Shown here one piece after another: positions 1-64,000 of a stretch of 64,000 bases of DNA. The DNA comes from Haloterrigena alkaliphila (lineage in GTDB: Archaea > Halobacteriota > Halobacteria > Halobacteriales > Natrialbaceae), in assembly GCF_017352155.2 (NCBI RefSeq), contig NZ_CP071462.1:2790001-2854000 (forward strand), in the 5' to 3' direction. A program made the translations under genes and the position numbers. The notes beneath the pieces are model-generated. The model did not search any database. It worked only from the letters and a program-made list of their open reading frames with translations, and was not told the origin of the DNA. Numbering within the stretch: position 1 is the stretch's first letter; every line of letters begins with the position of its first letter.

Positions 1-1230
1 CTCGAAGTCGTTCTCGAGGGTCACCTGGTAGTCGCGACTACCCTGGAGGAAACACAGCGGGACGTCGGTCGTTCGGGCCGTTTCGAAGGGATCGTACTCC
101 TCGAGGCTCTGCCAGAGCGCGCCGGGGTACATCGCGACGAGTTCGCCGGCTTCGTACTCGCCGTTGCGAACGCGTTCGACTTGCGTTCGAATTTGCTCGA
201 CACGCCGATCCAGTTGCTCCCACTCGTGCTCGCCGAGGTTCGACTGGTACTCCAACTGGTCGGGGACGAGGTCGATCATCGGTCTCGCGTTTCCGGCCAG
301 CGAGACGGCGCCGGCGAGGTCGCCGTCGCGGTCTGCGATTCGGGGCGCGGCCATTCCGCCCATACTGTGGCCGACGACGGCGATGCGGTCCGCGTCGACG
401 CCGTCGACCCCGCGGAGTTCGTCGATCGCGACCAGCGCGTCGTCGACCGTGACCCGATCGAGCGTGTGGTCGGCGAAATCGACGTTACACCGGTAGGTCC
501 GTTTATCGTACCGGAGCACGGCGATCCCGCGACTCGCGAGCCCTTCCGCCAGATCCCGAAACAGCTGCGTTCCGCCGTTGTCGTAGTTCTCGTCGGCCGC
601 GCCCGAGCCGTGGACGAGAACGACGCCCGGCACGTCGTCGCCCGCGGCCGGCTCCGTCGGGACCGCGGCGGTCCCCTCGAGGTGACAGCCCTCGCCCGAA
701 ACGGGCACCGATTCCGCCGTAAACGCGTCGGGATCGACGTACGACGGCCGTTCGTACTCGCCGGCGAAGTCCACCGCCGTGACGTCGACGTCGATCCCGG
801 CCAGCAGTCCGTCCTGACCGTTTTCGAACGCGAGCCCGATGCGGAAGACCGTGGCGTCGCCGAACGTCCTGGCCTGTCTGGTATCGAGGTCGTCGGTCTC
901 CTCGACGCCCGTGAGTTCCTCGAACGCGCCGTGGGCGGACGTGTATCCCATCCAGAACTGCTCGAGATTCCCCGCGGGGATCGAACCGACGTGCGGTACC
1001 GACGTCAGTTCGCTCGCCGCTTCGAACCGTTCCGCCGCCAGTTTCTCGGCGAACGCCGTCGCGAGTTCCGCGGGCGTGTCCGGCGCCGAGTCCGTCCCGT
1101 CTTCGGACGGATCGGTCTCGTTTCCGTCGAGTTCGGACTCGCCGTCTAACGCGTCGGAACAGCCGGCCAGCGCGGCGGCCGTCGTCGTCGATATCGCCGC
1201 CAGTAGCTGTCGCCGGTCGAGAGCTGTCAT
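1..1230 (-). CDS. Alpha/beta-hydrolase lipoprotein with DUF3887-like N-terminal domain (3' end cut by window)
   Basis: The minus frame is open from an ATG at 1230 to the window edge, giving 410 codons with no stop. The N-terminus has a twin-arginine signal (DRRQLLAAIS) followed by the lipobox LAGC near residue 24, so the protein is probably a Tat-exported, lipid-anchored surface enzyme. An acidic linker leads to a region of about 110 residues resembling DUF3887. A hydrolase domain follows, with an HGSG oxyanion-type motif near residue 210 and the nucleophile elbow GHSMGG near residue 290. The Asp and His of the triad would lie at or beyond the truncation. DUF3887 plus alpha/beta hydrolase is a known architecture; the substrate is unknown. 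Confidence 0.85.
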   Translation of the reverse strand, partial: MTALDRRQLLAAISTTTAAALAGCSDALDGESELDGNETDPSEDGTDSAPDTPAELATAFAEKLAAERFEAASELTSVPHVGSIPAGNLEQFWMGYTSAHGAFEELTGVEETDDLDTRQARTFGDATVFRIGLAFENGQDGLLAGIDVDVTAVDFAGEYERPSYVDPDAFTAESVPVSGEGCHLEGTAAVPTEPAAGDDVPGVVLVHGSGAADENYDNGGTQLFRDLAEGLASRGIAVLRYDKRTYRCNVDFADHTLDRVTVDDALVAIDELRGVDGVDADRIAVVGHSMGGMAAPRIADRDGDLAGAVSLAGNARPMIDLVPDQLEYQSNLGEHEWEQLDRRVEQIRTQVERVRNGEYEAGELVAMYPGALWQSLEEYDPFETARTTDVPLCFLQGSRDYQVTLENDFE

Positions 1231-1294
1231 TATCGATTTAGATTCATGACAGGAAGGTAATAAATACTGTTACTCTCCGCTCGTGACCGATCCG

Positions 1295-2743
1295 TCAATC
1301 GTCGTCCGCCCGCTCGACCGGGTAGTCGTTCTCGTCGTCGACCGACGGTAGATCCCCCGACTCGTGCGTGCCGACTGGCGGGCGGTTGACTTCCGCGGCC
1401 GGCGAGGACTCGAGGTCGGTCCCGCCGTCCCGGTCGTCGTCGAGCGTTTCCATCTCGCCGTCTCTTCGCGCTTCTTGATCGATCCGCATCGAACAGAACT
1501 CGGCGCCGCACATCGAGCAGAAGCGGGCTTCCTTGTAGTTGTCGCCGGGGAGGGTCTGATCGTGGAACTCGCGGGCGCGGTCGGGGTCCAGCGCGAGGCG
1601 GAACTGCTCGCGCCAGTCGAACGCGTAGCGGGCTTCCGAGAGGGCGTCGTCCCAGTCGCGGGCGCCGGGACGGTCGTTCGCCACGTCGCCCGCGTGGGCG
1701 GCGATTCGGTACGCCGCGAGGCCGTCGCGGACGTCCTCCTCCTCGGGGAGCCCGAGGTGCTCTTTCGGCGTGACGTAACACAGCATCGCGGCGCCGGCCT
1801 GGGCGGCCATCGCGGCGCCGATGGCGCTGGTGATGTGGTCGTAGCCGGGCGCGACGTCGGTCACCAGCGGCCCGAGGACGTAGAACGGCGCGCCGTCGCA
1901 GACCGCCTGCTGGCGCTCGACGTTCTCGGCGACCCTGTGCATCGGGACGTGGCCCGGCCCCTCGACCATCACCTGCACGTCGTGCTCCCAGGCGCGGCGA
2001 GTGAGTTCCCCCAGCGTATCCAGCTCGGCGTACTGGGCCTCGTCGCAGGCGTCGGCCAGACAGCCGGGTCGGAGGCTGTCCCCGAGGCTGAACGTCACGT
2101 CGTATTTGGCGAAGATCCCGCAGAGCTCGTCGTAGACCTGAAAGAGCGGGTTCTGTTCGCCGTGGGCTTCCATCCACGAGGCCATGATCGACCCGCCCCG
2201 CGAGACGATCCCCGTCTTCCGGCCGTCGGTCAGCGGCAGGTGCTCGGCGAGAATTCCCGCGTGGATCGTCATGTAGTCGACGCCCTGTCTCGCCTGCTTT
2301 TCGATCACCTCGAGCAGCAACCCTTTCGTCACGTCCTCGGGACTGCCCGCCCGTTTGACGGCCTCGTACAGCGGTACCGTCCCGATCGGTACCGGCGAGT
2401 GCTCGACGTGCGTCTCGCGAATCGCGTCGAGATTCGCGCCCGTCCCGAGGTCCATCACGGTGTCCGCCCCGTAGTGGACCGCAGTGTGGTGCTTCTCGAG
2501 TTCGGTCTCGCGGTCGCTGGTCTCCTCGCTGTTGCCGATGTTCGCGTTGACCTTCGTCGCGAACTCCCGGCCGATGATCATCGGATCGAGCGCGTCGTGG
2601 TTCGCATTCGCCGGGATGACGGCTTGCCCCTCGGCGACCTGCGCCCGGACGAACTCCGGGTCGCGGTTCTCGCGTTCGGCGACTCGCTCCATCGCGTCGG
2701 TGACCGTCCCCTCGCGGGCGGCCTCGATCTGTGTTCGCGCCAT
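1295..2743 (-). CDS. thiC: Phosphomethylpyrimidine synthase ThiC
   Basis: This radical-SAM enzyme rearranges 5-aminoimidazole ribotide into hydroxymethylpyrimidine phosphate, the pyrimidine half of thiamine. The 482-residue product carries the family core (NANIGNS near residue 70, [26 protein letters not shown]) and the C-terminal CxxCxxxxC cluster motif CSMCGAEFC at residues 409-417, which binds the 4Fe-4S cluster. About 65 acidic residues trail the motif, a common halophile extension. It is transcribed alone; a TATA box 28 bp upstream of the ATG suggests a leaderless mRNA. There is no room for a TPP riboswitch between that box and the start codon. Confidence 0.97.
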
Positions 2744-2766
2744 CGATAACTAGGTTGTACTACCGC

Positions 2767-2775
2767 ATTATATAT
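2767..2775 (-). promoter_or_regulatory. TATA box of thiC
   Basis: The AT-only run ATTATATAT is centred 28 bp upstream of the thiC ATG. That is the spacing expected when transcription starts at or next to the start codon, as in most haloarchaeal leaderless genes. The flanks are G+C-rich, so the box stands out. Confidence 0.6.
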
Positions 2776-2915
2776 GTCTGGCGCTGCTCGGAAGCGAGCC
2801 GAAGAGCGTTCGCTGGACGCGCTAGAGCGGGTCAGCCGAACCGAATTTTGGACGGAAACGGCGGGCTGCGTGGAGGAGAACGGCTGTCGTTGGAAGCGGT
2901 CCCGCGAGAACCGCG

Positions 2916-3266
2916 CTACTCGGCGACCAGGTCCGTTTCGGTGGCGACGGTGAGTATCCGTTCCAGTGCCGGGGATCCGCGGTAGTTCACCGTTTGGCTG
3001 TGGACATCGTACCCGACGAAATCCATCGCGGCCAACTTGGGCAGCGTACTGTGGTGGAACAGCCGGACGAGTCGCTCGCGCGATGGAGGTGTGTTCTCCC
3101 GCTCGAGCGCGTAGTCGACGAGCGCTTCGACCGACGCGACGTCCGTATCGGTCGTCTGAAAATACCAGAGCACCTGACGGCGGTGTTCGTCGGCGAGCGC
3201 CTCGAATAGTGCGTCGACCCGCTCGCTGGACGTACCCTCGTCGTCAGATGGAAACGAACCAGTCAC
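2916..3266 (-). CDS. DUF7344-type winged-helix protein
   Basis: This 116-residue protein has the haloarchaeal DUF7344 pattern: a helix with LADEHRRQVLWYF near residues 25-37, a basic recognition region, and FHHSTLPKLAAMDFVGYD near residues 88-105. These small winged-helix proteins are presumed DNA-binding regulators; no target is known. Translation probably begins at the GTG at 3266, because no in-frame ATG precedes the domain. Paralogous domains occur in this window at 33365 and twice in the protein at 47578. It stands alone between thiC and a Bat-type regulator read in the same direction. Confidence 0.8.
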   Translation of the reverse strand: MTGSFPSDDEGTSSERVDALFEALADEHRRQVLWYFQTTDTDVASVEALVDYALERENTPPSRERLVRLFHHSTLPKLAAMDFVGYDVHSQTVNYRGSPALERILTVATETDLVAE

Positions 3267-3322
3267 ATTCCCAGTTCAACGCTAGCAGGGAAACGCGGTG
3301 TCGTTGACGCGTCAATCCCTTT

Positions 3323-3991
3323 TTATGGAGTGTCGTCGACGTCGGTATCCGAAGCGAGTAACGCCCCCCGGAGGACTTTCTCGTTGGCCCGACGGAGGCG
3401 ATTCGACAGCGCCTGTCGGGTGATTCCGAGTTCGTCTGTCAGCTCCTCGAGGCTCCCCTCCCGCGGCGTCGCGAAGTACCCCTGCCGGAGTGCCAGCAGG
3501 AGCGCCTCTCGCTGCTCGGGCGTGAGGTCGAAACGGTGGCCGCGGTCGGGCGCCTCCGACAACGTGTACGTTCGGTCGACGTGAATGGGCATCTCTCGTT
3601 CGAGCACGTCGTCGTGGAACCGGGAGAGCGCATCGTGGTCGTTAAATCGAAGTCGGAACACCCAGTCGTCGTTCCCGCGAGCCTGGAGGATACTCGCTTC
3701 GGCCGCGGCGATGGCCTCGATGAGGTCGGTCGGCGAGTCGTTCCACTCGATCCGGTAGAGCCCGCTGCCGTCGAGATCGTCTAGCACGAGCAGTTCCTTC
3801 ACCGCCGGATCGGTCCGGACGTGCTCCTCGAACGCCGCGTGGTTCTTCCCAGTCACCCAGACGAACGGCATCACCATGTGGCCCGTCGGCACGATCCGCT
3901 CGAGTTCGAACTCCATCTCGGACAGCCCCGACAGGACCCGACCGAGCCGAAAGTTCTCGGCGGCGATGGTAAACTCCAGAATGACGCTCAT
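3323..3991 (-). CDS. Bat-like HTH-10 transcriptional regulator
   Basis: The 222-residue protein has the two-part layout of haloarchaeal bacterio-opsin-activator relatives. Residues 1-150 form a ligand or stress-sensing beta-rich domain. The C-terminus carries the HTH_10 domain, with LTPEQREALLLALRQGYF followed by a helix-turn-helix (LEELTDELGITRQALSNRL). It is probably a sequence-specific DNA-binding regulator of an unknown regulon. It lacks the PAS and GAF inputs of the large Bat homologue at 49004. The ATG at 3991 begins a conserved-looking strand (MSVILEFTI), which supports this start. Confidence 0.88.
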   Translation of the reverse strand: MSVILEFTIAAENFRLGRVLSGLSEMEFELERIVPTGHMVMPFVWVTGKNHAAFEEHVRTDPAVKELLVLDDLDGSGLYRIEWNDSPTDLIEAIAAAEASILQARGNDDWVFRLRFNDHDALSRFHDDVLEREMPIHVDRTYTLSEAPDRGHRFDLTPEQREALLLALRQGYFATPREGSLEELTDELGITRQALSNRLRRANEKVLRGALLASDTDVDDTP

Positions 3992-4137
3992 ATCACGGTG
4001 TTCCGTCGTCGCCGGCTTGAATGTTAATCGTTACGTCGGTAGGAGTGGAGTCCCACGCTCGAGCCCACGGCGATAGCCGAGGGGAGATAACCTGACTTAT
4101 GGGGGTCGCCGCCCTGCCACCGAGTAGGTGCCACCAG

Positions 4138-4836
4138 ATGTCCGATCTACCGGACGACTTCGACTGCACGATCACTACCTGGGAGTACATCTACGGCCTG
4201 TGTCGCGACGTCAGTGATCAGGTCCGCGACGACGATTTCGAACCCGACGTCGTCGTCGCACTCGCCCGCGGCGGCTGGTTCGCGGGCCGGTGTCTCTGTG
4301 ACTTCCTCGGGCTGGACGACCTGACGAGCCTGAAGATGGAACACTACGTCGGAACCGCGGAGAAGAGCGGCGAGCCCTCGGTTCGCTACCCCATGCCCGA
4401 GGGCAGCGTCGAGGGGAAGGACGTCCTCATCATCGACGATATCGCCGACACCGGCGGTTCCATCGAGCGCGCGTACGAGTACGTCACGGACCGCGACGCC
4501 GGCGAGGTCCGCACCGCGACGCTGCAACTGCTCGGAACCAGCGAGTATCAGCCCGACTACGTCGGCGAACGCTTAGCGGAGTGGACCTGGATCGTCTACC
4601 CGTGGAACTTCATCGAGGACATGGTCGACCTCGTCTCGAGCGTGATGGGCCAGGCCGACCAGGAGTCGTTCACGCAGGAGGAGATCCGCCACTACCTCGC
4701 CGAGTTCCACGGCATCGACCGCATCGAGATGGAGATCGCCCAACCCGACCGGGTTCCGGAAGTCCTCGACGAGATGGAACGACGCGACGTCCTCGAGTCG
4801 GCCGGGCCGGGCGAGTGGAGACTGGCCGACGGCTGA
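4138..4836 (+). CDS. Purine phosphoribosyltransferase family protein (HPRT/XGPRT-like)
   Basis: Type I phosphoribosyltransferases transfer a nucleobase to PRPP. The PRPP-binding signature is clear: VLIIDDIADTGGS near residues 98-110, with the upstream VVALARGGWFAGR strand and loop. About 90 residues after the catalytic core form a helical tail (residues 150-232) with an HTH-like end (VLDEMERRDVLES), typical of the haloarchaeal version. The ATG at 4138 is preferred over an in-frame upstream ATG because homologues start close to MSDLPDDF. Substrate specificity (hypoxanthine, xanthine or guanine) cannot be read from sequence. Confidence 0.87.
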   Translation: MSDLPDDFDCTITTWEYIYGLCRDVSDQVRDDDFEPDVVVALARGGWFAGRCLCDFLGLDDLTSLKMEHYVGTAEKSGEPSVRYPMPEGSVEGKDVLIIDDIADTGGSIERAYEYVTDRDAGEVRTATLQLLGTSEYQPDYVGERLAEWTWIVYPWNFIEDMVDLVSSVMGQADQESFTQEEIRHYLAEFHGIDRIEMEIAQPDRVPEVLDEMERRDVLESAGPGEWRLADG

Positions 4837-4876
4837 TCGGCCGATCGGATCGCCCGTCGCCGCCGGCGTGTCGTGG

Positions 4877-4897
4877 CGAGCGGTCGCTCACCGCTCG
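4877..4897. repeat. Short palindrome downstream of the phosphoribosyltransferase gene
   Basis: An 8-bp inverted repeat (CGAGCGGT / ACCGCTCG) with a 5-nt loop lies 40 bp after the stop codon. It may be a transcript-end hairpin or a member of the palindrome family seen elsewhere in the window. There is no adjacent T-run. Confidence 0.45.
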
Positions 4898-5000
4898 GTC
4901 GTCGGTACTGTTCGAAGAACCCACTAGGAAATCACACCTATATATTGACACGATTCACAGACGACTGAGAGACTTCGAATAGACGGATTTCCCGCACTGG

Positions 5001-5007
5001 TTTTATG
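5001..5007 (+). promoter_or_regulatory. TATA box of the response-regulator gene
   Basis: TTTTATG is centred 28 bp before the ATG at 5032 and only 22 bp before the alternative ATG at 5026. This favours a leaderless transcript beginning at 5032. Confidence 0.5.
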
Positions 5008-5031
5008 TACACGCGCGCAGACAATATGGCC

Positions 5032-5493
5032 ATGAGTGATTCGTCCCCTGATTCGGGACCAGCGCCCGTTCTCCTGCTGGTCGAGGACAACCCAGGGGAT
5101 GCCCGACTCGTCCAGGAAGCGTTCAGCGACGAGCGACTCGCGGAGTCGCTCCACGTCGTCACCGAGGGCGAGGACGCCCTCGACTTCGTCTATCAACGCG
5201 GCGACTATCCGGACGCGCCGCGCCCGGATCTCGTCCTCCTCGACTGGAATCTGCCCGGGACGAGCGGCGACGAGGTGCTGATGGAACTGAAGGACGACTC
5301 GGAACTCGGTCAGATCCCCGTCATCGTTCTGACCGGGTCACAGGCCGAGAGAGACGTCGTCGAAGCGTACGAGTACCACGCGAACGCCTGCATCACCAAA
5401 TCGGGAACTGCAGACGAGTACATCGACACGCTCCGCTCGTTCGAAACGTTCTGGTTGTCAACCGCGCGGTTGCCGCCGACGAACGGGGCGTAA
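5032..5493 (+). CDS. Single-domain response regulator (CheY/Rcp1-like receiver)
   Basis: The 153-residue protein is a lone receiver domain. Acidic pocket residues lie in LLLVEDNPGD, the phospho-acceptor Asp in LVLLDWNLPG near residue 67, a Thr in VIVLTGS, and the conserved Lys in CITKSG. The insertion YQRGDYPDAPRPDLVLL is typical of the Rcp1-type receivers common in haloarchaea, which pair with soluble PAS-histidine kinases. No kinase or output domain is adjacent, so its partner is elsewhere. Start chosen from TATA spacing; an ATG two codons upstream is also possible. Confidence 0.92.
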   Translation: MSDSSPDSGPAPVLLLVEDNPGDARLVQEAFSDERLAESLHVVTEGEDALDFVYQRGDYPDAPRPDLVLLDWNLPGTSGDEVLMELKDDSELGQIPVIVLTGSQAERDVVEAYEYHANACITKSGTADEYIDTLRSFETFWLSTARLPPTNGA

Positions 5494-5559
5494 TCCTCGA
5501 TCGGTGTCCGTCGTCTCTGGACGTCGCTCGCTCGGTCGCCCTCGTCGATCCACTACTCG

Positions 5560-7017
5560 TTACTCCGCGACCGAATCGGCGTCGGACGCCTCGGTTGGCT
5601 CCGCCCTCGAGTCCTCGTCGCTCGACTCGTCGACCAGTGACCCCTTCCACGTCCCGCGCGTGAACCACGCGACGGCGGCGACGGCGCCGACGATATCGCC
5701 CACGACGACGCCGGTCCAGATTCCCATCGGCCCCCACTCGGCGACGAACAGTAGGTAGTAGGTCACCGGAACCCGGACGATCCACAGTCCCAGCACGGCG
5801 AAGGCCAGCGCCGTCTTCGTGTTGCCGGCGCCGCGGAACGCGCCCAACACGACCTGCATGGCGCCCATGAAGACGAACCCGACGGCGGCGATACGGAGGT
5901 AGGTCGAGCCGTAGGCGATCGTCTCGGCTTTCCCCGCGGCGTCGGCGGTGACGAACACCGAGACGAACGGCTCCGGGAAGAGGGCGGCGAGCAGCCCCGC
6001 GGCGGCCATGATCCCCGCGATGGCGCCCGCGGCGATCCACGTCGCTTTTCCCGCCCGGTCGGCGTTCCCCGCGCCCAGGTTCTGGCCGACGATCGAGTCC
6101 GTCGCCTGGCCCATTCCCATCGCCGGCAGGAAGGCCAGCGAGATCAGCCGGTTGCCCAGTCCGTACGCCGCGACGACCGCCGGCGGGAAGGTGACGACCA
6201 TCGCCGTCATCGCCACGAGCGCCAGCGCCGTCATCGACTGCTCGAGGGCCGTCGGGACGCCCAGTCGAACGATCTTAGTGACGTACTTCAGGCGCGGCCG
6301 GAGGTGGGCCGCCTGGATGTCCGGGCCGACGTCGCCGTAGTACAGCAGGTAGAAGCCGATGACCGTCGCCAGTCCCCGCGAGACGACGGTCGCGACGGCG
6401 GCGCCGGCGATCTCGAGGCGGGGCAGCGGCCCGACGCCGAAGATCAACAGCGGGTCGATGACGAGGTTGAGCAGGACGCTGACGACCATCACGCGCATCG
6501 GCGCGCGGGCGTTGCCGTACCCGCGCATGAGCGCGGCGAAGACGAAGAAGCCGAACACGAAGGGAACCCCGAGGAAGAAGATCCGCAGGTAGTCGGCGGC
6601 CAGCGGGAAGATCGCGGCCTGCGTCTCGGCGTCGGCGGGCAGCGCGGCCAGCATCGGATCCGTCGCGAAATAGCCGACGATGCCGAGGACGACCGCGACC
6701 AGCGAGACGAAAGTGATGGTCTGGCCGGCGATCAGCCCGCCCTCGCCGCTCTCGGCGCCGGTGTGCTGGGCGAGCAAGATTGCACCTGCAGTCGTAAAGC
6801 CGCCGCCGACAGCGATCACGAGAAAGAGGAGCGGGAAGGCGAGGCTCACCGCGCCGACGGCGTCGGGCGAGAGCGCGCCGAGCCAGAAGGTGTCGCCGAC
6901 GTTGTAGGTGACCTGCAGCAACTGGATGACCACGAGCGGCCACGCCAGTTTGAACATCGGCCGGACGAGTTTCCCCTCCGTGAGCGAACTCTCGTCCGGT
7001 TGCGGACCCGCAACCAT
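5560..7017 (-). CDS. MATE family multidrug/sodium exporter
   Basis: The 485-residue integral membrane protein has about twelve hydrophobic segments in two similar halves, beginning with the MATE signature (MFKLAWPLVVIQLLQVTYNVGDTFWLG split over segments 1-2). A second-half counterpart begins near LGVPTALEQSMTALALVAM. Such proteins export cationic compounds using a Na+ or H+ gradient. The C-terminal 35 residues are acidic and cytoplasmic. It is monocistronic and convergent with the response-regulator gene. A broken paralogue with a different subfamily signature occurs at 35397-35787. Confidence 0.93.
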   Translation of the reverse strand: MVAGPQPDESSLTEGKLVRPMFKLAWPLVVIQLLQVTYNVGDTFWLGALSPDAVGAVSLAFPLLFLVIAVGGGFTTAGAILLAQHTGAESGEGGLIAGQTITFVSLVAVVLGIVGYFATDPMLAALPADAETQAAIFPLAADYLRIFFLGVPFVFGFFVFAALMRGYGNARAPMRVMVVSVLLNLVIDPLLIFGVGPLPRLEIAGAAVATVVSRGLATVIGFYLLYYGDVGPDIQAAHLRPRLKYVTKIVRLGVPTALEQSMTALALVAMTAMVVTFPPAVVAAYGLGNRLISLAFLPAMGMGQATDSIVGQNLGAGNADRAGKATWIAAGAIAGIMAAAGLLAALFPEPFVSVFVTADAAGKAETIAYGSTYLRIAAVGFVFMGAMQVVLGAFRGAGNTKTALAFAVLGLWIVRVPVTYYLLFVAEWGPMGIWTGVVVGDIVGAVAAVAWFTRGTWKGSLVDESSDEDSRAEPTEASDADSVAE

Positions 7018-7161
7018 ACCTCGACAGTGTCGTTCGACTCACTTGACCACTCGTGAGGTGTGGTATCGACGGACGTGTCCGTCCGGCTCGATCGCGCCCG
7101 ATCGCCTTCGGTTCCGTTGCTGAGTCCCCGCTACGTACGAGTCCCGCTCCGTCCGAGTTCC

Positions 7162-7842
7162 CTACCGGGCCTCTTCTCCGTCGAAGGCCCGTCTGACCTC
7201 GAGCGCGGTCGTCTCGTCGGTGAGGTCGAGACGGCGGGCGATTTCGGTGCCGGGGTCGTCCGGCCGGACGACGCTCGTCGGTGGGCGCCGGTCGCCTCGG
7301 CCGCCCCGTTCGTCCCGTTCCCGTCGCGTCTCGGACGCGTCGGGAGCGTTCCCCGCCGCGGCCGTCGCTCCGTCGCGGTCCGACGCCGCCCGATCAGTCC
7401 GGGTCGCGTCGGCGTCGGCCGCGCCCCCCTCGCTCGGGTCGGCCTCGAAGCAGGGGCGACAGAAGTCGTTGCTGCCCCACGCGAGCGTGTGAATGGGAAC
7501 GCCGAGGACGACGATCTGGCGGGCGTATCGGCGGTGAACCCCCTCGTCGGTGATCGTCTCGCAGCGAACGCAGCGTCGCCGTCCCTCCTCGAAGGGACGA
7601 TCCTCGTACCGGTACTCGAGGCCGAAGGTGTGCGCCGGATACAGCGGCAGGCCGTTCAGGATCCGGAGCACGAACAGGCTGGCGGTGAACAGCCCCACCG
7701 AGCACCACATCGCCACGCTCGGCTCGAGGACGAAGATCGGCCCGAGGAGCGCGCTGCCGAGGATCGCGACCGGGAGGAGCAGCCGCACGACTGCGAAGGT
7801 CTCGACGTGAACCCGGAGCGCGGCGTCGTCGGGCCGTTCCAT
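7162..7842 (-). CDS. Two-helix membrane protein with paired CxxC motifs
   Basis: The 226-residue protein begins MERPDDAAL and has two closely spaced transmembrane segments at about residues 18-38 and 42-62. These are followed by two CxxC pairs (CVRC near residue 86 and CRPC near residue 122) that could form one zinc ribbon on the cytoplasmic side. A low-complexity acidic and basic tail and a short helical end (EIARRLDLTDETTALEVRRAF) complete it. I recognise it only as a conserved haloarchaeal type without known function. It lies directly downstream of scpA on the same strand with a 56-bp gap, so it may be co-transcribed with smc-scpA. Confidence 0.7.
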   Translation of the reverse strand: MERPDDAALRVHVETFAVVRLLLPVAILGSALLGPIFVLEPSVAMWCSVGLFTASLFVLRILNGLPLYPAHTFGLEYRYEDRPFEEGRRRCVRCETITDEGVHRRYARQIVVLGVPIHTLAWGSNDFCRPCFEADPSEGGAADADATRTDRAASDRDGATAAAGNAPDASETRRERDERGGRGDRRPPTSVVRPDDPGTEIARRLDLTDETTALEVRRAFDGEEAR

Positions 7843-7898
7843 CGATCCACCGTTTCGCCGGTGTCGAGTAAACGTTTGTGGCAGTTTCAGCGCCCGAC

Positions 7899-9146
7899 TC
7901 AGTCGGCGATCGCCTCGCTCGCCTCCGCCTCCTGCGTGACGTCTTTCACCCAGAGGTCGCCGAACAGTTCGTCCTGCTCGAGGCGGATTCGGCCCCGGTG
8001 GGCGAGAAAGAGCAGGGCCAGATACGTCATCACGCGCGTCCCGCCGACCTCGTCGATTTCGGCGTACAGCACCTCCTCGCGGTCGTTCTCGTAGTGGGCC
8101 TCGAGTTCGCCCTCGACGTCGTCGATGACGGTCTCGATGTCCTCCTCGTGGGTCGTGTGCGTGACGTCGTCGCTGGTCGGTTCGTCGTCGACCCGGAAGT
8201 CGTCGCCCGCGTGGTAGTTCAGCTCCTGGACGCCCCGGTCGTACCCCTGCGGGGAGTCGCTCGTGTCGTAACTGCGCGACTCCTTCCACCAGGAGCCGCG
8301 TTCGGCGCTTCGGAGTTCCCGGACCAGTTCGTCGAGGGTCTCGGGCTTCCCGCGGGCGTGCTTGCGCTCGAGCCGCCGTTCCATCTCCTCCTCGAGGTTC
8401 TCGACGGGATCGAACCCCGGCGGGTGTCCGCCGCCCGCACTGTCGTCGGCGTCCATCGGCCCCTCGTCCGCGAAGGGGGCCTCCCACGGCGGGAGTTCCT
8501 CCTCGTCGGGCTCGTCCGTCGCGAACAGTTCGTCGCTTTTCATCCGAAGGAGGACGCTCGCGTAGAACAGCGCCCGCCCCGAGGTCCGCAGGTCGGCGTC
8601 GTCGAGCGCCGAGAGGAACTTGTCCGTGACGCGTACGACGTCGATGTCCCACGGGTCGATCTCGCCGTTCTCGGCGAGCTGGACCAGCAGTTCGACGGGT
8701 TCGACCTCTTCCTCGTCGTCGTCCGCATCGCCTTCGGTTCCCTCTTCGTCCGCATCCGGCCCGCTCGAGGCCTCGTCTCCGTCGGCTTCCGAAAACTCGA
8801 GCATCGACTCCGCGGCCCCGGGTGATCCGTCCTCATCGCTCGAGTTCGAGTCCGAATCCGATTCTCCCGGCCGCTCGCGGTCTCGCGGTTCGCTCCGCTC
8901 ACCGCTCGACTGTTCGGAGCCGCCTGTCGGCGGCTCCCTCTCCTCGTGGCCGGCGATGTTCAGGGGGATGTCGTCTCTCCCGCCGTCGGTATAGAACTCG
9001 TCGTGATCATCGGACGGATCACTTCGCGACTCCTCGCTCGCGGGGTTGTCGCTCGCGTTTTCCGAGCCGCGTGGCGGCTCGCTACCTCGCGGGTCACTTC
9101 GTTCCCCGCTCGGTTGTTCGGAGTCGCTTCGCGACTCCCTAGTCAC
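7899..9146 (-). CDS. scpA: Segregation and condensation protein A (kleisin)
   Basis: ScpA is the kleisin that bridges the Smc head domains in the condensin-like complex compacting and segregating chromosomes. The N-terminal kleisin motif VELLVQLAENGEIDPWDIDV starts near residue 151. The C-terminal winged helix ends with YLALLFLAHRGRIRLEQ near residue 385. The GTG start at 9146 overlaps the smc stop by 8 nt, so translation is coupled. Residues 1-115 are unusually long and low complexity; their DNA contains at least three perfect hairpins (see repeats), while the short block DDIPLNIAGHEE near residues 58-69 resembles the normal kleisin leader. Confidence 0.93.
   Translation of the reverse strand: MTRESRSDSEQPSGERSDPRGSEPPRGSENASDNPASEESRSDPSDDHDEFYTDGGRDDIPLNIAGHEEREPPTGGSEQSSGERSEPRDRERPGESDSDSNSSDEDGSPGAAESMLEFSEADGDEASSGPDADEEGTEGDADDDEEEVEPVELLVQLAENGEIDPWDIDVVRVTDKFLSALDDADLRTSGRALFYASVLLRMKSDELFATDEPDEEELPPWEAPFADEGPMDADDSAGGGHPPGFDPVENLEEEMERRLERKHARGKPETLDELVRELRSAERGSWWKESRSYDTSDSPQGYDRGVQELNYHAGDDFRVDDEPTSDDVTHTTHEEDIETVIDDVEGELEAHYENDREEVLYAEIDEVGGTRVMTYLALLFLAHRGRIRLEQDELFGDLWVKDVTQEAEASEAIAD
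8916..8937. repeat. Perfect palindrome inside scpA
   Basis: Arms GGAGCCGCC and GGCGGCTCC (9 bp) flank a 4-nt loop. It encodes part of the acidic linker EREPPTGGSEQ, outside the conserved kleisin domains. Confidence 0.75.
9063..9081. repeat. Perfect palindrome inside scpA
   Basis: Arms CGAGCCGC and GCGGCTCG (8 bp) flank the triloop GTG. It encodes the GSEPPRGSE stretch near residues 21-29, absent from the conserved part of the family. Confidence 0.75.
9120..9138. repeat. Perfect palindrome at the scpA start, next to the smc stop
   Basis: Arms GGAGTCGC and GCGACTCC (8 bp) flank the triloop TTC. It encodes ESRSDS, residues 4-9 of ScpA, and begins 1 bp beyond the smc stop codon (9139-9141). Confidence 0.75.
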
Positions 9147-12100
9147 TCACTGGCACCTCCTCACCACTGGCATCGGCGCCGTCGCTCAGGTCGATCCCGG
9201 TGACGGCGCTGACGTTGTCCTGTTGCATCGTGACGCCGATGGCTCGCTCGGAGCGGTCGAGCATCGCCGAGCGGTGGGAGACGACGACGAACTGGGCCTC
9301 GTCGGCGAGTTCGTCGACCATCTCGCCGATGCGGTCGGCGTTGACCGCGTCGAGGAAGGCGTCGACCTCGTCTAAGGCGTAGAACGGCGCCGGGTTGTGC
9401 CGCTGGATGGCGAAGATGAAGGCCAGCGCGGTCAGGGACTTCTCGCCGCCCGACATCGCGTCGAGCCGCTGAATGGGCTTGTCGCCCGGCTGGGCCTTCA
9501 TCGTCAGCCCGCCGTCGAACGGATCTTCCTCGTCCTCGAGGTGGAGCGTCCCGGTCCCCTCCGAGAGCTTCTCGAAGATCTCGGTGAACTGCTCGGCGAT
9601 CTCGTCGTAGGAGTCCATGAACGTCTGCTTCTTCTGGGTCTCGTACTGTTCGATCCGGTCGCGGATCCCCTCGGCTTCCTCGACCAGCGTCGCCTTCGCG
9701 TCCTCGAGTTCCTCGAGGTCGCTGCGGACCTCGTCGTACTCGTCGATCGCGAGCATGTTGACCGGCTCCATGGCCTCCATGTCCGCCTGCAGGTACTCGA
9801 TCATCTCGAGGACGGTCTCGTGGTCGGGCACGTCCTCGGGGTCGTAGTCGCCGACCTCCGATTCGAGGCTCTCGATCTCCCACTCGAGGTCGCTCACGCG
9901 GCTGCGGGTCTCCTCGAGTTTGCTCTCGACGGCGTTGACCCGGTCCTGCTGCTGGTCGCGTTTCGTCCGCGCGTCCGAGAGTTCCTCCTTGAGGTCGCTG
10001 CGCTCCTCTTTGAGTTCGGCGAGTTCGTCTTCGAGGTCCTCGACGGCCTCGCGCTTCTCCTCGAGGGTCTCCCGCTTGCCCTCGATCGCTTCCTCGTACT
10101 CCTCGATCTTGTCCTCGTGTTCGGCCGTCCGGTTCTGGGCCGTCTCGATGTCGTCGTGGAGGTCCTCGATGGCGTCCTCGGCGTACTCCTTCTCGAGGCT
10201 CAGTTCGTTGAGCTTGCTATCGATATCGGCGATCTTCTCCTCGCGCTCGTCGATCTCGGCCTCGAGTTCTTCGATCTGGTCGGTGAGTTCGGGGATCTTC
10301 GAGTCGGCGAGTTCCCGTTCGAGTTCTTCGATGTCGGCCTCGATCTCCTCGATCGCGGCCGTCTTCTCCTCGATCTCGCCGGAGATTTCGGTCATCCGCT
10401 CGTCGACGGATTCGCGCTCGTCCTCGAGTTCTTCGAGGTCGTCCTCGAGGGACTCGATCTCGGCCTCGATCGACTCGCGGCGCTCGTCTAAACTCTCGAG
10501 TTCGCTCTCGATCGAGCGCACCTCGTCGGCCGCGTCGGTCTTCCGGTCGCGGGCGTCGTCGAGGCGCTCCTCGACGCCGCGGAGTTCCTCCCGCAGGGAC
10601 TCGCGTTCCTCCTGTAGTTCGGTGATCTGCTTGGCGACGCGCTCGAGTTGGCCCTCGCCGCCGCCGGTGAAGGAGTAGCGCGACCCGCTACCGGAACCGC
10701 CGGTCATCGCGCCGCTCTTCTCGACTAAGTCGCCGTCCAGCGTCACCATGCGGTAGTCGCCCATGTAGGAGCGGGCGGTCTCGAGGTCCTCGACGACGAG
10801 CGTGTCGCCGAGCACGTACGAGAAGACGCCGGCGTACTCCTGGTCGAAGTCGACGAGGTTGTACGCGAAGTCGACGACGCCCGGATCGCTCGGCGCGTTG
10901 GGCAGTCGCCGCTGGCTCATGTCCGTCAGCGGGAGGAACGTCGCCCGGCCCGCGTTGCGCGATTTGAGGTGGTCGATACACTGCTGGCCGACGACGTCGT
11001 CGTCGACGACCACGTTCGCGAGGCGGCCCCCCGCCGCGGTCTCGCAGGCCACGGCGTACTCGCCGGCCACGTTCCCCAGTTGTGCCACGGCGCCGTGGAC
11101 GCCGCCGATCCCCGCGTTGAGGATCGTCGTCACCGCGCGGCCGAACGAGGAGTCGCCGCTCTCGCCCGCGTTGGCCTCGAGTTCGGCGTACTCCTGTTGT
11201 TTCGCCTGAATTTCGTCGTCCAACTCGTCGACGTCCGACTGGAGGCGGCGCTTCTCCCCCTTGAGGTCGTCGACGACGCCCGCGATGTTCTCGCGGTTCG
11301 CTTCGGCCTTCTGGAGTTCCCGCTCGAGGTCGCTTCGCTGGCTCTCGATCTCGGGGATCTCCTCGCGTTTCTCCTCGATGGTGGCCTCCTTCTCGTCGAT
11401 CTCGTTCGATCGACGGCGGGCCTCGTCGAGCAGGCGGTCCTGCTCGCGCTGGCGGTCGTTCCGCTCCGTCTTGGCTTCCTCGAGTTCTTCCTTGCGCTCG
11501 GCGAGGTCGGCCTTCAGTTCGTCGAACTCGGTGTCGACGGCCTCGATCTCGGCCTCGAGTTCGTCGCGCTCGGTCTCCCGCTCTTGAATCTCGCTCTTGA
11601 TCGAGGCCTTCTCGAGTTTGTGATCGCGCATCTCGCTCTCGAGGTCGTCGATCTGCTCCTGCTTGCGGTCGATCTGGACGAACGCCTCGCGGCGGTTCGA
11701 TTCGGCCTCTTCGATGGCCTCCTCGCTGGCCTCGATCTTGTCCTCGAGGCGCGAAATCTCGCCCTTGATCTCCTCGATCTCGCTTTTGATCCGGAGCTGT
11801 TCGTCCTCGCCCTTGCGCTCGATCTCGGCGTTTAAGTCCTCGAGGTCCTCCTGTAAGCGGACGACCGCGCCCTGGCGCTCGTCGAGTTCCCGCTGGAGTT
11901 CCTCGAGGTCGTCGGCGAGTTCGTCGGCCTCCTCCTCGGCGCTCGCGAGTTCGTCGCGCTTCTCCTCGAGTTCGCTGGCCTTCTTGTACCCCTCGTACTC
12001 CTCCTTCTCGCGGCGCAGTCGGCGGTAGCGCATGGCTTCCCGCCGTTCGTCCGCGAGCTGGTCGAGTCGGTCGCGCTTCTCCTCGATCCGTAACTCGGCT

Positions 12101-12729
12101 TCGTCGATGCGTTCCTCGACGACCTCGAGTTCCTCGAAGGCGTCCTCCTTCTTCGCGTCGAACTCGGCGACGCCCGCGATCTCGTCGATGATCTTCCGCC
12201 GATCGTGGGGCGTCATGTTGATGATCTCCGTGACGTCGCCTTGCATGACGACGTTGTATCCTTCGGGCGTGACGCCCGCCTGCGCGAGGAGATCCTGAAT
12301 GTCCGAGAGGTTGACCGACCGGTCGTTCAGGTAGTAGTAGGAGTAGTAGTTATCCTCGGTTTCCTTGACCCGCCGGCGAATGCGGATCTCGTCGACGTCG
12401 CCGACGTCGTCGCTGCCGGCGGCGTTGACGACCTGCGACCGCGTGAGGGTCTCGTCGGCGTTGTCCAGGATGACCTCGACGGTGGCCTCCCGCGGCCCGG
12501 CGGAGGCGTCGCCGTCCTCGTGACCGGGGTTGTAGATGAGATCCGTCAACTTCTCCGCGCGGATCCCGCGGGTGCGGGCCAGTCCGAGCGCGAAGAGGAC
12601 GGCGTCGATGATGTTCGATTTGCCCGAGCCGTTCGGGCCGGTGATTACGGTAAAATCCTCGTAGAACGGGATCTTCGTCTTGCGACCGAAGCTCTTGAAA
12701 TTGTCCAGAACGAGTGCCTTGATATACAT
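9139..12729 (-). CDS. smc: Chromosome segregation ATPase Smc
   Basis: The 1196-residue protein shows the full SMC order. The N-terminal head has Walker A GPNGSGKSNIID near residue 33. The first coiled coil runs to about residue 510 and the hinge (GGVHGAVAQLGNVAGEYAVA onward, with paired glycines) to about 680. The returning coil then leads to the C-terminal head with the signature LDAMSGGEKSLTALAF and Walker B PFYALDEVDAFLD. It forms the DNA-entrapping dimer that acts with ScpA. It lies between a coiled-coil gene and scpA on the same strand, making a segregation operon. Its length is normal for the family and no insertion is evident. Confidence 0.98.
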   Translation of the reverse strand: MYIKALVLDNFKSFGRKTKIPFYEDFTVITGPNGSGKSNIIDAVLFALGLARTRGIRAEKLTDLIYNPGHEDGDASAGPREATVEVILDNADETLTRSQVVNAAGSDDVGDVDEIRIRRRVKETEDNYYSYYYLNDRSVNLSDIQDLLAQAGVTPEGYNVVMQGDVTEIINMTPHDRRKIIDEIAGVAEFDAKKEDAFEELEVVEERIDEAELRIEEKRDRLDQLADERREAMRYRRLRREKEEYEGYKKASELEEKRDELASAEEEADELADDLEELQRELDERQGAVVRLQEDLEDLNAEIERKGEDEQLRIKSEIEEIKGEISRLEDKIEASEEAIEEAESNRREAFVQIDRKQEQIDDLESEMRDHKLEKASIKSEIQERETERDELEAEIEAVDTEFDELKADLAERKEELEEAKTERNDRQREQDRLLDEARRRSNEIDEKEATIEEKREEIPEIESQRSDLERELQKAEANRENIAGVVDDLKGEKRRLQSDVDELDDEIQAKQQEYAELEANAGESGDSSFGRAVTTILNAGIGGVHGAVAQLGNVAGEYAVACETAAGGRLANVVVDDDVVGQQCIDHLKSRNAGRATFLPLTDMSQRRLPNAPSDPGVVDFAYNLVDFDQEYAGVFSYVLGDTLVVEDLETARSYMGDYRMVTLDGDLVEKSGAMTGGSGSGSRYSFTGGGEGQLERVAKQITELQEERESLREELRGVEERLDDARDRKTDAADEVRSIESELESLDERRESIEAEIESLEDDLEELEDERESVDERMTEISGEIEEKTAAIEEIEADIEELERELADSKIPELTDQIEELEAEIDEREEKIADIDSKLNELSLEKEYAEDAIEDLHDDIETAQNRTAEHEDKIEEYEEAIEGKRETLEEKREAVEDLEDELAELKEERSDLKEELSDARTKRDQQQDRVNAVESKLEETRSRVSDLEWEIESLESEVGDYDPEDVPDHETVLEMIEYLQADMEAMEPVNMLAIDEYDEVRSDLEELEDAKATLVEEAEGIRDRIEQYETQKKQTFMDSYDEIAEQFTEIFEKLSEGTGTLHLEDEEDPFDGGLTMKAQPGDKPIQRLDAMSGGEKSLTALAFIFAIQRHNPAPFYALDEVDAFLDAVNADRIGEMVDELADEAQFVVVSHRSAMLDRSERAIGVTMQQDNVSAVTGIDLSDGADASGEEVPVSD

Positions 12730-12810
12730 TCTCTTCTCGAGTCCTCCGTCCTGCAGCGGGAACCGCGCCGACAGGTCGCACCCGGTCGTCGTGACGACCG
12801 CGGGGCGTAG

Positions 12811-13122
12811 TTATGCGACGATAATGTCGTCGGTACCTGAGTCTTCTGTTTCGTCACCGGCCGGCGCGTCGTCCGCGTCGGCGTCGGCCGCGGCCTCGGC
12901 CACCTCGTCGGGTTCGGCTTCCCGGGTCTCGTCCTCGGTGACGTCGCCGTCGTCCTCGCCGGCGCGTCGGTCGGGGACGCGGGTCGGCGTCTCGGCATCG
13001 AGTTCGGCCTCGAGGACGCGAATGCGCTCCTTGGCCTCGATCAGTTCGTCCGTCAGGCCCTCTACCGTCGACTCGAGTTCCGCAACCGTCGCTTCGAGTT
13101 CCTCGACGCGATTTTTCGGCAT
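12811..13122 (-). CDS. Small coiled-coil protein upstream of smc (DUF7518-like)
   Basis: The 103-residue product starts MPKNRVEELEATVAELEST, with a heptad-patterned coiled coil covering about residues 5-46 and an acidic, Asp/Glu/Ala-rich tail. I recall the DUF7518 label for this haloarchaeal smc-linked family but cannot verify it here. It sits 81 bp upstream of smc on the same strand and may be co-transcribed, which hints at a role with the Smc complex, though nothing in its sequence shows this. The start at 13122 is chosen over a GTG/ATG nine codons upstream because the coiled coil begins immediately. Confidence 0.75.
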   Translation of the reverse strand: MPKNRVEELEATVAELESTVEGLTDELIEAKERIRVLEAELDAETPTRVPDRRAGEDDGDVTEDETREAEPDEVAEAAADADADDAPAGDETEDSGTDDIIVA

Positions 13123-13221
13123 AGTCACTAGGGGTCGGTCAGACCACATAAACGTACGTCAGACAAGACTAACTATTCTGGCACGTTTTAGTGGGCGCCT
13201 CGAGTCGCGGCCGTCCCCGAA

Positions 13222-13530
13222 TCAGTTATCGTCCTCGCGCCACTTGTGTTCGCACTCGGTACAGATGAAGAACCGGGTCTCGGACTCGTCGGCCGAGCGG
13301 ATCTGTTGCATGTACCAGTGGGCGCGGTCGTTGCCGCACTCGGGACAGTGGGCGTCGGTTTCGGGCAGCGAGGTCTCGCCGGAGGACTCGATGATCTCGC
13401 TGGCCTCCTGACTGTCGGTGACGACGTACTCCTTCGCGTCGTCCTTCGGTTTCGTGTAGCCACAGCTGCCACACTCCCAGATGCCGTCGTCGGCTTTCAT
13501 CATCGAACCGCACTCGTCACAGAATTCCAT
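13222..13530 (-). CDS. tfs: Transcription factor S (archaeal TFIIS/RPA12-like)
   Basis: TFS binds the RNA polymerase funnel and stimulates cleavage of backtracked transcripts. The 102-residue protein has two zinc ribbons: an N-terminal one (CDECGSM and CGSCG) and a C-terminal one (CPECGNDRAHWYMQQIRSAD and FICTECEHKW). The C-terminal loop carries the catalytic acidic pair in the SADESETRF turn, as in TFIIS and RPA12. Translation starts at MEFCDECG, matching the compact family length. It is divergent from the phosphohexomutase gene. Confidence 0.95.
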   Translation of the reverse strand: MEFCDECGSMMKADDGIWECGSCGYTKPKDDAKEYVVTDSQEASEIIESSGETSLPETDAHCPECGNDRAHWYMQQIRSADESETRFFICTECEHKWREDDN

Positions 13531-13680
13531 GTTGTCCGGGCTACAGCGGCCGAGTAACTTAAGCCACCCGTTTACCGTCCCCGGTGCCTCGACCGCTCGA
13601 GCATCGGGGTGGCTCTCATCGTTCCCGAACCGTGCCACTTGGCCACGCCCCATCTCAGAACGCCGGAGGGTATTCCGGTA

Positions 13681-13686
13681 TTTATA
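13681..13686 (+). promoter_or_regulatory. TATA box of the phosphohexomutase gene
   Basis: TTTATA lies about 28 bp upstream of the ATG at 13711, giving the leaderless spacing seen repeatedly in this window. Confidence 0.55.
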
Positions 13687-13710
13687 TGCTCGGTCGTGCT
13701 ACGGTCGGGT

Positions 13711-15051
13711 ATGTTCGGAACGAGCGGTATCAGGGGTGCGGTCGGAGAGGCGGTGACGGCCGAACTGGCGCTGTCCGTCGGTCGCGCGCTCGCCACCGAG
13801 GGGTACGAACGCGTCGTGATCGGGCGCGACGTTCGCGAGAGCGGCGCGATGCTGGTCGACGCGCTCTCGGCGGGGGTTCGGGAGTGCGGCGGGGACGTCG
13901 TCGAGGTCGGCGTCGCGCCGACGCCGACGGTCGCCCGCGGCGTCGACTGGCTCGAGGCCGACGCGGGCGTGGTGATCACGGCCTCGCACAACCCGGCGAC
14001 CGACAACGGGATCAAACTCTGGTCGCCCACCGGGCAGGCGTTCGACGCCGACCGGCGGGCGGCGATCACGGACCGCGTCGAGAACGAGCGCTACGACCTC
14101 GCGTCGTGGGACGAACTGGGCACCGGCCGATCGCACGACGGCCTCCTCGAGCGCCACGCGGCGGCGATCCGGGACTCCGTCGGCTCGCTCGAGGGCCTCG
14201 ACGTCGTCGTCGACGTGGGCAACGGCGCCGGCAGCGTCACCGCCGACGCGCTGGTCGAACTCGGCGCGTCGGTGCGGACGCTCAACGCCCAGCAGGACGG
14301 CCGCTTCCCCGGTCGTCCCAGCGAACCTAACGCGGAGACGCTGGAGGACCTCCAGCGACTGGTCGGCGCGACGGACGCGGACCTGGGCGTCGCCCACGAC
14401 GGCGACGGGGACCGGATGGTGGCCGTCGACGAGCGCGGGGAGTTCGTCCCGAAGGACCTCCTGCTCGCGCTGTTCGCCCGCGAGGCGGCGGGCGAGGGGG
14501 ACCTCGTCGCGGCCCCGCTGAACACGAGCCTCGCGGTCGACGACGCGCTCGCGACCGTCGGCGCCTCGCTGACCCGGACGGCCGTCGGCGACGTCTACGT
14601 CGCCGAGCGGGCCACCGATCCCGACGTCGTCTTCGGCGGCGAGCCCAGCGGCGCGTGGATCTGGCCCGACGAGACGCTCTGCCCCGACGGCATGCTGGCG
14701 GCCTGCAAACTCACCGCCATGGTCGGCCGCGACGGCCCGCTCGGGGCGCTGGTCGACGACCTCGAGACGTACCCGATCCGGCGGACGGCGATCGAAGTCG
14801 ACGACAAGCCGGCCGTCATGGATCGCGTCGAGGCGACCGTCCGCGACCGCGGCCTCGAGTTCGACGCGCTCGACGGCGTCCGGATCGAACACGACGGCGG
14901 CTGGACGCTCGTCCGTCCCAGCGGCACCGAACCCGTCGTCCGGATCACCGCCGAAGCCCGCGACGACGACCGCGCCGACGAACTGTTCGAAGACGCGCGC
15001 GAGATCGTCCTCGAGGCGGTCGAGGGCGCCGACGCGCCGGCCGCCGAATAA
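13711..15051 (+). CDS. Phosphoglucomutase/phosphomannomutase family (GlmM-like)
   Basis: Alpha-D-phosphohexomutases interconvert hexose 1- and 6-phosphates for sugar-nucleotide synthesis. The 446-residue protein begins MFGTSGIRG, the typical start. It has the phosphoserine loop ITASHNPATDNGIK near residues 92-105, the Mg2+ loop DGDGDRM near residue 231, the sugar-binding loop GGEPSGA near residue 310, and the phosphate-binding RPSGTEPVVRI near residue 410. The archaeal GlmM/ManB group is likely, but sequence alone does not separate glucosamine, mannose and glucose substrates. It is monocistronic with its own TATA box. Confidence 0.95.
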   Translation: MFGTSGIRGAVGEAVTAELALSVGRALATEGYERVVIGRDVRESGAMLVDALSAGVRECGGDVVEVGVAPTPTVARGVDWLEADAGVVITASHNPATDNGIKLWSPTGQAFDADRRAAITDRVENERYDLASWDELGTGRSHDGLLERHAAAIRDSVGSLEGLDVVVDVGNGAGSVTADALVELGASVRTLNAQQDGRFPGRPSEPNAETLEDLQRLVGATDADLGVAHDGDGDRMVAVDERGEFVPKDLLLALFAREAAGEGDLVAAPLNTSLAVDDALATVGASLTRTAVGDVYVAERATDPDVVFGGEPSGAWIWPDETLCPDGMLAACKLTAMVGRDGPLGALVDDLETYPIRRTAIEVDDKPAVMDRVEATVRDRGLEFDALDGVRIEHDGGWTLVRPSGTEPVVRITAEARDDDRADELFEDAREIVLEAVEGADAPAAE

Positions 15052-15100
15052 CGCCGGACGCCCGCACGCTCCGTCTCGAACCGCCTCGTCGAACGACTGC

Positions 15101-15250
15101 GGTGGCGCGTGCTGAGCGGCGGTGAGCCGACGGCGAACCGTCGCTCGACTGCACGCGAGGGATGAGCGAGGGCGCGCAGGGCCCGAGCGAATCGGCTGGG
15201 GAGGGTGTGGCGATTCCCTGTAGCCACGATAGTAGGACGCTTGTTTCCTT
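15101..15250 (+). repeat. Dispersed repeat element, copy A
   Basis: Shared landmarks in order: GGTGGCGCG, GCGAGGGATGAGCGA, GAGCGAATCGG, GGGGAGGG, GTGGCGAT, CCACGATAG, AGGAC. Copies B (inverted, 15320-15470) and C (63560-63762) carry the same series with different spacer lengths. Confidence 0.75.
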
Positions 15251-15319
15251 CATCCTCTTCTCACAGACACGCGTTCGATACGCACGCCTATCGAACTGGA
15301 GTACAAGGGATAGTAATCG

Positions 15320-15470
15320 AAAGTAACCGTCTTGCTATCGTGGCAACGGGGATTTCCACATCCTCCCCTGCCGATTCGCTCCCTCCCTCCGGTCGTTCGC
15401 TCATCCCTCGCGCAATGTCGTCGATCGTTCCTCGCTTCGCTCGGACTCGATCGACAGCGCGCGCCACCAC
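15320..15470 (-). repeat. Dispersed repeat element, copy B (inverted)
   Basis: Read on the minus strand it shows the same landmark series as copy A: GGTGGCGCGCGCTG, GCGCGAGGGATGAGCGAACG, GAGCGAATCGGCAGGGGAGG, CCACGATAGCAAGAC. With copy A it forms a near-symmetrical 370-bp inverted repeat centred at about 15285. Confidence 0.75.
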
Positions 15471-15513
15471 ATGCCGGCTTCTCGGACTGGAGCACTCCGT
15501 TCTCAGCCGGTCG

Positions 15514-16701
15514 TTATCGCTCGCCGGCCATCGCGGCGAAGAGCCGTTCCTCGAACTCGTTCTTGCTGATCCCGTCGGAGGGGCCGATCCCGTTCATGTG
15601 TTCGACCGAAACCTGGCCGCCGCCCATCCGGGCGTGCCCGCCCGCGTTGGCCATCGGAATGTCGCTGATGGCGTGGCGAAGCGTCTCGCCCATGTGGACC
15701 CGGTCGTCCCGGGAGCGCCCCGAGAGGTGGATCGTCCCGTCGTTCTGGCCGTAGACGACGACTGCCGTGACCCCCTCGAGGTGCATCAGTTCGTCCGCGG
15801 CTTGCGGGATCGCGTCGGTGTTGGAGATCTGGCCGACGTCACAGACCGCGAAGGGGCCCTCGACGCGCTTCTCGGTGATCGCCGTCGCCTTGATCTGCAG
15901 GACGTCGTCGCTGACCTGCGGGTTGGCCACCCGATCCAGCAGGTCCTGGTCGATGCCCGAGAAGAGCGCGGCGCAGGCGTCGAACTCGGCCCGCGAGCAG
16001 CCGTTGGTCAGGTGGTTCGTGTCCGACTGGATGCCGTAGAGCAGCCCCGTCGCGAGTTCTTCGGAAATCTCGAGGCCGGTACCGTTGTCGGCGGCCATCG
16101 TCGCGCCGAGTTCGTTCAGGTACTCGACGACGATGGTCGACGCGGCGCCGTAGTCGGTGCGGACGTCGGTGAACTCCGTTCCCGCGCCGTTGCCGGGGTG
16201 GTGGTCGACGACCGCGATCGGTTCGACGGTCTGGGAGCCCGCGAACCCCCGGGGCGTGTTGTGGTCGACCAGCACCACCGCGTCGGCCGCCAGTTGCGAA
16301 CTCGACTCGATGGACTCCATCTCCAGATCGAGGACGGTCCGGAACGCGCGGTTCTCCTGGTGGCGGATCTCGCCGGGATACTGTAGCGTCGCCTCGGTCT
16401 CGACGGCCTCGGCGATTCTGGCGATCCCCATCGCACAGGACATGGCGTCGGGGTCCGGGTTCGGGTGCATCAACACCGCGATCTCGTCGTAGTTGCTCAG
16501 TAGCCGCTGGAGGCGCACGCCGGGTGGCCGGCGGAACCAGCGGACGACCCACCAGCCCCCGACCACGATGGCGACGGTCGCCAGCACGAACAGGGAGAGT
16601 ATCAACGGGTCGAGGGAGTTCAAAAAGTCCCGGGTCGGCTCGACGACCGCTGCATTCGGCTCGAGGAACGCGTCGCTGATCGAGCTGTCCCGGGCGCTCA
16701 T
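15514..16701 (-). CDS. Membrane-anchored DHH family phosphoesterase
   Basis: The 395-residue protein has one N-terminal transmembrane helix (about residues 33-53) followed by a cytoplasmic DHH-DHHA1 module. Metal-binding motifs are visible: HPNPDPDAMSCAMG near residue 79, AVVLVDHN near 140, AVVDHHPGNG near 162, and the DHHA1 substrate loop GGHARMGGGQV near 365. DHH-DHHA1 proteins hydrolyse short oligonucleotides, pAp or cyclic dinucleotides (NrnA, RecJ-like and GdpP groups); membrane anchoring recalls GdpP, but the PAS and GGDEF parts are missing. The substrate is therefore open. Confidence 0.9.
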   Translation of the reverse strand: MSARDSSISDAFLEPNAAVVEPTRDFLNSLDPLILSLFVLATVAIVVGGWWVVRWFRRPPGVRLQRLLSNYDEIAVLMHPNPDPDAMSCAMGIARIAEAVETEATLQYPGEIRHQENRAFRTVLDLEMESIESSSQLAADAVVLVDHNTPRGFAGSQTVEPIAVVDHHPGNGAGTEFTDVRTDYGAASTIVVEYLNELGATMAADNGTGLEISEELATGLLYGIQSDTNHLTNGCSRAEFDACAALFSGIDQDLLDRVANPQVSDDVLQIKATAITEKRVEGPFAVCDVGQISNTDAIPQAADELMHLEGVTAVVVYGQNDGTIHLSGRSRDDRVHMGETLRHAISDIPMANAGGHARMGGGQVSVEHMNGIGPSDGISKNEFEERLFAAMAGER

Positions 16702-16791
16702 ACGTCACCATCTAATCGAATCGTGAAGAAATTTCCCCCTCGAGTGACGGTATCGGTTGGGTCGTTGTCAGTACTGCTCGCTATCGGCCGA

Positions 16792-17694
16792 TTACCGCCC
16801 CGACGAATCGTCGCGGTAGGCCTCGATCGCCGCTCGGTACCCCTCGCGATAGGTCGGAAACGCGAACTCGTAGCCCAGTTCGCGCAGTTTCTCGTTCGAA
16901 CAGCGTTTGCTCGTCAGGATGCGGCGTTTGCCCGCTCCCGAGACGTCGTCGTCCGCGAGCCGGTCGGCTTTCGTCTGCTTCGGCGGGTGCTCGACGCCAC
17001 ACTGATCGGCCAGCCAGTCGGCGAACTCCCACTTGTGAGCGGGTTCGTCGTCGGCGACCAGAACCACTTCGTCGCGCGCGAGGTCCTCCTCGAGGAGGTA
17101 GCGGACGGCCCCGGCAGCGTCGTCCCGGTGGACCATGTTGAGGAAGCCCTCCGTGACGGGGCCCTCGAGGTAGCGCTCCAGCCGAAAGCGGCCGGGCCCG
17201 TAGAGGCCGGCGTAGCGCGCGACGGTGCCCTCGAAGCCGTACTCGGGTGGCGACTCGAGCGCGATCCGTTCGGCCTCGGCGAGCACCTCGGTCTTCGCCG
17301 TGGTCGGCTCGATCGGCGTCTCCTCGTCGACCCAGTCGCCGTCGTGGTCGCCGTGGACGCCCGTCGAGGAGGTGTAGACCAGCCGCTCGGGCGCGCCCTC
17401 GCGCTCGCCGAACGCCTCGATGGCCGTCCGCAACCCGTCGACGTAGACCTCGCGGGCCGCCTCGGCGCCGCGGCCGCCGCTGCTGGCCGCGAAGACGATG
17501 GCGTCGACGTCCGGGACGGCCTCGAGCGACTCGCGGTCGGTGACGTCGGCCCGTACGGCCTCGAAGCCAGCGTCTTCGATCTGTCCAAGACCATCGTCGG
17601 ATCGCCGGACGCCGACGACGTCGTGGCCGCGCTCGGTCAGTTGGCGGCCCAACTCGAGGCCGACGTGGCCGCAGCCCAGGATTGCGACGTTCAT
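16792..17694 (-). CDS. NAD-dependent epimerase/dehydratase (atypical SDR)
   Basis: The 300-residue protein starts with a Rossmann fold, MNVAILGCGHVGLELGRQL (GxGxxG variant), then DVTD for the adenine ring and VYTSSTGVHGDHDG. Tyr and Lys of the catalytic motif are replaced by a less canonical arrangement (RYAGLYGPGR follows), as in the YeeZ-like atypical SDR group. The product could act on a sugar nucleotide or another metabolite; none is indicated by neighbours. An in-frame upstream extension lacks family features, so MNVAILG is taken as the start. Confidence 0.85.
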   Translation of the reverse strand: MNVAILGCGHVGLELGRQLTERGHDVVGVRRSDDGLGQIEDAGFEAVRADVTDRESLEAVPDVDAIVFAASSGGRGAEAAREVYVDGLRTAIEAFGEREGAPERLVYTSSTGVHGDHDGDWVDEETPIEPTTAKTEVLAEAERIALESPPEYGFEGTVARYAGLYGPGRFRLERYLEGPVTEGFLNMVHRDDAAGAVRYLLEEDLARDEVVLVADDEPAHKWEFADWLADQCGVEHPPKQTKADRLADDDVSGAGKRRILTSKRCSNEKLRELGYEFAFPTYREGYRAAIEAYRDDSSGR

Positions 17695-17822
17695 AGCGGT
17701 ACTCGTGACCGAACGACCATAATTTCGACGTTCTGACCGAATATCAATCGCTGGGTCGACGATCAGGAACCGGACGCGGCCGAGGAATGGTATCTCATAC
17801 TCGAGCGACGATACCGGTTTGC

Positions 17823-17838
17823 GTATGGGTACCCATAC
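17823..17838. promoter_or_regulatory. Perfect 16-bp palindrome ahead of the antitoxin gene
   Basis: GTATGGGTACCCATAC is an uninterrupted palindrome ending 7 bp before the antitoxin ATG. Antitoxins commonly bind such sites to repress their own operon, so this is a candidate autoregulatory operator; binding is inferred only. Confidence 0.6.
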
Positions 17839-17845
17839 ACCGAGT

Positions 17846-18073
17846 ATGAGCAAGATTATCGCGATCTCGGACGACGCCGACCGGGAACTGAAGCGAGAGA
17901 AGGGGGACCGAAGCTTCAGCGAGGTAATCAGGGAGACGCTCGCTGACGGTCGACGGCTCGCTGACGTGACCGGCGAGGGGGTACTCGATCCCGAAACTCA
18001 AGAGGCTGTCAAAACAGACGTCGAGGAACTGAGCCGTGGTGCGCTCTCGAGGCTCGACGATGAAGATCAGTGA
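17846..18073 (+). CDS. VapB-like antitoxin (orphan)
   Basis: The 75-residue protein opens MSKIIAISDDADRELKREKG, then SFSEVIRETL, the ribbon-helix-helix or AbrB-like pattern of haloarchaeal VapB-type antitoxins, followed by an acidic toxin-binding tail. The perfect palindrome just upstream suits autorepression. No PIN-domain toxin follows: a frame overlapping the stop codon (ATG at 18060) ends after 11 codons, and the next gene is on the other strand. The unit is thus an orphan antitoxin or a relic whose toxin was lost. Confidence 0.75.
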   Translation: MSKIIAISDDADRELKREKGDRSFSEVIRETLADGRRLADVTGEGVLDPETQEAVKTDVEELSRGALSRLDDEDQ

Positions 18074-18091
18074 TCTGGAACGAGTACTGAA

Positions 18092-18517
18092 CTAGGGCGC
18101 GCCGTCGGCGATCACGTACTGGAGGTGGACGTACTCCTCGAACGACATCGGCGCGCGCTGCTCGAGTTTCTGCTGGATCTCCTTGGCGTCGAGGTCGAGG
18201 TCGAGTTCGCCCTCGAGCGCGTCGACGTCGAGGACGGCGGTCGACATCCCGAGCAGGAGGTGTTCGCAGGCGATGGTGACCATCTCGTCGGGGTCGGGTT
18301 CGCCCGCCTCGAGCGACTGGATCTGGGCCGCCTCCGGGAGCGTGAGGGCGGGTGACTCGCCCTCGAGGAGCGCGTCGGCGGTCTCGCGGTCGACGTCGGT
18401 CCGCTCGGCGACCGCGTCGACGCCGTGCTGGTTCACGACGGCCCGCAGGTCGTCCTCGTACTCGGCGCGGAGGTCGGCGGGCGACTCCGGGACGGTCATC
18501 CGTTGCTCGTAGAACAT
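18092..18517 (-). CDS. DUF5791 family protein
   Basis: The 141-residue acidic protein begins MFYEQRMTVPESPADLRAEY, a pattern I associate with the haloarchaeal DUF5791 family. The first half resembles an HTH-like helical unit (VNQHGVDAVAERTDVDRETADALLEG). The second half contains SFEEYVHLQYVIADGAP at the C-terminus, reminiscent of small DNA-associated helical domains. No catalytic residues stand out. It converges with the antitoxin gene and diverges from cetZ. MTVPES, six codons in, is an alternative start. Confidence 0.78.
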   Translation of the reverse strand: MFYEQRMTVPESPADLRAEYEDDLRAVVNQHGVDAVAERTDVDRETADALLEGESPALTLPEAAQIQSLEAGEPDPDEMVTIACEHLLLGMSTAVLDVDALEGELDLDLDAKEIQQKLEQRAPMSFEEYVHLQYVIADGAP

Positions 18518-18737
18518 GCGCGGCAAAACGAGCATCACGCTGAAAGGGATTGTTATTATCAGTGCCGGCCGCCAGTGCGGCGTCGGTGGCCTGTTGGGAG
18601 GGCGTCGATGGCCCGTTGGCGCGGCCTCGGCGATCCATCGAGAGGACGCCGACGGCCCGTCGCCGCCCGCTCGAGCCACTCCGTTCGGTGCAATTGTTCA
18701 CCGGAACGTTCAACTGGGAATACTTACATGATCCCGT

Positions 18738-19877
18738 ATGAAAGTTGCCCTGATCGGTGTTGGTCAGGCCGGTGGCAAGATCACTGAACGGCTCGCCCGC
18801 TTCGACGCGGAGATGGGCTACGGAGCCGTTCAGGGCGCACTGGCCGTCAACTCCGCCGAACCCGACCTCCGCTCCCTCCAGCACGTCGATACCCAGTTGA
18901 TCGGCGCCGACCGCGTCAACGGCCACGGCGTCGGCGGCGACAACGAACTCGGCACCGAAGTCATGCAGTCGGACATCCAGCAGGTGCTCGGCTCGCTCGA
19001 CGGCCGCGTCACCTCGAAAGCCGAGGCCGTCTTCGTCGTCGCGGGGCTTGGCGGCGGGACCGGCAGCGGCGGCGCGCCGGTCCTCGTCCACCACCTCCAG
19101 CGGGTCTACGACGTCCCCGTCTACGCGCTCGGCGTCCTGCCGGGGCGCAACGAGGGGACGCTCTACCAGGCCAACGCGGGCCGCTCGCTGAAGACGATCA
19201 TCCGCGAGGCCGACTCGACGCTGCTGGTCGACAACGACGCCTGGCACGAACAGGGCGAGAGCGTCGAAGGCGCATTCGAGACGATCAACGAGCGGATCGC
19301 TCAGCGCGTCGGCCTCCTCTTCGCGTCCGGCGAAGCCGTCGAGGGCGTCGGCGAGAGTAGCGTGACGTCGAAGACGTCACGAACGAGAGGCGGCGCAGCC
19401 GCCGCTAGCGTGGTCGACTCGAGCGAGGTCATCAACACCCTGCGGGCGGGCGGCATCGCCGCGCTGGGCTACGCGACCGAACTCGCGAGCGAGGACAGCG
19501 CCGAGAACATCAACACCGCGATGAGCGTCTCGCGGCAGGCCCTGCTGACCGGGACCAGTCTCCCGGACGCGACGACCGCCGATTCGGCGCTGCTGGTCGT
19601 CGCCGGCGAACCCGAACGGATCCCCCGCAAGGGCGTCGAGCGCGCGCGCCGGTGGCTCGAGGACGAGACCGGCAGCATGGAGGTTCGGGGCGGGGACTTC
19701 CCCCTCGAGAGCGATCGACTCGGCGCGCTGGTGTTGCTCGGCGGCGCGGAACGCTCCGATCGAATCCAACAGTTCATGGAACGCGCACGCGAAGCGAAGA
19801 AGGCTCAGGAACGCGAGGACCGGTCGTCGGATCCGGCCGAACAGTTCGCCGACGATCGCCTCGAGAATCTCTTTTAG
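18738..19877 (+). CDS. cetZ: CetZ-family tubulin homologue with a palindromic in-frame insertion
   Basis: CetZ proteins are archaeal tubulin/FtsZ relatives that control cell shape and motility. The GTP-binding elements are intact: VALIGVGQAGGK (residues 3-14), GHGVGGDNELG, and the tubulin signature GLGGGTGSGGAP near residue 104. The N-terminal VNSA and C-terminal helix also fit CetZ; the 379-residue length is in range. Residues about 207-223 (SVTSKTSRTRGGAAAAS) are extra: they come from a 48-bp block bounded by 7-bp direct repeats and carrying two hairpins, immediately before the conserved VVDSSEVINTL. Which CetZ subgroup it belongs to is not clear. Confidence 0.93.
   Translation: MKVALIGVGQAGGKITERLARFDAEMGYGAVQGALAVNSAEPDLRSLQHVDTQLIGADRVNGHGVGGDNELGTEVMQSDIQQVLGSLDGRVTSKAEAVFVVAGLGGGTGSGGAPVLVHHLQRVYDVPVYALGVLPGRNEGTLYQANAGRSLKTIIREADSTLLVDNDAWHEQGESVEGAFETINERIAQRVGLLFASGEAVEGVGESSVTSKTSRTRGGAAAASVVDSSEVINTLRAGGIAALGYATELASEDSAENINTAMSVSRQALLTGTSLPDATTADSALLVVAGEPERIPRKGVERARRWLEDETGSMEVRGGDFPLESDRLGALVLLGGAERSDRIQQFMERAREAKKAQEREDRSSDPAEQFADDRLENLF
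19358..19412 (+). repeat. Palindromic insertion in cetZ with 7-bp flanking direct repeats
   Basis: TAGCGTG occurs at 19358-19364 and 19406-19412. Between them lie a 9-bp-arm hairpin (CGTGACGTC-GAA-GACGTCACG, 19361-19381) and a 6-bp-arm hairpin (GGCGGC-GCA-GCCGCC, 19389-19403). The repeat interval is 48 bp, so the reading frame is kept; removing it restores GESSVVDSSEV, close to other CetZ proteins. Confidence 0.85.
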
Positions 19878-19940
19878 CAGGAACCCGTCTCGAACGAAAC
19901 GTCGGAAGTGCTTTTTCACTCGGGTTCCGTGACTGTCTCG

Positions 19941-21866
19941 ATGGATGCCAACTGGACCGGTGGCGTCGTCGATCGCTCTGACGACGGTCCACCGACGGAC
20001 GACGAGTGGCGGCCGGTCGCCGAGAGCGGCCGGTGGACCGAGGCCGCGGATCCCGCGGACCGGATCGCCTACCGGACGACGTTCGGCGATCCGCGCACGA
20101 GCGACGACGAGCGCGGATTCCTGAAACTCCATGGCGCGGGCCCGCGAGCCGAACTCTGGCTCAACGGCGACCGGGTGCGGACGCGCGAAGGGAGCTTCGG
20201 ACCGGTTCGCGCGGCGTTCGACCCCCGACCGGAGAACGAACTGATCGTCGTCCGCGAGCGGCCCGGTTCGGCCGCCCGCGACGAGGCGACCGCCGATCCG
20301 TCGACCGATCCATCGTCGGCTGGCGGCACCGCCGTTACGGACGTCGCGGGTGTCGATCTGGACGTTTCGAGCGTCGGTCTAAACCTCGACGTCGAGGGCC
20401 GACCACAGACGTTCTGCCGGCGCCTCGAGGCGCGGCCGCGACTGACCGACGACGGCGGCGTCGTCGATATCGAGATGGAGGTCGACGCGGGCAGGGCGGT
20501 CGACGACGCGATCACGCTCTCCGTGCGCCCCGAGGGCTTTCGCGGCGGCGCCACGATGCAACGGCTCTCGGTGGAGGCGGCCGCTGGCGAGCGGGTGACG
20601 GTCACGGAATCGATCGAGATTCGGGAACCGGCCCTGTGGTGGCCGACCGGATACGGCCCCCGGCACCGGTACGCCGTGCAGGCGAAACTGGGTGGAGATT
20701 CGACCGAGACGACGGCCGCTTTCCGGACCGTCGACCGCGACGGCGACGACCTGCTGGTCAACGGGACCCCCGTTCGCTCCCGGGGCTTCGTGCGGCGATC
20801 CGGCGGCCCTCCCGTCGTCGACGTCGAACGGGCCGTCGCGGCGAACGCGAACCTCCTTCGCGTCCGCGGGCACGTGCCCTCGGAGTCGTTCTACGCGGCC
20901 TGCGACGCGGCCGGCGTCCTCGTCTGGCAGGATCTGCCGTCGACCGGGATCGGTGGCGACCCGGCGGCCGATCGCGTTCGGGACCTCGCGGCCGCACTCG
21001 AGGACGCCTACGGCCACCACCCGAGCCTCGCGCTCTACGGCGTCGCCGACGAATCGGCCGCGAGCGGGGCCGCCGATGGCCTCTACGGGAGCGGGATCAT
21101 GACGAAACTCCGATTCCGGTACCGCACGTGGCGGACGGACGTCGACGGCGAGGCGACCGACGCGGCCGCCGAGGCCGTTCCCGGGGATCGCCCGGTCGTT
21201 TCGAGCGTCGGACCGCCGGGGACCGATCCCGACGCGGCCGCGCTCTACCCGGGCTGGCGGTACCTCGCCGCCGACGATATCGAGTGGCTCCTCGAGCGCG
21301 ATCCCGACCTGGCGCGGATCGTCGCCGCGTTCGGCGCGGGTTCGCTGACCGAGAGCGGGGTCAATCCCGCGGACGTCTCCGGTCTCGACGGGGCAGTCCT
21401 CGAGCGACGGCTGGGGGACGACGTCGGCGTCGACGCGTCCCAGACCTATCAGGCGCGGACGCTGAAGGTCGTCGCGGAGGCGCTGCGCCGACGCCAGTCG
21501 GCCCTCCTGTCGGCGTCGACGCTGCGCGATACGGACGCCGCCGGCGGCACGGGGGTCCTGACCGTCGACGGCGACGCGAAACCGGCCTACCGCGCGATCG
21601 CCGACGCTTTCGAACCCGTACAGGCCGTCCTCGACGGCCCGCCCGCGCCGGGACGCGTCGGGATCACGCTCTGTAACGACACCCACGAGTCACTCGAGGC
21701 GACCGTCGCCTGGACTGCCGGCGACGCGACCGGCGAGACGGTCGTCCGCGTCGGGCCGCTCTCGACGGCGGCGGCCGGAACGGCCGACGTTCCCGCCGCC
21801 GCCTCCCGGATCGAACTGACCGTCGACGCCGGTGATCGAACGATCTCCAACGAATATCGTTTATAA
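19941..21866 (+). CDS. Glycoside hydrolase family 2-like protein, catalytic region atypical
   Basis: The 641-residue protein follows the GH2 order: a jelly-roll sugar-binding domain (RAELWLNGDRV near residue 75), an immunoglobulin-like domain with PALWWPTGYGPRHRY near residue 235, and a TIM-barrel part with DAAGVLVWQDLPSTG near residue 330. In active beta-mannosidase-type enzymes the next conserved block reads HPS..WsgNNE; here it is HPSLALYGVADES, so the acid/base NE is not preserved. No signal peptide is present. It may be a non-catalytic or divergent relative. It starts 63 bp after cetZ on the same strand. Confidence 0.75.
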   Translation: MDANWTGGVVDRSDDGPPTDDEWRPVAESGRWTEAADPADRIAYRTTFGDPRTSDDERGFLKLHGAGPRAELWLNGDRVRTREGSFGPVRAAFDPRPENELIVVRERPGSAARDEATADPSTDPSSAGGTAVTDVAGVDLDVSSVGLNLDVEGRPQTFCRRLEARPRLTDDGGVVDIEMEVDAGRAVDDAITLSVRPEGFRGGATMQRLSVEAAAGERVTVTESIEIREPALWWPTGYGPRHRYAVQAKLGGDSTETTAAFRTVDRDGDDLLVNGTPVRSRGFVRRSGGPPVVDVERAVAANANLLRVRGHVPSESFYAACDAAGVLVWQDLPSTGIGGDPAADRVRDLAAALEDAYGHHPSLALYGVADESAASGAADGLYGSGIMTKLRFRYRTWRTDVDGEATDAAAEAVPGDRPVVSSVGPPGTDPDAAALYPGWRYLAADDIEWLLERDPDLARIVAAFGAGSLTESGVNPADVSGLDGAVLERRLGDDVGVDASQTYQARTLKVVAEALRRRQSALLSASTLRDTDAAGGTGVLTVDGDAKPAYRAIADAFEPVQAVLDGPPAPGRVGITLCNDTHESLEATVAWTAGDATGETVVRVGPLSTAAAGTADVPAAASRIELTVDAGDRTISNEYRL

Positions 21867-22182
21867 CTGACTGCGTACCCGTGCCACAGTCCAGCACAGT
21901 AGGAGGCGGTCCCTGCTAACGGTTTTCAGGGTGCTGGTGACCGGTACATTTAAATTGAAGGCGCCAGTAGGTACGGCTACCAGAACGCCACCGGGGCGCG
22001 TATCGCTCGACGATCGATGACAGGAAATCTTATTCACCGAGGTTTCGCAGATCGTGAGCAGGCGCTTTACACGATCGCTCGCCTTCGACAGACGGTCCAC
22101 ACCCTACCGACGGGTGTGAGCCGTCTCGAGGCGAGCCATCGCCGCCCCCGGTGCGGGTATGGCACAGAGGTTTGACTAACAC
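21867..22182. other. 316-bp intergenic region with promoter-like signal
   Basis: No convincing gene is seen. An AT-rich box, ATTTAAATT at about 21948-21956, stands out and could drive transcription toward the coiled-coil gene, which would then have an mRNA leader of roughly 200 nt, unusual in this window. A second AT-rich spot (ATCTTATTCA, about 22027-22036) is an alternative promoter. No tRNA or known structured RNA was recognised. Confidence 0.4.
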
Positions 22183-23064
22183 ATGGTAGACGAATCGAAG
22201 AACATCGAACTGACAGAGGACGACCTCGAGAACAAATCGAAAGGACAGCTCATCAAGATGGCCGGTCAACTGCGGGACCGGCGCAACGAGCTCAACCAGA
22301 TGGCCTCCGAGCGCGCATCCAAGCGCGACGACCTGAACGCGAAGACGCGCGAGAAGGTCGACGAAGCCCAGGAGCACCGCGAGAAGCGCGACGAGCTCAA
22401 CGAGCAGGTCCAGGAACACAAGGAGCAGCGCAACGAGCTCAACGCGGAGGCCAACAAGCTGTTCGACAAGGTCGAGAAGCTCAAGTCCGACATGGAACTC
22501 GACGAGGGGAAGGACCTCGAGGACCTCGAGGAAGAGATCGAGGAACTCGAGTTCAAACAGCAGACCGAAGTCCTCTCGAGCGAGGAGGAGAAGGAGCTCA
22601 TCGAGAAGATCGAGTCCAAGCGCGAGGAGTACGAGGAGCGAAAGGGAAAACTCGAGCAGAACGAGGACCTCGAGGAACTCGTCGAGGAAGCCGAGGAAGT
22701 CCGATCGGACGCCTCCCAGCACCACCAGAAGGTGACTGAGCTCGCGGACAAGGCCCAGGAACACCACAACCAGATGATCGAGGCCTACCGGGAGGCCGAC
22801 GACATCCGTGACGAGGCCGACGAGATGCACGAGTCCTTCGTCGAGGCCCAGGAGGCCGCCGACCAGCACCACGAGGACTTCGTGCGCGTCCAGAAGCGCC
22901 TCCGCGAACTGGACAAGAAAGAGGAGAAGGAGCGCAAGTCCGAGCGCGACAAGAAGAAAGAGGAGGCCAAGGAGGAGGCCGAAGAAATCTATCAGAAGTT
23001 CAAGGAAGGCGAAACCCTCGACACCGAGGACCTGATGAAGCTCCAGAAAACGGGGCTGCTCTAG
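22183..23064 (+). CDS. Archaeal coiled-coil protein (COG1340-like)
   Basis: The 293-residue protein is almost entirely heptad-patterned helix, rich in Glu, Lys, Arg and Gln. Strings such as RRNELNQMASERASKRDDLN, and two HH pairs (ASQHHQKV, ADQHHEDF) in the second half, match the conserved archaeal coiled-coil family COG1340. The last about 25 residues (IYQKFKEGETLDTEDLMKLQ) form a compact acidic end. Lysine content is far above that of neighbouring proteins. Function is unknown. It is transcribed alone behind a long non-coding upstream region. Confidence 0.88.
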   Translation: MVDESKNIELTEDDLENKSKGQLIKMAGQLRDRRNELNQMASERASKRDDLNAKTREKVDEAQEHREKRDELNEQVQEHKEQRNELNAEANKLFDKVEKLKSDMELDEGKDLEDLEEEIEELEFKQQTEVLSSEEEKELIEKIESKREEYEERKGKLEQNEDLEELVEEAEEVRSDASQHHQKVTELADKAQEHHNQMIEAYREADDIRDEADEMHESFVEAQEAADQHHEDFVRVQKRLRELDKKEEKERKSERDKKKEEAKEEAEEIYQKFKEGETLDTEDLMKLQKTGLL

Positions 23065-23297
23065 TTCGATCTCGTCTACCTGCGATTCGCGATCGCTGCG
23101 GTTCTCTCGTTTTCGACGCTCGAGCCGCTGGACTCGCGATTCGATCGTAGCGCCGTCGACGACGGCGGGTCGCTGCGATCGCCGAGACGGATCCGCACCG
23201 TCACCGCGCGTATCTGTCGTCCGCGGTACATTCTCACCGGCTGTAAACGGTGTGAGTTATTTTGGTTACGGGCGGGTTCGTATCACACGACAGGGTA
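23065..23297. other. Intergenic region of 233 bp
   Basis: No gene is supported here. Several frames run through the stretch but none shows family features. GTTATTTTGG near 23256-23265 is the only AT-rich spot and may belong to the promoter of the following gene. Confidence 0.4.
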
Positions 23298-23729
23298 ATG
23301 GAACTACATACGAGTCGATCGACCGCGAGTACGGGTGGCCGTGAGGTCGTTACCGAGTTTTACGCCGCCTTCAATCACCTCGCAACGGATCGGGCGGGTC
23401 GAGACGAGGTAGCGGCGACGCTGTCGGACGACGTGCGCTGGACCGTGGTCACGGACGGTGATGGTTCCGAGCGAAACTATACGGGTGTCGAGGGTGTCGT
23501 CGAATACGTTACGATGATCAGCGGACCAGCGGATCACGTCCAGGCGGTCCCCGAGCGATTCTCCGAAGCGGACGAAACCGTCGTCGTAGAGGGTGCCTAC
23601 GTCGGCACCACCGACGGGAGGGAGTTCGACGTGCCGTTCGTCCACATCCACGAATTGGACGGCGAGACGGTCCAGGCGTGCCGAGTCTACACCGATACCG
23701 CGCTCGAACGGTCGTCGTTCGAGCGCTGA
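23298..23729 (+). CDS. SnoaL-like / ketosteroid-isomerase-type (NTF2-fold) protein
   Basis: The 143-residue protein has the NTF2-fold layout of SnoaL-like enzymes and binding proteins: a helical start (REVVTEFYAAFNHL), LSDDVRWTVV, a central YTGVEGVVEYV segment, and a final strand with VHIHELDGETVQACRVYTD. These pockets isomerise or hydrolyse small hydrophobic compounds or have lost catalysis. Translation is set at MELHTSR; an upstream in-frame ATG at 23262 adds residues without homology. No operon partner indicates a substrate. Confidence 0.82.
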   Translation: MELHTSRSTASTGGREVVTEFYAAFNHLATDRAGRDEVAATLSDDVRWTVVTDGDGSERNYTGVEGVVEYVTMISGPADHVQAVPERFSEADETVVVEGAYVGTTDGREFDVPFVHIHELDGETVQACRVYTDTALERSSFER

Positions 23730-23793
23730 TACAGCGAGACGGAAATCGTTACCGACTATCCGAACACCGAACCGCGTTAGCCAGCACATACCG

Positions 23794-25161
23794 ATGACAG
23801 ACGATCAGAACGCTTCGACCATGCACCGACACAGCGGCGACCCGGGCGTCCTCGTTCCCGGAATCGATGCACCGAGTACCGTCGCCTGCCTGCGCTCGCT
23901 TCGCCCGCGCGGCGTCCACACCGTGGTCGCCTCGGACTCGACGACGACGCCCTCGTCCTGCTCGGCGTACTGCGACGAGTTCGTCACCGTCCCCGACGCG
24001 ACCGAAGACCTGACCGCCTACGGCGACGTGTTGCTCGAGCTCGCCGAACGGCCCGACGTGGGAACGATCATCCCGGTCCGCGAGGAGGACGTCTACGTCC
24101 TCGCCGACCGCAAGGAGGAGTTCGCCGAGGTCGTCGAGACGAACTGGCCGGACGCCGAGACCCTCCGTCGCGTCCAGGACCGGGTCGAACTCTTCGCGGC
24201 CGCCGACGCGGCAGACGTTGCGGTCCCCGAAACCGCGCTGCTCGATCAGTGGGACGACTGGGACCAGGAGACGATCGTGAAACCGAGATACACGGTCGCC
24301 GCGCCCGCATACCTCGGTTCCGACGCGGACCAAATCGAGATCGGTTCGACGGAGTATCAGACGCCGGGCACCGCGCCCGACTCGCAGGCCGTCGTCGACA
24401 AGCGCGGCCACGTGCCTCTGGTTCAGGAGCGCATCCCCGACTCGCGGGAGTTCGGCTTCTTCGCGCTCTACGACGAGGGCGAACCCGTCGCGACCTTCCA
24501 GCACTGCCAGCACCGCGGCTGGAAGTACTGCGGCGGCCCCAGCGCCTACCGCGAGTCGGTCTACGACTCCGACCTCGAGGCGGCCGGCCGGGCCCTGCTC
24601 GACGAACTCGAGTGGCACGGGCTCGCGATGGTCGAGTTCCTCCGGGACCCCGTCGACGACGAGTACAAACTCATGGAGATCAACCCGCGCTTCTGGTCGT
24701 CGCTGCCGTTCTCGGTCCGCGCGGGGGCGGACTTTCCCTACTACTACTGGCAGCAGGCCAACGGCGAGCCGATCGACTCCGACGACACCTACGAGGTCGG
24801 CATCGGCGGCCACCTGCTCCGTGGCGAACTCAGCTACCTCCACAGCGTGGTGACCGAGGACTATCCGATGGTCGAACGCCCCTCGTTCTCCGATGCGGCC
24901 CGCGACATCGCGACGTCGCTCGTGAGCGAGCCCCGGTTCGATTACGCCGTCCCCGACGACCCGATGCCGTTCGTCAGGGACGGTCTCAACCTGTTCCAGA
25001 CGTGGTGGGGCACCCGATCGGGATCGGACGCGCCGGACGACGGCGAGCGCTCGAGCGCGTCGGGCGATCGCCGCTCGACCGATCCGGATCGAGCCGACCA
25101 GCGATCGAATCAGCCACACGGATCGCCGCCGTCCCAGGCGTCACAGGGCCTCGACGACTGA
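23794..25161 (+). CDS. ATP-grasp family carboxylate-amine ligase
   Basis: The 455-residue protein has a preATP-grasp domain (VLVPGIDAPSTVACLRSL, then the VVASDSTTT strand), ATP-binding segments TIVKPRY near residue 165 and LVQERIPDSREFGFF near 210, and the Mg-ligand block LMEINPRFWSSLPF near residue 300. Such proteins join a carboxylate to an amine or peptide through an acyl-phosphate. The last 60 residues are low complexity. Substrates are unknown; the CarB-like ATP-grasp form is frequent near haloarchaeal surface-glycan or amino-acid-modification genes, but no such genes adjoin it. Confidence 0.87.
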   Translation: MTDDQNASTMHRHSGDPGVLVPGIDAPSTVACLRSLRPRGVHTVVASDSTTTPSSCSAYCDEFVTVPDATEDLTAYGDVLLELAERPDVGTIIPVREEDVYVLADRKEEFAEVVETNWPDAETLRRVQDRVELFAAADAADVAVPETALLDQWDDWDQETIVKPRYTVAAPAYLGSDADQIEIGSTEYQTPGTAPDSQAVVDKRGHVPLVQERIPDSREFGFFALYDEGEPVATFQHCQHRGWKYCGGPSAYRESVYDSDLEAAGRALLDELEWHGLAMVEFLRDPVDDEYKLMEINPRFWSSLPFSVRAGADFPYYYWQQANGEPIDSDDTYEVGIGGHLLRGELSYLHSVVTEDYPMVERPSFSDAARDIATSLVSEPRFDYAVPDDPMPFVRDGLNLFQTWWGTRSGSDAPDDGERSSASGDRRSTDPDRADQRSNQPHGSPPSQASQGLDD

Positions 25162-25272
25162 GTCTCCCGACCGTCCGGCCCGACGACGGTCCGACCTGCG
25201 TTGGAGCGGGCACAACCACCAATGCTTACCGGATGCCGTACACAGGTGACCGTATGACTCGAGGTGTTCGAG

Positions 25273-26268
25273 ATGGTCGGTAGCGAGGGAATCGGTCGAC
25301 TCCTGATCGTCGCCGTCGGTGCGGTCGCGTTCGCCGCCATCGGTATCGCGCTGTTCGTCGTCTATCCGGAGTCGGTGACGGATCTGCTGGGCGTCCTGAT
25401 CGCGCTGGGCGTCGTGCTCCTCGGGCTTCGCTTCTCGAGCAACGCGGCCGGCTCGCTGTTTCCCGACTACGACGTCGCCGAGGTCGCCGTCGAGGGGCCG
25501 ATCACGCGCGACGGCGGCGGTGGGGGCCTTCCCTCGAGCCCGCGGGGGACGCCGGCCGACGACATCGTCGATCAGATCGATCGGGCCGACGAGGACGACA
25601 GCGTCGACGCCCTCCTCCTGAAACTCAACACGCCCGGCGGCGAGGTCGTCCCCAGCGACGACATCCGACTCGCGGCCGAGCGATTCGACGGGCCGACGAT
25701 CGCCTACGCGACCGACGTCTGTGCCAGCGGGGGCTACTGGATCGCCAGCGGCTGTGACGAACTCTGGGCGCGCGAAGGATCTATCGTCGGCTCGATCGGC
25801 GTCATCGGCTCCCGGGTCAACGCGAGCGACCTCGCCGAGAAGGTCGGCCTCTCCTACGAGCGGTTCGCCGCCGGCGACTACAAGGACGCCGGCACCCCGC
25901 TGAAGGAGATGGACGAGGACGAGCGCGCCTACCTGCAGGGGCTGATCGACGACTACTACGACACCTTCGTCGAGCGGGTCAGCGACGGCCGCGACCTCGA
26001 TCCGGCGTTCGTCCGCGACACCGAGGCGCGGATCTACCTCGGCGAGCAGGCCCACGAACTGGAGCTCGTCGACCGCCTCGGGACCCGCCGGGAGCTCGAG
26101 GAGGAACTGGCCGACCGCCTCGCCCGCGAGGAGGTCACCGTCGAGGAGTTCGAGCCCGATCGGCCGCTGATGGCCCGCGTCGGGGCCGGCGCGCGCGGCG
26201 TCGCCTACGCGTTCGGCGCCGGCATCGCGGGGGTCGCCGACGAGCGGGAGTTCCGCCTGCGGACCTGA
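25273..26268 (+). CDS. sppA: Signal peptide peptidase SppA-type membrane protease (S49 family)
   Basis: The 331-residue protein carries two N-terminal membrane segments (about residues 6-27 and 34-55) and a single S49 protease domain. Key parts are LLLKLNTPGGEVVPSDD, the nucleophile serine in CASGGYW near residue 155, GSIGVIGSRVN, and the candidate lysine base in YKDAGTPLKEM near residue 205. It probably degrades cleaved signal peptides in the membrane. Its length matches the short archaeal and bacterial SppA form rather than the doubled E. coli form. ATG 25273 is preferred to the GTG three codons upstream. Confidence 0.92.
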   Translation: MVGSEGIGRLLIVAVGAVAFAAIGIALFVVYPESVTDLLGVLIALGVVLLGLRFSSNAAGSLFPDYDVAEVAVEGPITRDGGGGGLPSSPRGTPADDIVDQIDRADEDDSVDALLLKLNTPGGEVVPSDDIRLAAERFDGPTIAYATDVCASGGYWIASGCDELWAREGSIVGSIGVIGSRVNASDLAEKVGLSYERFAAGDYKDAGTPLKEMDEDERAYLQGLIDDYYDTFVERVSDGRDLDPAFVRDTEARIYLGEQAHELELVDRLGTRRELEEELADRLAREEVTVEEFEPDRPLMARVGAGARGVAYAFGAGIAGVADEREFRLRT

Positions 26269-26351
26269 TCGGCGTCGATACCGGTTCGGAACCGATACCG
26301 CCCGTCGACATCGAGGCGGCGGCGCGACCGATGCGTCGATCGAGTAAGAGG

Positions 26352-26357
26352 TTTTAT
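26352..26357 (+). promoter_or_regulatory. TATA box of the DUF373 gene
   Basis: TTTTAT is centred about 29 bp before the GTG start at 26383, consistent with a leaderless transcript and supporting the GTG choice. Confidence 0.5.
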
Positions 26358-26382
26358 CGTACCACAGCATACAACGCCTACC

Positions 26383-27702
26383 GTGACAACGCTGGTCGTC
26401 TGCCTCGATCGGACCGACGACGTCGGTCGCAAGACCGGACTCCGTTCACCCGTCGTCGGCTGGGAGGCGGTCCGCTCGCTCGTGACCGACGTCGGGCTGG
26501 CGGATCCGGAGGATTCGGGGGTCAACTCCCTGCTCGAGACGTTGCGCGTCGCGCAGGATCTCCGCGACGAGAACGAGGAGGTCGTCGTCGCGGTCGTCTC
26601 GGGGGACCGAGAGTCGATGGTGTCGGCGGATCGAGCGGTCGCCACACAGCTCGACGATCTGGTCGCCGACTACGATCCCGATTCGGCGGTCGTCGTCATC
26701 GACAGCGCGGAGGACGAGCGACTGGTACCGATCGTCGAGAGCCGCGTCCGAGTCGATTCGGTCGACCGCGTGGTCGTCCGTCAAGCGCGGGACATCGAGT
26801 CGACGTACTACCTGCTCAAGCAGTTCCTCGCCGACGAGGAACTGCGCCAGACCGTCCTGGTTCCGATCGGGCTGACGCTGCTGGTCTTTCCCATCCTCGC
26901 GACCGTCGTCGGGCCCGCGGAAGGCGCCGCCGCGATCACGACCGTCATCGGAATCTTCCTGCTCTACAAGGGGTTCAACGTCGACGAACTCCTCACCAGG
27001 GCTGCCCACCAGATTCGGGAATCGCTGTACTCCGGGCAAGTCTCGGTCGTCACCTACGTCGTCGCCGCCGGGCTCACCCTCGTCGGGCTCTTCGCGGGCG
27101 CGCTCGGCGTCTCGAACCTCGAGGACGCCCCCGGCGTGGTGATCCCGGCGATGCAGTTCGCCTTCGACAGCATCCCGTGGCTCGCGATGGCCGCGCTGAC
27201 GGCCAGCGCCGGCCGACTGCTCGACGAGGCCATCGGCGACCACCCCATCCGCCGCTCGTTCCTCAACCTGCCGTTCATCGTGGTCTCCGTCGCGCTCGTC
27301 GTGCGCGGGTTCTCGGCGTACTTCCTCGAGCAACAGCGCGTGATCGACCCGTTCATCGTACCGGCCAACGAGTTCGGCGTCCTGTCGAACGAGCGCTTCG
27401 TCGTGACGGCCGGCGAACGCCTCGCGCTGTTCGTCGTGACCGGAATCGTGGTCAGCCTCGTCGGGGCGCGCATCGCGTCGTACTTCAGCGAGTCCCAGGG
27501 CGACGAGACGGAACTCGCGGACGGCGGCGAAGACGGGGACGCAGCGTCGGGAGCCACCCCGGTACCGGACGCGGACGCCGACCTCCCGTCGGAACTCACC
27601 GACGGCGGTCCGGGGACCGAGTCGTCGCCGGCCGACGAGCCGTCGGACGCGGCCTCGAACGGCGATTCGGACGCCCAGACCGACGCCGAACGGACCGACT
27701 GA
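26383..27702 (+). CDS. DUF373 family integral membrane protein
   Basis: The 439-residue protein begins, from a GTG, TTLVVCLDRTDDVGRKTGLR, the hallmark of archaeal DUF373. A soluble N-terminal domain of about 155 residues is followed by roughly eight transmembrane helices from VLVPIGLTLLVFPILATVV (about residue 165) to ALFVVTGIVVSLVGARI (about 360). An acidic, disordered tail of about 80 residues ends it. The function of DUF373 is unknown. The gene stands alone between sppA and dph6, with its own TATA box. Confidence 0.92.
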   Translation: MTTLVVCLDRTDDVGRKTGLRSPVVGWEAVRSLVTDVGLADPEDSGVNSLLETLRVAQDLRDENEEVVVAVVSGDRESMVSADRAVATQLDDLVADYDPDSAVVVIDSAEDERLVPIVESRVRVDSVDRVVVRQARDIESTYYLLKQFLADEELRQTVLVPIGLTLLVFPILATVVGPAEGAAAITTVIGIFLLYKGFNVDELLTRAAHQIRESLYSGQVSVVTYVVAAGLTLVGLFAGALGVSNLEDAPGVVIPAMQFAFDSIPWLAMAALTASAGRLLDEAIGDHPIRRSFLNLPFIVVSVALVVRGFSAYFLEQQRVIDPFIVPANEFGVLSNERFVVTAGERLALFVVTGIVVSLVGARIASYFSESQGDETELADGGEDGDAASGATPVPDADADLPSELTDGGPGTESSPADEPSDAASNGDSDAQTDAERTD

Positions 27703-27804
27703 TGACGAGCTTCGAGCGGACCAACTGACGACAACCGTCGAGCGGACCGGCTGACGACGGCCGCGACTCGCCATCCATTTACCCCTGTGCGCGTACTGCC
27801 GACC

Positions 27805-28530
27805 ATGAGCGACGCAGACGGCGCGTGGGTGAGCCTCTTCTCGGGGGGCAAAGACTCCTCGTGGGCGCTGTACCGGGCCCTCGAGGACGGACTCGAGGTC
27901 TCCCGGCTCGTCACCGTCCACCCGACCGGCGACTCGTACATGTACCACGTCCCCGCCACGGAACTCGCGGCGCTGGCGGCCGAGAGCGTCGGGATCCCGC
28001 TGGTCGACGTCGAACCCGCCGACTTCGAGGCCGAACGAGCCGCGGATTCGAGCCAGCAGGGCGACGACGAACTCGAACCCCTCGAGGCCGCCCTGACCGA
28101 CCTCGACCGCGAACTCGAGGCCGGAATCGCCGGCGTCACGGCCGGCGCCGTCGAGAGCGAGTACCAGACCAGTCGCATTCAGGGGATGTGCGATCGGCTG
28201 GGCTGTGAACTGTTCGCCCCGCTCTGGCAGGAAGACCCCCGCGAACTCGCCGACGCGATGCTCGCAGCCGGCTTCGAGATCAAAATCATCCAGGTCGCCG
28301 CGGGCGGCCTCGACGAGTCCTGGCTCGGCCGAACCCTCGACCGCGAGGCGATCGCCGACCTCGAGGCGCTCAACGAGGAGTACGGCGTCCACATTCTGGG
28401 TGAGGGCGGCGAGTTCGAGACGCTGGTGGTGGACGGCCCGCATATGGACCGGCGGATCGACCTCGAGTACGAGACGGAGTGGGATGGGACGCGCGGTAGA
28501 CTACTGATTTCGGATGCGGAGCTAGCGTAA
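27805..28530 (+). CDS. dph6: Diphthine--ammonia ligase (Dph6-type PP-loop ATPase)
   Basis: The 241-residue enzyme catalyses the last step of diphthamide formation on elongation factor 2, amidating diphthine with ammonium and ATP. The PP-loop SLFSGGKDSSWALY lies at residues 10-23. The C-terminal Dph6 block has GLDESWLGR near residue 172 and EYGVHILGEGGEFETLVVDG near residues 192-211, the family signature. An acidic loop (SSQQGDDELEP) near residue 88 is a minor expansion. The gene's last 60 bp recur, degraded, at 28681-28740. Confidence 0.93.
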   Translation: MSDADGAWVSLFSGGKDSSWALYRALEDGLEVSRLVTVHPTGDSYMYHVPATELAALAAESVGIPLVDVEPADFEAERAADSSQQGDDELEPLEAALTDLDRELEAGIAGVTAGAVESEYQTSRIQGMCDRLGCELFAPLWQEDPRELADAMLAAGFEIKIIQVAAGGLDESWLGRTLDREAIADLEALNEEYGVHILGEGGEFETLVVDGPHMDRRIDLEYETEWDGTRGRLLISDAELA

Positions 28531-28561
28531 GTCCCGCGAGCGAACGCAGTGAGCGAGCGGC

Positions 28562-28567
28562 TTTTTT
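28562..28567 (+). terminator. Oligo-T transcription terminator after dph6
   Basis: Six consecutive T residues in an otherwise G+C-rich stretch, 32 bp past the stop codon. Archaeal RNA polymerase terminates intrinsically at such runs on the non-template strand. Confidence 0.5.
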
Positions 28568-28600
28568 CGGTCTCTTCGCGAACGAAGTGAGCGAAGGTCA

Positions 28601-28619
28601 GCGAGAGCGAAGCTCTCGC
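28601..28619. repeat. Perfect GAA-triloop palindrome downstream of dph6
   Basis: Arms GCGAGAGC and GCTCTCGC (8 bp) flank the loop GAA. This is the same architecture as the hairpins at 58.6-58.9 kb and in cetZ. Confidence 0.7.
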
Positions 28620-28680
28620 CAGACAGATTTTTGCGCCGAGTGGTTCGCGAGCGAATCCCGAGGCGGAAAAAGGTGGTTCT

Positions 28681-28740
28681 GAGACGGAGTAGGATGGGAC
28701 GCGCGGGCGGTTGCGGATTACGGGTGCGGAGTTAGCGTAA
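28681..28740 (+). pseudogene. Degraded duplicate of the dph6 3' end
   Basis: This segment matches dph6 positions 28471-28530 at about 50 of 60 bases in the same orientation, including the terminal GGAG-TAGCGTAA. A TAG interrupts the frame after three codons. The similarity continues into the following GCGAGCGAAC. It is a fragment without a start, so not functional as a gene. Confidence 0.8.
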
Positions 28741-28908
28741 CTACTGCGAGCGAACACGTCTGGATGTTACACTCTTCGCGGCGGCGTCGACGCCGCTACC
28801 GCCGGTTCCGGACCGGTTACGGCGACGACCGGGGTGGCTCGAGGGACGATTCCGGTCATTCGATCGGCAATAATGGATATGTAGCCGACGGCGCTATCTC
28901 GTGAGAGA

Positions 28909-29790
28909 ATGCAATCGAGACGGAATTTCCTCCGCGCAGGAACCGGGGCCGCACTGCTCGCGACGCTCGCTGGCTGCAGTGATGAGTCGACCGCTACCGA
29001 CGACGGAGACACCGACGACCAGTCCGATTCTGATGACGCCGTCACCGAAATCGAGCCCGCCGACTGGGTCTACGACCCCGCATCGATGGATCGCGATTCG
29101 ATAACGGCGACCCTGCGGGACGCCGAGGCGCTCTTCTCCCAGGACAGCTTTCCCAACGAGGAGGCGATCCGATCGAACTTCACCGGGGGCTACGACGGGC
29201 AACTCGCGGTCGAAGACGTCGCGACGGGACTCGAGGTCGGCGGGACCCACGTTCTCACCGGAACGTTCGATGCGACCGCGCTCGTCGAGGGGCTGGCGGT
29301 CTCGTCCGCCGAGGCCTACGGCGGGTTCGACGTCTACGCGCACGAGTCCGCGAGCAGGCTGTTCGCCGTCGGCGACGGCTACCTCCTCAAATCGGAGGCG
29401 AGCTCCGGGTACGACCTGCGCGGGGAACTCGAACTCCTGATCGACACCTACAACGGCGACCCGGACGGGTTCGTCGACGTCGACGACGACTACGCCCTGG
29501 TGTCCGACGAACTCGGGGCAGGCCACGTCGTCCACACCAGCGGCATGACCGAATCGGCCGCCGCGGATGCCGACGCCAAGACGGTCATCGCGAACGGCGA
29601 GAGTTTCGAAATCGACGGGACGGAGACGCGCCTCGAGTGGGTCGAACTCTACAAGCACGCGGACGGAATCGACGTCGAACGACTCGAATCGGAGCTGACG
29701 AACGTCGAAGAGATCGAGTTAAATACGATTGAACAGGACGGACGTCTGCTCACCGTCGAAATCACGATCCCGACGGAGAAGTTCCTGTAA
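28909..29790 (+). CDS. Tat lipoprotein, first of a tandem paralogous pair
   Basis: The 293-residue protein has a twin-arginine signal (QSRRNFLRAG) and lipobox TLAGC at about residue 22, followed by an acidic Thr/Asp linker, so it is probably exported folded and lipid-anchored on the outer face. The mature region has no recognised catalytic motif; landmarks are ADWVYDPASM, GGTHVLTGTFD, ELELLIDTYNGD and a C-terminal VEITIPTEKFL. These are matched one-for-one in the next gene, including the start MQSRR and the end PTEKF. Function unknown; a haloarchaeal surface protein. Confidence 0.8.
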   Translation: MQSRRNFLRAGTGAALLATLAGCSDESTATDDGDTDDQSDSDDAVTEIEPADWVYDPASMDRDSITATLRDAEALFSQDSFPNEEAIRSNFTGGYDGQLAVEDVATGLEVGGTHVLTGTFDATALVEGLAVSSAEAYGGFDVYAHESASRLFAVGDGYLLKSEASSGYDLRGELELLIDTYNGDPDGFVDVDDDYALVSDELGAGHVVHTSGMTESAAADADAKTVIANGESFEIDGTETRLEWVELYKHADGIDVERLESELTNVEEIELNTIEQDGRLLTVEITIPTEKFL

Positions 29791-29899
29791 CGGCCTCGTT
29801 CTGGTGGGGCCGTCGAACACCCACCGAATTTCAGTTCATCGGCGCAGTTCCCGAACCGGAGTGCAGTTCTCCAGCGCAGCTCTTGTCGGTCAGAACTAC

Positions 29900-29906
29900 T
29901 TTATAG
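29900..29906 (+). promoter_or_regulatory. TATA box of the second lipoprotein gene
   Basis: TTTATAG centred about 27 bp before the ATG at 29930. It shows that the second paralogue has its own promoter despite the tandem arrangement. Confidence 0.55.
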
Positions 29907-29929
29907 ACGTACTGACTATACAGCGAGGA

Positions 29930-30814
29930 ATGCAATCACGACGCGACGTACTTCGTACGGGTGCCGGACTCGCGGCTGCCGGCGGGATCGCGAGCCTCGC
30001 GGGCTGCAGTAACGTTCCGGTCGTCGGAAGCTACTTCGAGGGTGAACCGGACATCACCGAGTGGGCCTACGATCCGGACGAACTGGGATCGAGTTCGATA
30101 AGTGCGGATTTAACGGACATCTCGTCGGTTCTCGAGGAAGACGAGGTGAAGAAAGGTGAGATCCGTGACGACGTCACCAGCAATTACAGCGGGACGCTCA
30201 AGGCCGACAACGTCGACTACTCGCTGAACGTCGGTCACGCCCAGATCCTCACCGGTTCGTTCGACGGCGCGGATATCGTCGAGGAAATGGAGTTCTCCAG
30301 CGAAGATAGCTACGAAGGATTCGACGTCTACGTCGACGAGGAGGACGAAGACGAGGAGGGGAACGCATCCGCACTGATCGGGACCGACGGGGACTACCTC
30401 ATCAAGTCCGAACCGGCGCAGTACGTCGACTTCGGACCGCGCGAGGAACTCGAACTCCTGATCGACACCTACAACGACGACGCGGATCGGTTCGCCGACA
30501 CCAACGACGACTTCGCGACGATTCGCGACGAGGTCGAACTCGGTGCCGCCGTATTCGTCCAGGGACAAACCGAGTCGTCCGCCGAGGAGGCGAGCGACGA
30601 TATCGTCGTCGCCACCGGCGCCACGCTGACGATCGACGGCGAGGAGATGAACGTGGAGTACCTGCTTCTGTATAAGAGCGAAGACGGGATCGATATCGAC
30701 GAAATCGAGCAGAATTTCGAGGACAATATGCAGGAGGAAAGCGAACTGAACGACGTCTCGCAGGACGGTCGTCTGGTGACGGTCGACTACACGATGCCCA
30801 CCGAGAAGTTCTAA
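29930..30814 (+). CDS. Tat lipoprotein, second of a tandem paralogous pair
   Basis: The 294-residue protein repeats the layout of its upstream neighbour: QSRRDVLRTGAG, lipobox SLAGC, EWAYDPDEL, a central HAQILTGSFDGADIVEEMEF, ELELLIDTYNDD and a VDYTMPTEKF end. A run of acidic residues (DEEDEDEEGN) is inserted in the middle. The two are clearly tandem duplicates that have diverged. It has its own TATA box, so it may be expressed independently. No function is apparent. Confidence 0.8.
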   Translation: MQSRRDVLRTGAGLAAAGGIASLAGCSNVPVVGSYFEGEPDITEWAYDPDELGSSSISADLTDISSVLEEDEVKKGEIRDDVTSNYSGTLKADNVDYSLNVGHAQILTGSFDGADIVEEMEFSSEDSYEGFDVYVDEEDEDEEGNASALIGTDGDYLIKSEPAQYVDFGPREELELLIDTYNDDADRFADTNDDFATIRDEVELGAAVFVQGQTESSAEEASDDIVVATGATLTIDGEEMNVEYLLLYKSEDGIDIDEIEQNFEDNMQEESELNDVSQDGRLVTVDYTMPTEKF

Positions 30815-30929
30815 CGGCGTTTGAGACGCCGGATTCGTCGTACTGCCCGTCGAATGGTCGCATCCGGCGTCGACGACTCGACCGTCGGTTCGTCTCATCC
30901 GGCGTAGATGACTCGACCGGCGATTCGTC

Positions 30930-31646
30930 TCAGTCGACGAGTTCGTCGGCCATCCCGTGAACCTCGAGGATCGCGTCCCGCTCCGCGTCGTCGGTGAACG
31001 TCCACCACGCGAGGCGGTCGATCTCGAGTGGCGTGTACGACGACTCCCAGGCCAGCCACTCGGCGGACGCGATCGTTCGCAGATCGGTCGCCGTATCGAT
31101 CGGCGAGGACTCGAGGTCCGCGGCGACGACCTCGAGTAACTGAATGCCGGTCGGATCGGGAACCAGCGCGTCGATCCCCGCCAGCTGGCGGAGGTACTGA
31201 AACGTCGAGGGGCCGACGCCGGCGATCGACCCGATCGGGTCAGCATCGTACCGGTACTGGTCGGCCGCGCTCGCCCAGTCGACCAGCGCAACGAGGTCGT
31301 CGTCTGCGGAGCGATCCGCGAGGACGCGAGCGATCTCGAGCAGGACGTGGCGTTTCCGCTGGGCGCCGAAGGCGGCGACGAGATCGTCGTCCTCGAGGTC
31401 GAGCGCGGCGAGGTCCGCGAAGGAGTCGACGCGGCCTGTCGCGACGAACGTCTCGCGGAAGCGCTCGACCGTGGGTTTGCTGCCGCCGAGAAAGCTCTGG
31501 CCGGTCGTCGACGCGGCGGCCTCGGCCACCAGAAGTCGGGGGTCGTCGCCGGTCCAGCGCCGGTGCTCGCGGACGGCGGCCGCGAGTCGTTCGTAGGGGA
31601 CCTCCTCGGCGTACCGGTCGAGGACGGTCTGAACTGACCGAGACAT
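30930..31646 (-). CDS. HhH-type DNA-glycosylase-fold-like protein
   Basis: The 238-residue protein is helical. The clearest motif is GSIAGVGPSTFQYLRQLAGID near residues 145-165, which resembles the helix-hairpin-helix DNA-binding turn of HhH-GPD proteins and is followed by VPDPTGIQLL, where glycosylases carry their catalytic Asp. The iron-sulfur cysteine loop of EndoIII and MutY is absent, and a catalytic lysine is not obvious. It may be a divergent DNA-repair or DNA-binding protein; this assignment is inference. It converges with the lipoprotein pair. Confidence 0.6.
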   Translation of the reverse strand: MSRSVQTVLDRYAEEVPYERLAAAVREHRRWTGDDPRLLVAEAAASTTGQSFLGGSKPTVERFRETFVATGRVDSFADLAALDLEDDDLVAAFGAQRKRHVLLEIARVLADRSADDDLVALVDWASAADQYRYDADPIGSIAGVGPSTFQYLRQLAGIDALVPDPTGIQLLEVVAADLESSPIDTATDLRTIASAEWLAWESSYTPLEIDRLAWWTFTDDAERDAILEVHGMADELVD

Positions 31647-31756
31647 GTCCCTCGTCGATACGCATCACACGGGAGACCTATAGCTGTACCGCCCGTTCCC
31701 GGTTTCGAGTGTCCCCGGCGGCAGGTGGGACCGTCAGCGCTCTTCTGGACCCGCTA

Positions 31757-32722
31757 CTACCCGTTCGTGATCGTCGTGTGGGCGCCGATGAGCGCCCCCG
31801 CGAGGTCGATATCCTCGAGGTGGGTCCCCTCGTCGATGATCGACCGGCGGATGTCCGCGTCCTGGACCGTCGCCTCCGGGAAGATCACGGCGTGGTCGAG
31901 ATCGGTGTTCTCGAGCGTCACGTCGGCCATCACGTGGACGTTTTCGCCGACCGTGGCGTTCTCGAGGGTCGCCGAGTCGGCGACGATCGACTCGCCGTCC
32001 AAGTGCCAGCCGACGGCGTCGAGGTAACTTTCGGGGGTCCCGATGTCGAACCACGCGCCCTCGAACGTGTAGGCGTAGGTCGGGTCGCGATTCTGGAGCC
32101 ACTGGATGAACCAGCCCGGTTCGTCGGGATTGTTGCCTTCCGCCAGGTACGTGGGAAACAGGGACAGCGAATCCCGCGGGAACGCGTAACAGGCGATCGA
32201 GACCAGCGTGCTGTTGGGGTCATCGGGTTTCTCCTGAAAGTCGACGACGCGGTCGCCCTCGAGTTCGACCAGCCCGTAGGATTTGGCCTTCTCGCGGGAG
32301 CCGACGTCGTAGGCGGCGAGCGTCGGGGACTCGTGCTCCTGAAAGTAGTCAAGAAAGTCCGCGACGTCGAAGCTGATCAGGTTGTCGCCGGCGATGACCA
32401 GCAGGTCGTCGTCGACGTTCTCGCGGTCGATCAACTGTGCGAGCGCGCCGACGACGCCGAACTTGTCGTCTTCCTCGGTGGTCTCCTCGACCGATAACTG
32501 CGGCTTCTCGAACTCGCTGTCGGCGAGGTGGGCCTCGAAGTCGGCGGCGAAGCGCTCGTTGGTGCTGACGTAGACCTCGTCGATCCGGTCGTCAGCCTCG
32601 AGTTCCGCGAAGATGCGATCGACGACGGTCGAGTCGCCGATCGGGAGGAACATCTTGGGCCGATGTTTCGTTATCGGCCACATACGGGTCGCGTATCCGC
32701 CGGCAAGAACGACGGCCTTCAT
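31757..32722 (-). CDS. Sugar-1-phosphate nucleotidyltransferase
   Basis: The 321-residue protein starts MKAVVLAGGYATRMWPIT, a slightly varied nucleotide-binding loop of the G-x-G-T-R-M family, followed by RPKMFLPIGDSTVVDR. Substrate and metal residues occur at VIAGDNLISF near residue 112 and GAWFDIGTPESYLDA near residue 233. The last 90 residues contain hexapeptide-like repeats (ATVGENVHVMADVTLENTDL) typical of a left-handed beta-helix. It makes an NDP-sugar, perhaps dTDP-glucose or UDP-GlcNAc, possibly for S-layer glycosylation; no glycosylation genes adjoin it. Confidence 0.92.
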   Translation of the reverse strand: MKAVVLAGGYATRMWPITKHRPKMFLPIGDSTVVDRIFAELEADDRIDEVYVSTNERFAADFEAHLADSEFEKPQLSVEETTEEDDKFGVVGALAQLIDRENVDDDLLVIAGDNLISFDVADFLDYFQEHESPTLAAYDVGSREKAKSYGLVELEGDRVVDFQEKPDDPNSTLVSIACYAFPRDSLSLFPTYLAEGNNPDEPGWFIQWLQNRDPTYAYTFEGAWFDIGTPESYLDAVGWHLDGESIVADSATLENATVGENVHVMADVTLENTDLDHAVIFPEATVQDADIRRSIIDEGTHLEDIDLAGALIGAHTTITNG

Positions 32723-32834
32723 GTCCCGATGTTCACCTGCATGTGATAAGTGGTTTGCCCTTTCCCCACCGAGGATGGCGCCGTCGAGCGATCGACGCCC
32801 GCGACCGGTCGGCTTCTCACCGGCACCTGCCCGA

Positions 32835-32843
32835 CAGTATAAA
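32835..32843 (+). promoter_or_regulatory. TATA box of the HTH-zinc-ribbon gene
   Basis: CAGTATAAA-type AT-rich box about 27 bp before the ATG at 32867. Confidence 0.45.
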
Positions 32844-32866
32844 CGTCCGGCCGCCCTGTCCCCGAT

Positions 32867-33163
32867 ATGCGCGAGGCCGACGAAACGACGCGACAGCGAC
32901 TCGCCGACGCCCTCCGAGCCGAACCAGCCACGCCGAGCGAACTCGCGGTAGAACTCGACCTGACCCCGCAGGCGGTGGTCCGTCACGCCGAACACGTCTC
33001 CCGGTCGGTCGATCGCGCCGAGTCGGACGAACGGTTCCTCGTCGCGCCCCCGGCCTGTCGGGACTGCGGATTCGACGACTTCGACGACCTGTTGAACCTA
33101 CCCTCCCGGTGTCCGGACTGCAAGAGCGAGTCCGTGAGCGAACCGACGCTGACCATCGAGTGA
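32867..33163 (+). CDS. HTH plus zinc-ribbon regulator
   Basis: The 98-residue protein joins an N-terminal winged helix (RLADALRAEPATPSELAVEL, then DLTPQAVVRHAEHV) to a C-terminal zinc ribbon with CRDCGF and CPDCKS pairs. This matches COG3357-like archaeal predicted transcription regulators. The ribbon may stabilise the dimer or contact DNA. It is divergent from the nucleotidyltransferase gene with a 144-bp shared upstream region. No targets are known. Confidence 0.87.
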   Translation: MREADETTRQRLADALRAEPATPSELAVELDLTPQAVVRHAEHVSRSVDRAESDERFLVAPPACRDCGFDDFDDLLNLPSRCPDCKSESVSEPTLTIE

Positions 33164-33364
33164 CGCGTTCGTGAACCGATGACTGTCATGGTTACCTGAC
33201 AAGCTGAAACGGATTCGATACTAATATTTAGTGGCGTGCCAAGAACCCGGTACGAACCCTCGAGCGAACGGACGGTCGGCACACGGGATCGATCGATATC
33301 TGATACCCCCTCGTCTCCGTATTCAGGTATCCGTCCGTTTCGAGAGGTCTCACGGAGGATACGA

Positions 33365-33727
33365 ATGACTGCCACGTCCCAACCCGACCCCGACTGTGTT
33401 GACTTCGTGCTGGCGGTCCTCGACAGTTTGGACACGTGCGAGGCGTCGGCCGAAACGGTCGACGAGGCGTTCGGGTTACTCGCCGATCAACGCCGTCGGC
33501 TACTGCTCGAGGTGATGCGCGCCTTCGACGAGCCGTTGACCCTCCCGGACGCCGCCGAAGAGGTCGCCGTCCGCGAGACCGGATCGCCCGTGCCATCTAT
33601 CTCGGCCGAGCGCGTCCACGAGACCTACATCTCGCTGTATCACGATCACCTGCCGCGACTGGTCGAAGCCGGACTCCTCGAGTACGATCAGGAACGCGAT
33701 CTGGTCTCCCCGACCGAGTTAGAGTAG
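33365..33727 (+). CDS. DUF7344-type winged-helix protein
   Basis: The 120-residue protein contains the DUF7344 pattern: FGLLADQRRRLLLEVMRAF near residues 42-60, then a loop, and LYHDHLPRLVEAGLLEYD near the C-terminus. A presumptive DNA-binding regulator. A promoter-like inverted repeat, ACTAA-TAT-TTAGT, lies about 140 bp upstream at 33220-33232, so the mRNA may have a leader or an upstream GTG (33236) may be used; the ATG is preferred because homologues lack the extension. It converges with the Rieske gene end-to-end. Confidence 0.82.
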   Translation: MTATSQPDPDCVDFVLAVLDSLDTCEASAETVDEAFGLLADQRRRLLLEVMRAFDEPLTLPDAAEEVAVRETGSPVPSISAERVHETYISLYHDHLPRLVEAGLLEYDQERDLVSPTELE

Positions 33728-34186
33728 TCAGATTTTGACGTTGGAACTCGAGGTGAGATCGTCGCCGTCGTCGATCGGCCCCTCGCCGACGAACTCGTAC
33801 TCGTCGTCGGCCAGGTAGACGGCGCCGTCCGCGACCGTCACCTCGAGATCGGTGAGATAGGCGCCTTCACAGGGGCCGAACGTACACTTCCCGGAGTCGG
33901 CGTCGAAGTACGCCCCGTGGTTCGCACAGACGAGTTCGCCGTCTCGCATCGGCGCTCCCGATCCCTTGTCGATCTTGATGTGCGTCATGTGCTGGCAGTA
34001 GTTCAGCCAGCAGGCGACCCGCTCGTCGTCCGAGGCGTCGGACCGATCGTCAGCGGTGTCGGGGGCGCCGTCGCTCGCGACGAGAATCGCTTCCCGCACC
34101 TCGTCGGTGTCGTTCGACACGCGAAAGCAAACCGTCGACTCGGCCGGCACGTCCGCGAGTGCGGTGATCCGCTGAGAGGCGTCCAT
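33728..34186 (-). CDS. Rieske [2Fe-2S] domain protein
   Basis: The 152-residue soluble protein carries one Rieske domain. Ligands are seen as CQHMTH near residue 77 (Cys-x-His) and CANHGAYF near residue 100 (Cys-x-x-His), with a GPCEGAYL loop after. It resembles ferredoxin-type Rieske proteins rather than the membrane bc1 subunit because no membrane segment is present. It is probably an electron carrier for an unidentified oxygenase or reductase. The start is at MDASQRIT; a GTG two codons upstream is possible. Its stop abuts the DUF7344 gene stop. Confidence 0.9.
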   Translation of the reverse strand: MDASQRITALADVPAESTVCFRVSNDTDEVREAILVASDGAPDTADDRSDASDDERVACWLNYCQHMTHIKIDKGSGAPMRDGELVCANHGAYFDADSGKCTFGPCEGAYLTDLEVTVADGAVYLADDEYEFVGEGPIDDGDDLTSSSNVKI

Positions 34187-34277
34187 CGCCACCTCGGTAC
34201 CCGGTCCGACGTGGTGAACGTTACGGAACCCCCCACGTCTGACGCACCTTTAACAGTCTGAACGCCAAACGACGGCC

Positions 34278-35396
34278 ATGGACTCCCTTCTCATCTACGG
34301 CTCGTACGGCTACACCGGTCGATTGATCGCCCGCGAAGCCGTCGCTCGAGGAGGGTCGCCGGCCGTCGCCGGTCGCGACGCCAGAGCCGTCGCTCGGCAG
34401 GCCGACGAACTCGGCGTCGAAGGCCGGACCTTCGATCTCGAGGACGACGTCGCCGGCCGAATCCGGCACTTCGACGCCGTGTTGAACTGTGCGGGACCGT
34501 TCGCGAAGACGGCCGAACCGCTCGTCGAGGCGTGTCTCGAGACCGAAACGGACTATCTCGATATCACCGGCGAGTTTCAGGTGTTCGAACGACTCGGGCG
34601 GTACGACGACGCCGCGCGGAACGCGGGCGTGACGGTGCTCCCGGGCGTCGGGTTCGACGTCGTCCCGTCGGACTGCCTGGCGGCGTTTCTCCACGAGCAG
34701 GTGCCGTCCGCGACCGAGCTCTCGCTGGCCATCAAGGGCGGCGGGTCGCTCTCGCGGGGCACCGCCCGCACGCTCGTCGAACAGGCCGGGAGCGAGGGCG
34801 TCGTCCGTCGCAACGGACGGCTCATCAGGGTCCCCGCGACGTACCGAACGCGAGCGATCGATTTCGGCGACGGCGCCGAACCCGCCGTCACGATTCCGTG
34901 GGGAGACGTCGTCACGGCCGCCCACAGCACGGGAATCGATTCGATCGAGGTGTACGCGGCGGCGGGACCGTGGGCGACCCGCGCGATGTCGGTCGTCGAC
35001 TCGCTGGGCTGGCTGCTCGAGTCCCGACCGGTCGAAGGGATCCTGAAACGACTCGTCGACGCCCGAATCGACGGCCCGGACGAGCGAGAACTCGCCAGCA
35101 GCGAGGCGATCGTCTGGGGCGAGGTCACCGACGCGTCGACCGGGCGGCGCGCACGCGCCCGCCTTCGAACGCCCAACCCGTACGCGCTGACGGCCGAGGC
35201 CGCGGTGCGCGCCGCCGAACGCGTCGTCGACGGCCGCGACAGCCCTCGCGGGCGCGTCCCGGACGGGTTCCAGACGCCGGCATCGGCGTTCGGGGCCGAC
35301 TTCGTCCTCGAACTCGACGGTACCGAGCGCGAACTCCTCGAGGTCCCGACCGAATCAAGGGACCCCGAACGGTCGGCCCTCGAGTCCGACGACTGA
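34278..35396 (+). CDS. Saccharopine dehydrogenase-like / trans-acting enoyl reductase family protein
   Basis: The 372-residue protein opens MDSLLIYGSYGYTGRLIAREA, the nucleotide-binding GxxGxxG variant of saccharopine-dehydrogenase-like oxidoreductases. Further landmarks are VLNCAGPFAKTAEPLVEACL near residue 72, YLDITGEFQVFE near 96, and TVLPGVGFDVVPSDCLA near 120. These match the trans-acting enoyl-reductase group rather than lysine-biosynthetic enzymes. It may reduce an isoprenoid or lipid intermediate; the substrate is not shown. Its end abuts a MATE pseudogene read in the other direction. Confidence 0.88.
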   Translation: MDSLLIYGSYGYTGRLIAREAVARGGSPAVAGRDARAVARQADELGVEGRTFDLEDDVAGRIRHFDAVLNCAGPFAKTAEPLVEACLETETDYLDITGEFQVFERLGRYDDAARNAGVTVLPGVGFDVVPSDCLAAFLHEQVPSATELSLAIKGGGSLSRGTARTLVEQAGSEGVVRRNGRLIRVPATYRTRAIDFGDGAEPAVTIPWGDVVTAAHSTGIDSIEVYAAAGPWATRAMSVVDSLGWLLESRPVEGILKRLVDARIDGPDERELASSEAIVWGEVTDASTGRRARARLRTPNPYALTAEAAVRAAERVVDGRDSPRGRVPDGFQTPASAFGADFVLELDGTERELLEVPTESRDPERSALESDD

Positions 35397-35787
35397 GTCC
35401 GTAGTCCTTCGCACCGCTGCCCGTGTCCTGACTCGAGAGGACGATGACGCCACTACTCAGTCCCAGCCCGATGCGAAGTGGCAGTCGAGCGTAGAGGTCG
35501 GCCAGTCCGACGGCCGTCACCGCTGCCGGAGAGAACAGGCCAGTCACGACGACGTCCGTCGTCCGCATCAGCGTCCGGAGGAACTGCTCGATCATCACCG
35601 GCCACGAGAGGTCGAACACGCGCCGCCAGACGTCGAACAGCCGTCGTCGGCCTCCGGAGAGCACGGGCTGGAGTCCGCGAGTGTCGCGCTTGAACCTGTT
35701 GAAGGCGGCACTCGAGGGAACGCACACGCGCTCGAGACGACGCGACGACGGTGGGGTTCGCGACACGCTTATTAGCTTGCTATCCAA
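35397..35787 (-). pseudogene. Truncated MATE exporter gene (N-terminal part only)
   Basis: On the minus strand the sequence encodes LFDVWRRVFDLSWPVMIEQF, then TLMRTTDVVVTGLFSPAAV and LADLYARLPLRIGLGL, ending SSQDTGSGAKDYG. This is the first two to three transmembrane segments of a MATE transporter. The similarity stops where the neighbouring reductase gene begins, and roughly 350 residues are missing. It differs from the intact MATE gene at 5560 in subfamily, so it is not a recent copy of it. Confidence 0.85.
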
Positions 35788-36000
35788 ATGGATCGTCGAA
35801 AAATGAGCAAATGGATCGTCCGAAACGTCGCGCTCTCGTTCGTGTTCTGGGCGATTTTCGCCTTCCTTCTCATCAGCGGTCTCGAAATCCTCGTCTTCGA
35901 TCGGTTCGAGCCCCTCGAGTACGTTGGTGCCATGATCGGGCTCGGGATCGGGTTTACGGTCGCGATACCGCCGGTTCCGCTACGGACCGCCGATGAATGA
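35788..36000 (+). CDS. Small two-helix membrane protein
   Basis: The 70-residue protein has a basic N-terminus (MDRRKMSKWIVRN) followed by two hydrophobic segments, about residues 12-33 and 43-63, and a short acidic end. It is typical of small uncharacterised haloarchaeal membrane proteins. It lies divergent to the MATE pseudogene and converges with pabC. A start at MSKW (35803) is an alternative. No function is suggested. Confidence 0.6.
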   Translation: MDRRKMSKWIVRNVALSFVFWAIFAFLLISGLEILVFDRFEPLEYVGAMIGLGIGFTVAIPPVPLRTADE

Positions 36001-36043
36001 GATGTCTCGAATTCGGGCCCCCTCGAGGATGGTCCGGTTGAGG

Positions 36044-36931
36044 CTACGAGTAACAGGCCCGTTCGACGCGCTCGTCGTACAGCCGCGAGAGTCGATCCGT
36101 AATCGGGCCGCCACCGATCTCGCGGTCGTCGAGAGCTGCGATCGGTCGGAGCTCCCACGTCCGGTTCGTCAGAAACGCCTCGTCGGCCGCGAGGACGTCC
36201 GCGGGGTCGTACTGCCCCTCCTGAGTCGGAATCCCGTTCTCGGAAGCCAGTTCGAGAACGATATCGCGGGTGATCCCCGGCAGCACGGGCCCGTCGGTCG
36301 TCGGCGTGTGGAGCGCGCCGTCGCGGACGAAGAACAGGTTGCTCGTCGCGCCCTCGGCGATGCGCCCCTCGAGGTCGCACGTGAGCGCCTCGTCCGCCTC
36401 GACCGACCCGTCGTCGGCCCGGAGTTCCGCACGCGCGAGGATGCCGTTCAGGTAGTTGTGCGTCTTCGCCGCGGCCGGCACCGCCTCGCTCGGCGTCCGG
36501 CGCGTCTCGACCGTCCGGACGATCGCGGGCTCGTCCCAGACGGACTCGCCCTCGAGGCCCCCTCGAGGGAGCGGCTTCGCGTAGACCACGACCGTCGGAT
36601 CGACTTCCTGTTGAGGGGTGAGCTTCCCCGGCTGAACGCCGCGGGTGATCGAGAGCCGGACGTAGGCGTCCGCGAGGGCGTTCGCACCGAGCGTCTCGTC
36701 GATCCGGGCGCGGAGGTCGGCGCCGGGTAGGCCGTGTGCGAGCGAGAGGGCGTCGCAGGTCCGCTCGAGGCGCTCACAATGTCGATCCCACGCGAAGACC
36801 GTCCCGCCGTAGGCCCGAAGCGTTTCGAACGCGGCGTCGCCGTACCGAAAGCCGCGGTCGTCGACGCTGACGGTCGCCTCGCTCGCGGGGACGAGTTCGC
36901 CGTCGACGTGGTAGATGCGGTCGTCGGTCAT
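36044..36931 (-). CDS. pabC: Aminodeoxychorismate lyase (class IV aminotransferase fold)
   Basis: The 295-residue PLP enzyme probably converts aminodeoxychorismate to 4-aminobenzoate for folate-type cofactors. It has the family opening VSVDDRGFRYGDAAFETLRA near residues 20-40, the PLP-lysine motif AAAKTHNYLNG near residue 170, and EGATSNLFFVRDG near 210. Branched-chain aminotransferase is the alternative reading. PabA and PabB are encoded on the same strand, but 4.8 kb upstream rather than adjacent, with a metal-transport cassette between them. Confidence 0.85.
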   Translation of the reverse strand: MTDDRIYHVDGELVPASEATVSVDDRGFRYGDAAFETLRAYGGTVFAWDRHCERLERTCDALSLAHGLPGADLRARIDETLGANALADAYVRLSITRGVQPGKLTPQQEVDPTVVVYAKPLPRGGLEGESVWDEPAIVRTVETRRTPSEAVPAAAKTHNYLNGILARAELRADDGSVEADEALTCDLEGRIAEGATSNLFFVRDGALHTPTTDGPVLPGITRDIVLELASENGIPTQEGQYDPADVLAADEAFLTNRTWELRPIAALDDREIGGGPITDRLSRLYDERVERACYS

Positions 36932-37782
36932 GACGGTGTTCTCGAGTCGGAGTCATCTCGTCGTGGCACTCGGAGGACCATGAACTCACTGTCCGACTGT
37001 CGTGAATGCGGGCCGCTATTGGGGGCGTATCTCGAGTATTCGCTGATCGGTTCTGGATACCGGGTCGTGGGTTCTGGTACGGGTGTTCGACTGACCGATT
37101 CAGCACAACACCGATCCCGGAGCGGTGAACACGGTCGAATCGTGCTCGGATACGGGAACTCGATCTTCGCGACGTGTGCCCCGGAGAGTCGTCTCAAAAC
37201 TCACTCTCCCGAGTTCTATTCAGAGGGACTCTTGCGGATCTCGTAGCACCTACATCTGCCAACATTACCAGTTCGACTCCGCAGTCGACGTGGATGCGTC
37301 CGATGAAAAGACGGCGAAACAATTAGCGCTTGGCGTCACCGCGATGGGGACGGTGACGAGCGAATTTCAGCGGGACGATGGGCCAGACAACGAGGGCATT
37401 CCTATCAGAACGTCGGTACCGAATCGAATATATGCTGCATAGAGACCGCGTATCTTGCTGCGGTGTATTGACCAGGGCTATTCAGCGTCTCACTGGTCGA
37501 AGGAACCGAACGGTGGTCTGTAATCGGGCGCTGGTCACCCCCAGCATCGCCGACGAATGCGGTCAGTCGTCCACGGTCGAGAGGTCCGGAAGTGACAGTT
37601 CCTCACGGGCCGATCGTCGTCGCTGGTTGCGGAGTGGCGTATGACCTCTCCGGGCAAAACGGCTTTCATTCCTTTCGCAGTCGTCCGCCCCGCCCACCGC
37701 TGCTTTTGAAACCACAATCTACAAATGTGGATGCACCAAACAAAGAATTAGACAGACCTAATCTATAACTTCGAGAGTTATT
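36932..37782. other. 851-bp lower-G+C non-coding stretch, likely decayed DNA
   Basis: G+C is visibly lower than on either side. Short frames exist (for example one containing KTAKQLALGVTAMGTVTSEF at about 37300-37360 and one ending RLKTHSPEFYSEGLLRIS at 37246) but none has a credible start, domain or codon pattern. These may be remnants of genes or of a mobile element. The last 60 bp contain the candidate promoter and operator of the metal transporter. Confidence 0.55.
37747..37762. promoter_or_regulatory. Candidate DtxR-family operator ahead of the metal transporter
   Basis: ATTAG-ACAGAC-CTAAT is a 5-bp inverted repeat with a 6-bp spacer, similar in form to the TTAGG/CCTAA half-sites of DtxR/IdeR boxes. 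It lies 20 bp before the substrate-binding-protein ATG, within the promoter region, and the operon ends with a DtxR-family repressor gene. Binding is inferred. Confidence 0.5.
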
Positions 37783-38865
37783 ATGCCACACGAAACATAC
37801 GACGGACGAGCGGTTACGCGACGGGACGCGCTACGCGCCGGCGGTGCGGCGGCAGTGGCGGGGTTGGCCGGGTGCACGGCACTACCCGATGCACCGGTGC
37901 AGTCCGGGAGTAACGGTGACAACGGAAGCGACGGGCCGGTCGCCGTGGCCTCGTTCTTCAGCTTCTACGACTTCGGCCGGCAGATCGCCGACGGGACCCC
38001 GCTAACGGTGGAAAACCTCGTTCCGACGGGACTGCACGGCCACGGCTGGGAACCAAACGCCAGCATCACCCGGCGTATCATCGAGGCGGACGCGTTCATC
38101 CACGTCGGGGGGGAGTTCCAGCCCTGGGCCGACCGCGCCATCCAGACGATCAAGGGCGACGACGTCGACACGGCGCTCATCAATGTCCGGAAGGGCATCG
38201 ACCTCGTGGATCTCGCCGCGACCCTCGATCGCGAGGAGGAGGGTGTCGGTGCTCAGCGCGGGAAGGACCCGCACTTCTGGCTAGACCCCCGACGCGCGAA
38301 GCAGTCCGTCGACAACATCGCCGATGGACTCGCCGACATTGTCCCGGAACACGCCGACGCCGTCCGCGAAAACGCCGAGACCTACAAGACCGATGTGCTC
38401 GACCGCATCGACGCGGATTACGAGGCCATCTTCGACCGAGCCGAACGTGACATCGTCCAGCTGGCCGCGCACAACGCCTTCCAGTACATCGGGGAGCGCT
38501 ACGGCGTTCGGATGCGGCCACTGGTGACGAACCTCGCGGCGAGCGGCGACGTCAAACCCGCGGACGTACGCGAAGCGGAGGCGGTAATCCGCGAGAACGA
38601 CATCAGGTATATCGCCAACGGTGTCTTCGAGTCCCAGCGCCCGGCCCAGCAGCTCGTCCGCGAGACGGGCGTGGAGGCGTACTTCCCCGTGACGCCGTAC
38701 GCCGGCGTCCGAGAGGAGTGGGTCGCGGAGGACTGGGGCTACGAGGAGATCGCGGACAACATCAATATGCCCACGTTCGAGATCGTCCTCGGCAACGGGA
38801 CACCCGCGGACGCGGCGCCGTCGGAGGAGTGGCTCGAACAGTGGCGGAACTTCGAACCGATATGA
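37783..38865 (+). CDS. znuA: Zinc/manganese ABC transporter substrate-binding lipoprotein
   Basis: The 360-residue protein is a cluster A-I metal-binding protein: Tat signal (TRRDALRAGG), lipobox GLAGC near residue 31, then metal-ligand segments GLHGHGWEP near residue 85 and DPHFWLDPRRAKQ near residue 168, with AHNAFQYIGERYG near 226. A His-rich loop is absent, so manganese is as plausible as zinc. It captures metal outside the cell for the permease pair encoded next. Its stop overlaps the ATPase start (ATGA), showing translational coupling. Confidence 0.93.
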   Translation: MPHETYDGRAVTRRDALRAGGAAAVAGLAGCTALPDAPVQSGSNGDNGSDGPVAVASFFSFYDFGRQIADGTPLTVENLVPTGLHGHGWEPNASITRRIIEADAFIHVGGEFQPWADRAIQTIKGDDVDTALINVRKGIDLVDLAATLDREEEGVGAQRGKDPHFWLDPRRAKQSVDNIADGLADIVPEHADAVRENAETYKTDVLDRIDADYEAIFDRAERDIVQLAAHNAFQYIGERYGVRMRPLVTNLAASGDVKPADVREAEAVIRENDIRYIANGVFESQRPAQQLVRETGVEAYFPVTPYAGVREEWVAEDWGYEEIADNINMPTFEIVLGNGTPADAAPSEEWLEQWRNFEPI

Positions 38866-39686
38866 GCACCGAGGATACCGATCCCGCGACGGCGGCTGTC
38901 ACAGACGATCGAGCGACCACCGAGAGCGCCCCGGACGCGACGGGGAGCGAGCCAATCATCGACCTCGCAGGCGTCACCTTCGGCTACACGGCGACACCCG
39001 TAGTCGAGGACGTCTCGCTGGCCATCGGCTCGGGCGAGTACGTCGCCATCGTGGGGCCGAACGGCTCGGGGAAGTCGACGCTGATGCAGCTGATGCTGGG
39101 GCTGCTCGAGCCTGACACGGGCACAGCCCGTCTGTTCGGCGAGCGCGCCGACCACTTCGACGACGGCGAGCGGGTCGGGTACGTCGCCCAGCACGCCAAC
39201 GCGGCGAAGGAGATGCCCATCACCGTCCGCGAGGTGGTGAAGATGGGCCGATTCCCGCACGTCGGTTTTGGCCGGCTGTCGAGCGAGGACTGGGCCATCG
39301 TCGACGACGCGCTTGCGACCGTCGGGATGAGTGCGTTCGCAGACCGGCGCGTCACGCAGCTCTCGGGCGGCCAGCGCCAGCGCGCGTTCATCGCGCGAGC
39401 GCTGGCGAGCGAGGCCGCCCTGCTCGTTCTGGACGAGCCGACTGTCGGCGTCGACGCCGAGTCGGTCGACGCCTTCTACGATCTACTGGCGGCGCTCAAC
39501 GCCGAGGGCATCACCGTCCTCCTCATCGAGCACGACCTCGGGGCGGTCGTCGAGCAGGCCGACCGCGTCGTCTGCCTGAACCGGGAGGTCTACTTCGACG
39601 GTCCGACGGACGAGTTCGTCGAAAGCGACGCGCTGGCTCGGGCGTTCGGAACCAAGGCGCGGCTTCTCAGGGAGGTTGACGGATGA
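38862..39686 (+). CDS. znuC: Metal ABC transporter ATP-binding protein
   Basis: The 274-residue ATPase has Walker A GPNGSGKST near residue 66, Q-loop YVAQHANAA, the ABC signature LSGGQRQR near residue 167, Walker B LLVLDEPTVG, and switch His in LLIEHDLG. The first about 30 residues are an acidic extension. It powers uptake of Zn2+ or Mn2+ with the neighbouring binding protein and permease. Start and stop overlap both neighbours by 4 nt, so this is a tight operon. Confidence 0.95.
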   Translation: MSTEDTDPATAAVTDDRATTESAPDATGSEPIIDLAGVTFGYTATPVVEDVSLAIGSGEYVAIVGPNGSGKSTLMQLMLGLLEPDTGTARLFGERADHFDDGERVGYVAQHANAAKEMPITVREVVKMGRFPHVGFGRLSSEDWAIVDDALATVGMSAFADRRVTQLSGGQRQRAFIARALASEAALLVLDEPTVGVDAESVDAFYDLLAALNAEGITVLLIEHDLGAVVEQADRVVCLNREVYFDGPTDEFVESDALARAFGTKARLLREVDG

Positions 39687-40768
39687 GCGCGGAGGTGGCG
39701 GCCACGTTCGTGGCGAACGTCCTCGCAACCGTGGACCCGTCCGTGATGCTCCCACTGCAGAGCGGGCTGGGCGCCATCGGCGACCTCGTCTTCGGCGTCC
39801 TCCTGTGGTTCCTAGAGCAGTGGTACTGGCTGATGGACTGGGTGTACTACTTCACGGGCCTGGAGATGCTGAACCCGCGCTACCGGTTCATGCATCGGGC
39901 GATACTCGTCGGGCTCTGCGTCGGCGTGATGGCGCCGCTCATCGGGACGTTCCTCGTCCACCGGCAGCTCGCGCTCATCGGAGACGCCCTGGCCCACACC
40001 GGGTTCGCGGGCGTGGCCGTCGGCCTGTTCCTGAACGCCGTCATCGACCTCGGGGTGTCGCCGTACCTCACCGCCGTCGTCGTGGCGATGATCGCCGCGC
40101 TGTTCATCGAGCTCATTTCCGAGACCACGGACGCCTATAACGACGTTTCGATGGCCATCGTCCTGTCGACGGGGTTCGCGCTGGGGACGACGCTCATCAG
40201 TCTCAACGCGGGCGGGCTCGCCGTCGGCGTCAACCAGTTCCTCTTCGGCAACCTCTCCACCGTGTCACCCCAGAGTGCAGCTATCCTCCTGGTGCTGTTC
40301 GCCGTCATCGTTGGGACGGTGGCCGTGACACGAAACCAGCTCCTGTACGTAACCTTCGACGAGACGGCGGCTGCCGTCTCCGGTATCTCCGTCAACTGGT
40401 ACAACCGAGTAATGGTGATGCTGACGGCGATGGTCGTCGTCGGCGCAATGCAGATCATGGGCGTCATCCTCGTCGCGGCGATGCTCGTGGTTCCAGTAGC
40501 GGGCGCGACCCAGGTGTCCCGGAGTTTCTCCGAATCGCTGGTGGTCTCGGTCGTCCTCGCGGAACTCGCGGTGTTGCTGGGCATCGGCGTTGCCTACTAC
40601 GCCGGCGTCACGGCCGGTGGGGCCATCGTCCTGATCGCCGTGGGAATCTACGTCTGTGCCGTCGCACTGGGCAAGGTTCAGTCCATCCGCGGCGAGCAGG
40701 ACACGCCCGAGATGGGGAGCATTGAGGCCGACGGCGCGGATGTCGGTACCAGGACGGAGGGTGACTGA
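39683..40768 (+). CDS. znuB: Metal ABC transporter permease
   Basis: The 361-residue membrane protein contains about eight to nine hydrophobic segments of the ABC-3 permease type. Recognisable pieces are IGDALAHTGFAGVAVGLFLN near residue 97, where ZnuB and MntB proteins contact the ATPase, and MQIMGVILVAAMLVVPVAGA near residue 255. An extra N-terminal segment (residues 1-70) with a Trp/Tyr-rich hydrophobic stretch is longer than in bacterial ZnuB. Start overlaps znuC; stop overlaps the regulator gene. Confidence 0.93.
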   Translation: MSAEVAATFVANVLATVDPSVMLPLQSGLGAIGDLVFGVLLWFLEQWYWLMDWVYYFTGLEMLNPRYRFMHRAILVGLCVGVMAPLIGTFLVHRQLALIGDALAHTGFAGVAVGLFLNAVIDLGVSPYLTAVVVAMIAALFIELISETTDAYNDVSMAIVLSTGFALGTTLISLNAGGLAVGVNQFLFGNLSTVSPQSAAILLVLFAVIVGTVAVTRNQLLYVTFDETAAAVSGISVNWYNRVMVMLTAMVVVGAMQIMGVILVAAMLVVPVAGATQVSRSFSESLVVSVVLAELAVLLGIGVAYYAGVTAGGAIVLIAVGIYVCAVALGKVQSIRGEQDTPEMGSIEADGADVGTRTEGD

Positions 40769-41532
40769 TGGTCCCGTCCGGTGATGATGACTCGCCAGAC
40801 GACGGTCGCACCCGAAGCGACAAGGGGAATCGGCCGAACGTATCGAGAGGAATGCTGAGCGCGGTTCTGGAGGACTACATCAGGGCGATCTACGCAATCG
40901 AGAGCGACGGCGACGGGCGGATGTCGACCTCAGCGCTCGCCGACTACCTCGAGGTCACCGCGCCGACCGTCTCCTCCACGCTGAAAAAGCTCGAAGAGCG
41001 GGGCCTGGTCGACCGCGAGGAGTACAAGGGTGTGACGCTCACGGAGGAGGGCGAACTCGTCGCTCTCGAGATCACCCGGCACCACCGCCTCCTCGAAGTG
41101 TTTTTGACTGAACGGCTCGACTACGACTGGATCGACGTCCACGATGAGGCCGATCGGCTCGAACACCACGTCTCCGAGGAGTTGACCGACCGCATCGCCG
41201 AGGTGCTAGGCAACCCCCCAGTCGATCCGCACGGCGACCCGATCCCTGACGCCGATCTGTCCCTCCCCGAGGAGGGTGAATCTACCCGTCTCGTCGATAT
41301 CGACCAGGACGAGCGCGTGACCGTCCGGCGGATTCACCACCAGGGCAACGCGGAACTGCGGTACCTCGCCGAAGCCGGCGTCCGCCCGGAGGACGAACTC
41401 ACGGTAGTTGCCGTCGCGCCGTTTGGGATGGTGACCGTCGAGACGCCGGCTGGCGAGCAGAGCCTCCCGGAGGCGATCGCCCAGCTCATCGAGGTCGTCC
41501 CGGCAGCCGCCGCGGACGGTGTCGAGGTGTAG
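40768..41532 (+). CDS. DtxR/MntR-family metal-dependent repressor
   Basis: The 254-residue protein has a winged-helix domain (YIRAIYAIESDGDGRMSTS, then LADYLEVTAPTVSSTLKKLE), a dimerisation and metal-binding domain with TRHHRLLEVFL and the EADRLEHHVSEELTDR motif, and a C-terminal FeoA/SH3-like domain from about residue 170. It probably senses Mn2+ or Fe2+ and represses the operon it closes, plausibly through the inverted repeat at 37747. The first 28 residues are disordered; MLSAVLEDY (40852) could be the true start. Confidence 0.92.
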   Translation: MVPSGDDDSPDDGRTRSDKGNRPNVSRGMLSAVLEDYIRAIYAIESDGDGRMSTSALADYLEVTAPTVSSTLKKLEERGLVDREEYKGVTLTEEGELVALEITRHHRLLEVFLTERLDYDWIDVHDEADRLEHHVSEELTDRIAEVLGNPPVDPHGDPIPDADLSLPEEGESTRLVDIDQDERVTVRRIHHQGNAELRYLAEAGVRPEDELTVVAVAPFGMVTVETPAGEQSLPEAIAQLIEVVPAAAADGVEV

Positions 41533-41721
41533 GGCTGGTCGCGTCTTCGAACGGCCCCCTGACGGGTTCACCCGCTGTGACTACCGCTCCAAATCCTCAC
41601 GCAACCGCAAGTGGCCGATGACCGATGCGCGCTATCTATTCAGCACCGCCTAGCGGTGATCGATCGAGGGCGGTGAGGGGCTGCCGATCGGCCCGCCCGA
41701 GCGACGATTCGGTCGGACAGA
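41533..41721. other. Intergenic stretch between regulator and pabA ends
   Basis: A 189-bp convergent gap with no gene. It marks the downstream boundary of the metal-transport cassette that separates pabA from pabC. Confidence 0.4.
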
Positions 41722-42375
41722 TCACTCGTCGACTCGAGCGGCGAACCGGCAGAAGTTCGCGATCATCCGTTTGCCGACCGAAAGCGAGATGCCGTCGCCG
41801 TTCGCGGCGTCGTCGTGGCCCCGCGTCAGGATGCTCTCGGGGTGGAACTGGACGCCGACGTGGGGCTTCTCCCGGTGGCGGACCGCCATCGAGACGCCGC
41901 GCTCGTCGGTCGTCCGGGCCGTCTCGACCAGCGCGTCGGGGAGGTCCGCCCGGTCGACCGCCAGCGAGTGGTACCGTCCAACCTGAAACGTCTCGGGGAG
42001 CCCCGCGAAGATCCCGTCGCCGTCGTGTTCGACCGTCGAGGGCTTGCCGTGGACGACGTCGGGCGCGTGGACGACCGGCGCGCTGGCGGCCGCACAGAGG
42101 GCCTGATGGCCGAGGCAGACCCCTAGAATCGGGTAGTCGGTCTCGGCGAACAGCGGGATCGAGATCCCCGCCTCCGCGGGCGTCCCCGGCCCCGGCGATA
42201 CGACGACGCCGGTGGGATCGATCGACTCGAGGTCGGAGAGATCGATCGCGTCGTTGCGACGGACCACGACGTCGTCCGCGACTTCGCCGACGTACTGTAC
42301 CAGATTGTACGCGAAGGAGTCGTAGTTGTCGACCACCAGAATTCGCGTCTCGTCGCCCGGCCGCGACTCACGCAT
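41722..42375 (-). CDS. pabA: Glutamine amidotransferase, aminodeoxychorismate/anthranilate synthase component II
   Basis: The 217-residue class I amidotransferase has the catalytic Cys in GVCLGHQAL near residue 88 and the His-Glu pair in [11 protein letters not shown] near residue 182; [12 protein letters not shown] forms the oxyanion region. It supplies ammonia to the chorismate-using subunit encoded immediately upstream, whose stop it overlaps by 8 nt. Pairing with pabB rather than tryptophan genes, and the nearby pabC, favour the 4-aminobenzoate route; a TrpG-type role cannot be excluded. Confidence 0.9.
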
Positions 42376-44041
42376 CGGTATCACCGACGCCGCCGCGGCC
42401 GTCGAGTGCAGTCGCCTTGCCGTCGTCCGTCGTCGGTTCGCCGCTGGCCTCGAGTCCCATCCCGGCCCGCTCGCCGAGCGCTTCGTCGACGGCCGTGAGC
42501 AGCGCGCGGGCCTTGTCCAGCGTCTCGTCGTACTCGCGGGAGGGCTCGGAGTCGTGGACGATGCCCGCACCGACCCGGAGGTGGTACTCGTCGGCGTGGC
42601 GGACCAGCGTCCGGATGACGATGTTCAGCGTCGCCCGCCCGTCGAAGCCGAAGATGCCGACGCTACCCGTGTAGGGGCCGCGACGCGTCGCCTCGAGTTC
42701 GTCGATGAGCGCCATCGTGCGGGGTTTGGGCGCGCCGGTGATCGTTCCGCCCGGGAACACCGCCGCGACCGCGTCGGCCAGCGTCTCGTCGTCGCGCAAC
42801 TGCCCCGTGACGTTCGAGACGAGGTGCATCACCGCCGAGTACCGGTCGATCCGGCGATACTCGTCGACCGACACGGAGCCGTACTCGCAGACCTTCCCGA
42901 GGTCGTTGCGCTCGAGGTCGACCAGCATCGCGTGTTCTGCGCGCTCCTTCTCGTCGGTTCGGAGGTCGTCCTCGAGCGCCTCGTCTTCCTCGGGCGTCTC
43001 TCCGCGCGGTCGCGTGCCTGCGATGGGCTCCGTCCGAACGAAATCGCCCTCGCGCTCCAGCAGCAGCTCCGGACTCGCGCTCACCAGATCGACCGCGCGC
43101 AACTCGAGCAGTCCCGAGTACGGTGCGGGATTGACCCGTCGGAGGGCGTCGTAGGCCGCGACGGGGTGGACCGCGGCCGGGGCGACCAGCCGCTGGGAGA
43201 GATTGGCCTGAAAGGTGTCCCCGTCGCGGACGGACGCCTTGATTCGCCGAACTCGCTCCGCGAACGCCTCGCGGCCGCAGTCGCTCTCGAACGTCGCTTC
43301 GGGGGTCGCTACCGGCGGATCCCCGACGCTCGGATCGCCCTCGAGGGCGGCCCGCGCGAGTTCGAGCGCTCGGTCGCGGCCGCGCTCGTAGGCCGCCACG
43401 AGGGCATCGTCGCCGACGGTTCCGGTCGATCCGGCGCTATCGGCGTCCCCTTCGAGTCGCGGACACGCCGTCACCCGCAGCGTGAGCCCGTCCGTCGCCG
43501 GGTCGCCGTCGGCGGTGGCGGCCGGCGCCTCCCAGGCCGCCAGTCGGTCGTAGACGGCCACCTCGAGTCGCGGCAGTCCGCGGTCGTCGACCGCCGACTC
43601 GGGGAGGGTCTCGAGTTCACGGGCGACGTCGTAGGAGAGCCAGCCGACGGCGCCGCAGGGGTAGGGGACGTCGCAGTCGCCGCGGGCGAGTTCGTCGGCA
43701 TCGAGGAGTCCCTCGAGGGCGGCGAGCGTCGGGGAGTCGTCCGCATCGGCTCGGCTGACCGCCTGCGGGCCGACCGTCAGCCGGTCGACCGGATCGACGC
43801 CGAAGTAGCCCCAGCCGGGCTGTCCGCCGGTCGTCTCGAGGAAGGCGGTTCCACCGGTCGAATCGCGCGCCCGTCGGTAGGCGAGAAACGGGTCGTCGAC
43901 GGTGACGCGAACTTCGACGGGGATCCTGCGTCCGGACCGCGTCCGTGTCGCTCTGTCCCTCGCGGGAGCGTCTCGCTCGCGTCCGTCGCGGGCGGCGGCG
44001 CGAAAGGCGGCGAGCGAGGTGACGACGCGCGGGTCGCTCAT
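42368..44041 (-). CDS. pabB: Aminodeoxychorismate synthase component I
   Basis: The 557-residue chorismate-binding enzyme adds ammonia to chorismate. Conserved parts are [19 protein letters not shown] near residue 337, [14 protein letters not shown] near 372, [15 protein letters not shown] near 432, and [12 protein letters not shown] near 460. An N-terminal region includes [15 protein letters not shown]. The PIAGT motif is shared with TrpE, so the assignment as PabB relies on operon context. It overlaps pabA, giving coupled translation. A 35-residue Arg-rich N-terminal stretch is longer than usual. Confidence 0.9.
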
Positions 44042-44140
44042 GTGCCTCGAGAGGCGAGGGGGCCCTAATCCTTTTGCGGTTTAGCGCGAGAGAAGAAACC
44101 GGGTAACGGGAGCGCTGGCGACCGAACGGACCGATCGAGG

Positions 44141-44953
44141 TTAGCGAACTTCCGCGCGATCGATCCAGCCCTGGATGCGCTTCTCGGAGATGTCGGTCTG
44201 TTCGGCCAGTTCCGCGGCGTCGGCGGCGGCGAGTTCGGCGATGGAGTCGACGCCGGCGGCGGCGAGGCGGTCGGCGTAGGCGGGACCGATCCCCTTGATC
44301 GAGTCGACCGGTTCCCCGGCGGCCTCGTCGTCCGCGTCTTGCGCCGGTTCCGCTTCCTGTTCCGATTCGGGAGCCGTCTCCGTCTCCTCGGAACCCGAGT
44401 CGTCGGTATCGAGTGCGGGTTCCGCGGCGGACTCGGTTTCGGTCTCGGTTTCGATCTCTGACTCAGACTCGGTCTCGGACTCGATCTCGGTCTCGGTCTC
44501 GGTTTCGCCGTCCGTCTCGGTGGCGGGTGCCTCGTCGACGTCCGGTTCGGCCTCGTCGACCGGGACCTCGTCCTCGGCGGCGTCGGGCGTCTTCGGTTCT
44601 GTCGGCGCCGCGTCTTCCGTCCCGGGCCCGGTCGCTTCCGCCGGTTCGGCGGCCTCGTCGGGGCCGTCGGACGGTTCGGTCATCGAGTCCGTCGAGCTCG
44701 AGGCGGTCGAGCCGGCGGCGGCCGACTCCGACGCGTCGTCGGCGTCGATATCGGCTTGAGTGTCGGCCTCGTTCTCGGACTCGACCCCGGGACTCGCGGG
44801 TGCCGGCCGTTCAGATTCGGCGTCGTCCGCGGTCGATTCGGTCGCCCCCGATCCTTCCCGCTCGACCGTTACCCCGACCTCTCGACTGCGTCCTCGCTCC
44901 GGGTCCGAATCGCCGAACCCGAGCAGCGACTTCAGCTTTTGGAGGATTGCCAT
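44141..44953 (-). CDS. Acidic-repeat protein with C-terminal helix-hairpin-helix domain
   Basis: The 270-residue protein begins with a short amphipathic MAILQKLKSLLGFGD, then about 190 residues of Glu/Thr/Ser/Asp low-complexity sequence, including an alternating ETETE-type run. It ends with a compact HhH unit, IKGIGPAYADRLAAAGVDSI, then ELAAADAAELAEQTDISEKR. The HhH part is of the kind found in DNA-binding or protein-interaction domains (rpb5/ligase-like). The acidic tract may mimic DNA or form a flexible linker. Such proteins are common in haloarchaea, with no known role. Confidence 0.82.
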   Translation of the reverse strand: MAILQKLKSLLGFGDSDPERGRSREVGVTVEREGSGATESTADDAESERPAPASPGVESENEADTQADIDADDASESAAAGSTASSSTDSMTEPSDGPDEAAEPAEATGPGTEDAAPTEPKTPDAAEDEVPVDEAEPDVDEAPATETDGETETETEIESETESESEIETETETESAAEPALDTDDSGSEETETAPESEQEAEPAQDADDEAAGEPVDSIKGIGPAYADRLAAAGVDSIAELAAADAAELAEQTDISEKRIQGWIDRAEVR

Positions 44954-45041
44954 TATCTCGATATAGTCGGTTCCATCACTTAAATTCGCGTGATACTCGG
45001 ATCCCGGCGTTCGGTCCGTCCGGAGCGGGGGGTGAGGGGGC

Positions 45042-45851
45042 TTACAGCCGCGAGCGGAGCGCCTCGTTCATCGCATCGACCGGCGCCTCCCGCCCCGTCC
45101 AGATCTCGAAGGCCTCGACGCCCTGGTAGAGCAACATCCACGCGCCGTCGACGGTCGTCGCCCCCGCGTCGGCCGCCTCCCGGAGCAGTCGCGTCTCGAG
45201 CGGGCGATAGACCGCGTCCAGGACGGCCAGTCCCCCGTGGAGCGCGTCGGCGGCGACCGGCGAGGCGTCCTCCTCCATCCCGACGCTGGTCGCGTTGACG
45301 AGGATATCGGCGTCGGCCAGCAGGTCGGCGACGGTCTCGCCGTCGAGTCCGTGGCCCGTCGCGCGCGGCACCTCGTCGGCCAACTCGTGGGCCGTCGATT
45401 CGGTCCGGTTGGCGATCTCGACCGTCGCGCCGGCGTCCGCGAGGCCGAACGCGATCGCTCGCCCGGCGCCGCCGGCGCCGACGACGACCGCGCGGGCGCC
45501 GTCGACGGTCACGTCGTGGTCCCGCAGGGCGCGCAGGGCACCAGCGGCGTCGGTGTTGTGCCCCGCGGGCGCTCCGTCCCTCGTGAAATCGATCGTGTTG
45601 ACCGCGCCGATCCGGCTCGCCAGTTCGTCGGCCGCGACGACGTCGAGGACGTCCCGCTTGAACGGAATGGTCACGTTCAGCCCGGCGATACCCAGCGCTT
45701 CGGCGCCGTCGATCGCGCCCTCGAGCTCCTCGGGAGCGGGCTCGAAGGTGACGTAGCGGGCCTCGAGATCGAGTTCGTCGTAGGCCGCTTCGTGCATCGG
45801 CGGCGACAGCGAGTGTCCGACCGGGTTGCCGAGCAACCCGAAGACGTCCAT
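45042..45851 (-). CDS. aroE: Shikimate 5-dehydrogenase
   Basis: AroE reduces 3-dehydroshikimate with NADPH in aromatic amino-acid synthesis. The roughly 270-residue enzyme has the substrate pocket [17 protein letters not shown] at residues 7-23, catalytic Lys and partner in [12 protein letters not shown] near 65, the NADP loop [20 protein letters not shown] near 125, and [18 protein letters not shown] near 240. ATG codons two apart (45857, 45851) are both possible; MDVFGLLG is typical. Single gene divergent from the UspA gene. Confidence 0.95.
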
Positions 45852-45966
45852 GGCCATACCGCACAGTCGACGCGGCGGGATTATAATCCGTGTGACTTCG
45901 CCGGGGTCTCACCGCGTCGCGGGAACTCGCCCCGCCCCTTTTATCGCCGTTCGTCGAACGCATCGT

Positions 45967-46383
45967 ATGGAGATTCTCGTTCCCATCGACGATTCGGAGC
46001 CGGCACGGGCGGCCCTCGAGCACGCCCGTCGGCAGTACCCGGACGCCGAAATCACGCTGTTGCACGTCATCGATCCGAACTTCGCGACCTACGGGGAGGG
46101 CGGCGTCTACGCGTACGAGTCGGTCCTCGAGGGCCGGGAAGCGACGGCCGAGAAACTGCTCGCGGACGTCAGGGAGCTGACGGCCGACCACGACGGACCG
46201 ATCACCGAAGAGACAACCGTCGGCGATCCGGCTCGTGAGATCGTCGCCTTCGCCGACGAGCGGGGCGTCGACCACGTCGTGATCGGGAGTCACGGCCGTT
46301 CGGGCGCGAGCCGCATCCTGCTCGGTAGTGTCGCGGAACGCGTCGCGCGACGGGCGCCCGTTCCGGTGACGATCGTTCGGTAG
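45967..46383 (+). CDS. Universal stress protein (UspA family)
   Basis: The 138-residue single-domain Usp has the ATP-binding pattern: ILVPIDDSEPARAALEHA at the start, TLLHVIDP, and VVIGSHGRSGASRILLGSVA near residue 105, with GSxG-x9-GS type spacing, so it is probably an ATP-binding type. Function in haloarchaea is linked to general stress, without a specific partner shown here. It stands alone between aroE and the exchanger. Confidence 0.95.
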   Translation: MEILVPIDDSEPARAALEHARRQYPDAEITLLHVIDPNFATYGEGGVYAYESVLEGREATAEKLLADVRELTADHDGPITEETTVGDPAREIVAFADERGVDHVVIGSHGRSGASRILLGSVAERVARRAPVPVTIVR

Positions 46384-46529
46384 TCCGCTGATCGTCCGGT
46401 GACGATCGTCCGGTAGTCCGCCGATCACCCCGACGCGTTCGACGGCGGGTGAATCGCGTCGGCCGCCACCGCCCGGGTGCTCGATTCGCTTTCGGGTCCC
46501 TTTTGAGCCGGTCGTGTGTAGCCGTCGCT

Positions 46530-47480
46530 ATGCTCTCCGGGATGCCACTCTATCTCGCCCTCCTCGCGGCCGGCGTAGTCGCGCTCTACGGCGGCGCCGA
46601 GCTACTGGTCGCCGGGGCCAGCCGACTCGCGCTCGGCGTCGGGCTCCGTGCGGCGACCGTCGGCGTGACCGTCATCGCGCTCGCGACGACCGCGCCCGAA
46701 CTGTTCGTCTCGACCATCGGCGCGCTGAACGTCTCGACGGACATCGGTCTCGGCGCGGTCGTCGGCTCGAACATCGCCAACATCGGGCTGGTGCTGGGCG
46801 TGTCGGCGCTGATCAAACCCCTGCGCGTCGGACCGATCGTCATGCGGCGCCACGTCCCCTTCATGGTGTTCGCGGCGATCCTACTGGTCGGACTGGGCGC
46901 GAACGGCACGATCGGCCGTCTCGAGGGGACGGTCCTCCTCCTGGTGCTGACCGTCTTCACGGCGTACCTGCTCTACGGCGTCAACGCCACCCCGGCGCCG
47001 ATGGTCGACGATCCGGACGCCGACGCCGGCGACGGCCTCGCGCTCCGGGACGTTGCCCTCGTGATCGGCGGGCTGGTGGCGCTCCTGGTCGGCTCGCGCT
47101 GGCTCGTTTCCGGCGGGACCGGCCTGCTGTCGGAACTGGGGTTTTCGGACCTCTTCATCGGCCTCACGGTCCTCGCACTGGGGACCTCGCTGCCGGAACT
47201 GGCGGCGTCCGTCGTCGGCGCCGTCCGCGGCCAGACGGAGTTCGCCATCGGGAACGTCGTCGGTTCGAACATCTACAACATCCTCGCCGTGCTCGGAGTG
47301 GTCGCCGTGATCACGCCGATCGACATCACCGCGAGCACGCTCCGCCTCGAGCTTCCCGTCCTGGTCGCCTTCACGATCGTGCTGGTGGCCATGATGGGGT
47401 ACGGCCGTCGGCTCACGCGACTCGACGGGGCCGCGCTCGTGGTCGGCTACGGCGTGTTCATCTACCTGCTGTTCCCGTGA
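46530..47480 (+). CDS. Calcium/sodium antiporter (CaCA family)
   Basis: The 316-residue membrane protein has ten hydrophobic segments in two inverted halves, each with an alpha-repeat. The first has ATTAPELFVSTIGALNVSTD with GSNIANIGLVLG; the second has ALGTSLPELAASVVGAV with GSNIYNILAVLG. Glu residues in the two PEL motifs coordinate the ion, as in NCX_Mj and YrbG. It probably exports Ca2+ using the Na+ gradient. The start at MLSGMPLYL places the first helix at the N-terminus as in homologues. Confidence 0.93.
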   Translation: MLSGMPLYLALLAAGVVALYGGAELLVAGASRLALGVGLRAATVGVTVIALATTAPELFVSTIGALNVSTDIGLGAVVGSNIANIGLVLGVSALIKPLRVGPIVMRRHVPFMVFAAILLVGLGANGTIGRLEGTVLLLVLTVFTAYLLYGVNATPAPMVDDPDADAGDGLALRDVALVIGGLVALLVGSRWLVSGGTGLLSELGFSDLFIGLTVLALGTSLPELAASVVGAVRGQTEFAIGNVVGSNIYNILAVLGVVAVITPIDITASTLRLELPVLVAFTIVLVAMMGYGRRLTRLDGAALVVGYGVFIYLLFP

Positions 47481-47577
47481 TCGACGGCGCCCTCACGGCC
47501 GGCGGGCGGTCGCGGAACCCGTCGCTACCGAGTATCCGCGCGTCGAGAGAACAGTTACGGCGGGTGTCTCGCCTCGC

Positions 47578-48867
47578 TCACAGCGGCAGCGGCGTGGCCT
47601 CTTCGGCGTCAGTCGTCCCGTCGTATTGAGACTGCAGGCGATCCAGTCGCGGTCCGATGTGTTCCCGAACGAGGACGACCAGCGTGTTCTCTCGTCCGTG
47701 GCCGCTGATCGCGGTCACGCGCGGGTCCGCACCGGGTACCGAATCGTCGATCGTGGCGAGCATCACCGTTTCGCGATCCGCGCAGACGACGCGACCGTGG
47801 TGGAACTGATCGACCGGGAAGTTCATCCAGTCGAACCGCGGTTCGCAGACGGTCGCCTCGGGGATCACCGAGCGAACGAGATTTTGAACCTCGGTCGACT
47901 GCGAGCCGACGTAGATGTCGACGCCGCGGTCGGCCGCCGCGCGCCACCGGTCGAGACAGCGGTCCTGGAGCAGTCCCGCGTCGGGGACCGTCACGAACAG
48001 TTCCTCCGACGCCGCGTCGGCGATTTCCTGGCCCCTGGCGATGACCGACTCCCGTCCCTCGAGCGTCCAGCACGCGCCGGTCGCTCTCGGCTCTCGTCCC
48101 TTCTCGCTGCCAGCCTCGGAGGCGGCCGGCCCGGTGTCGACGGAGCGGATCCGGTTTCGGCCGCCGGTCAGCGCGTCGGTGATCTCGCCGAGGGGACTCG
48201 CAGCCAGCCAGTCGGCGTGCCACTGGTCCGCGTCGGCCGCGAGTTCGGCGGTCGCGCTCGAGCGATCGAACTCGACGAGCCCCGCGTCGGCGAGCGCGGG
48301 AAGATCGCCGTGTGTGAGCTGCGTTTCGACCGGTTTCCGGTCCGCCTCGTCGACGTCGACGAGTCGAACGTCGTCGGTCCGCGCCACGACCATCGCGGCG
48401 AGGTCGGCGACGGGGACCGAGTCGCGCTGTCGCGCGAGCGCCGCACAGGCGATTCGGCGGCGGGCCGGCTGGAGCACTTCGATCGTTCGATCGAGCGCCG
48501 ATTCGTCGACGCCCGGGCCGCCGGTCGGGTTCTCGAGGAGCGCGCCGACCCAGTCGGCCTCGGCGAGCGGGTGATCGGCGAGCGCGATCGTTCGCGGTTC
48601 GTCGTCTCCGTCGCCGTCGTCGGTCACCACGCCGATGTCGACCAATCGCGGGACGTGGTTGTGAACGAGTTCGATGGCGACGTTCTGGACTTGGTCGTCG
48701 GTGACGACGGGGGAGCCGCGTTCCCGCACTGCCAACTCGGTCGCGAGCGCGTCCACTGCTATCGGTTCCGACTGTTCGTCGAGAATCGAGAGCAGGTATC
48801 GCCGTCGGCAATCGGCGAAGACGTCGAACACGGTAGTCAACCGTTCGGTAGTGAGGGGGGAACTCAT
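47578..48867 (-). CDS. Regulator with two DUF7344-like domains and a TrmB/phospholipase-D-like C-terminal domain
   Basis: The 429-residue protein repeats the winged-helix unit twice: residues about 12-100 (FADCRRRYLLSILDEQSEPI, with LVHNHVPRLVDIGVV) and about 125-205 (PARRRIACAALARQRDS, with LTHGDLPALADAGLVEFD). A C-terminal domain (RGQEIADAASEELFVTVPD to FPVDQFHHGRVVCADRETVM) resembles the TrmB/PLD-like sensing domain. A low-complexity linker with GSEKGREPRATG joins them. It is likely a DNA-binding regulator. No targets are indicated. Confidence 0.8.
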   Translation of the reverse strand: MSSPLTTERLTTVFDVFADCRRRYLLSILDEQSEPIAVDALATELAVRERGSPVVTDDQVQNVAIELVHNHVPRLVDIGVVTDDGDGDDEPRTIALADHPLAEADWVGALLENPTGGPGVDESALDRTIEVLQPARRRIACAALARQRDSVPVADLAAMVVARTDDVRLVDVDEADRKPVETQLTHGDLPALADAGLVEFDRSSATAELAADADQWHADWLAASPLGEITDALTGGRNRIRSVDTGPAASEAGSEKGREPRATGACWTLEGRESVIARGQEIADAASEELFVTVPDAGLLQDRCLDRWRAAADRGVDIYVGSQSTEVQNLVRSVIPEATVCEPRFDWMNFPVDQFHHGRVVCADRETVMLATIDDSVPGADPRVTAISGHGRENTLVVLVREHIGPRLDRLQSQYDGTTDAEEATPLPL

Positions 48868-49003
48868 TGGTCTATAGAGACAGCGAACGCGGGAAAGGTG
48901 CGTACCAGCGTGCTCTGGTATGACCCGGCGATACCGCGGTGGAATCTCGCCAACCGATCGTCAGTTCCGTCCCAAACGCTCGTCACCGCCGGCCTCGACA
49001 CCT

Positions 49004-51463
49004 TCACTCGGCGAAGTACGCCGAGAAGAGTTTCTCCTGTGCGACCCGAAGGTGCTGGTGGAAGGTCTGCCGAGCGATCCCGAGCCGGTCGGCGATTTCG
49101 CTCGCGTCGCTGGTCCGGGTCGGCCACTCGAAGTAGCCGCCGTAGTAGGCGGCCTCGAGCGCGGTCTGTTGCTTGTCGGTCAACTCGTCTTGCACCCGGC
49201 GTCGGAAATCGCCGCTGGTCTCGACCGGCCGTTCGACGGTCCGTTTCGACCGCAGTTCCGTCTCCGGGTAGGTCGCCGTCACCGCGCCGACCAGATCCCG
49301 AACGTCGACGTCGGGACTCACGTGGACGACGGCGTTCGAGACGCCCTCGTCGACGATCATCGAGCGCATTCGCGCGCCGTAGTCCGCGAGCAGGCCGGTG
49401 ATGGTCGGCCCGCGGACCACGAGTTCCCAATGACTCTCCTCGCCGCCGGTGTCGATGCTGCGGAACTCGTCGACGCCACCGTGCTCGGCGGCGAACGATC
49501 GAACGCGATCCGGATCGCATTCGGTGACGGTGACGTAGTAGACGAACGTCTCGTCGGTCAGCGACAACACGTGCTCGAGACTCAGCCGGCAGTCCAGTCG
49601 CGCCGAGAGATCGATACAGATCTCCTGCCGGTCGGTCGACTCGAACTCGAGTTCGACGACGGTGTCCTGATAGAGGAGTCGACGGACGATCATCGCGTTG
49701 ATCGCGTGGCCGATCGTCCCGCCGAACTCCTGGAGGACTTCCCGCTCGCGATCGGTAAACGCGGACCCCTTCTCGGCGGCGACGAGGAGCAGGCCGAAGG
49801 TGCGCCCGCTCGCGACGATCGGGACGACGGCGACCGCCCCGTACTCGCGGTCGCGAGCGTGGTCGCGCCAGCGGTCGACGTCGCTGTCACGGAGGTTGCG
49901 ATAACACTGGACGCGCCCCGTTTCCAGGGGCGACTCGCCCGCACCGGTCGGCGGGTCGGCGAACGACTGCAGGGCGTCCGCGGCTCCGTCCTGGTCGATA
50001 CCCGTCCACGCCTGGGCCTCCCACCGTCGCTCGGCGTTCGCCGGCGCCGTGTCGACCCGTCCGATGACGGCGAACCGGTACGCCTCGGCGGCCGCGAACG
50101 CGTCGACGATCGCGGATTCGACCTCGTCCCGGCTCTCCGCCGCGACCATCGTCTCGTCGATCGTTCGGATCGTCGCGTTGAGGCGCTCGAGGCGCTCGAG
50201 TTCGCGCTCGCGCGCCTTGCGGTCGCTGATGTCGCGGCCCACGCCGGTGAAGCCGAGGACCGCCCCGTCCTCGCCGGTGATCCGGGCGCTGTTGAACTCG
50301 TAGGGGACGTACTCCCCCTCGCCCGTCACGAGTCGCCCCTCCTCGGTGACGCGTTCCCCTTCGGTCATGATCCGGTCGATGGCCTCGGCGATTCGGTCTC
50401 GGTCCGGCGGCGCGATGAACTCGAGGGGCTCCCTGCCCTCGAGTTCGTCGGATTCGAGCTCGGTGAGCTCTTCGAGGCGATCGTTCCAGTGAATCAGGCC
50501 TCCGTCGGCGTCGTAGGCGTAGAGGAGGTCCGGCTGCGCCTCGAAGATGCTCTCGGTCAGGGCCTTCTCCTCGCGGAGTTCGCGCTCGCGTTCCTTGCGA
50601 TCGCTGACGTCGCGGCCGACGCCGGTGAAACCGAGGGTCGTCCCGTCGTCGTCGGAGATCCGGGCGGTGTTGAATTCGTAGGGGATCCGCTCACCGTCTT
50701 TCGTGAGGAGGTCCGCCTCCCTGGTGACGTACTCGTCTTCCTCGAGAATCCGTTCGATCGCCTCGGCGATCTGCTCGCGGTGTTCCGGCGCGATGAACTC
50801 GAGGGGCTCCATCTCGGCCAGTTCGGCCTCCGTGTAGCCCGTCACTTCCGGGACTCGATCGTTCCACTGGAGGTAGTTACCCTCCACGTCGAAGACGTAG
50901 ACGATGTCCGGCTGAGCCGCGAAGACGCTCTCCGTGAAGGTCTGTTGCTCCCGGAGTTTCTGCTCGCGTTCGTACTCCGGCGTCCGGTCGTGGAGAAGCC
51001 ACGCGTACCCCACGAGATCGCCGTTTTCGTCGTCATCGTCGGCCGAATCGGCGTCGCTCTCGGCCTCGATGTCGACGTCGTCCGTTCGAATCGGCGCGAT
51101 CACCTCCCGTGCCCAGAGCCTGCTGCCGTCGTTCCGGAGCCGCCACCCCTGCTCCTCGGCTTTCCCTTCGGTCCGCGCCCGCTCGAGGAGTCGTTCCGGG
51201 ACCCCCTGCTCGCGCCGGCCGACCGGGAAAAACAGCCGGTAGTGGCGCCCGACGACTTCGTCTTCCTCGTAGCCAGTGAGGCGGCGCGCACTCTCGTTCC
51301 ACGTTCCGACGCGCCCCTCGGGATCAAGCAACGCGACGGTCTGATCGCTGACGAGGCCGGTGAGTTGTCGCACGTCGAGGCTGAACTCGACGGGGAAATC
51401 GGGATCCGTTGGCGGGTTCGATTCGCTCGGATCGTCGTCCCCGTCCGACGATGACTCCGTCAT
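49004..51463 (-). CDS. Multi-PAS/GAF bacterio-opsin-activator (Bat)-type regulator
   Basis: The 819-residue cytoplasmic sensor-regulator has three PAS domains (about residues 30-165, 175-295 and 300-425), a GAF domain (about 440-585), a bacterio-opsin-activator domain (about 600-745) and a C-terminal HTH_10 with LTDKQQTALEAAYYGGYFEW and EIADRLGIARQTFHQHLRVA. PAS 2 and PAS 3 are near-copies (both contain LGFTGVGRD and SDRK), suggesting internal duplication. Bat itself responds to light and oxygen; no cofactor-binding Cys or His is evident here, so the signal is unknown. No membrane segment or kinase domain is present. Confidence 0.92.
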   Translation of the reverse strand: MTESSSDGDDDPSESNPPTDPDFPVEFSLDVRQLTGLVSDQTVALLDPEGRVGTWNESARRLTGYEEDEVVGRHYRLFFPVGRREQGVPERLLERARTEGKAEEQGWRLRNDGSRLWAREVIAPIRTDDVDIEAESDADSADDDDENGDLVGYAWLLHDRTPEYEREQKLREQQTFTESVFAAQPDIVYVFDVEGNYLQWNDRVPEVTGYTEAELAEMEPLEFIAPEHREQIAEAIERILEEDEYVTREADLLTKDGERIPYEFNTARISDDDGTTLGFTGVGRDVSDRKERERELREEKALTESIFEAQPDLLYAYDADGGLIHWNDRLEELTELESDELEGREPLEFIAPPDRDRIAEAIDRIMTEGERVTEEGRLVTGEGEYVPYEFNSARITGEDGAVLGFTGVGRDISDRKARERELERLERLNATIRTIDETMVAAESRDEVESAIVDAFAAAEAYRFAVIGRVDTAPANAERRWEAQAWTGIDQDGAADALQSFADPPTGAGESPLETGRVQCYRNLRDSDVDRWRDHARDREYGAVAVVPIVASGRTFGLLLVAAEKGSAFTDREREVLQEFGGTIGHAINAMIVRRLLYQDTVVELEFESTDRQEICIDLSARLDCRLSLEHVLSLTDETFVYYVTVTECDPDRVRSFAAEHGGVDEFRSIDTGGEESHWELVVRGPTITGLLADYGARMRSMIVDEGVSNAVVHVSPDVDVRDLVGAVTATYPETELRSKRTVERPVETSGDFRRRVQDELTDKQQTALEAAYYGGYFEWPTRTSDASEIADRLGIARQTFHQHLRVAQEKLFSAYFAE

Positions 51464-51641
51464 TGGCGATCAGCTTCGTTGGGGGATGGTATTTCCCAAT
51501 ACCTGTTACCATTCGGAAAGCGGAAAAACCACCGGCGGCCCTCGCCACGTATTTATAATGATTCTGCATGGGAGACAGTGCCAGACCGATTCGTCGCGGG
51601 AAACCGACGACGTTACCGGGCCCGGACACCGCAACTCGCGT

Positions 51642-52976
51642 ATGACCGACCTCGCTATCGTCGAGAGCCGGGCCGACCGCGCGTCGGTCCACGTCTGTGA
51701 TCGACTCCGCGATCTCGCCGACTGGGAGCCCCTCGAGGACGACTCTCAACCCGCGGCCGACGGCGGCGGGACCTACTACCAGCTCGAGGGCGCCGAGTTG
51801 CGATCCGTCGACGACCTCCACATCGAACTCGAGTCGCCCGCCGAGGTCTTCGACTGCGACCCCGACCTGCTGGTCTTCGCCTCGCGCCACTCCGGCGACA
51901 CGGGGGCGCTCCTGACGGGTCACTTCACGGGGAACTTCGGCCCGGCCGAGTTCGGGGGCGAGGACGACGCCGTCGCCGACGCCGCTCCGAACGCGCTCGC
52001 GCGCCTGCTCGAGGCCTTCGACGAGCACGCGCCGGCCGGATACGACGTGGGAATGGAGTGTACCCACCACGGCCCCACCGAGGTCGGCTGCCCCTCGCTG
52101 TTCGCGGAACTGGGTAGCGGCGACGAGCAGTGGGACGACCCCGCCGGCGCCGAGGCGGTCGCCCGCGCGATCCTCGAGTTGCGGGGCGTCGACCCACACC
52201 GCACCAGAGCGGTCGTCGGCTTCGGCGGCAACCACTACGCCCCGCGATTCGAGCGCGTCGTCCGCGAGACGCCGTGGGCGGTCGGCCACGTCGCCGCCGA
52301 CTGGGCGCTCGAGGCGATGGGGCACCCGACGGCCCACCGCGAGGTCCTCGCGGACGCCTTCGAGGCCAGCGCGGCCGAGATCGCGCTCCTCGAGGGCGAC
52401 TGGCCCGTGCTCGAGGAGACGCTCGGGGAACTCGGATACCGGATCGTCAGCGAGACCTGGCTGCGCGAGGTCGGCGATCGATCGCTCGAACTCGTCGACG
52501 CGGTCGAGGCCGATCTGGGCGCGGTCGACGACGGAACTCGCTTCGGCGACCGGCGCACCGACGAGTTCGCCGTCGCCGAGTTCTCCGGCGATCTGATCGA
52601 CGCCGCGGAGGGAGTCGACCCCGACCGCGTCCGCGAGATCGTCGAGACCCACACCGTCGCCTTCGAGACCGAAAACGGGGGGAGCCGCGTCGGATCGCGC
52701 GTGGCGGTTCCGGCCGCGGACGCGGACGACGCCAGAGCGCGGATCGTCACGGAACTGGCCGCCGTCCTCGAGGCGAAGTACGACGCGGTGACCGTGACGG
52801 ACGACGCGGTCGTCGCCGAGCGGACGGCGTTCGATCCGGCGCTGGCGCGCGAGGCCGGCGTCCCAGAGGGGCCGAAGTTCGGCGCGCTCGCGGACGGCGA
52901 GTCGGTCACGGTCGACGGCGAACCGATCGATCCGGCGGACGTTCGCACCGAGAAGACCGATCGTTTCTCTCGGTGA
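51642..52976 (+). CDS. dtdA: D-aminoacyl-tRNA deacylase (archaeal/plant DTD2 type)
   Basis: The 444-residue protein hydrolyses D-amino acids from tRNA, preventing their use in translation. Signatures are LAIVESRADRASVHVCD at the start, LLVFASRHSGDTGALLTGHF near residue 85, MECTHHGPTEVG near 143, and VVGFGGNHYAPRF near 195, with the HVAADWALEAMG region after. The C-terminal about 170 residues are an acidic haloarchaeal extension of the typical archaeal protein. It stands divergent to the Bat-type regulator and precedes ftsZ1. Confidence 0.93.
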   Translation: MTDLAIVESRADRASVHVCDRLRDLADWEPLEDDSQPAADGGGTYYQLEGAELRSVDDLHIELESPAEVFDCDPDLLVFASRHSGDTGALLTGHFTGNFGPAEFGGEDDAVADAAPNALARLLEAFDEHAPAGYDVGMECTHHGPTEVGCPSLFAELGSGDEQWDDPAGAEAVARAILELRGVDPHRTRAVVGFGGNHYAPRFERVVRETPWAVGHVAADWALEAMGHPTAHREVLADAFEASAAEIALLEGDWPVLEETLGELGYRIVSETWLREVGDRSLELVDAVEADLGAVDDGTRFGDRRTDEFAVAEFSGDLIDAAEGVDPDRVREIVETHTVAFETENGGSRVGSRVAVPAADADDARARIVTELAAVLEAKYDAVTVTDDAVVAERTAFDPALAREAGVPEGPKFGALADGESVTVDGEPIDPADVRTEKTDRFSR

Positions 52977-53130
52977 TCGGCCCGAAAGAATACGGTACTC
53001 GAGTGACACCGGATCGGATACCGGGACTCTCGGGGGCGGTGAGCGACCGCTAATCGCTACACGGCGTCAGACATCCGTCTGACGTGTAGGGGAAAGGTAA
53101 TTATGCTCCATCTTTTAGACTGGGCCAAGA

Positions 53131-54297
53131 ATGGACTCCATCATCGACGATGCCATCGACGAGGCCGAGACCGGGGAGCCCTCGGAGGCCCCGGACGACG
53201 CCCCGCCACAGGATGGCCAGTCGCCGACCGGAGGCGAATCGAACCAGACGGGAACGATGACCGACGACGAACTGGAGGACGTCCTCCAGGACCTCCAGAC
53301 CGACATCACGGTCGTCGGCTGCGGCGGCGCCGGCGGCAACACCATCAACCGGATGGAAGAGGAAGGTATCCACGGCGCGAAACTCGTCGCCGCGAACACC
53401 GACGTCCAGCACCTCGTCGAAATCGAGGCCGACACCAAGATTCTGATGGGGAAAGAGAAGACCAGCGGCCGCGGCGCCGGCTCGCTCCCCCAGGTCGGCG
53501 AAGAGGCGGCCCTCGAGAGCCAGCAGGACATCTACGACGCCATCGACGGCTCGGACATGGTCTTCGTCACGGCCGGCCTCGGCGGCGGAACCGGGACCGG
53601 GTCCGCGCCCGTCGTCGCGAAGGCCGCCCGCGAGGCCGGCGCGCTGACGATCTCGATCGTCACGACGCCCTTCACCGCCGAAGGTGAAGTCCGCCGAACC
53701 AACGCCGAAGCGGGCCTCGAGCGCCTGCGCGACGTGAGCGACACCGTGATCGTCGTCCCCAACGACCGCCTGCTCGACTCGGTCGGCAAACTGCCCGTCC
53801 GGCAGGCGTTCAAGGTCAGCGACGAGGTGCTGATGCGCTCGGTGAAGGGCATCACGGAACTCATCACGAAACCCGGCCTCGTCAACCTCGACTTCGCCGA
53901 CGTTCGGACCGTCATGGAACGCGGCGGCGTCGCGATGATCGGCCTCGGCGAGTCCGACTCGGAGGCGAAGGCGGAGGATTCGGTCAAAACGGCGCTCCGC
54001 TCGCCGCTGCTCGACGTCGACATCTCGGGTGCGAGTTCCGCCCTCGTCAACGTCACCGGCGGCAACGACATGGCCATCGAAGAGGCCGAAGGCGTCGTCG
54101 AGGAGATCTACGACCGGATCGACCCCGACGCCCGCATCATCTGGGGGACCTCGATCGACGAGAGCCTCGAGGGCAGCATGCGGACGATGATCGTCGTCAC
54201 CGGCGTCGAGTCGCCCCAGATCTACGGCCGCCCGGACGGCGAGGCCGTCCAGCCCGAGACGCCGGGCGAGGGCGACGACATCGACTTCGTCGAGTAA
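53131..54297 (+). CDS. ftsZ1: Cell division protein FtsZ (FtsZ1 type)
   Basis: FtsZ is the GTP-dependent ring protein of division. After an acidic leader ([16 protein letters not shown], typical of FtsZ1) the core begins [17 protein letters not shown] near residue 54, has the tubulin signature [12 protein letters not shown] near 148, the T7 catalytic loop [13 protein letters not shown] near 250, and [16 protein letters not shown] near 350. The 388-residue length is normal. Haloarchaea have two FtsZs; the leader points to FtsZ1. Together with cetZ at 18738 the window has two members of the tubulin superfamily. Confidence 0.96.
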
Positions 54298-54544
54298 TCG
54301 CGATCCCGCTCGGAGACGAACGCGGAACGGGAGTGACCGCCCGTCGGCGATCCGAGTCCTCTCTTTCTCTCTCCTCTACGATCTAGTTTCTCCCGCTCGA
54401 CACTTCAGAACCCTCTCAGCAGTCGCACGTCTCGAGCCGACGGTTCGCCCCGAACGCGGACAGATCGGCTTCGCGCTATCAACAGATCGACTTCGCGCGG
54501 TCAACAGATCGACTTCGCGCGGTCAACAGATCGACTTCGCGCGG
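54298..54544. other. Intergenic region with tandem repeat
   Basis: A 247-bp convergent gap. Its second half is taken by a 22-bp tandem repeat that runs into the end of the following minus-strand gene. A pyrimidine-rich segment (TCTCTTTCTCTCTCC, about 54359-54374) after ftsZ1 may help terminate its transcript. Confidence 0.5.
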
Positions 54545-54565
54545 TCAACAGATCGGCTTCGGATC
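54461..54565. repeat. 22-bp tandem repeat, about 4.5 copies
   Basis: The unit CAGATCGACTTCGCGCGGTCAA occurs at 54483, 54505 and 54527 without change, preceded by a variant at 54461 and followed by a half copy at 54549 that lies in the last codons (KPIC) of the ferritin-like gene. Units are contiguous with no spacer, so it is not CRISPR. Confidence 0.9.
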
Positions 54566-55180
54566 GAGGCCGAGGTCGTCCAATGACTGCGCGTACGACT
54601 CGTAGGCGACGTCGATCACTTCTTCGGCGGCCGTCCGTGCGCGATCCCACTCCTCCTCGCTGTCACTGAGCTCCTCGAGCACCTCGAGCGCTCGGTCGCC
54701 TTGCGCCGCGGTTTCGGTCCGCAGCTCCCGGAAGACGTCGGCGCGGCGCTCGTCGCCCTCGTTGACGAAGAAGCTCACGACCTGCAGGTGCGTCCGTTCG
54801 CCGACCAGCGATCGACCGACGAGTCCGCCGAGGCGAGCCGTATCCGTCTCGAGCGATCGAAGGCGGTCGTGCATCGGACCCCCGTCCGCGGTATCGACCT
54901 CGTGTTCGCCCTCGAGCAGGGCCGCGACCCGGTCGTAGTGCTCGCGCTCCTCGTCGCGACAGTCGGTGAACGCCGCCCGCGCGTCGTCGTGATCCGCGCC
55001 GTCGACCCACGCCTCGAACGTGTCCACGGCGGCGCGTTCGCTGTTCGCGGCCGTTCGGAGGACCATCTCCTCGGTTAGTTCCGCGTCGGTGAGCGCGACG
55101 AGGAGTTTCGACGACCCGAGACGCTCGAGTTCGACGGCCATCGATTCCTCGACCGATCGTCGGAATTCGTCGGCGTCCAT
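54545..55180 (-). CDS. Ferritin-like/rubrerythrin-related helical protein
   Basis: The 211-residue protein is a four-helix-bundle type. Helices carry NSERAAVDTFEAWVDGADHD near residue 47 and DCRDEEREHYDRVAALLEGE near 72, where Glu and ExxH residues could bind a di-iron centre, as in rubrerythrin-related proteins. No rubredoxin-like Cys4 domain follows. Haloarchaeal relatives are often labelled transcription antitermination proteins; I see no support for that. Its final codons form part of the 22-bp tandem repeat. It is divergent to the rhodanese-MBL gene. Confidence 0.72.
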   Translation of the reverse strand: MDADEFRRSVEESMAVELERLGSSKLLVALTDAELTEEMVLRTAANSERAAVDTFEAWVDGADHDDARAAFTDCRDEEREHYDRVAALLEGEHEVDTADGGPMHDRLRSLETDTARLGGLVGRSLVGERTHLQVVSFFVNEGDERRADVFRELRTETAAQGDRALEVLEELSDSEEEWDRARTAAEEVIDVAYESYAQSLDDLGLDPKPIC

Positions 55181-55333
55181 ACGGAGACGACACCGCGTAG
55201 CGTGTTGAACGTTGGTGGCCGTGACTATCGAACGGCAGTGGCCCCGCCGGCGCCGCGAGGCGACCGAACCGACCGCCGTCGCTCGAGACCCTCGAGCCGC
55301 GACGTTAACTGCCGGGATCGCGTACGGATCGAT

Positions 55334-56617
55334 ATGACCGACCGGAGCGACGCCGACGAGCGATCGACCGACGAACCCCCCTCGATCGCTCCCGAGACGC
55401 TGGCCGACCGACTGCGATCCGGCGACGACCTGACCGTCCTCGACGTCCGCGACCGCGACGAGTTCGAACGGTGGCACCTCGAGGGCGAGGGGATCGAGGC
55501 CGTCCAGATTCCGCATATGAAGTTCATCCAGGCTCAGGCCACGGGCGGCGTGATCGATCTCGTGGCCGACCTCGGGGAACCGATCGTCGCGGTCTGTGGC
55601 CGCGGGGAAGCGAGCGCCTACGCCGTCGGACTCCTCCGAGAGGCGGGCGTCGACGCGGCCAACCTCGCCGGCGGGATGGACGCCTGGGCCGACCTGTACC
55701 TCGCCCGCGAACTCGAGGTCGACGCGCCGGCGACGGTCGTTCAGTACGATCGGCCCTCGAGCGGCTGTCTCTCCTACGCGATCTATAGCAACGGCGAGGT
55801 AGCGGTGATCGACCCGCTCCGCGCGTTCGCCGACCGGTACGTCGACGACGCAGCCGATCGGAACGCGACGATCGAGTACGCGATCGACACGCACGTCCAC
55901 GCGGACCACGTCAGCGGCGTTCGGACCCTCGGGGACCGGGCCGGTGCGGAGTCGGTCGTCCCCGTAGGCGCCACGGATCGCGGCCTCGCGTTCGACGCGT
56001 CGACGGTCGAACACGGGGACGAACTGCGAATCGGCGATGCGACGCTGACTGCGGTAGCGACGCCGGGCCACACCACCGAGTCGGTCTCGTACCGGCTCGG
56101 CGACCTCCTGTTCACCGGCGACACGCTCTTCCTCGAGGGGGTCGGCCGACCGGACCTCGAGGAGAGCGCGGCGCAACGCGCCGCGGACAGTCGAGTAGCG
56201 AGGGACTCCAAGAGTTCCTCGAACCGTGCGAGCGGGCCAGAGGCCCGCGAGCAGACGGTGAAACCGCGAGACGGCGACGAGGGAGCGGCCGACATAGCCC
56301 GAGAGCTGTACGAGACGCTACGCGATCGACTCGAGAGCGTTCCGAATACGACGACGATCGCTCCGGGCCACTACAGCCCCGCCGCCGAACCCCAGGGGAA
56401 CGGAACGTACACCGCACGCCTCGGCGCGCTCCGTGAGCGGCTCGAGGCGTTCTCGATGGACGAGGCTGCGTTCGTCGAGCGCGCGACGAGCGATCTCCCG
56501 CCGCGGCCGGCCAACCACGAGCGCATCGTCGCCGTCAATCTCGGCCGCGAGGAGGTCGACAGGGAGACGGCGTTCGAACTCGAGCTCGGGCCGAACAACT
56601 GCGCGGTCGCCGATTGA
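55334..56617 (+). CDS. Rhodanese plus metallo-beta-lactamase-fold hydrolase with palindromic insertion
   Basis: The 427-residue protein joins an N-terminal rhodanese domain (residues about 18-120, active-site Cys in VAVCGRGEAS) to an MBL domain with THVHADHVSG near residue 192, TPGHTTESVSYR near 240 and LLFTGDTLFLEGVGRPDL near 256. This is the persulfide-dioxygenase/glyoxalase-II-like architecture, probably acting in sulfur or persulfide metabolism. After GRPDLEE the protein carries about 35 extra, low-complexity residues, whose DNA contains three hairpins, before the family sequence resumes at DEGAADIARELYETL. Start at MTDRSDADE. Confidence 0.9.
   Translation: MTDRSDADERSTDEPPSIAPETLADRLRSGDDLTVLDVRDRDEFERWHLEGEGIEAVQIPHMKFIQAQATGGVIDLVADLGEPIVAVCGRGEASAYAVGLLREAGVDAANLAGGMDAWADLYLARELEVDAPATVVQYDRPSSGCLSYAIYSNGEVAVIDPLRAFADRYVDDAADRNATIEYAIDTHVHADHVSGVRTLGDRAGAESVVPVGATDRGLAFDASTVEHGDELRIGDATLTAVATPGHTTESVSYRLGDLLFTGDTLFLEGVGRPDLEESAAQRAADSRVARDSKSSSNRASGPEAREQTVKPRDGDEGAADIARELYETLRDRLESVPNTTTIAPGHYSPAAEPQGNGTYTARLGALRERLEAFSMDEAAFVERATSDLPPRPANHERIVAVNLGREEVDRETAFELELGPNNCAVAD
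56167..56266. repeat. Cluster of palindromes inserted in the rhodanese-MBL gene
   Basis: Hairpins are: 56167-56185 (CGCGGCGC-AAC-GCGCCGCG), 56199-56221 (10-bp arms with one G-T mismatch, loop CAA), 56232-56248 (GCGGGCC-AGA-GGCCCGC), and a short one at 56256-56266 (CGGT-GAA-ACCG). All lie in the residues absent from the usual family sequence and keep the frame open. Confidence 0.8.
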
Positions 56618-56674
56618 GAGCGCGGGTCGCCAGAACGAGACAGCGAGAACGAGCAGCGAGCGATCCGGTCAGTC

Positions 56675-57010
56675 TCAGTCGTCGGCCGCGGCGCCGGCGC
56701 TCGAGCCCTCGGCCTCGAGGTCGCTCTCGATGCTCGGCGGGTACTTCCCGCGGTCGAGTTTCAGATCCGACTGCGGGCGCGCCATACAGGTCAGCGCGTA
56801 GTTCTCCGCCTCCTCCTCGGTGAGTCCGCGGGCCGCGGGCTGGGTGACCTCGCCCTCGAGAATTTCGGCCGAACAGGCCAGACACATCCCCACGCGACAC
56901 GAGTACTCCTGGGCGATGCCCTCCTCGAGACACCGGCTGAGAATCGTCTCCGTGTCCGAACAGGTGATCGTCTCACCCGTCCCGACGAACTCGACCGTGT
57001 ACTCAGTCAT
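56675..57010 (-). CDS. Plant-type [2Fe-2S] ferredoxin
   Basis: The 111-residue electron carrier has the plant-type cluster-binding pattern: CRVGMCLAC near residues 38-46 and a fourth Cys in ALTCMARP near residue 75. The short loop and absence of the halophilic N-terminal insertion set it apart from the main haloarchaeal ferredoxin. Acidic residues at the C-terminus (ESDLEAEGSSAG) add to its negative charge. Start at MTEYTVEFVG; an upstream ATG adds 8 residues. It is convergent with the rhodanese-MBL gene and divergent from the reductase, to which it could donate electrons (inference). Confidence 0.93.
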   Translation of the reverse strand: MTEYTVEFVGTGETITCSDTETILSRCLEEGIAQEYSCRVGMCLACSAEILEGEVTQPAARGLTEEEAENYALTCMARPQSDLKLDRGKYPPSIESDLEAEGSSAGAAADD

Positions 57011-57224
57011 GGCATCCGATACGGACGACCTCACTAAAACTCTTTATTCCTCTCTGTCGTGACAGGACCACCGAGAATCGGCCGGCGGGACCTGTCGACG
57101 CACCCGAACCAGTCTCGAGGCGTTACGGGAGGAAAATATCGGTCTCCGCGGCCCGTTTGTGGTCCCCCGGCGGCGACAAATCACACATAAAACGTTTTCT
57201 TCCCGTGGTGAGGATACTGTTCGT

Positions 57225-58628
57225 ATGAGTACGCAGGAGCAGTCGGCGACCGCGACGTCCGAGACGGACGCGCCGGACGTCGTCGTCGTCGGCGCGGGGA
57301 CCGCAGGGTGTTACGCCGCAGCGACCGTCGCGCGCGAGGGGTACGACGTCGTCGTCCTCGAGCGCAAGTCCGAGGAAGAGGCGGGCCACATCGCCTGCGG
57401 GGACGCGCTGAAGGGCGCCGACGCCTTCCCCGAGTCGATTCCGAAATCGCAGATCGAGTCCGCGTTCACCAACACGGGCGTCGATCACGGCCGCTTCGAG
57501 ATCCCGCAGGAGGATACGGTCCTGGAGATTCCGATCCCCGGCGAACTTGCGGTCATCGACCGCTGGGAGTACGGCCGCCTGATCATCGAGGGCGCGGCGG
57601 ACGCGGGCGCCGAGTTCCACTACGATACGGTCGTGAAGAACGTCACGCAGGCCGACGACAGCCGTGTGACTGGCGTCGAGGCGATCCGGAAGGGCGAGCC
57701 CCGACGCTACGAGGCCGACGTGGTGATCGACGCCGCGGGGTCGCTGTCGGTCCTGCAGGACAACGTCGACTTCTCGACGTCGACGTTCGACACCAACGTC
57801 AACTACAGCCACTTCTGCTCGGCCTACCGCGAGATCGTCCACGTCGACGAACCGGTCGAGTGGCACGACGCGCTCGTGTTCAAGCCGACCGAGCGCGCGG
57901 CGGGCTACCTCTGGTACTTCCCGCGGACCGAGACGGAGATCAACGCCGGACTCGGCTTCCAGATGACCGAGGAACCCATGAAACTGGTCGACGACCTCAA
58001 ACGCGACCTCGAGAATCGCCCCGAGTTCGCCGGCGCAGCGGTCGAGGACAAACTCGGCGCCGCCCTCCCCACCCGGCGGCCCTACGACTCCGCGGTCCAC
58101 CCGGGCTACATGGCCGTCGGCGACGCCGCGGGTCACGTCAACCCCACCACCGGCGGCGGCATCGCGGGCGCCGCCTACGCCGGCAAGTACGCCGCCGAAG
58201 CGGCGATCGAGGGCCTCGAGACCGGCGACGTCGGCGAGAAGGCGCTCTGGGAGTACAACGAGCGGGTGATGGACCACTTCGGCGCGCGCTACGCCGCCCT
58301 GGACGTCTACAACATCCTCTCGACGGCCGTCGACGTCGACGACCTGATGGGGCTACTCGCCGCCATGCCCGGCGAGAAACTCGCGGAGGCGCTGTACTCC
58401 GGCAGCACGAGCATCGGCCCGAAACTCGCCCTCGAGAGCCTCTACAAGAGCCGCGACCACTGGGGCACCATCTGGAACCTCTTCCAGACCAAGCGCCGCG
58501 CCGACGACCTGCTCGAACTCTACGAGCACTACCCGAACCATCCCGCCGCCCTCGAGCACTGGCAGCAGCGCCGCGACGACGTGATGGAGGCCATCTACGA
58601 GACGACCGGGGCTGACCCTAAATACTAA
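57225..58628 (+). CDS. Geranylgeranyl reductase family FAD protein
   Basis: The 467-residue flavoprotein belongs to the archaeal digeranylgeranylglycerophospholipid reductase type, saturating isoprenoid chains of archaeol lipids, possibly also of menaquinone. The N-terminal FAD loop VVVGAGTAGCYAAATVAREG (residues 21-40) is followed by the family CGDAL block, a flavin segment VGDAAGHVNPTTGGGIAGA near residue 302, and the family's PxxYxWxFP-like YLWYFP segment near residue 230. A divergent ferredoxin gene may provide electrons, as ferredoxin-dependent reduction is known for this family. TATA-like TTTTCT precedes the ATG. Confidence 0.93.
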   Translation: MSTQEQSATATSETDAPDVVVVGAGTAGCYAAATVAREGYDVVVLERKSEEEAGHIACGDALKGADAFPESIPKSQIESAFTNTGVDHGRFEIPQEDTVLEIPIPGELAVIDRWEYGRLIIEGAADAGAEFHYDTVVKNVTQADDSRVTGVEAIRKGEPRRYEADVVIDAAGSLSVLQDNVDFSTSTFDTNVNYSHFCSAYREIVHVDEPVEWHDALVFKPTERAAGYLWYFPRTETEINAGLGFQMTEEPMKLVDDLKRDLENRPEFAGAAVEDKLGAALPTRRPYDSAVHPGYMAVGDAAGHVNPTTGGGIAGAAYAGKYAAEAAIEGLETGDVGEKALWEYNERVMDHFGARYAALDVYNILSTAVDVDDLMGLLAAMPGEKLAEALYSGSTSIGPKLALESLYKSRDHWGTIWNLFQTKRRADDLLELYEHYPNHPAALEHWQQRRDDVMEAIYETTGADPKY

Positions 58629-59098
58629 GGAGCGAACTTTTGCTCTGCGTGCGGTCGCGAAGCGACCGCACTCGGCAAAATCTTCAAAAGAGCCCTTTGC
58701 GCTCTTTTGGACAGCGAGGGACCGGAGGTCCCTCGGGCAGTCGGCGCGAAGCGCCGACGACCTCGCGGGATCTTCGATCCCGCTCAGCGTCGATGAAAAG
58801 CACTCCTCCTTCCGTTCCGTGACGCGATGCGTCACTTCACATCAGTCGTCGGCCCGCTCGCTCCCTTCGGTCGCTCGCGGTCGGCGACTGGGGACAGCCT
58901 GCCCTTCCCCGGGTCACGGGCTCCTCGCAGTGCTCGGAGCCCGCTCCCGGCCGGGATGTTCGAGTCGATCCCCCTAACTTGTGCGACAAGGCGGATCAGC
59001 CGAAAACGTTGATCGGTTCATGACTTAAACTAGTTCTGGCCAAAACCCTTCTCTGTTAGGGTATCTCTCCATTCCTGTCGAGCGGATACATAGTCTCG
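58629..59098. other. 470-bp region without a gene, built of stacked palindromes
   Basis: At least seven strong hairpins occur between 58638 and 58943 with almost no spacing. The rest, to 59098, contains AT-rich promoter-like sequence before the DUF4397 lipoprotein gene. No protein or known RNA gene is recognised. Confidence 0.7.
58638..58943. repeat. Array of perfect palindromes (hairpin array)
   Basis: Stems: 58650-58670 (TGCGGTCGC-GAA-GCGACCGCA, enclosed by outer TTTTGC/GCAAAA to 58680), 58685-58709 (CAAAAGAGC, 7-nt loop), 58715-58735 (CGAGGGACC-GGA), 58740-58758 (GTCGGCGC-GAA), 58765-58783 (GCGGGATC-TTC), 58819-58835 (GTGACGC-GAT) and 58917-58943 (CGGGCTCC, 11-nt loop). Five of seven have 3-nt loops; arm sequences differ. 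Confidence 0.88.
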
Positions 59099-59914
59099 AT
59101 GGCACGAAACCAGACGCGAAGACAAGCACTGACTCTCATCGGCGCCACCGGGGCCGCCGCGCTCGCCGGCTGTATGGGCGGGGACGACGGAACGAGCGAC
59201 GATGAGATGACCGACGATAGCGGGGAGAACGACACCGGAACCGGCGACGAAATGACTAACGAGACCGAAGGCGACGCGATGAACGGAAGCGCCGCCGGCG
59301 TCCGCGTCGCCCACCTCTCGCCGGACGCGCCGAACGTCGACGTCTACGTCGACGGCGACGCCGTCCTCGAGGACGTCCCCTACCGAACGATCAGCGACTA
59401 CCTCGAACTGGCGCCCGGCACGTACGAAGTGATGATCACGGCCGCCGGCGACGCCGAGACCGTGGTCTTCGACGACGAGGTCGAGGTCGGCGAGGGCGAC
59501 TACACCGTCGCCGCTCTGGGCGAAGTGGCCGACGAGAACCAGCCGTTCGCCCCGGCCGTCCTCGAGGACGACCTGGGCGACCCCGGCGAGGACGCCCGAC
59601 TCCGACTCGTCCACGCGTCGCCTGACGCCCCCGCGGTCGACGTCACGGTCGGCGACGGCGAGACGGTGCTCGTGGAGAACGTCGCCTTCGGCGACGCGGC
59701 CGCCGTCGAGGTCGCTCCCGACGCGTACACGCTCGAGGTCCGACCCGCGACCGACGCGAACGACGGCGAAGTAGTCGCGACGTTTGACGTCGAACCCGCG
59801 GCTGGCGGCGTCTACTCGGCGTTCGCGGTCGGCTACCTCGAGCCGGAATCGGCGCCGGCCGACGCGCCGTTCGACCTCGAGGTCGTGGTGGACCACGAGA
59901 GCGAGGAGAACTGA
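59099..59914 (+). CDS. DUF4397-repeat Tat lipoprotein
   Basis: The 271-residue protein has a twin-arginine signal (TRRQALTLIGATG) and lipobox ALAGC near residue 24, then an acidic/Thr linker with candidate glycosylation sites. Two DUF4397 domains follow: the first has VRVAHLSPDAPNVDVYVDGD at about residue 68, the second LRLVHASPDAPAVDVTVGDG at about 165. DUF4397 is a small beta-sandwich found in cell-surface proteins. The role is unknown. It is preceded by the hairpin array. Confidence 0.92.
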   Translation: MARNQTRRQALTLIGATGAAALAGCMGGDDGTSDDEMTDDSGENDTGTGDEMTNETEGDAMNGSAAGVRVAHLSPDAPNVDVYVDGDAVLEDVPYRTISDYLELAPGTYEVMITAAGDAETVVFDDEVEVGEGDYTVAALGEVADENQPFAPAVLEDDLGDPGEDARLRLVHASPDAPAVDVTVGDGETVLVENVAFGDAAAVEVAPDAYTLEVRPATDANDGEVVATFDVEPAAGGVYSAFAVGYLEPESAPADAPFDLEVVVDHESEEN

Positions 59915-59971
59915 GCTTCGACGGGCGCCGGATCGGGCGCGCCGGATCGGACGGGTGCCGATCGACGTCGC

Positions 59972-61252
59972 TCAGGCGCCGTCACGAGCAATTCGTTCGA
60001 TGGCGCCGGAAATCACGTCGACGCCGTGGGCGATACTCGCCTCGTCGACGTCGAACGTCGCGGTGTGGTGGCCGCCGGGGTGGTCCGTCCCGATGCCGAC
60101 GTAACACGCGTTCCCGCCGTTCTCTTGGACCGCCCGCATCAGAAACGTCGCGTCCTCGCTGCCGCCGAGTTCGTCGCGCTCGAGGACGTTCTCGACGCCC
60201 GGCGTCTCGCCGGCGACGTCGGCGACGATATCGACGAGTACCTGATCGCTGGTCGCGCTCGGCGCCTCCGCGCCGACGGAGAACTCGACCTCGCAGGCGT
60301 GCATCTCGGCGGCGCTGCGGACGACCCGGCGCGCGTGGTCGTCCACGTACTCCATCAGGGCGGTGGTCTCGCCCCGGACCTCCGCGAGGATGCGCGCCTC
60401 CTCCGGGATGACGTTGGCGGCGGTCCCGCCCTCGACGACGCCGGCGTTCACCCGGGTCCTCCCGTCGTTGTGTCGCGGGATCCCGTAGAGATTTTGCACT
60501 GCGGTCGCCATCGCCTGCACGGCGTTGCGTCCCTGCTCGGGGTGGCCGCCCGCGTGGGCCGACTCGCCGGTGAACGTCGCCTCGATGTGGCGGACGGCCA
60601 GGAAGCCGTCGATACCGGCGACGATCTCGCCGGTCGGGTGGTCCAGCCCGATGTGGATCGCGAGCAGGGCGTCGATATCGTCGATGTGCTCGCTCTTGGC
60701 CATCGACTTCCCGCCGCCGACGACCTCCTCCGCGGGTTGGAAGAACACCTTCAGCGTCCCGGAAAAATCGCTCTCCGCGATGCGCTCGAGGACGCCGATG
60801 CCGATGGTCGCGTGGGCGTCGTGGCCGCAGGCGTGCATCGCGCCCTCGTGCTCGGAACGGAATCCCTCCGCGGCGGGGACGTGCTCGGGGTCGTCGCTCT
60901 CGGCGCGCGGGAGGCCGTCGATGTCGACGCGGAGGCCGACGGTCGGCCCCTCACCGCGCTCGAGGACCGCGACGGCGCCCGTGTAGCCCCCCTCGAGGGA
61001 TTCGAGGACGTCCTCGTCGATGCCGGCCGACCGCGCGCGCTCGTACCACCCGGTCAGTTCGGTCTCGTCGGGAACGGCCAGTCGCTCGTCGCCGGCGATG
61101 GCTTCCGGACCGACGTGCAGTGCGGCCAACTCGTCGCCGAGACGCGACTCGAGTTCGTCAACGATTCGCGCGGTCGTGTAGAACTCGCACCAGGCGGGCT
61201 CGGGTTTCCGATGGAGGTCGCGCCGCAACGAGACGAGGTCGTCCGTGCTCAT
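59972..61252 (-). CDS. M20 family metallo-aminohydrolase / amidohydrolase
   Basis: The 426-residue protein is an M20D-type enzyme (IAA-amino-acid or N-acyl-amino-acid amidohydrolase, AbgB-like). Metal ligands are in AMHACGHDAHATIG near residue 140 and FFQPAEEVVGGGKSM near residue 173, with a substrate/dimer domain containing TGESAHAGGHPEQGRNAVQA near residue 230. The end has GGSEDATFLMRAVQENGGNA. It removes an acyl or amide group from a small compound; the physiological substrate is not evident. Stands alone, convergent with the DUF4397 gene. Confidence 0.9.
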   Translation of the reverse strand: MSTDDLVSLRRDLHRKPEPAWCEFYTTARIVDELESRLGDELAALHVGPEAIAGDERLAVPDETELTGWYERARSAGIDEDVLESLEGGYTGAVAVLERGEGPTVGLRVDIDGLPRAESDDPEHVPAAEGFRSEHEGAMHACGHDAHATIGIGVLERIAESDFSGTLKVFFQPAEEVVGGGKSMAKSEHIDDIDALLAIHIGLDHPTGEIVAGIDGFLAVRHIEATFTGESAHAGGHPEQGRNAVQAMATAVQNLYGIPRHNDGRTRVNAGVVEGGTAANVIPEEARILAEVRGETTALMEYVDDHARRVVRSAAEMHACEVEFSVGAEAPSATSDQVLVDIVADVAGETPGVENVLERDELGGSEDATFLMRAVQENGGNACYVGIGTDHPGGHHTATFDVDEASIAHGVDVISGAIERIARDGA

Positions 61253-61356
61253 ACCTCACACTCGTCGGGCGGCGTGAAAAGCGCTAACCCTCGGGTCCGC
61301 CGATCGCTCGCGGATCGATCGCGCACTGTCGGCGATACGGTCGCGACCGCGCCGCC

Positions 61357-61692
61357 TCAGTTGCCCCGACCCGCGCCGTGGATCTGCTCGACTTCGGCCT
61401 CGATGTGGACCGAGTCGGGGAAGTTCTGCGAGGCGACGTTGCGCGCGAGGTTGTCGTGGCCGTGAATCTCGAGTTCGCGGGTGAAGACGGTGTACTCCCA
61501 CGAGGAGAACCGCCGGTCGTCGTCGGCGTGGAGCCGACAGGACTGCGGGACGGAGAGCTTCTCCGGAGGGTGGGAGTGGGGCCCTTTCAGCGCGGCGCCC
61601 TTGCGCTCGGCGGTGGCTTTGATGTCCTCGACGATGCTATCGAGCGCGGCGCGATCGCCGCTCTGGAGCGTGAGACGGGTGACGAAGGTCAT
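61357..61692 (-). CDS. uS10/mL48-like ribosomal-protein-fold protein
   Basis: The 111-residue protein resembles the S10 fold. The opening strand MTFVTRLTLQSGDRAALDSI, the SHPPEKLSVPQSCRLHADDD block, and HDNLARNVASQNFPDSVHIE near the end are comparable to uS10, though the sequence is divergent from the ordinary archaeal uS10, so it is a paralogue. Such uS10/mL48 proteins are found in haloarchaea and may assist translation; the role is unproven. An upstream in-frame extension is not conserved, so the ATG at 61692 is taken. Divergent to the Nudix gene. Confidence 0.8.
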   Translation of the reverse strand: MTFVTRLTLQSGDRAALDSIVEDIKATAERKGAALKGPHSHPPEKLSVPQSCRLHADDDRRFSSWEYTVFTRELEIHGHDNLARNVASQNFPDSVHIEAEVEQIHGAGRGN

Positions 61693-61846
61693 GGCTGATC
61701 GTCCAATCATCATCGGCCGGCGCGTAAAAAGCTGCTGAGATCCGGCGACTCGGTCCGCGAGGCGCCCCACGGACTTCCAGTCGTTAGTACATAGGCTGGA
61801 CGAACAGTCCGATATTCTCTTAACGTCGCACCTATTAGCCCAGTTA

Positions 61847-62287
61847 ATGGCAGTCGAAGCTACGAGCGCAGGCGCGATCCTCTTCCGCGATACGCGGGGC
61901 CGGCGCGAGTATCTTCTACTCAAGAGCCGCCCAGGCGACTGGGAGTTTCCCAAGGGCGGTGTCGAAGGAGATGAAGAGCTACAGCAGACGGCGATCCGCG
62001 AAGTAAAGGAAGAGGCAGGTATCGAACAGTTCCGACTACTCGACGGCTTCCGCAAGGACTACGACTACGTCTTCGAGGCGAACGGCAAGACGATCCACAA
62101 GACCGTTCACCTCTTCGTTGCGAAATCGTTCGAGGCGAGCGCGGAACTCTCAAACGAACATCGCGACCTCCAGTGGCGCGACTACGAACAGGCGATCAAC
62201 ACCGTCACGCAGGACGGGCCGCGAGAGATCCTTGAGGACGCTCACGAGTTTCTCGACGAACGCAAGGAGGAAGACGACGAAGAGTAG
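61847..62287 (+). CDS. Nudix hydrolase, bis(5'-nucleosyl)-tetraphosphatase type
   Basis: The 146-residue enzyme carries the Nudix box GGVEGDEELQQTAIREVKEE (followed by AGIE) at residues 37-60. The opening VEATSAGAILFRDTRGRREY and WEFPKGG match Ap4A hydrolases. It probably cleaves diadenosine tetraphosphate or another nucleoside polyphosphate, clearing alarmones. A TTCTCTTA promoter-like box lies about 30 bp before the ATG. The acidic tail is halophilic. Sits 155 bp from the divergent uS10-like gene. Confidence 0.95.
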   Translation: MAVEATSAGAILFRDTRGRREYLLLKSRPGDWEFPKGGVEGDEELQQTAIREVKEEAGIEQFRLLDGFRKDYDYVFEANGKTIHKTVHLFVAKSFEASAELSNEHRDLQWRDYEQAINTVTQDGPREILEDAHEFLDERKEEDDEE

Positions 62288-62444
62288 GGCCGACGGAATC
62301 GATCCGATCGCTCCAGATCGACCCCGATAGCTGACCGCACGGCGTTCAGCTTCGGGTCTGGACGGCGCCCGGCAACCGATTGGACCGGCCGTCAACGGCG
62401 ACCGATCGAGTAGCGCTTTTGCTGGCGCGGTCCCAAAGCCGGGC

Positions 62445-63494
62445 GTGGACCGGTACGCAAGCGAGTTCCCGTTCGAACTCCGAACCTGTCGCTGGGCGGA
62501 ACGCGCCTGGCCGCCCGAGGCGGCCGCCAGTGACGACCGCGCGTTCCTCGTCGCCCGGCAACTCGGCACGAAACGCCGCCGCTGGGATACGATCGTCCTC
62601 GAGTGCGATCCCGGGGCCCTCCGCGAGCGGGCGAAATTCGGCCTCGAACGACTCGATAGCGACCTCCTCCACGTCGTGCGGAACGCGCCCGCGGAGTGGT
62701 CCTACTACCGCGATTGTCTTCCCCATCCCGGCTACCCGTGGCGGTACGTCCGCGAAGCGATCCATCGGGCCGACGACCGCGGGATCCTCGAGACGCGCCG
62801 GGCGGGCAACCGCATCGAGATCCGCCGGAAGTGGCCCTATCCCGACTGGCTCGAGCGGATCGTCGCGATCGAGAACAAGCCCGACCTCGATAGGAGCGCC
62901 GCCCGCGTGCTGGGCGCTCAACTCGAGTACGACGTCGCGATGGGGCTAGCCGACGAGGTCTGGGTCGCCACCCGAACAACTGGCGACCGCGTCGAGCCAG
63001 CGCTCTTCGAGGATCTGCCGGTCGAGGCGGGCATCCTCGCGCTGGATCCCGAAACGCTCGCGGCCGAGGTCGCGTGGTACCCTCGCTCGCTGGCCGTCGA
63101 CGAACCGGGCACGCGGATCCTCGAGCGCCCCGAGGGCGGCGAACGCGACGGTTCGGCGGCGCGGTTCGAGTACGTCGATCCCGACGAGAAGGCCGAGACG
63201 CGACTCGAGATCGCCGAGCGGGCCTACGAGCGCGGCTGGCGCTCGTTCGTGGACACGATGCGCCCCGACTGTCGCTACTTCGAGTTGCGCGCGCGGGAGG
63301 GAGCCCACCTCGAGCCCTACTGCGCGGCGAAGGAGCGGTGCCAGACGGCCGCCGAGTGCTCAGGGGGGTGCTCCGCGTTCGAACCCGAGCCGCCCGTCTG
63401 GCGGACGAACGGGTGGCCGATCGAGGGCGGACCCGGAAAGCGGACTCGGAAGTTGCTCGAGGCCCGGCGTCGGCGGCAGCGACCGGGATTGTAG
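62445..63494 (+). CDS. DUF5787 family protein
   Basis: The 349-residue protein starts from a GTG (MDRYASEFPFELRTCRWAER) and fits the haloarchaeal family DUF5787. A central segment, IENKPDLDRSAARVLGAQLE near residue 148, and the C-terminal cysteine cluster (CRYFELRAREG, then YCAAKERCQTAAECSGGC near residue 300) recall PD-(D/E)xK nuclease-like folds with an iron-sulfur or zinc cluster; this comparison is inference. No operon partner is present. Confidence 0.8.
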   Translation: MDRYASEFPFELRTCRWAERAWPPEAAASDDRAFLVARQLGTKRRRWDTIVLECDPGALRERAKFGLERLDSDLLHVVRNAPAEWSYYRDCLPHPGYPWRYVREAIHRADDRGILETRRAGNRIEIRRKWPYPDWLERIVAIENKPDLDRSAARVLGAQLEYDVAMGLADEVWVATRTTGDRVEPALFEDLPVEAGILALDPETLAAEVAWYPRSLAVDEPGTRILERPEGGERDGSAARFEYVDPDEKAETRLEIAERAYERGWRSFVDTMRPDCRYFELRAREGAHLEPYCAAKERCQTAAECSGGCSAFEPEPPVWRTNGWPIEGGPGKRTRKLLEARRRRQRPGL

Positions 63495-63890
63495 CGTATC
63501 CCTCGTGAAACTCGCGAAGAGTACAGTTGATACCCGAGTACCCGGCCAAAATCCGGTGCGGTGGCGCGCGCTGGCGGCCGCCCTCACCGTCGTTCGGGCG
63601 GCCGTCGATCATGCGCGAGGGATGAGCGAACGAGCGGTGCGCGGCGCTTTGCGTCGCGGCAAGGCGGACGGCCGGAGGTCGTGAGCCAGCGAGAGAGCGA
63701 ATCGGCAGGGGAGGGCGTGGCGAATCCCAGGTGCCACGATAGCAGGACACTCCGTTTCGTCCTGATCGCGTTCGCGGACAAATACAGGGGTATGGCCAAG
63801 AACCGGTTCTACCGGACGATTGCGTGGAACGGAATTACCGTAGCAACTGCTGGTTTCGAGACGGTGTGCGCGCGACGCGTGATCGACCCT
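63495..63890. other. 396-bp non-coding stretch carrying repeat copy C
   Basis: No gene is supported. Most of it, 63560-63762, is the third copy of the dispersed repeat. The right-hand end leads into the stop codon of a gene on the minus strand. Confidence 0.65.
63560..63762 (+). repeat. Dispersed repeat element, copy C
   Basis: It carries GGTGGCGCGCGCTG, ATGCGCGAGGGATGAGCGAA, GAGCGAATCGGCAGGGGAGG, GTGGCGAATCCC and CCACGATAGCAGGACACT in the same order as copies A and B, with an additional internal block of about 50 bp between the two central landmarks. Confidence 0.8.
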
Positions 63891-64000
63891 CAATCGGAGA
63901 CGGCAACCTCGAGTTCGTCGCGGTCGACGGTCAACCGGAAGGTGGGAACGGTGCGGTACTCGACCTCGACGACGCCCTTGCGGCGCAGGCTCTGCAGGCC
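63891..64000 (-). CDS. C-terminal end of an unidentified gene (cut by window)
   Basis: The minus-strand frame from the window edge to the stop at 63891 encodes 36 residues, LQSLRRKGVVEVEYRTVPTF followed by an acidic strand ending VAVSD. The beginning resembles the end of a recognition helix and a beta-wing, so a winged-helix or S1-like end is possible, but the fragment is too short to name. Confidence 0.45.

Follow-up and report, generated by a model that had tools for sequence, protein, structure and literature searches.

The question raised by this locus is how a block of two hairpins came to lie, in frame, within the cetZ gene of Haloterrigena alkaliphila, and whether it arrived there by an isolated jump or as a copy of something more widespread. 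The window analysed is a 64-kb stretch of the chromosome (positions 2790001-2854000), and the named relatives are Natrialbaceae. An earlier note had read the block as an insertion of 48 bp, adding 16 residues and bounded by a 7-bp target-site duplication. Our analysis leads to a different account: it appears probable that the block is a copy of a haloarchaeal coding palindromic element, which entered cetZ2 once in an ancestor and owes its patchy occurrence to short-tract recombination.

Anatomy and size of the insert

The host protein corresponds to CetZ2 both in sequence and in fold: phmmer matches it to 4b45_A, CetZ2 from H. volcanii and the nearest solved structure (E 6e-138), and the AF2 model of the insert-bearing protein retains the CetZ2 fold (TM 0.86/0.98 versus 4b45_A). 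Relatives without the insert read GVGES|VVDSSEV, and the window gene carries 17 extra residues (not 16) between GES and VVDSSE, in frame and with the ORF intact at 379 aa, so that the gene is unbroken, as had been claimed. The inserted DNA is TAGCGTGACGTCGAAGACGTCACGAACGAGAGGCGGCGCAGCCGCCGCTAG, its peptide, flanking serine included, is SSVTSKTSRTRGGAAAAS, and the tryptic junction peptide would end in VVDSSEVINTLR. Since deletion of 51 bp yields exactly the relatives' protein, the insert measures 51 bp and not 48 bp; deletion of 48 bp leaves GESSVVDSSEV, which the earlier note had taken for nearly uninterrupted CetZ and which does continue into VVDSSE, but has one serine too many when compared with the relatives' GES|VVDSSEV. 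The sole junction ambiguity is 2 bp (AG) at the left boundary.

Both hairpins and both copies of TAGCGTG lie where they had been reported (Table 1). The left copy is retained in all five carriers known to us (introduced below), its GTG belonging to stem 1, and the GTG of the right copy is the host Val codon. A target-site duplication is rejected, because the empty site, GAGAG|CGTGGTC within GAGAGCGTGG, contains no TAGCGTG and because the right copy is changed in three carriers (TAGTGTC in L017, TAGTGTA in L036 and AAGCGTC in L060). An empty site had been expected in near relatives, and is found there, but it does not hold the single TAGCGTG that was to mark it. The window has 58 cases of a 7-mer that recurs after exactly 48 bp. 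A jump of the MITE type that left a 7-bp duplication, for which the presence of TAGCGTG on both sides speaks, is thus scarcely credible: such repeats are common, the edges of the gap do not coincide with them (a disagreement that the earlier note had itself named as telling against its reading), and in place of the target-site duplication of a MITE the junctions offer just the 2 ambiguous bases.

Of 200 shuffled versions of the 66-nt block at the insert, 193 fold less well than the real sequence, and the 4.27-Mb genome contains the exact hairpin a single time. Rfam gave no match at the insert, and none reaching the gathering threshold anywhere in the window. The insert adjoins a catalytic motif, is patchily distributed and is conserved as DNA, as would be an archaeal intron spliced from the mRNA to leave CetZ2 unchanged. 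Such a reading is nonetheless highly improbable, as the junctions of all carriers lack a bulge-helix-bulge (a 4-bp helix between two 3-nt bulges), the length is constantly 51 bp with the frame open, and related elements are one-frame coding insertions in many genes.

Table 1. Features of the window discussed in the text, with positions counted from its first letter.
Feature	Position	Strand	Evidence
cetZ, host gene, CetZ2-type GTPase of the tubulin/FtsZ superfamily	18738..19877	+	intact ORF, 379 aa; phmmer; AF2 model
51-bp in-frame palindromic element, adding 17 residues	19358..19408	+	present or absent in cetZ2 genes; R1 match
Left TAGCGTG, part of the element	19358..19364	+	retained in 5/5 carriers
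Hairpin 1, CGTGACGTC-GAA-GACGTCACG	19361..19381	+	perfect 9-bp arms 19361-19369/19373-19381, GAA loop
Hairpin 2, GGCGGC-GCA-GCCGCC	19389..19403	+	6-bp arms 19389-19394/19398-19403, GCA loop
Right TAGCGTG, element end plus host Val codon, chance repeat	19406..19412	+	not conserved in L017, L036, L060
Start of presumed host T7-loop segment (VVDSSEV), immediately 3' of the insert	19409..19429	+	alignment with 4b45/4b46
Second family member, apparently intergenic	58710..58761	+	R1 55.6 bits, E 3.6e-16

A family of two-hairpin coding elements

R1, a covariance model trained on 26 elements of other genes and on no cetZ sequence, matches the window insert at 19356-19406 (31.9 bits, E 2.3e-8; genome-wide E 1.5e-6) and the insert in five of five carriers (E 2e-8 to 1e-4), all R1 E-values being rough; at the cetZ2 site of nine non-carriers it gave no significant match. 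The wider palindromic family proposed earlier is thus borne out by a model that has seen no cetZ copy. Like other members, the cetZ insert lies in frame on the sense strand with the codon phase AGC GNN ... CGA. The main subtypes start with GAC/ACC, end with GTCGAC and encode the acidic peptide RADGEAVD, whereas the cetZ copy has AGT...GCTAGC ends, a basic peptide (charge +3) and three extra nucleotides in the spacer, and we therefore count it, as judged from these traits, as a divergent member. All cetZ copies have in common the features confined to cetZ, i.e., the three extra spacer bases, the leading AGT and CTAG or CAAG ends. No donor copy of the cetZ type was found outside cetZ, either in the same genome or among 391 genomes.

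The second copy in the window, GACAGCG[AGGGACC-GGA-GGTCCCT]CGGGCAG[TCGGCGC-GAA-GCGCCGA]CGAC, is a stronger R1 match than the cetZ insert and the strongest family member there. It is one of four GNA/TTC-loop hairpins clustered at 58600-58850. Further hairpin-rich stretches are an array at 56160-56290 flanked by AGCG...CGAAC, with a weak R1 match at 56228-56270 (E 4e-5), and palindromic blocks with TTC/GAA loops of a looser haloarchaeal type at 8850-9200 and 28550-28680.

Across genomes the units measure 45-57 bp, contain two GNA-loop hairpins and encode typical peptides such as DSEGSEIPRADGEAVD and TSVASETQRADGEAVD. Searching with the cetZ hairpin and its flanks revealed the recurring unit AGCG-hairpin-CGRRCAGAC, and with the stem left open (17 N) we obtained 47 matches in 382 genomes; most N17 are 7-3-7 palindromes with differing stems, and many matches sit inside protein genes in a shared frame. 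A 25-nt query comprising the 3' half alone, and hence imposing no condition on hairpin 1, gave 26 matches in 111 Natrialbaceae genomes. All but one lie inside an ORF, in one sense frame (...RADGEAVD) and in about 15 different host genes, and for most of these 25 the codon-position GC contrast supports coding; a coding element in L256 reads QADGEAVD instead. In-frame hosts include hisH, sufS, thioredoxin reductase, biotin carboxylase, ribonucleotide reductase, P-type ATPase and thiolase, among others. Pfam names for the host genes include ribonucleotide reductase, cysteine desulfurase (class-V aminotransferase), thiolase, nitrite/sulfite reductase, P-type ATPase, carboxyl transferase, class I tRNA synthetase, glucose/sorbosone dehydrogenase, pyridine nucleotide-disulphide oxidoreductase and cupin. 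As all six frames of the consensus element are open, the use of a single frame is not due to stop codons. The frame in use is the most acidic (-5 and -3, with 0 to +5 for the remaining ones), a choice that would fit if basic loops are selected against in proteins adapted to salt.

Filled and empty sites are likewise seen outside cetZ. The hisH site is empty (GVDGEYAYFVHSY or similar) in eight genomes and filled, typically with 57 bp, in about ten examined, its GTCGAC flanks being ambiguous as to target-site duplication. Within the genus of the window, a thioredoxin-reductase-like gene is filled in one genome (G005) and empty in another (G002), and this pair shows no clear target-site duplication. 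Solved homologues of biotin carboxylase are gapped at the element position. The H. alkaliphila genome has eleven R1 copies at E <1e-5; among them are in-frame copies in L295, within a Dna2-like helicase/nuclease gene, and in L305, within a thioredoxin-reductase-like gene. In a phylum-wide sample, R1 matches (E 1e-6 or better) were obtained for 18 of 24 haloarchaea and for 0 of 124 other genomes.

Several sites are more complex. At hisH, L203, L204 and L206 carry other, non-palindromic insertions (e.g., GPGAADPDGTADSDRSVDGEY), which are perhaps decayed elements or perhaps reflect a generally permissive loop. In the thioredoxin-reductase-like genes of L305 and L307 the element is followed by further low-complexity sequence, which suggests secondary insertions at one site, and in L240 (1500-1592) one ORF includes a tandem pair of in-frame copies (EAVDSEGDGSHRADGEAVDSEGPEPPRADGEAVD). 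Intergenic copies in L118, L134, L152, L166, L141 and L143 have longer conserved flanks (CGCGATTCACGCCCGCCGTGAACAGCG...GACGGCGGGATTCTCTCGCTG) and may represent an IS end; some of them immediately precede tnpB genes or follow a small ORF, and L118 and L152 give sub-threshold Rfam matches to sot0042. Adjacency to tnpB, which would suit an IS605/tnpB end, is seen for some intergenic relatives in other families, and was not seen for coding copies.

The stems vary pairwise. Among 26 distinct elements, 96.7% of the two-hairpin cells pair, a value inflated by the fact that listing an element demanded at least 6/9 stem 1 pairs, and covariation amounts to 0.296 versus 0.102 when shuffled (0/500), being lost once the register is slid. 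In the 26 matches obtained with no such filter, the six free stem 1 pairs are 6/6 in 16, 5/6 in 6 and 3-4/6 in 4. Within hisH orthologues alone, there are 12 double-sided stem 1 changes versus 4.5 expected (0/500). Several processes could lie behind such paired changes: selection that acts on the hairpin, a fresh exchange of one copy for another, or correction of imperfect palindromes by template switching. The last process leads to the view that the cetZ insert is a local indel whose palindromes were made or kept by quasi-palindrome mutation, with no mobile family involved; indeed, perfect short hairpins are in excess in haloarchaeal genomes (in 400 kb of genome stretches, those with a 3-nt loop and a stem of 8 or more are 2-3-fold over shuffles), and template switching could also preserve perfect stems elsewhere in the family. 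However, the R1 matches in cetZ argue strongly against a purely local origin, and the homology with elements in unrelated genes, the shared frame and spacer, and the identity of the insert in distant species leave this view with a very small probability, albeit one not quite as slim as that of an intron.

Distribution and probable spread among cetZ2 genes

Among 82 cetZ2 genes taken from related genomes, five have the insert, always at the identical site, and 77 lack it. Besides the window, the carriers comprise Natrinema ejinorense (L017), Natronococcus pandeyae (L036), a genome of the Natrialbaceae (G123, L162) and a MAG that resembles Haloarcula (L060); G205/L161 looks conspecific with the N. 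ejinorense carrier. Genus mates and nearest relatives of the carriers have the empty site, and since the site is empty in the genus mates of the window and in over 70 other relatives, the claim of an insertion in cetZ holds. The extra residues are hence not common to all close orthologues; their presence in all of these, with non-palindromic DNA, is what the earlier note had named as fatal to its reading. The insert of the window is no fresh isolated jump, since four further cetZ2 genes, some of them distant, carry the same insert at the same nucleotide.

A cetZ2 protein tree built without the insert needs five changes, of which at least four are forced by well-supported branches, so that spread was probably lateral. 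When compared with L162, the window insert differs at 0/51 bp and the flanking third codon positions at 28% (P 0.0035); the corresponding values for L036 are 1/51 bp and 36%. In L060 the stems are unchanged and the loops altered (GAA to TTC and GCA to CCT). Just upstream of the window insert, third positions show a similarity of 0.80 to the other carriers versus 0.40 to the window's own genus, no other among the 261 sliding bins being as extreme, with a footprint of 10 codons. This co-conversion footprint is visible in the window only, the test being negative for L162 and L017.

Two other histories have to be weighed. The insert might be ancestral to haloarchaeal cetZ2 and have been precisely lost from most lineages, in agreement with its constant nucleotide position and a sequence that is recognizable across two families belonging to the order. 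The exact 51 bp would then have to have been lost dozens of times, the sister species of each carrier is empty, and carriers of different genera combine near-identical inserts with diverged flanks; we thus regard this history as unlikely, even if it fares best among the alternatives. Slightly less likely still is a site-specific element that inserted afresh at the cetZ2 site time and again: the five separate changes on the tree would suit it, as would hisH, which is likewise filled at one site in many genomes, but the features confined to cetZ are common to all cetZ copies, and the search described above found no donor of the cetZ type. It is thus most likely that the insert moved between species by short recombination. 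On this preferred reading, a single ancestral insertion would have taken place immediately 5' of the T7 loop, and the patchy occupancy most likely arose through short-tract homologous recombination between the cetZ2 genes of different species.

Predicted effect on CetZ2

The earlier note had proposed to place the extra loop on a CetZ structure. In the AF2 model (core pTM 0.85), residues 202-223 form a low-confidence loop (pLDDT <50) that separates the long central helix (176-199) from the next helix (228-235). From knowledge of the FtsZ/tubulin fold, we take the VVDSSEV segment to belong to the T7 loop, and the model thus predicts a disordered loop preceding this catalytic loop. In filaments of FtsZ and tubulin each subunit's T7 loop serves to complete the GTPase site of the one that follows, and it is therefore plausible that the insert affects CetZ2 polymerisation. 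We infer that the loop is translated and that CetZ2 filaments tolerate the insert. Natural CetZ2 insertion variants next to the T7 loop are now at hand; at the same time, a loop of the element type in a haloarchaeal enzyme is not necessarily adaptive.

Possible mode of propagation and comparison with known systems

The propagating unit would have the form AGCG[stem 1]GNA[stem 1']CGRRC..[stem 2]GNA[stem 2'], i.e., two consecutive GNA-loop hairpins in about 45-57 bp, and would enter genes on one strand and in one reading frame so as to be translated into a flexible loop. GNA-loop hairpins are unusually stable structures of single-stranded DNA, and copying via a single-strand (hairpin) intermediate is therefore an attractive, unproven guess. 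Haloarchaeal plasmids contain partial element matches in four cases. A viral or phage carrier was rejected: viral contigs hold no hairpin of the cetZ type (one contig has a related single hairpin), and viral contigs and phages gave no PRADGEAVD-type match.

With MITEs the elements share that they are short, non-autonomous and dispersed, but the unit has no enclosing terminal inverted repeats, no constant target-site duplication and no autonomous partner that we could find. REPs are mostly extragenic and have a conserved foot, GTAG. REP/REPIN sequences with their RAYT (Y1) transposases are similar in being short dispersed hairpins with many copies per genome; many haloarchaeal copies, in contrast, are coding and lack a GTAG consensus, and three of six genomes of the genus (G001-G003), all three element-rich, have no Y1 transposase. 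Identity with REPIN/RAYT was rejected also in view of the four Y1 loci searched, which have no confident element copy alongside. Inteins and archaeal introns likewise occupy, patchily, a conserved site near a catalytic motif, but the cetZ insert has just 17 residues and neither splicing motifs nor a bulge-helix-bulge.

Among the papers searched, which include few of the subscription ones, none contains PRADGEAVD or shortened forms, a search for palindromic elements in haloarchaeal genes returned nothing relevant, and no archaeal description of such elements was found; novelty is hence provisional, and the two-hairpin coding family is apparently undescribed so far. We tentatively entertain, at somewhat less than even chances, that these 45-57 bp coding mini-elements form a haloarchaeal class of their own, which would propagate by an undescribed hairpin-dependent route (neither MITE nor RAYT) with stems varying pairwise and frame and spacers fixed, and which would systematically add short loops, mostly acidic, to core enzymes and, once, a loop at a tubulin-like polymerisation site.

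The closest known kind, by analogy, would be the Rickettsia palindromic elements, reportedly described by Ogata et al. in 2000. Rickettsia provides the best-known case of palindromes that proliferate in frame within protein genes, and how general this is had been unclear. Those elements are short palindromes of about 150 bp, bacterial, inserted in frame in unrelated protein genes and encoding a conserved peptide (PMC10969869). The haloarchaeal elements are likewise palindromic, in frame in unrelated protein genes and associated with a conserved peptide, but they are GC-rich units of 45-57 bp with two GNA-loop hairpins, and the comparison is one of descriptions, with no sequence relation shown. 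They appear to offer an independent archaeal system in which culturable hosts, filled and empty sites within a genus and strong covariation make both the movement of the elements and their effects on proteins testable.
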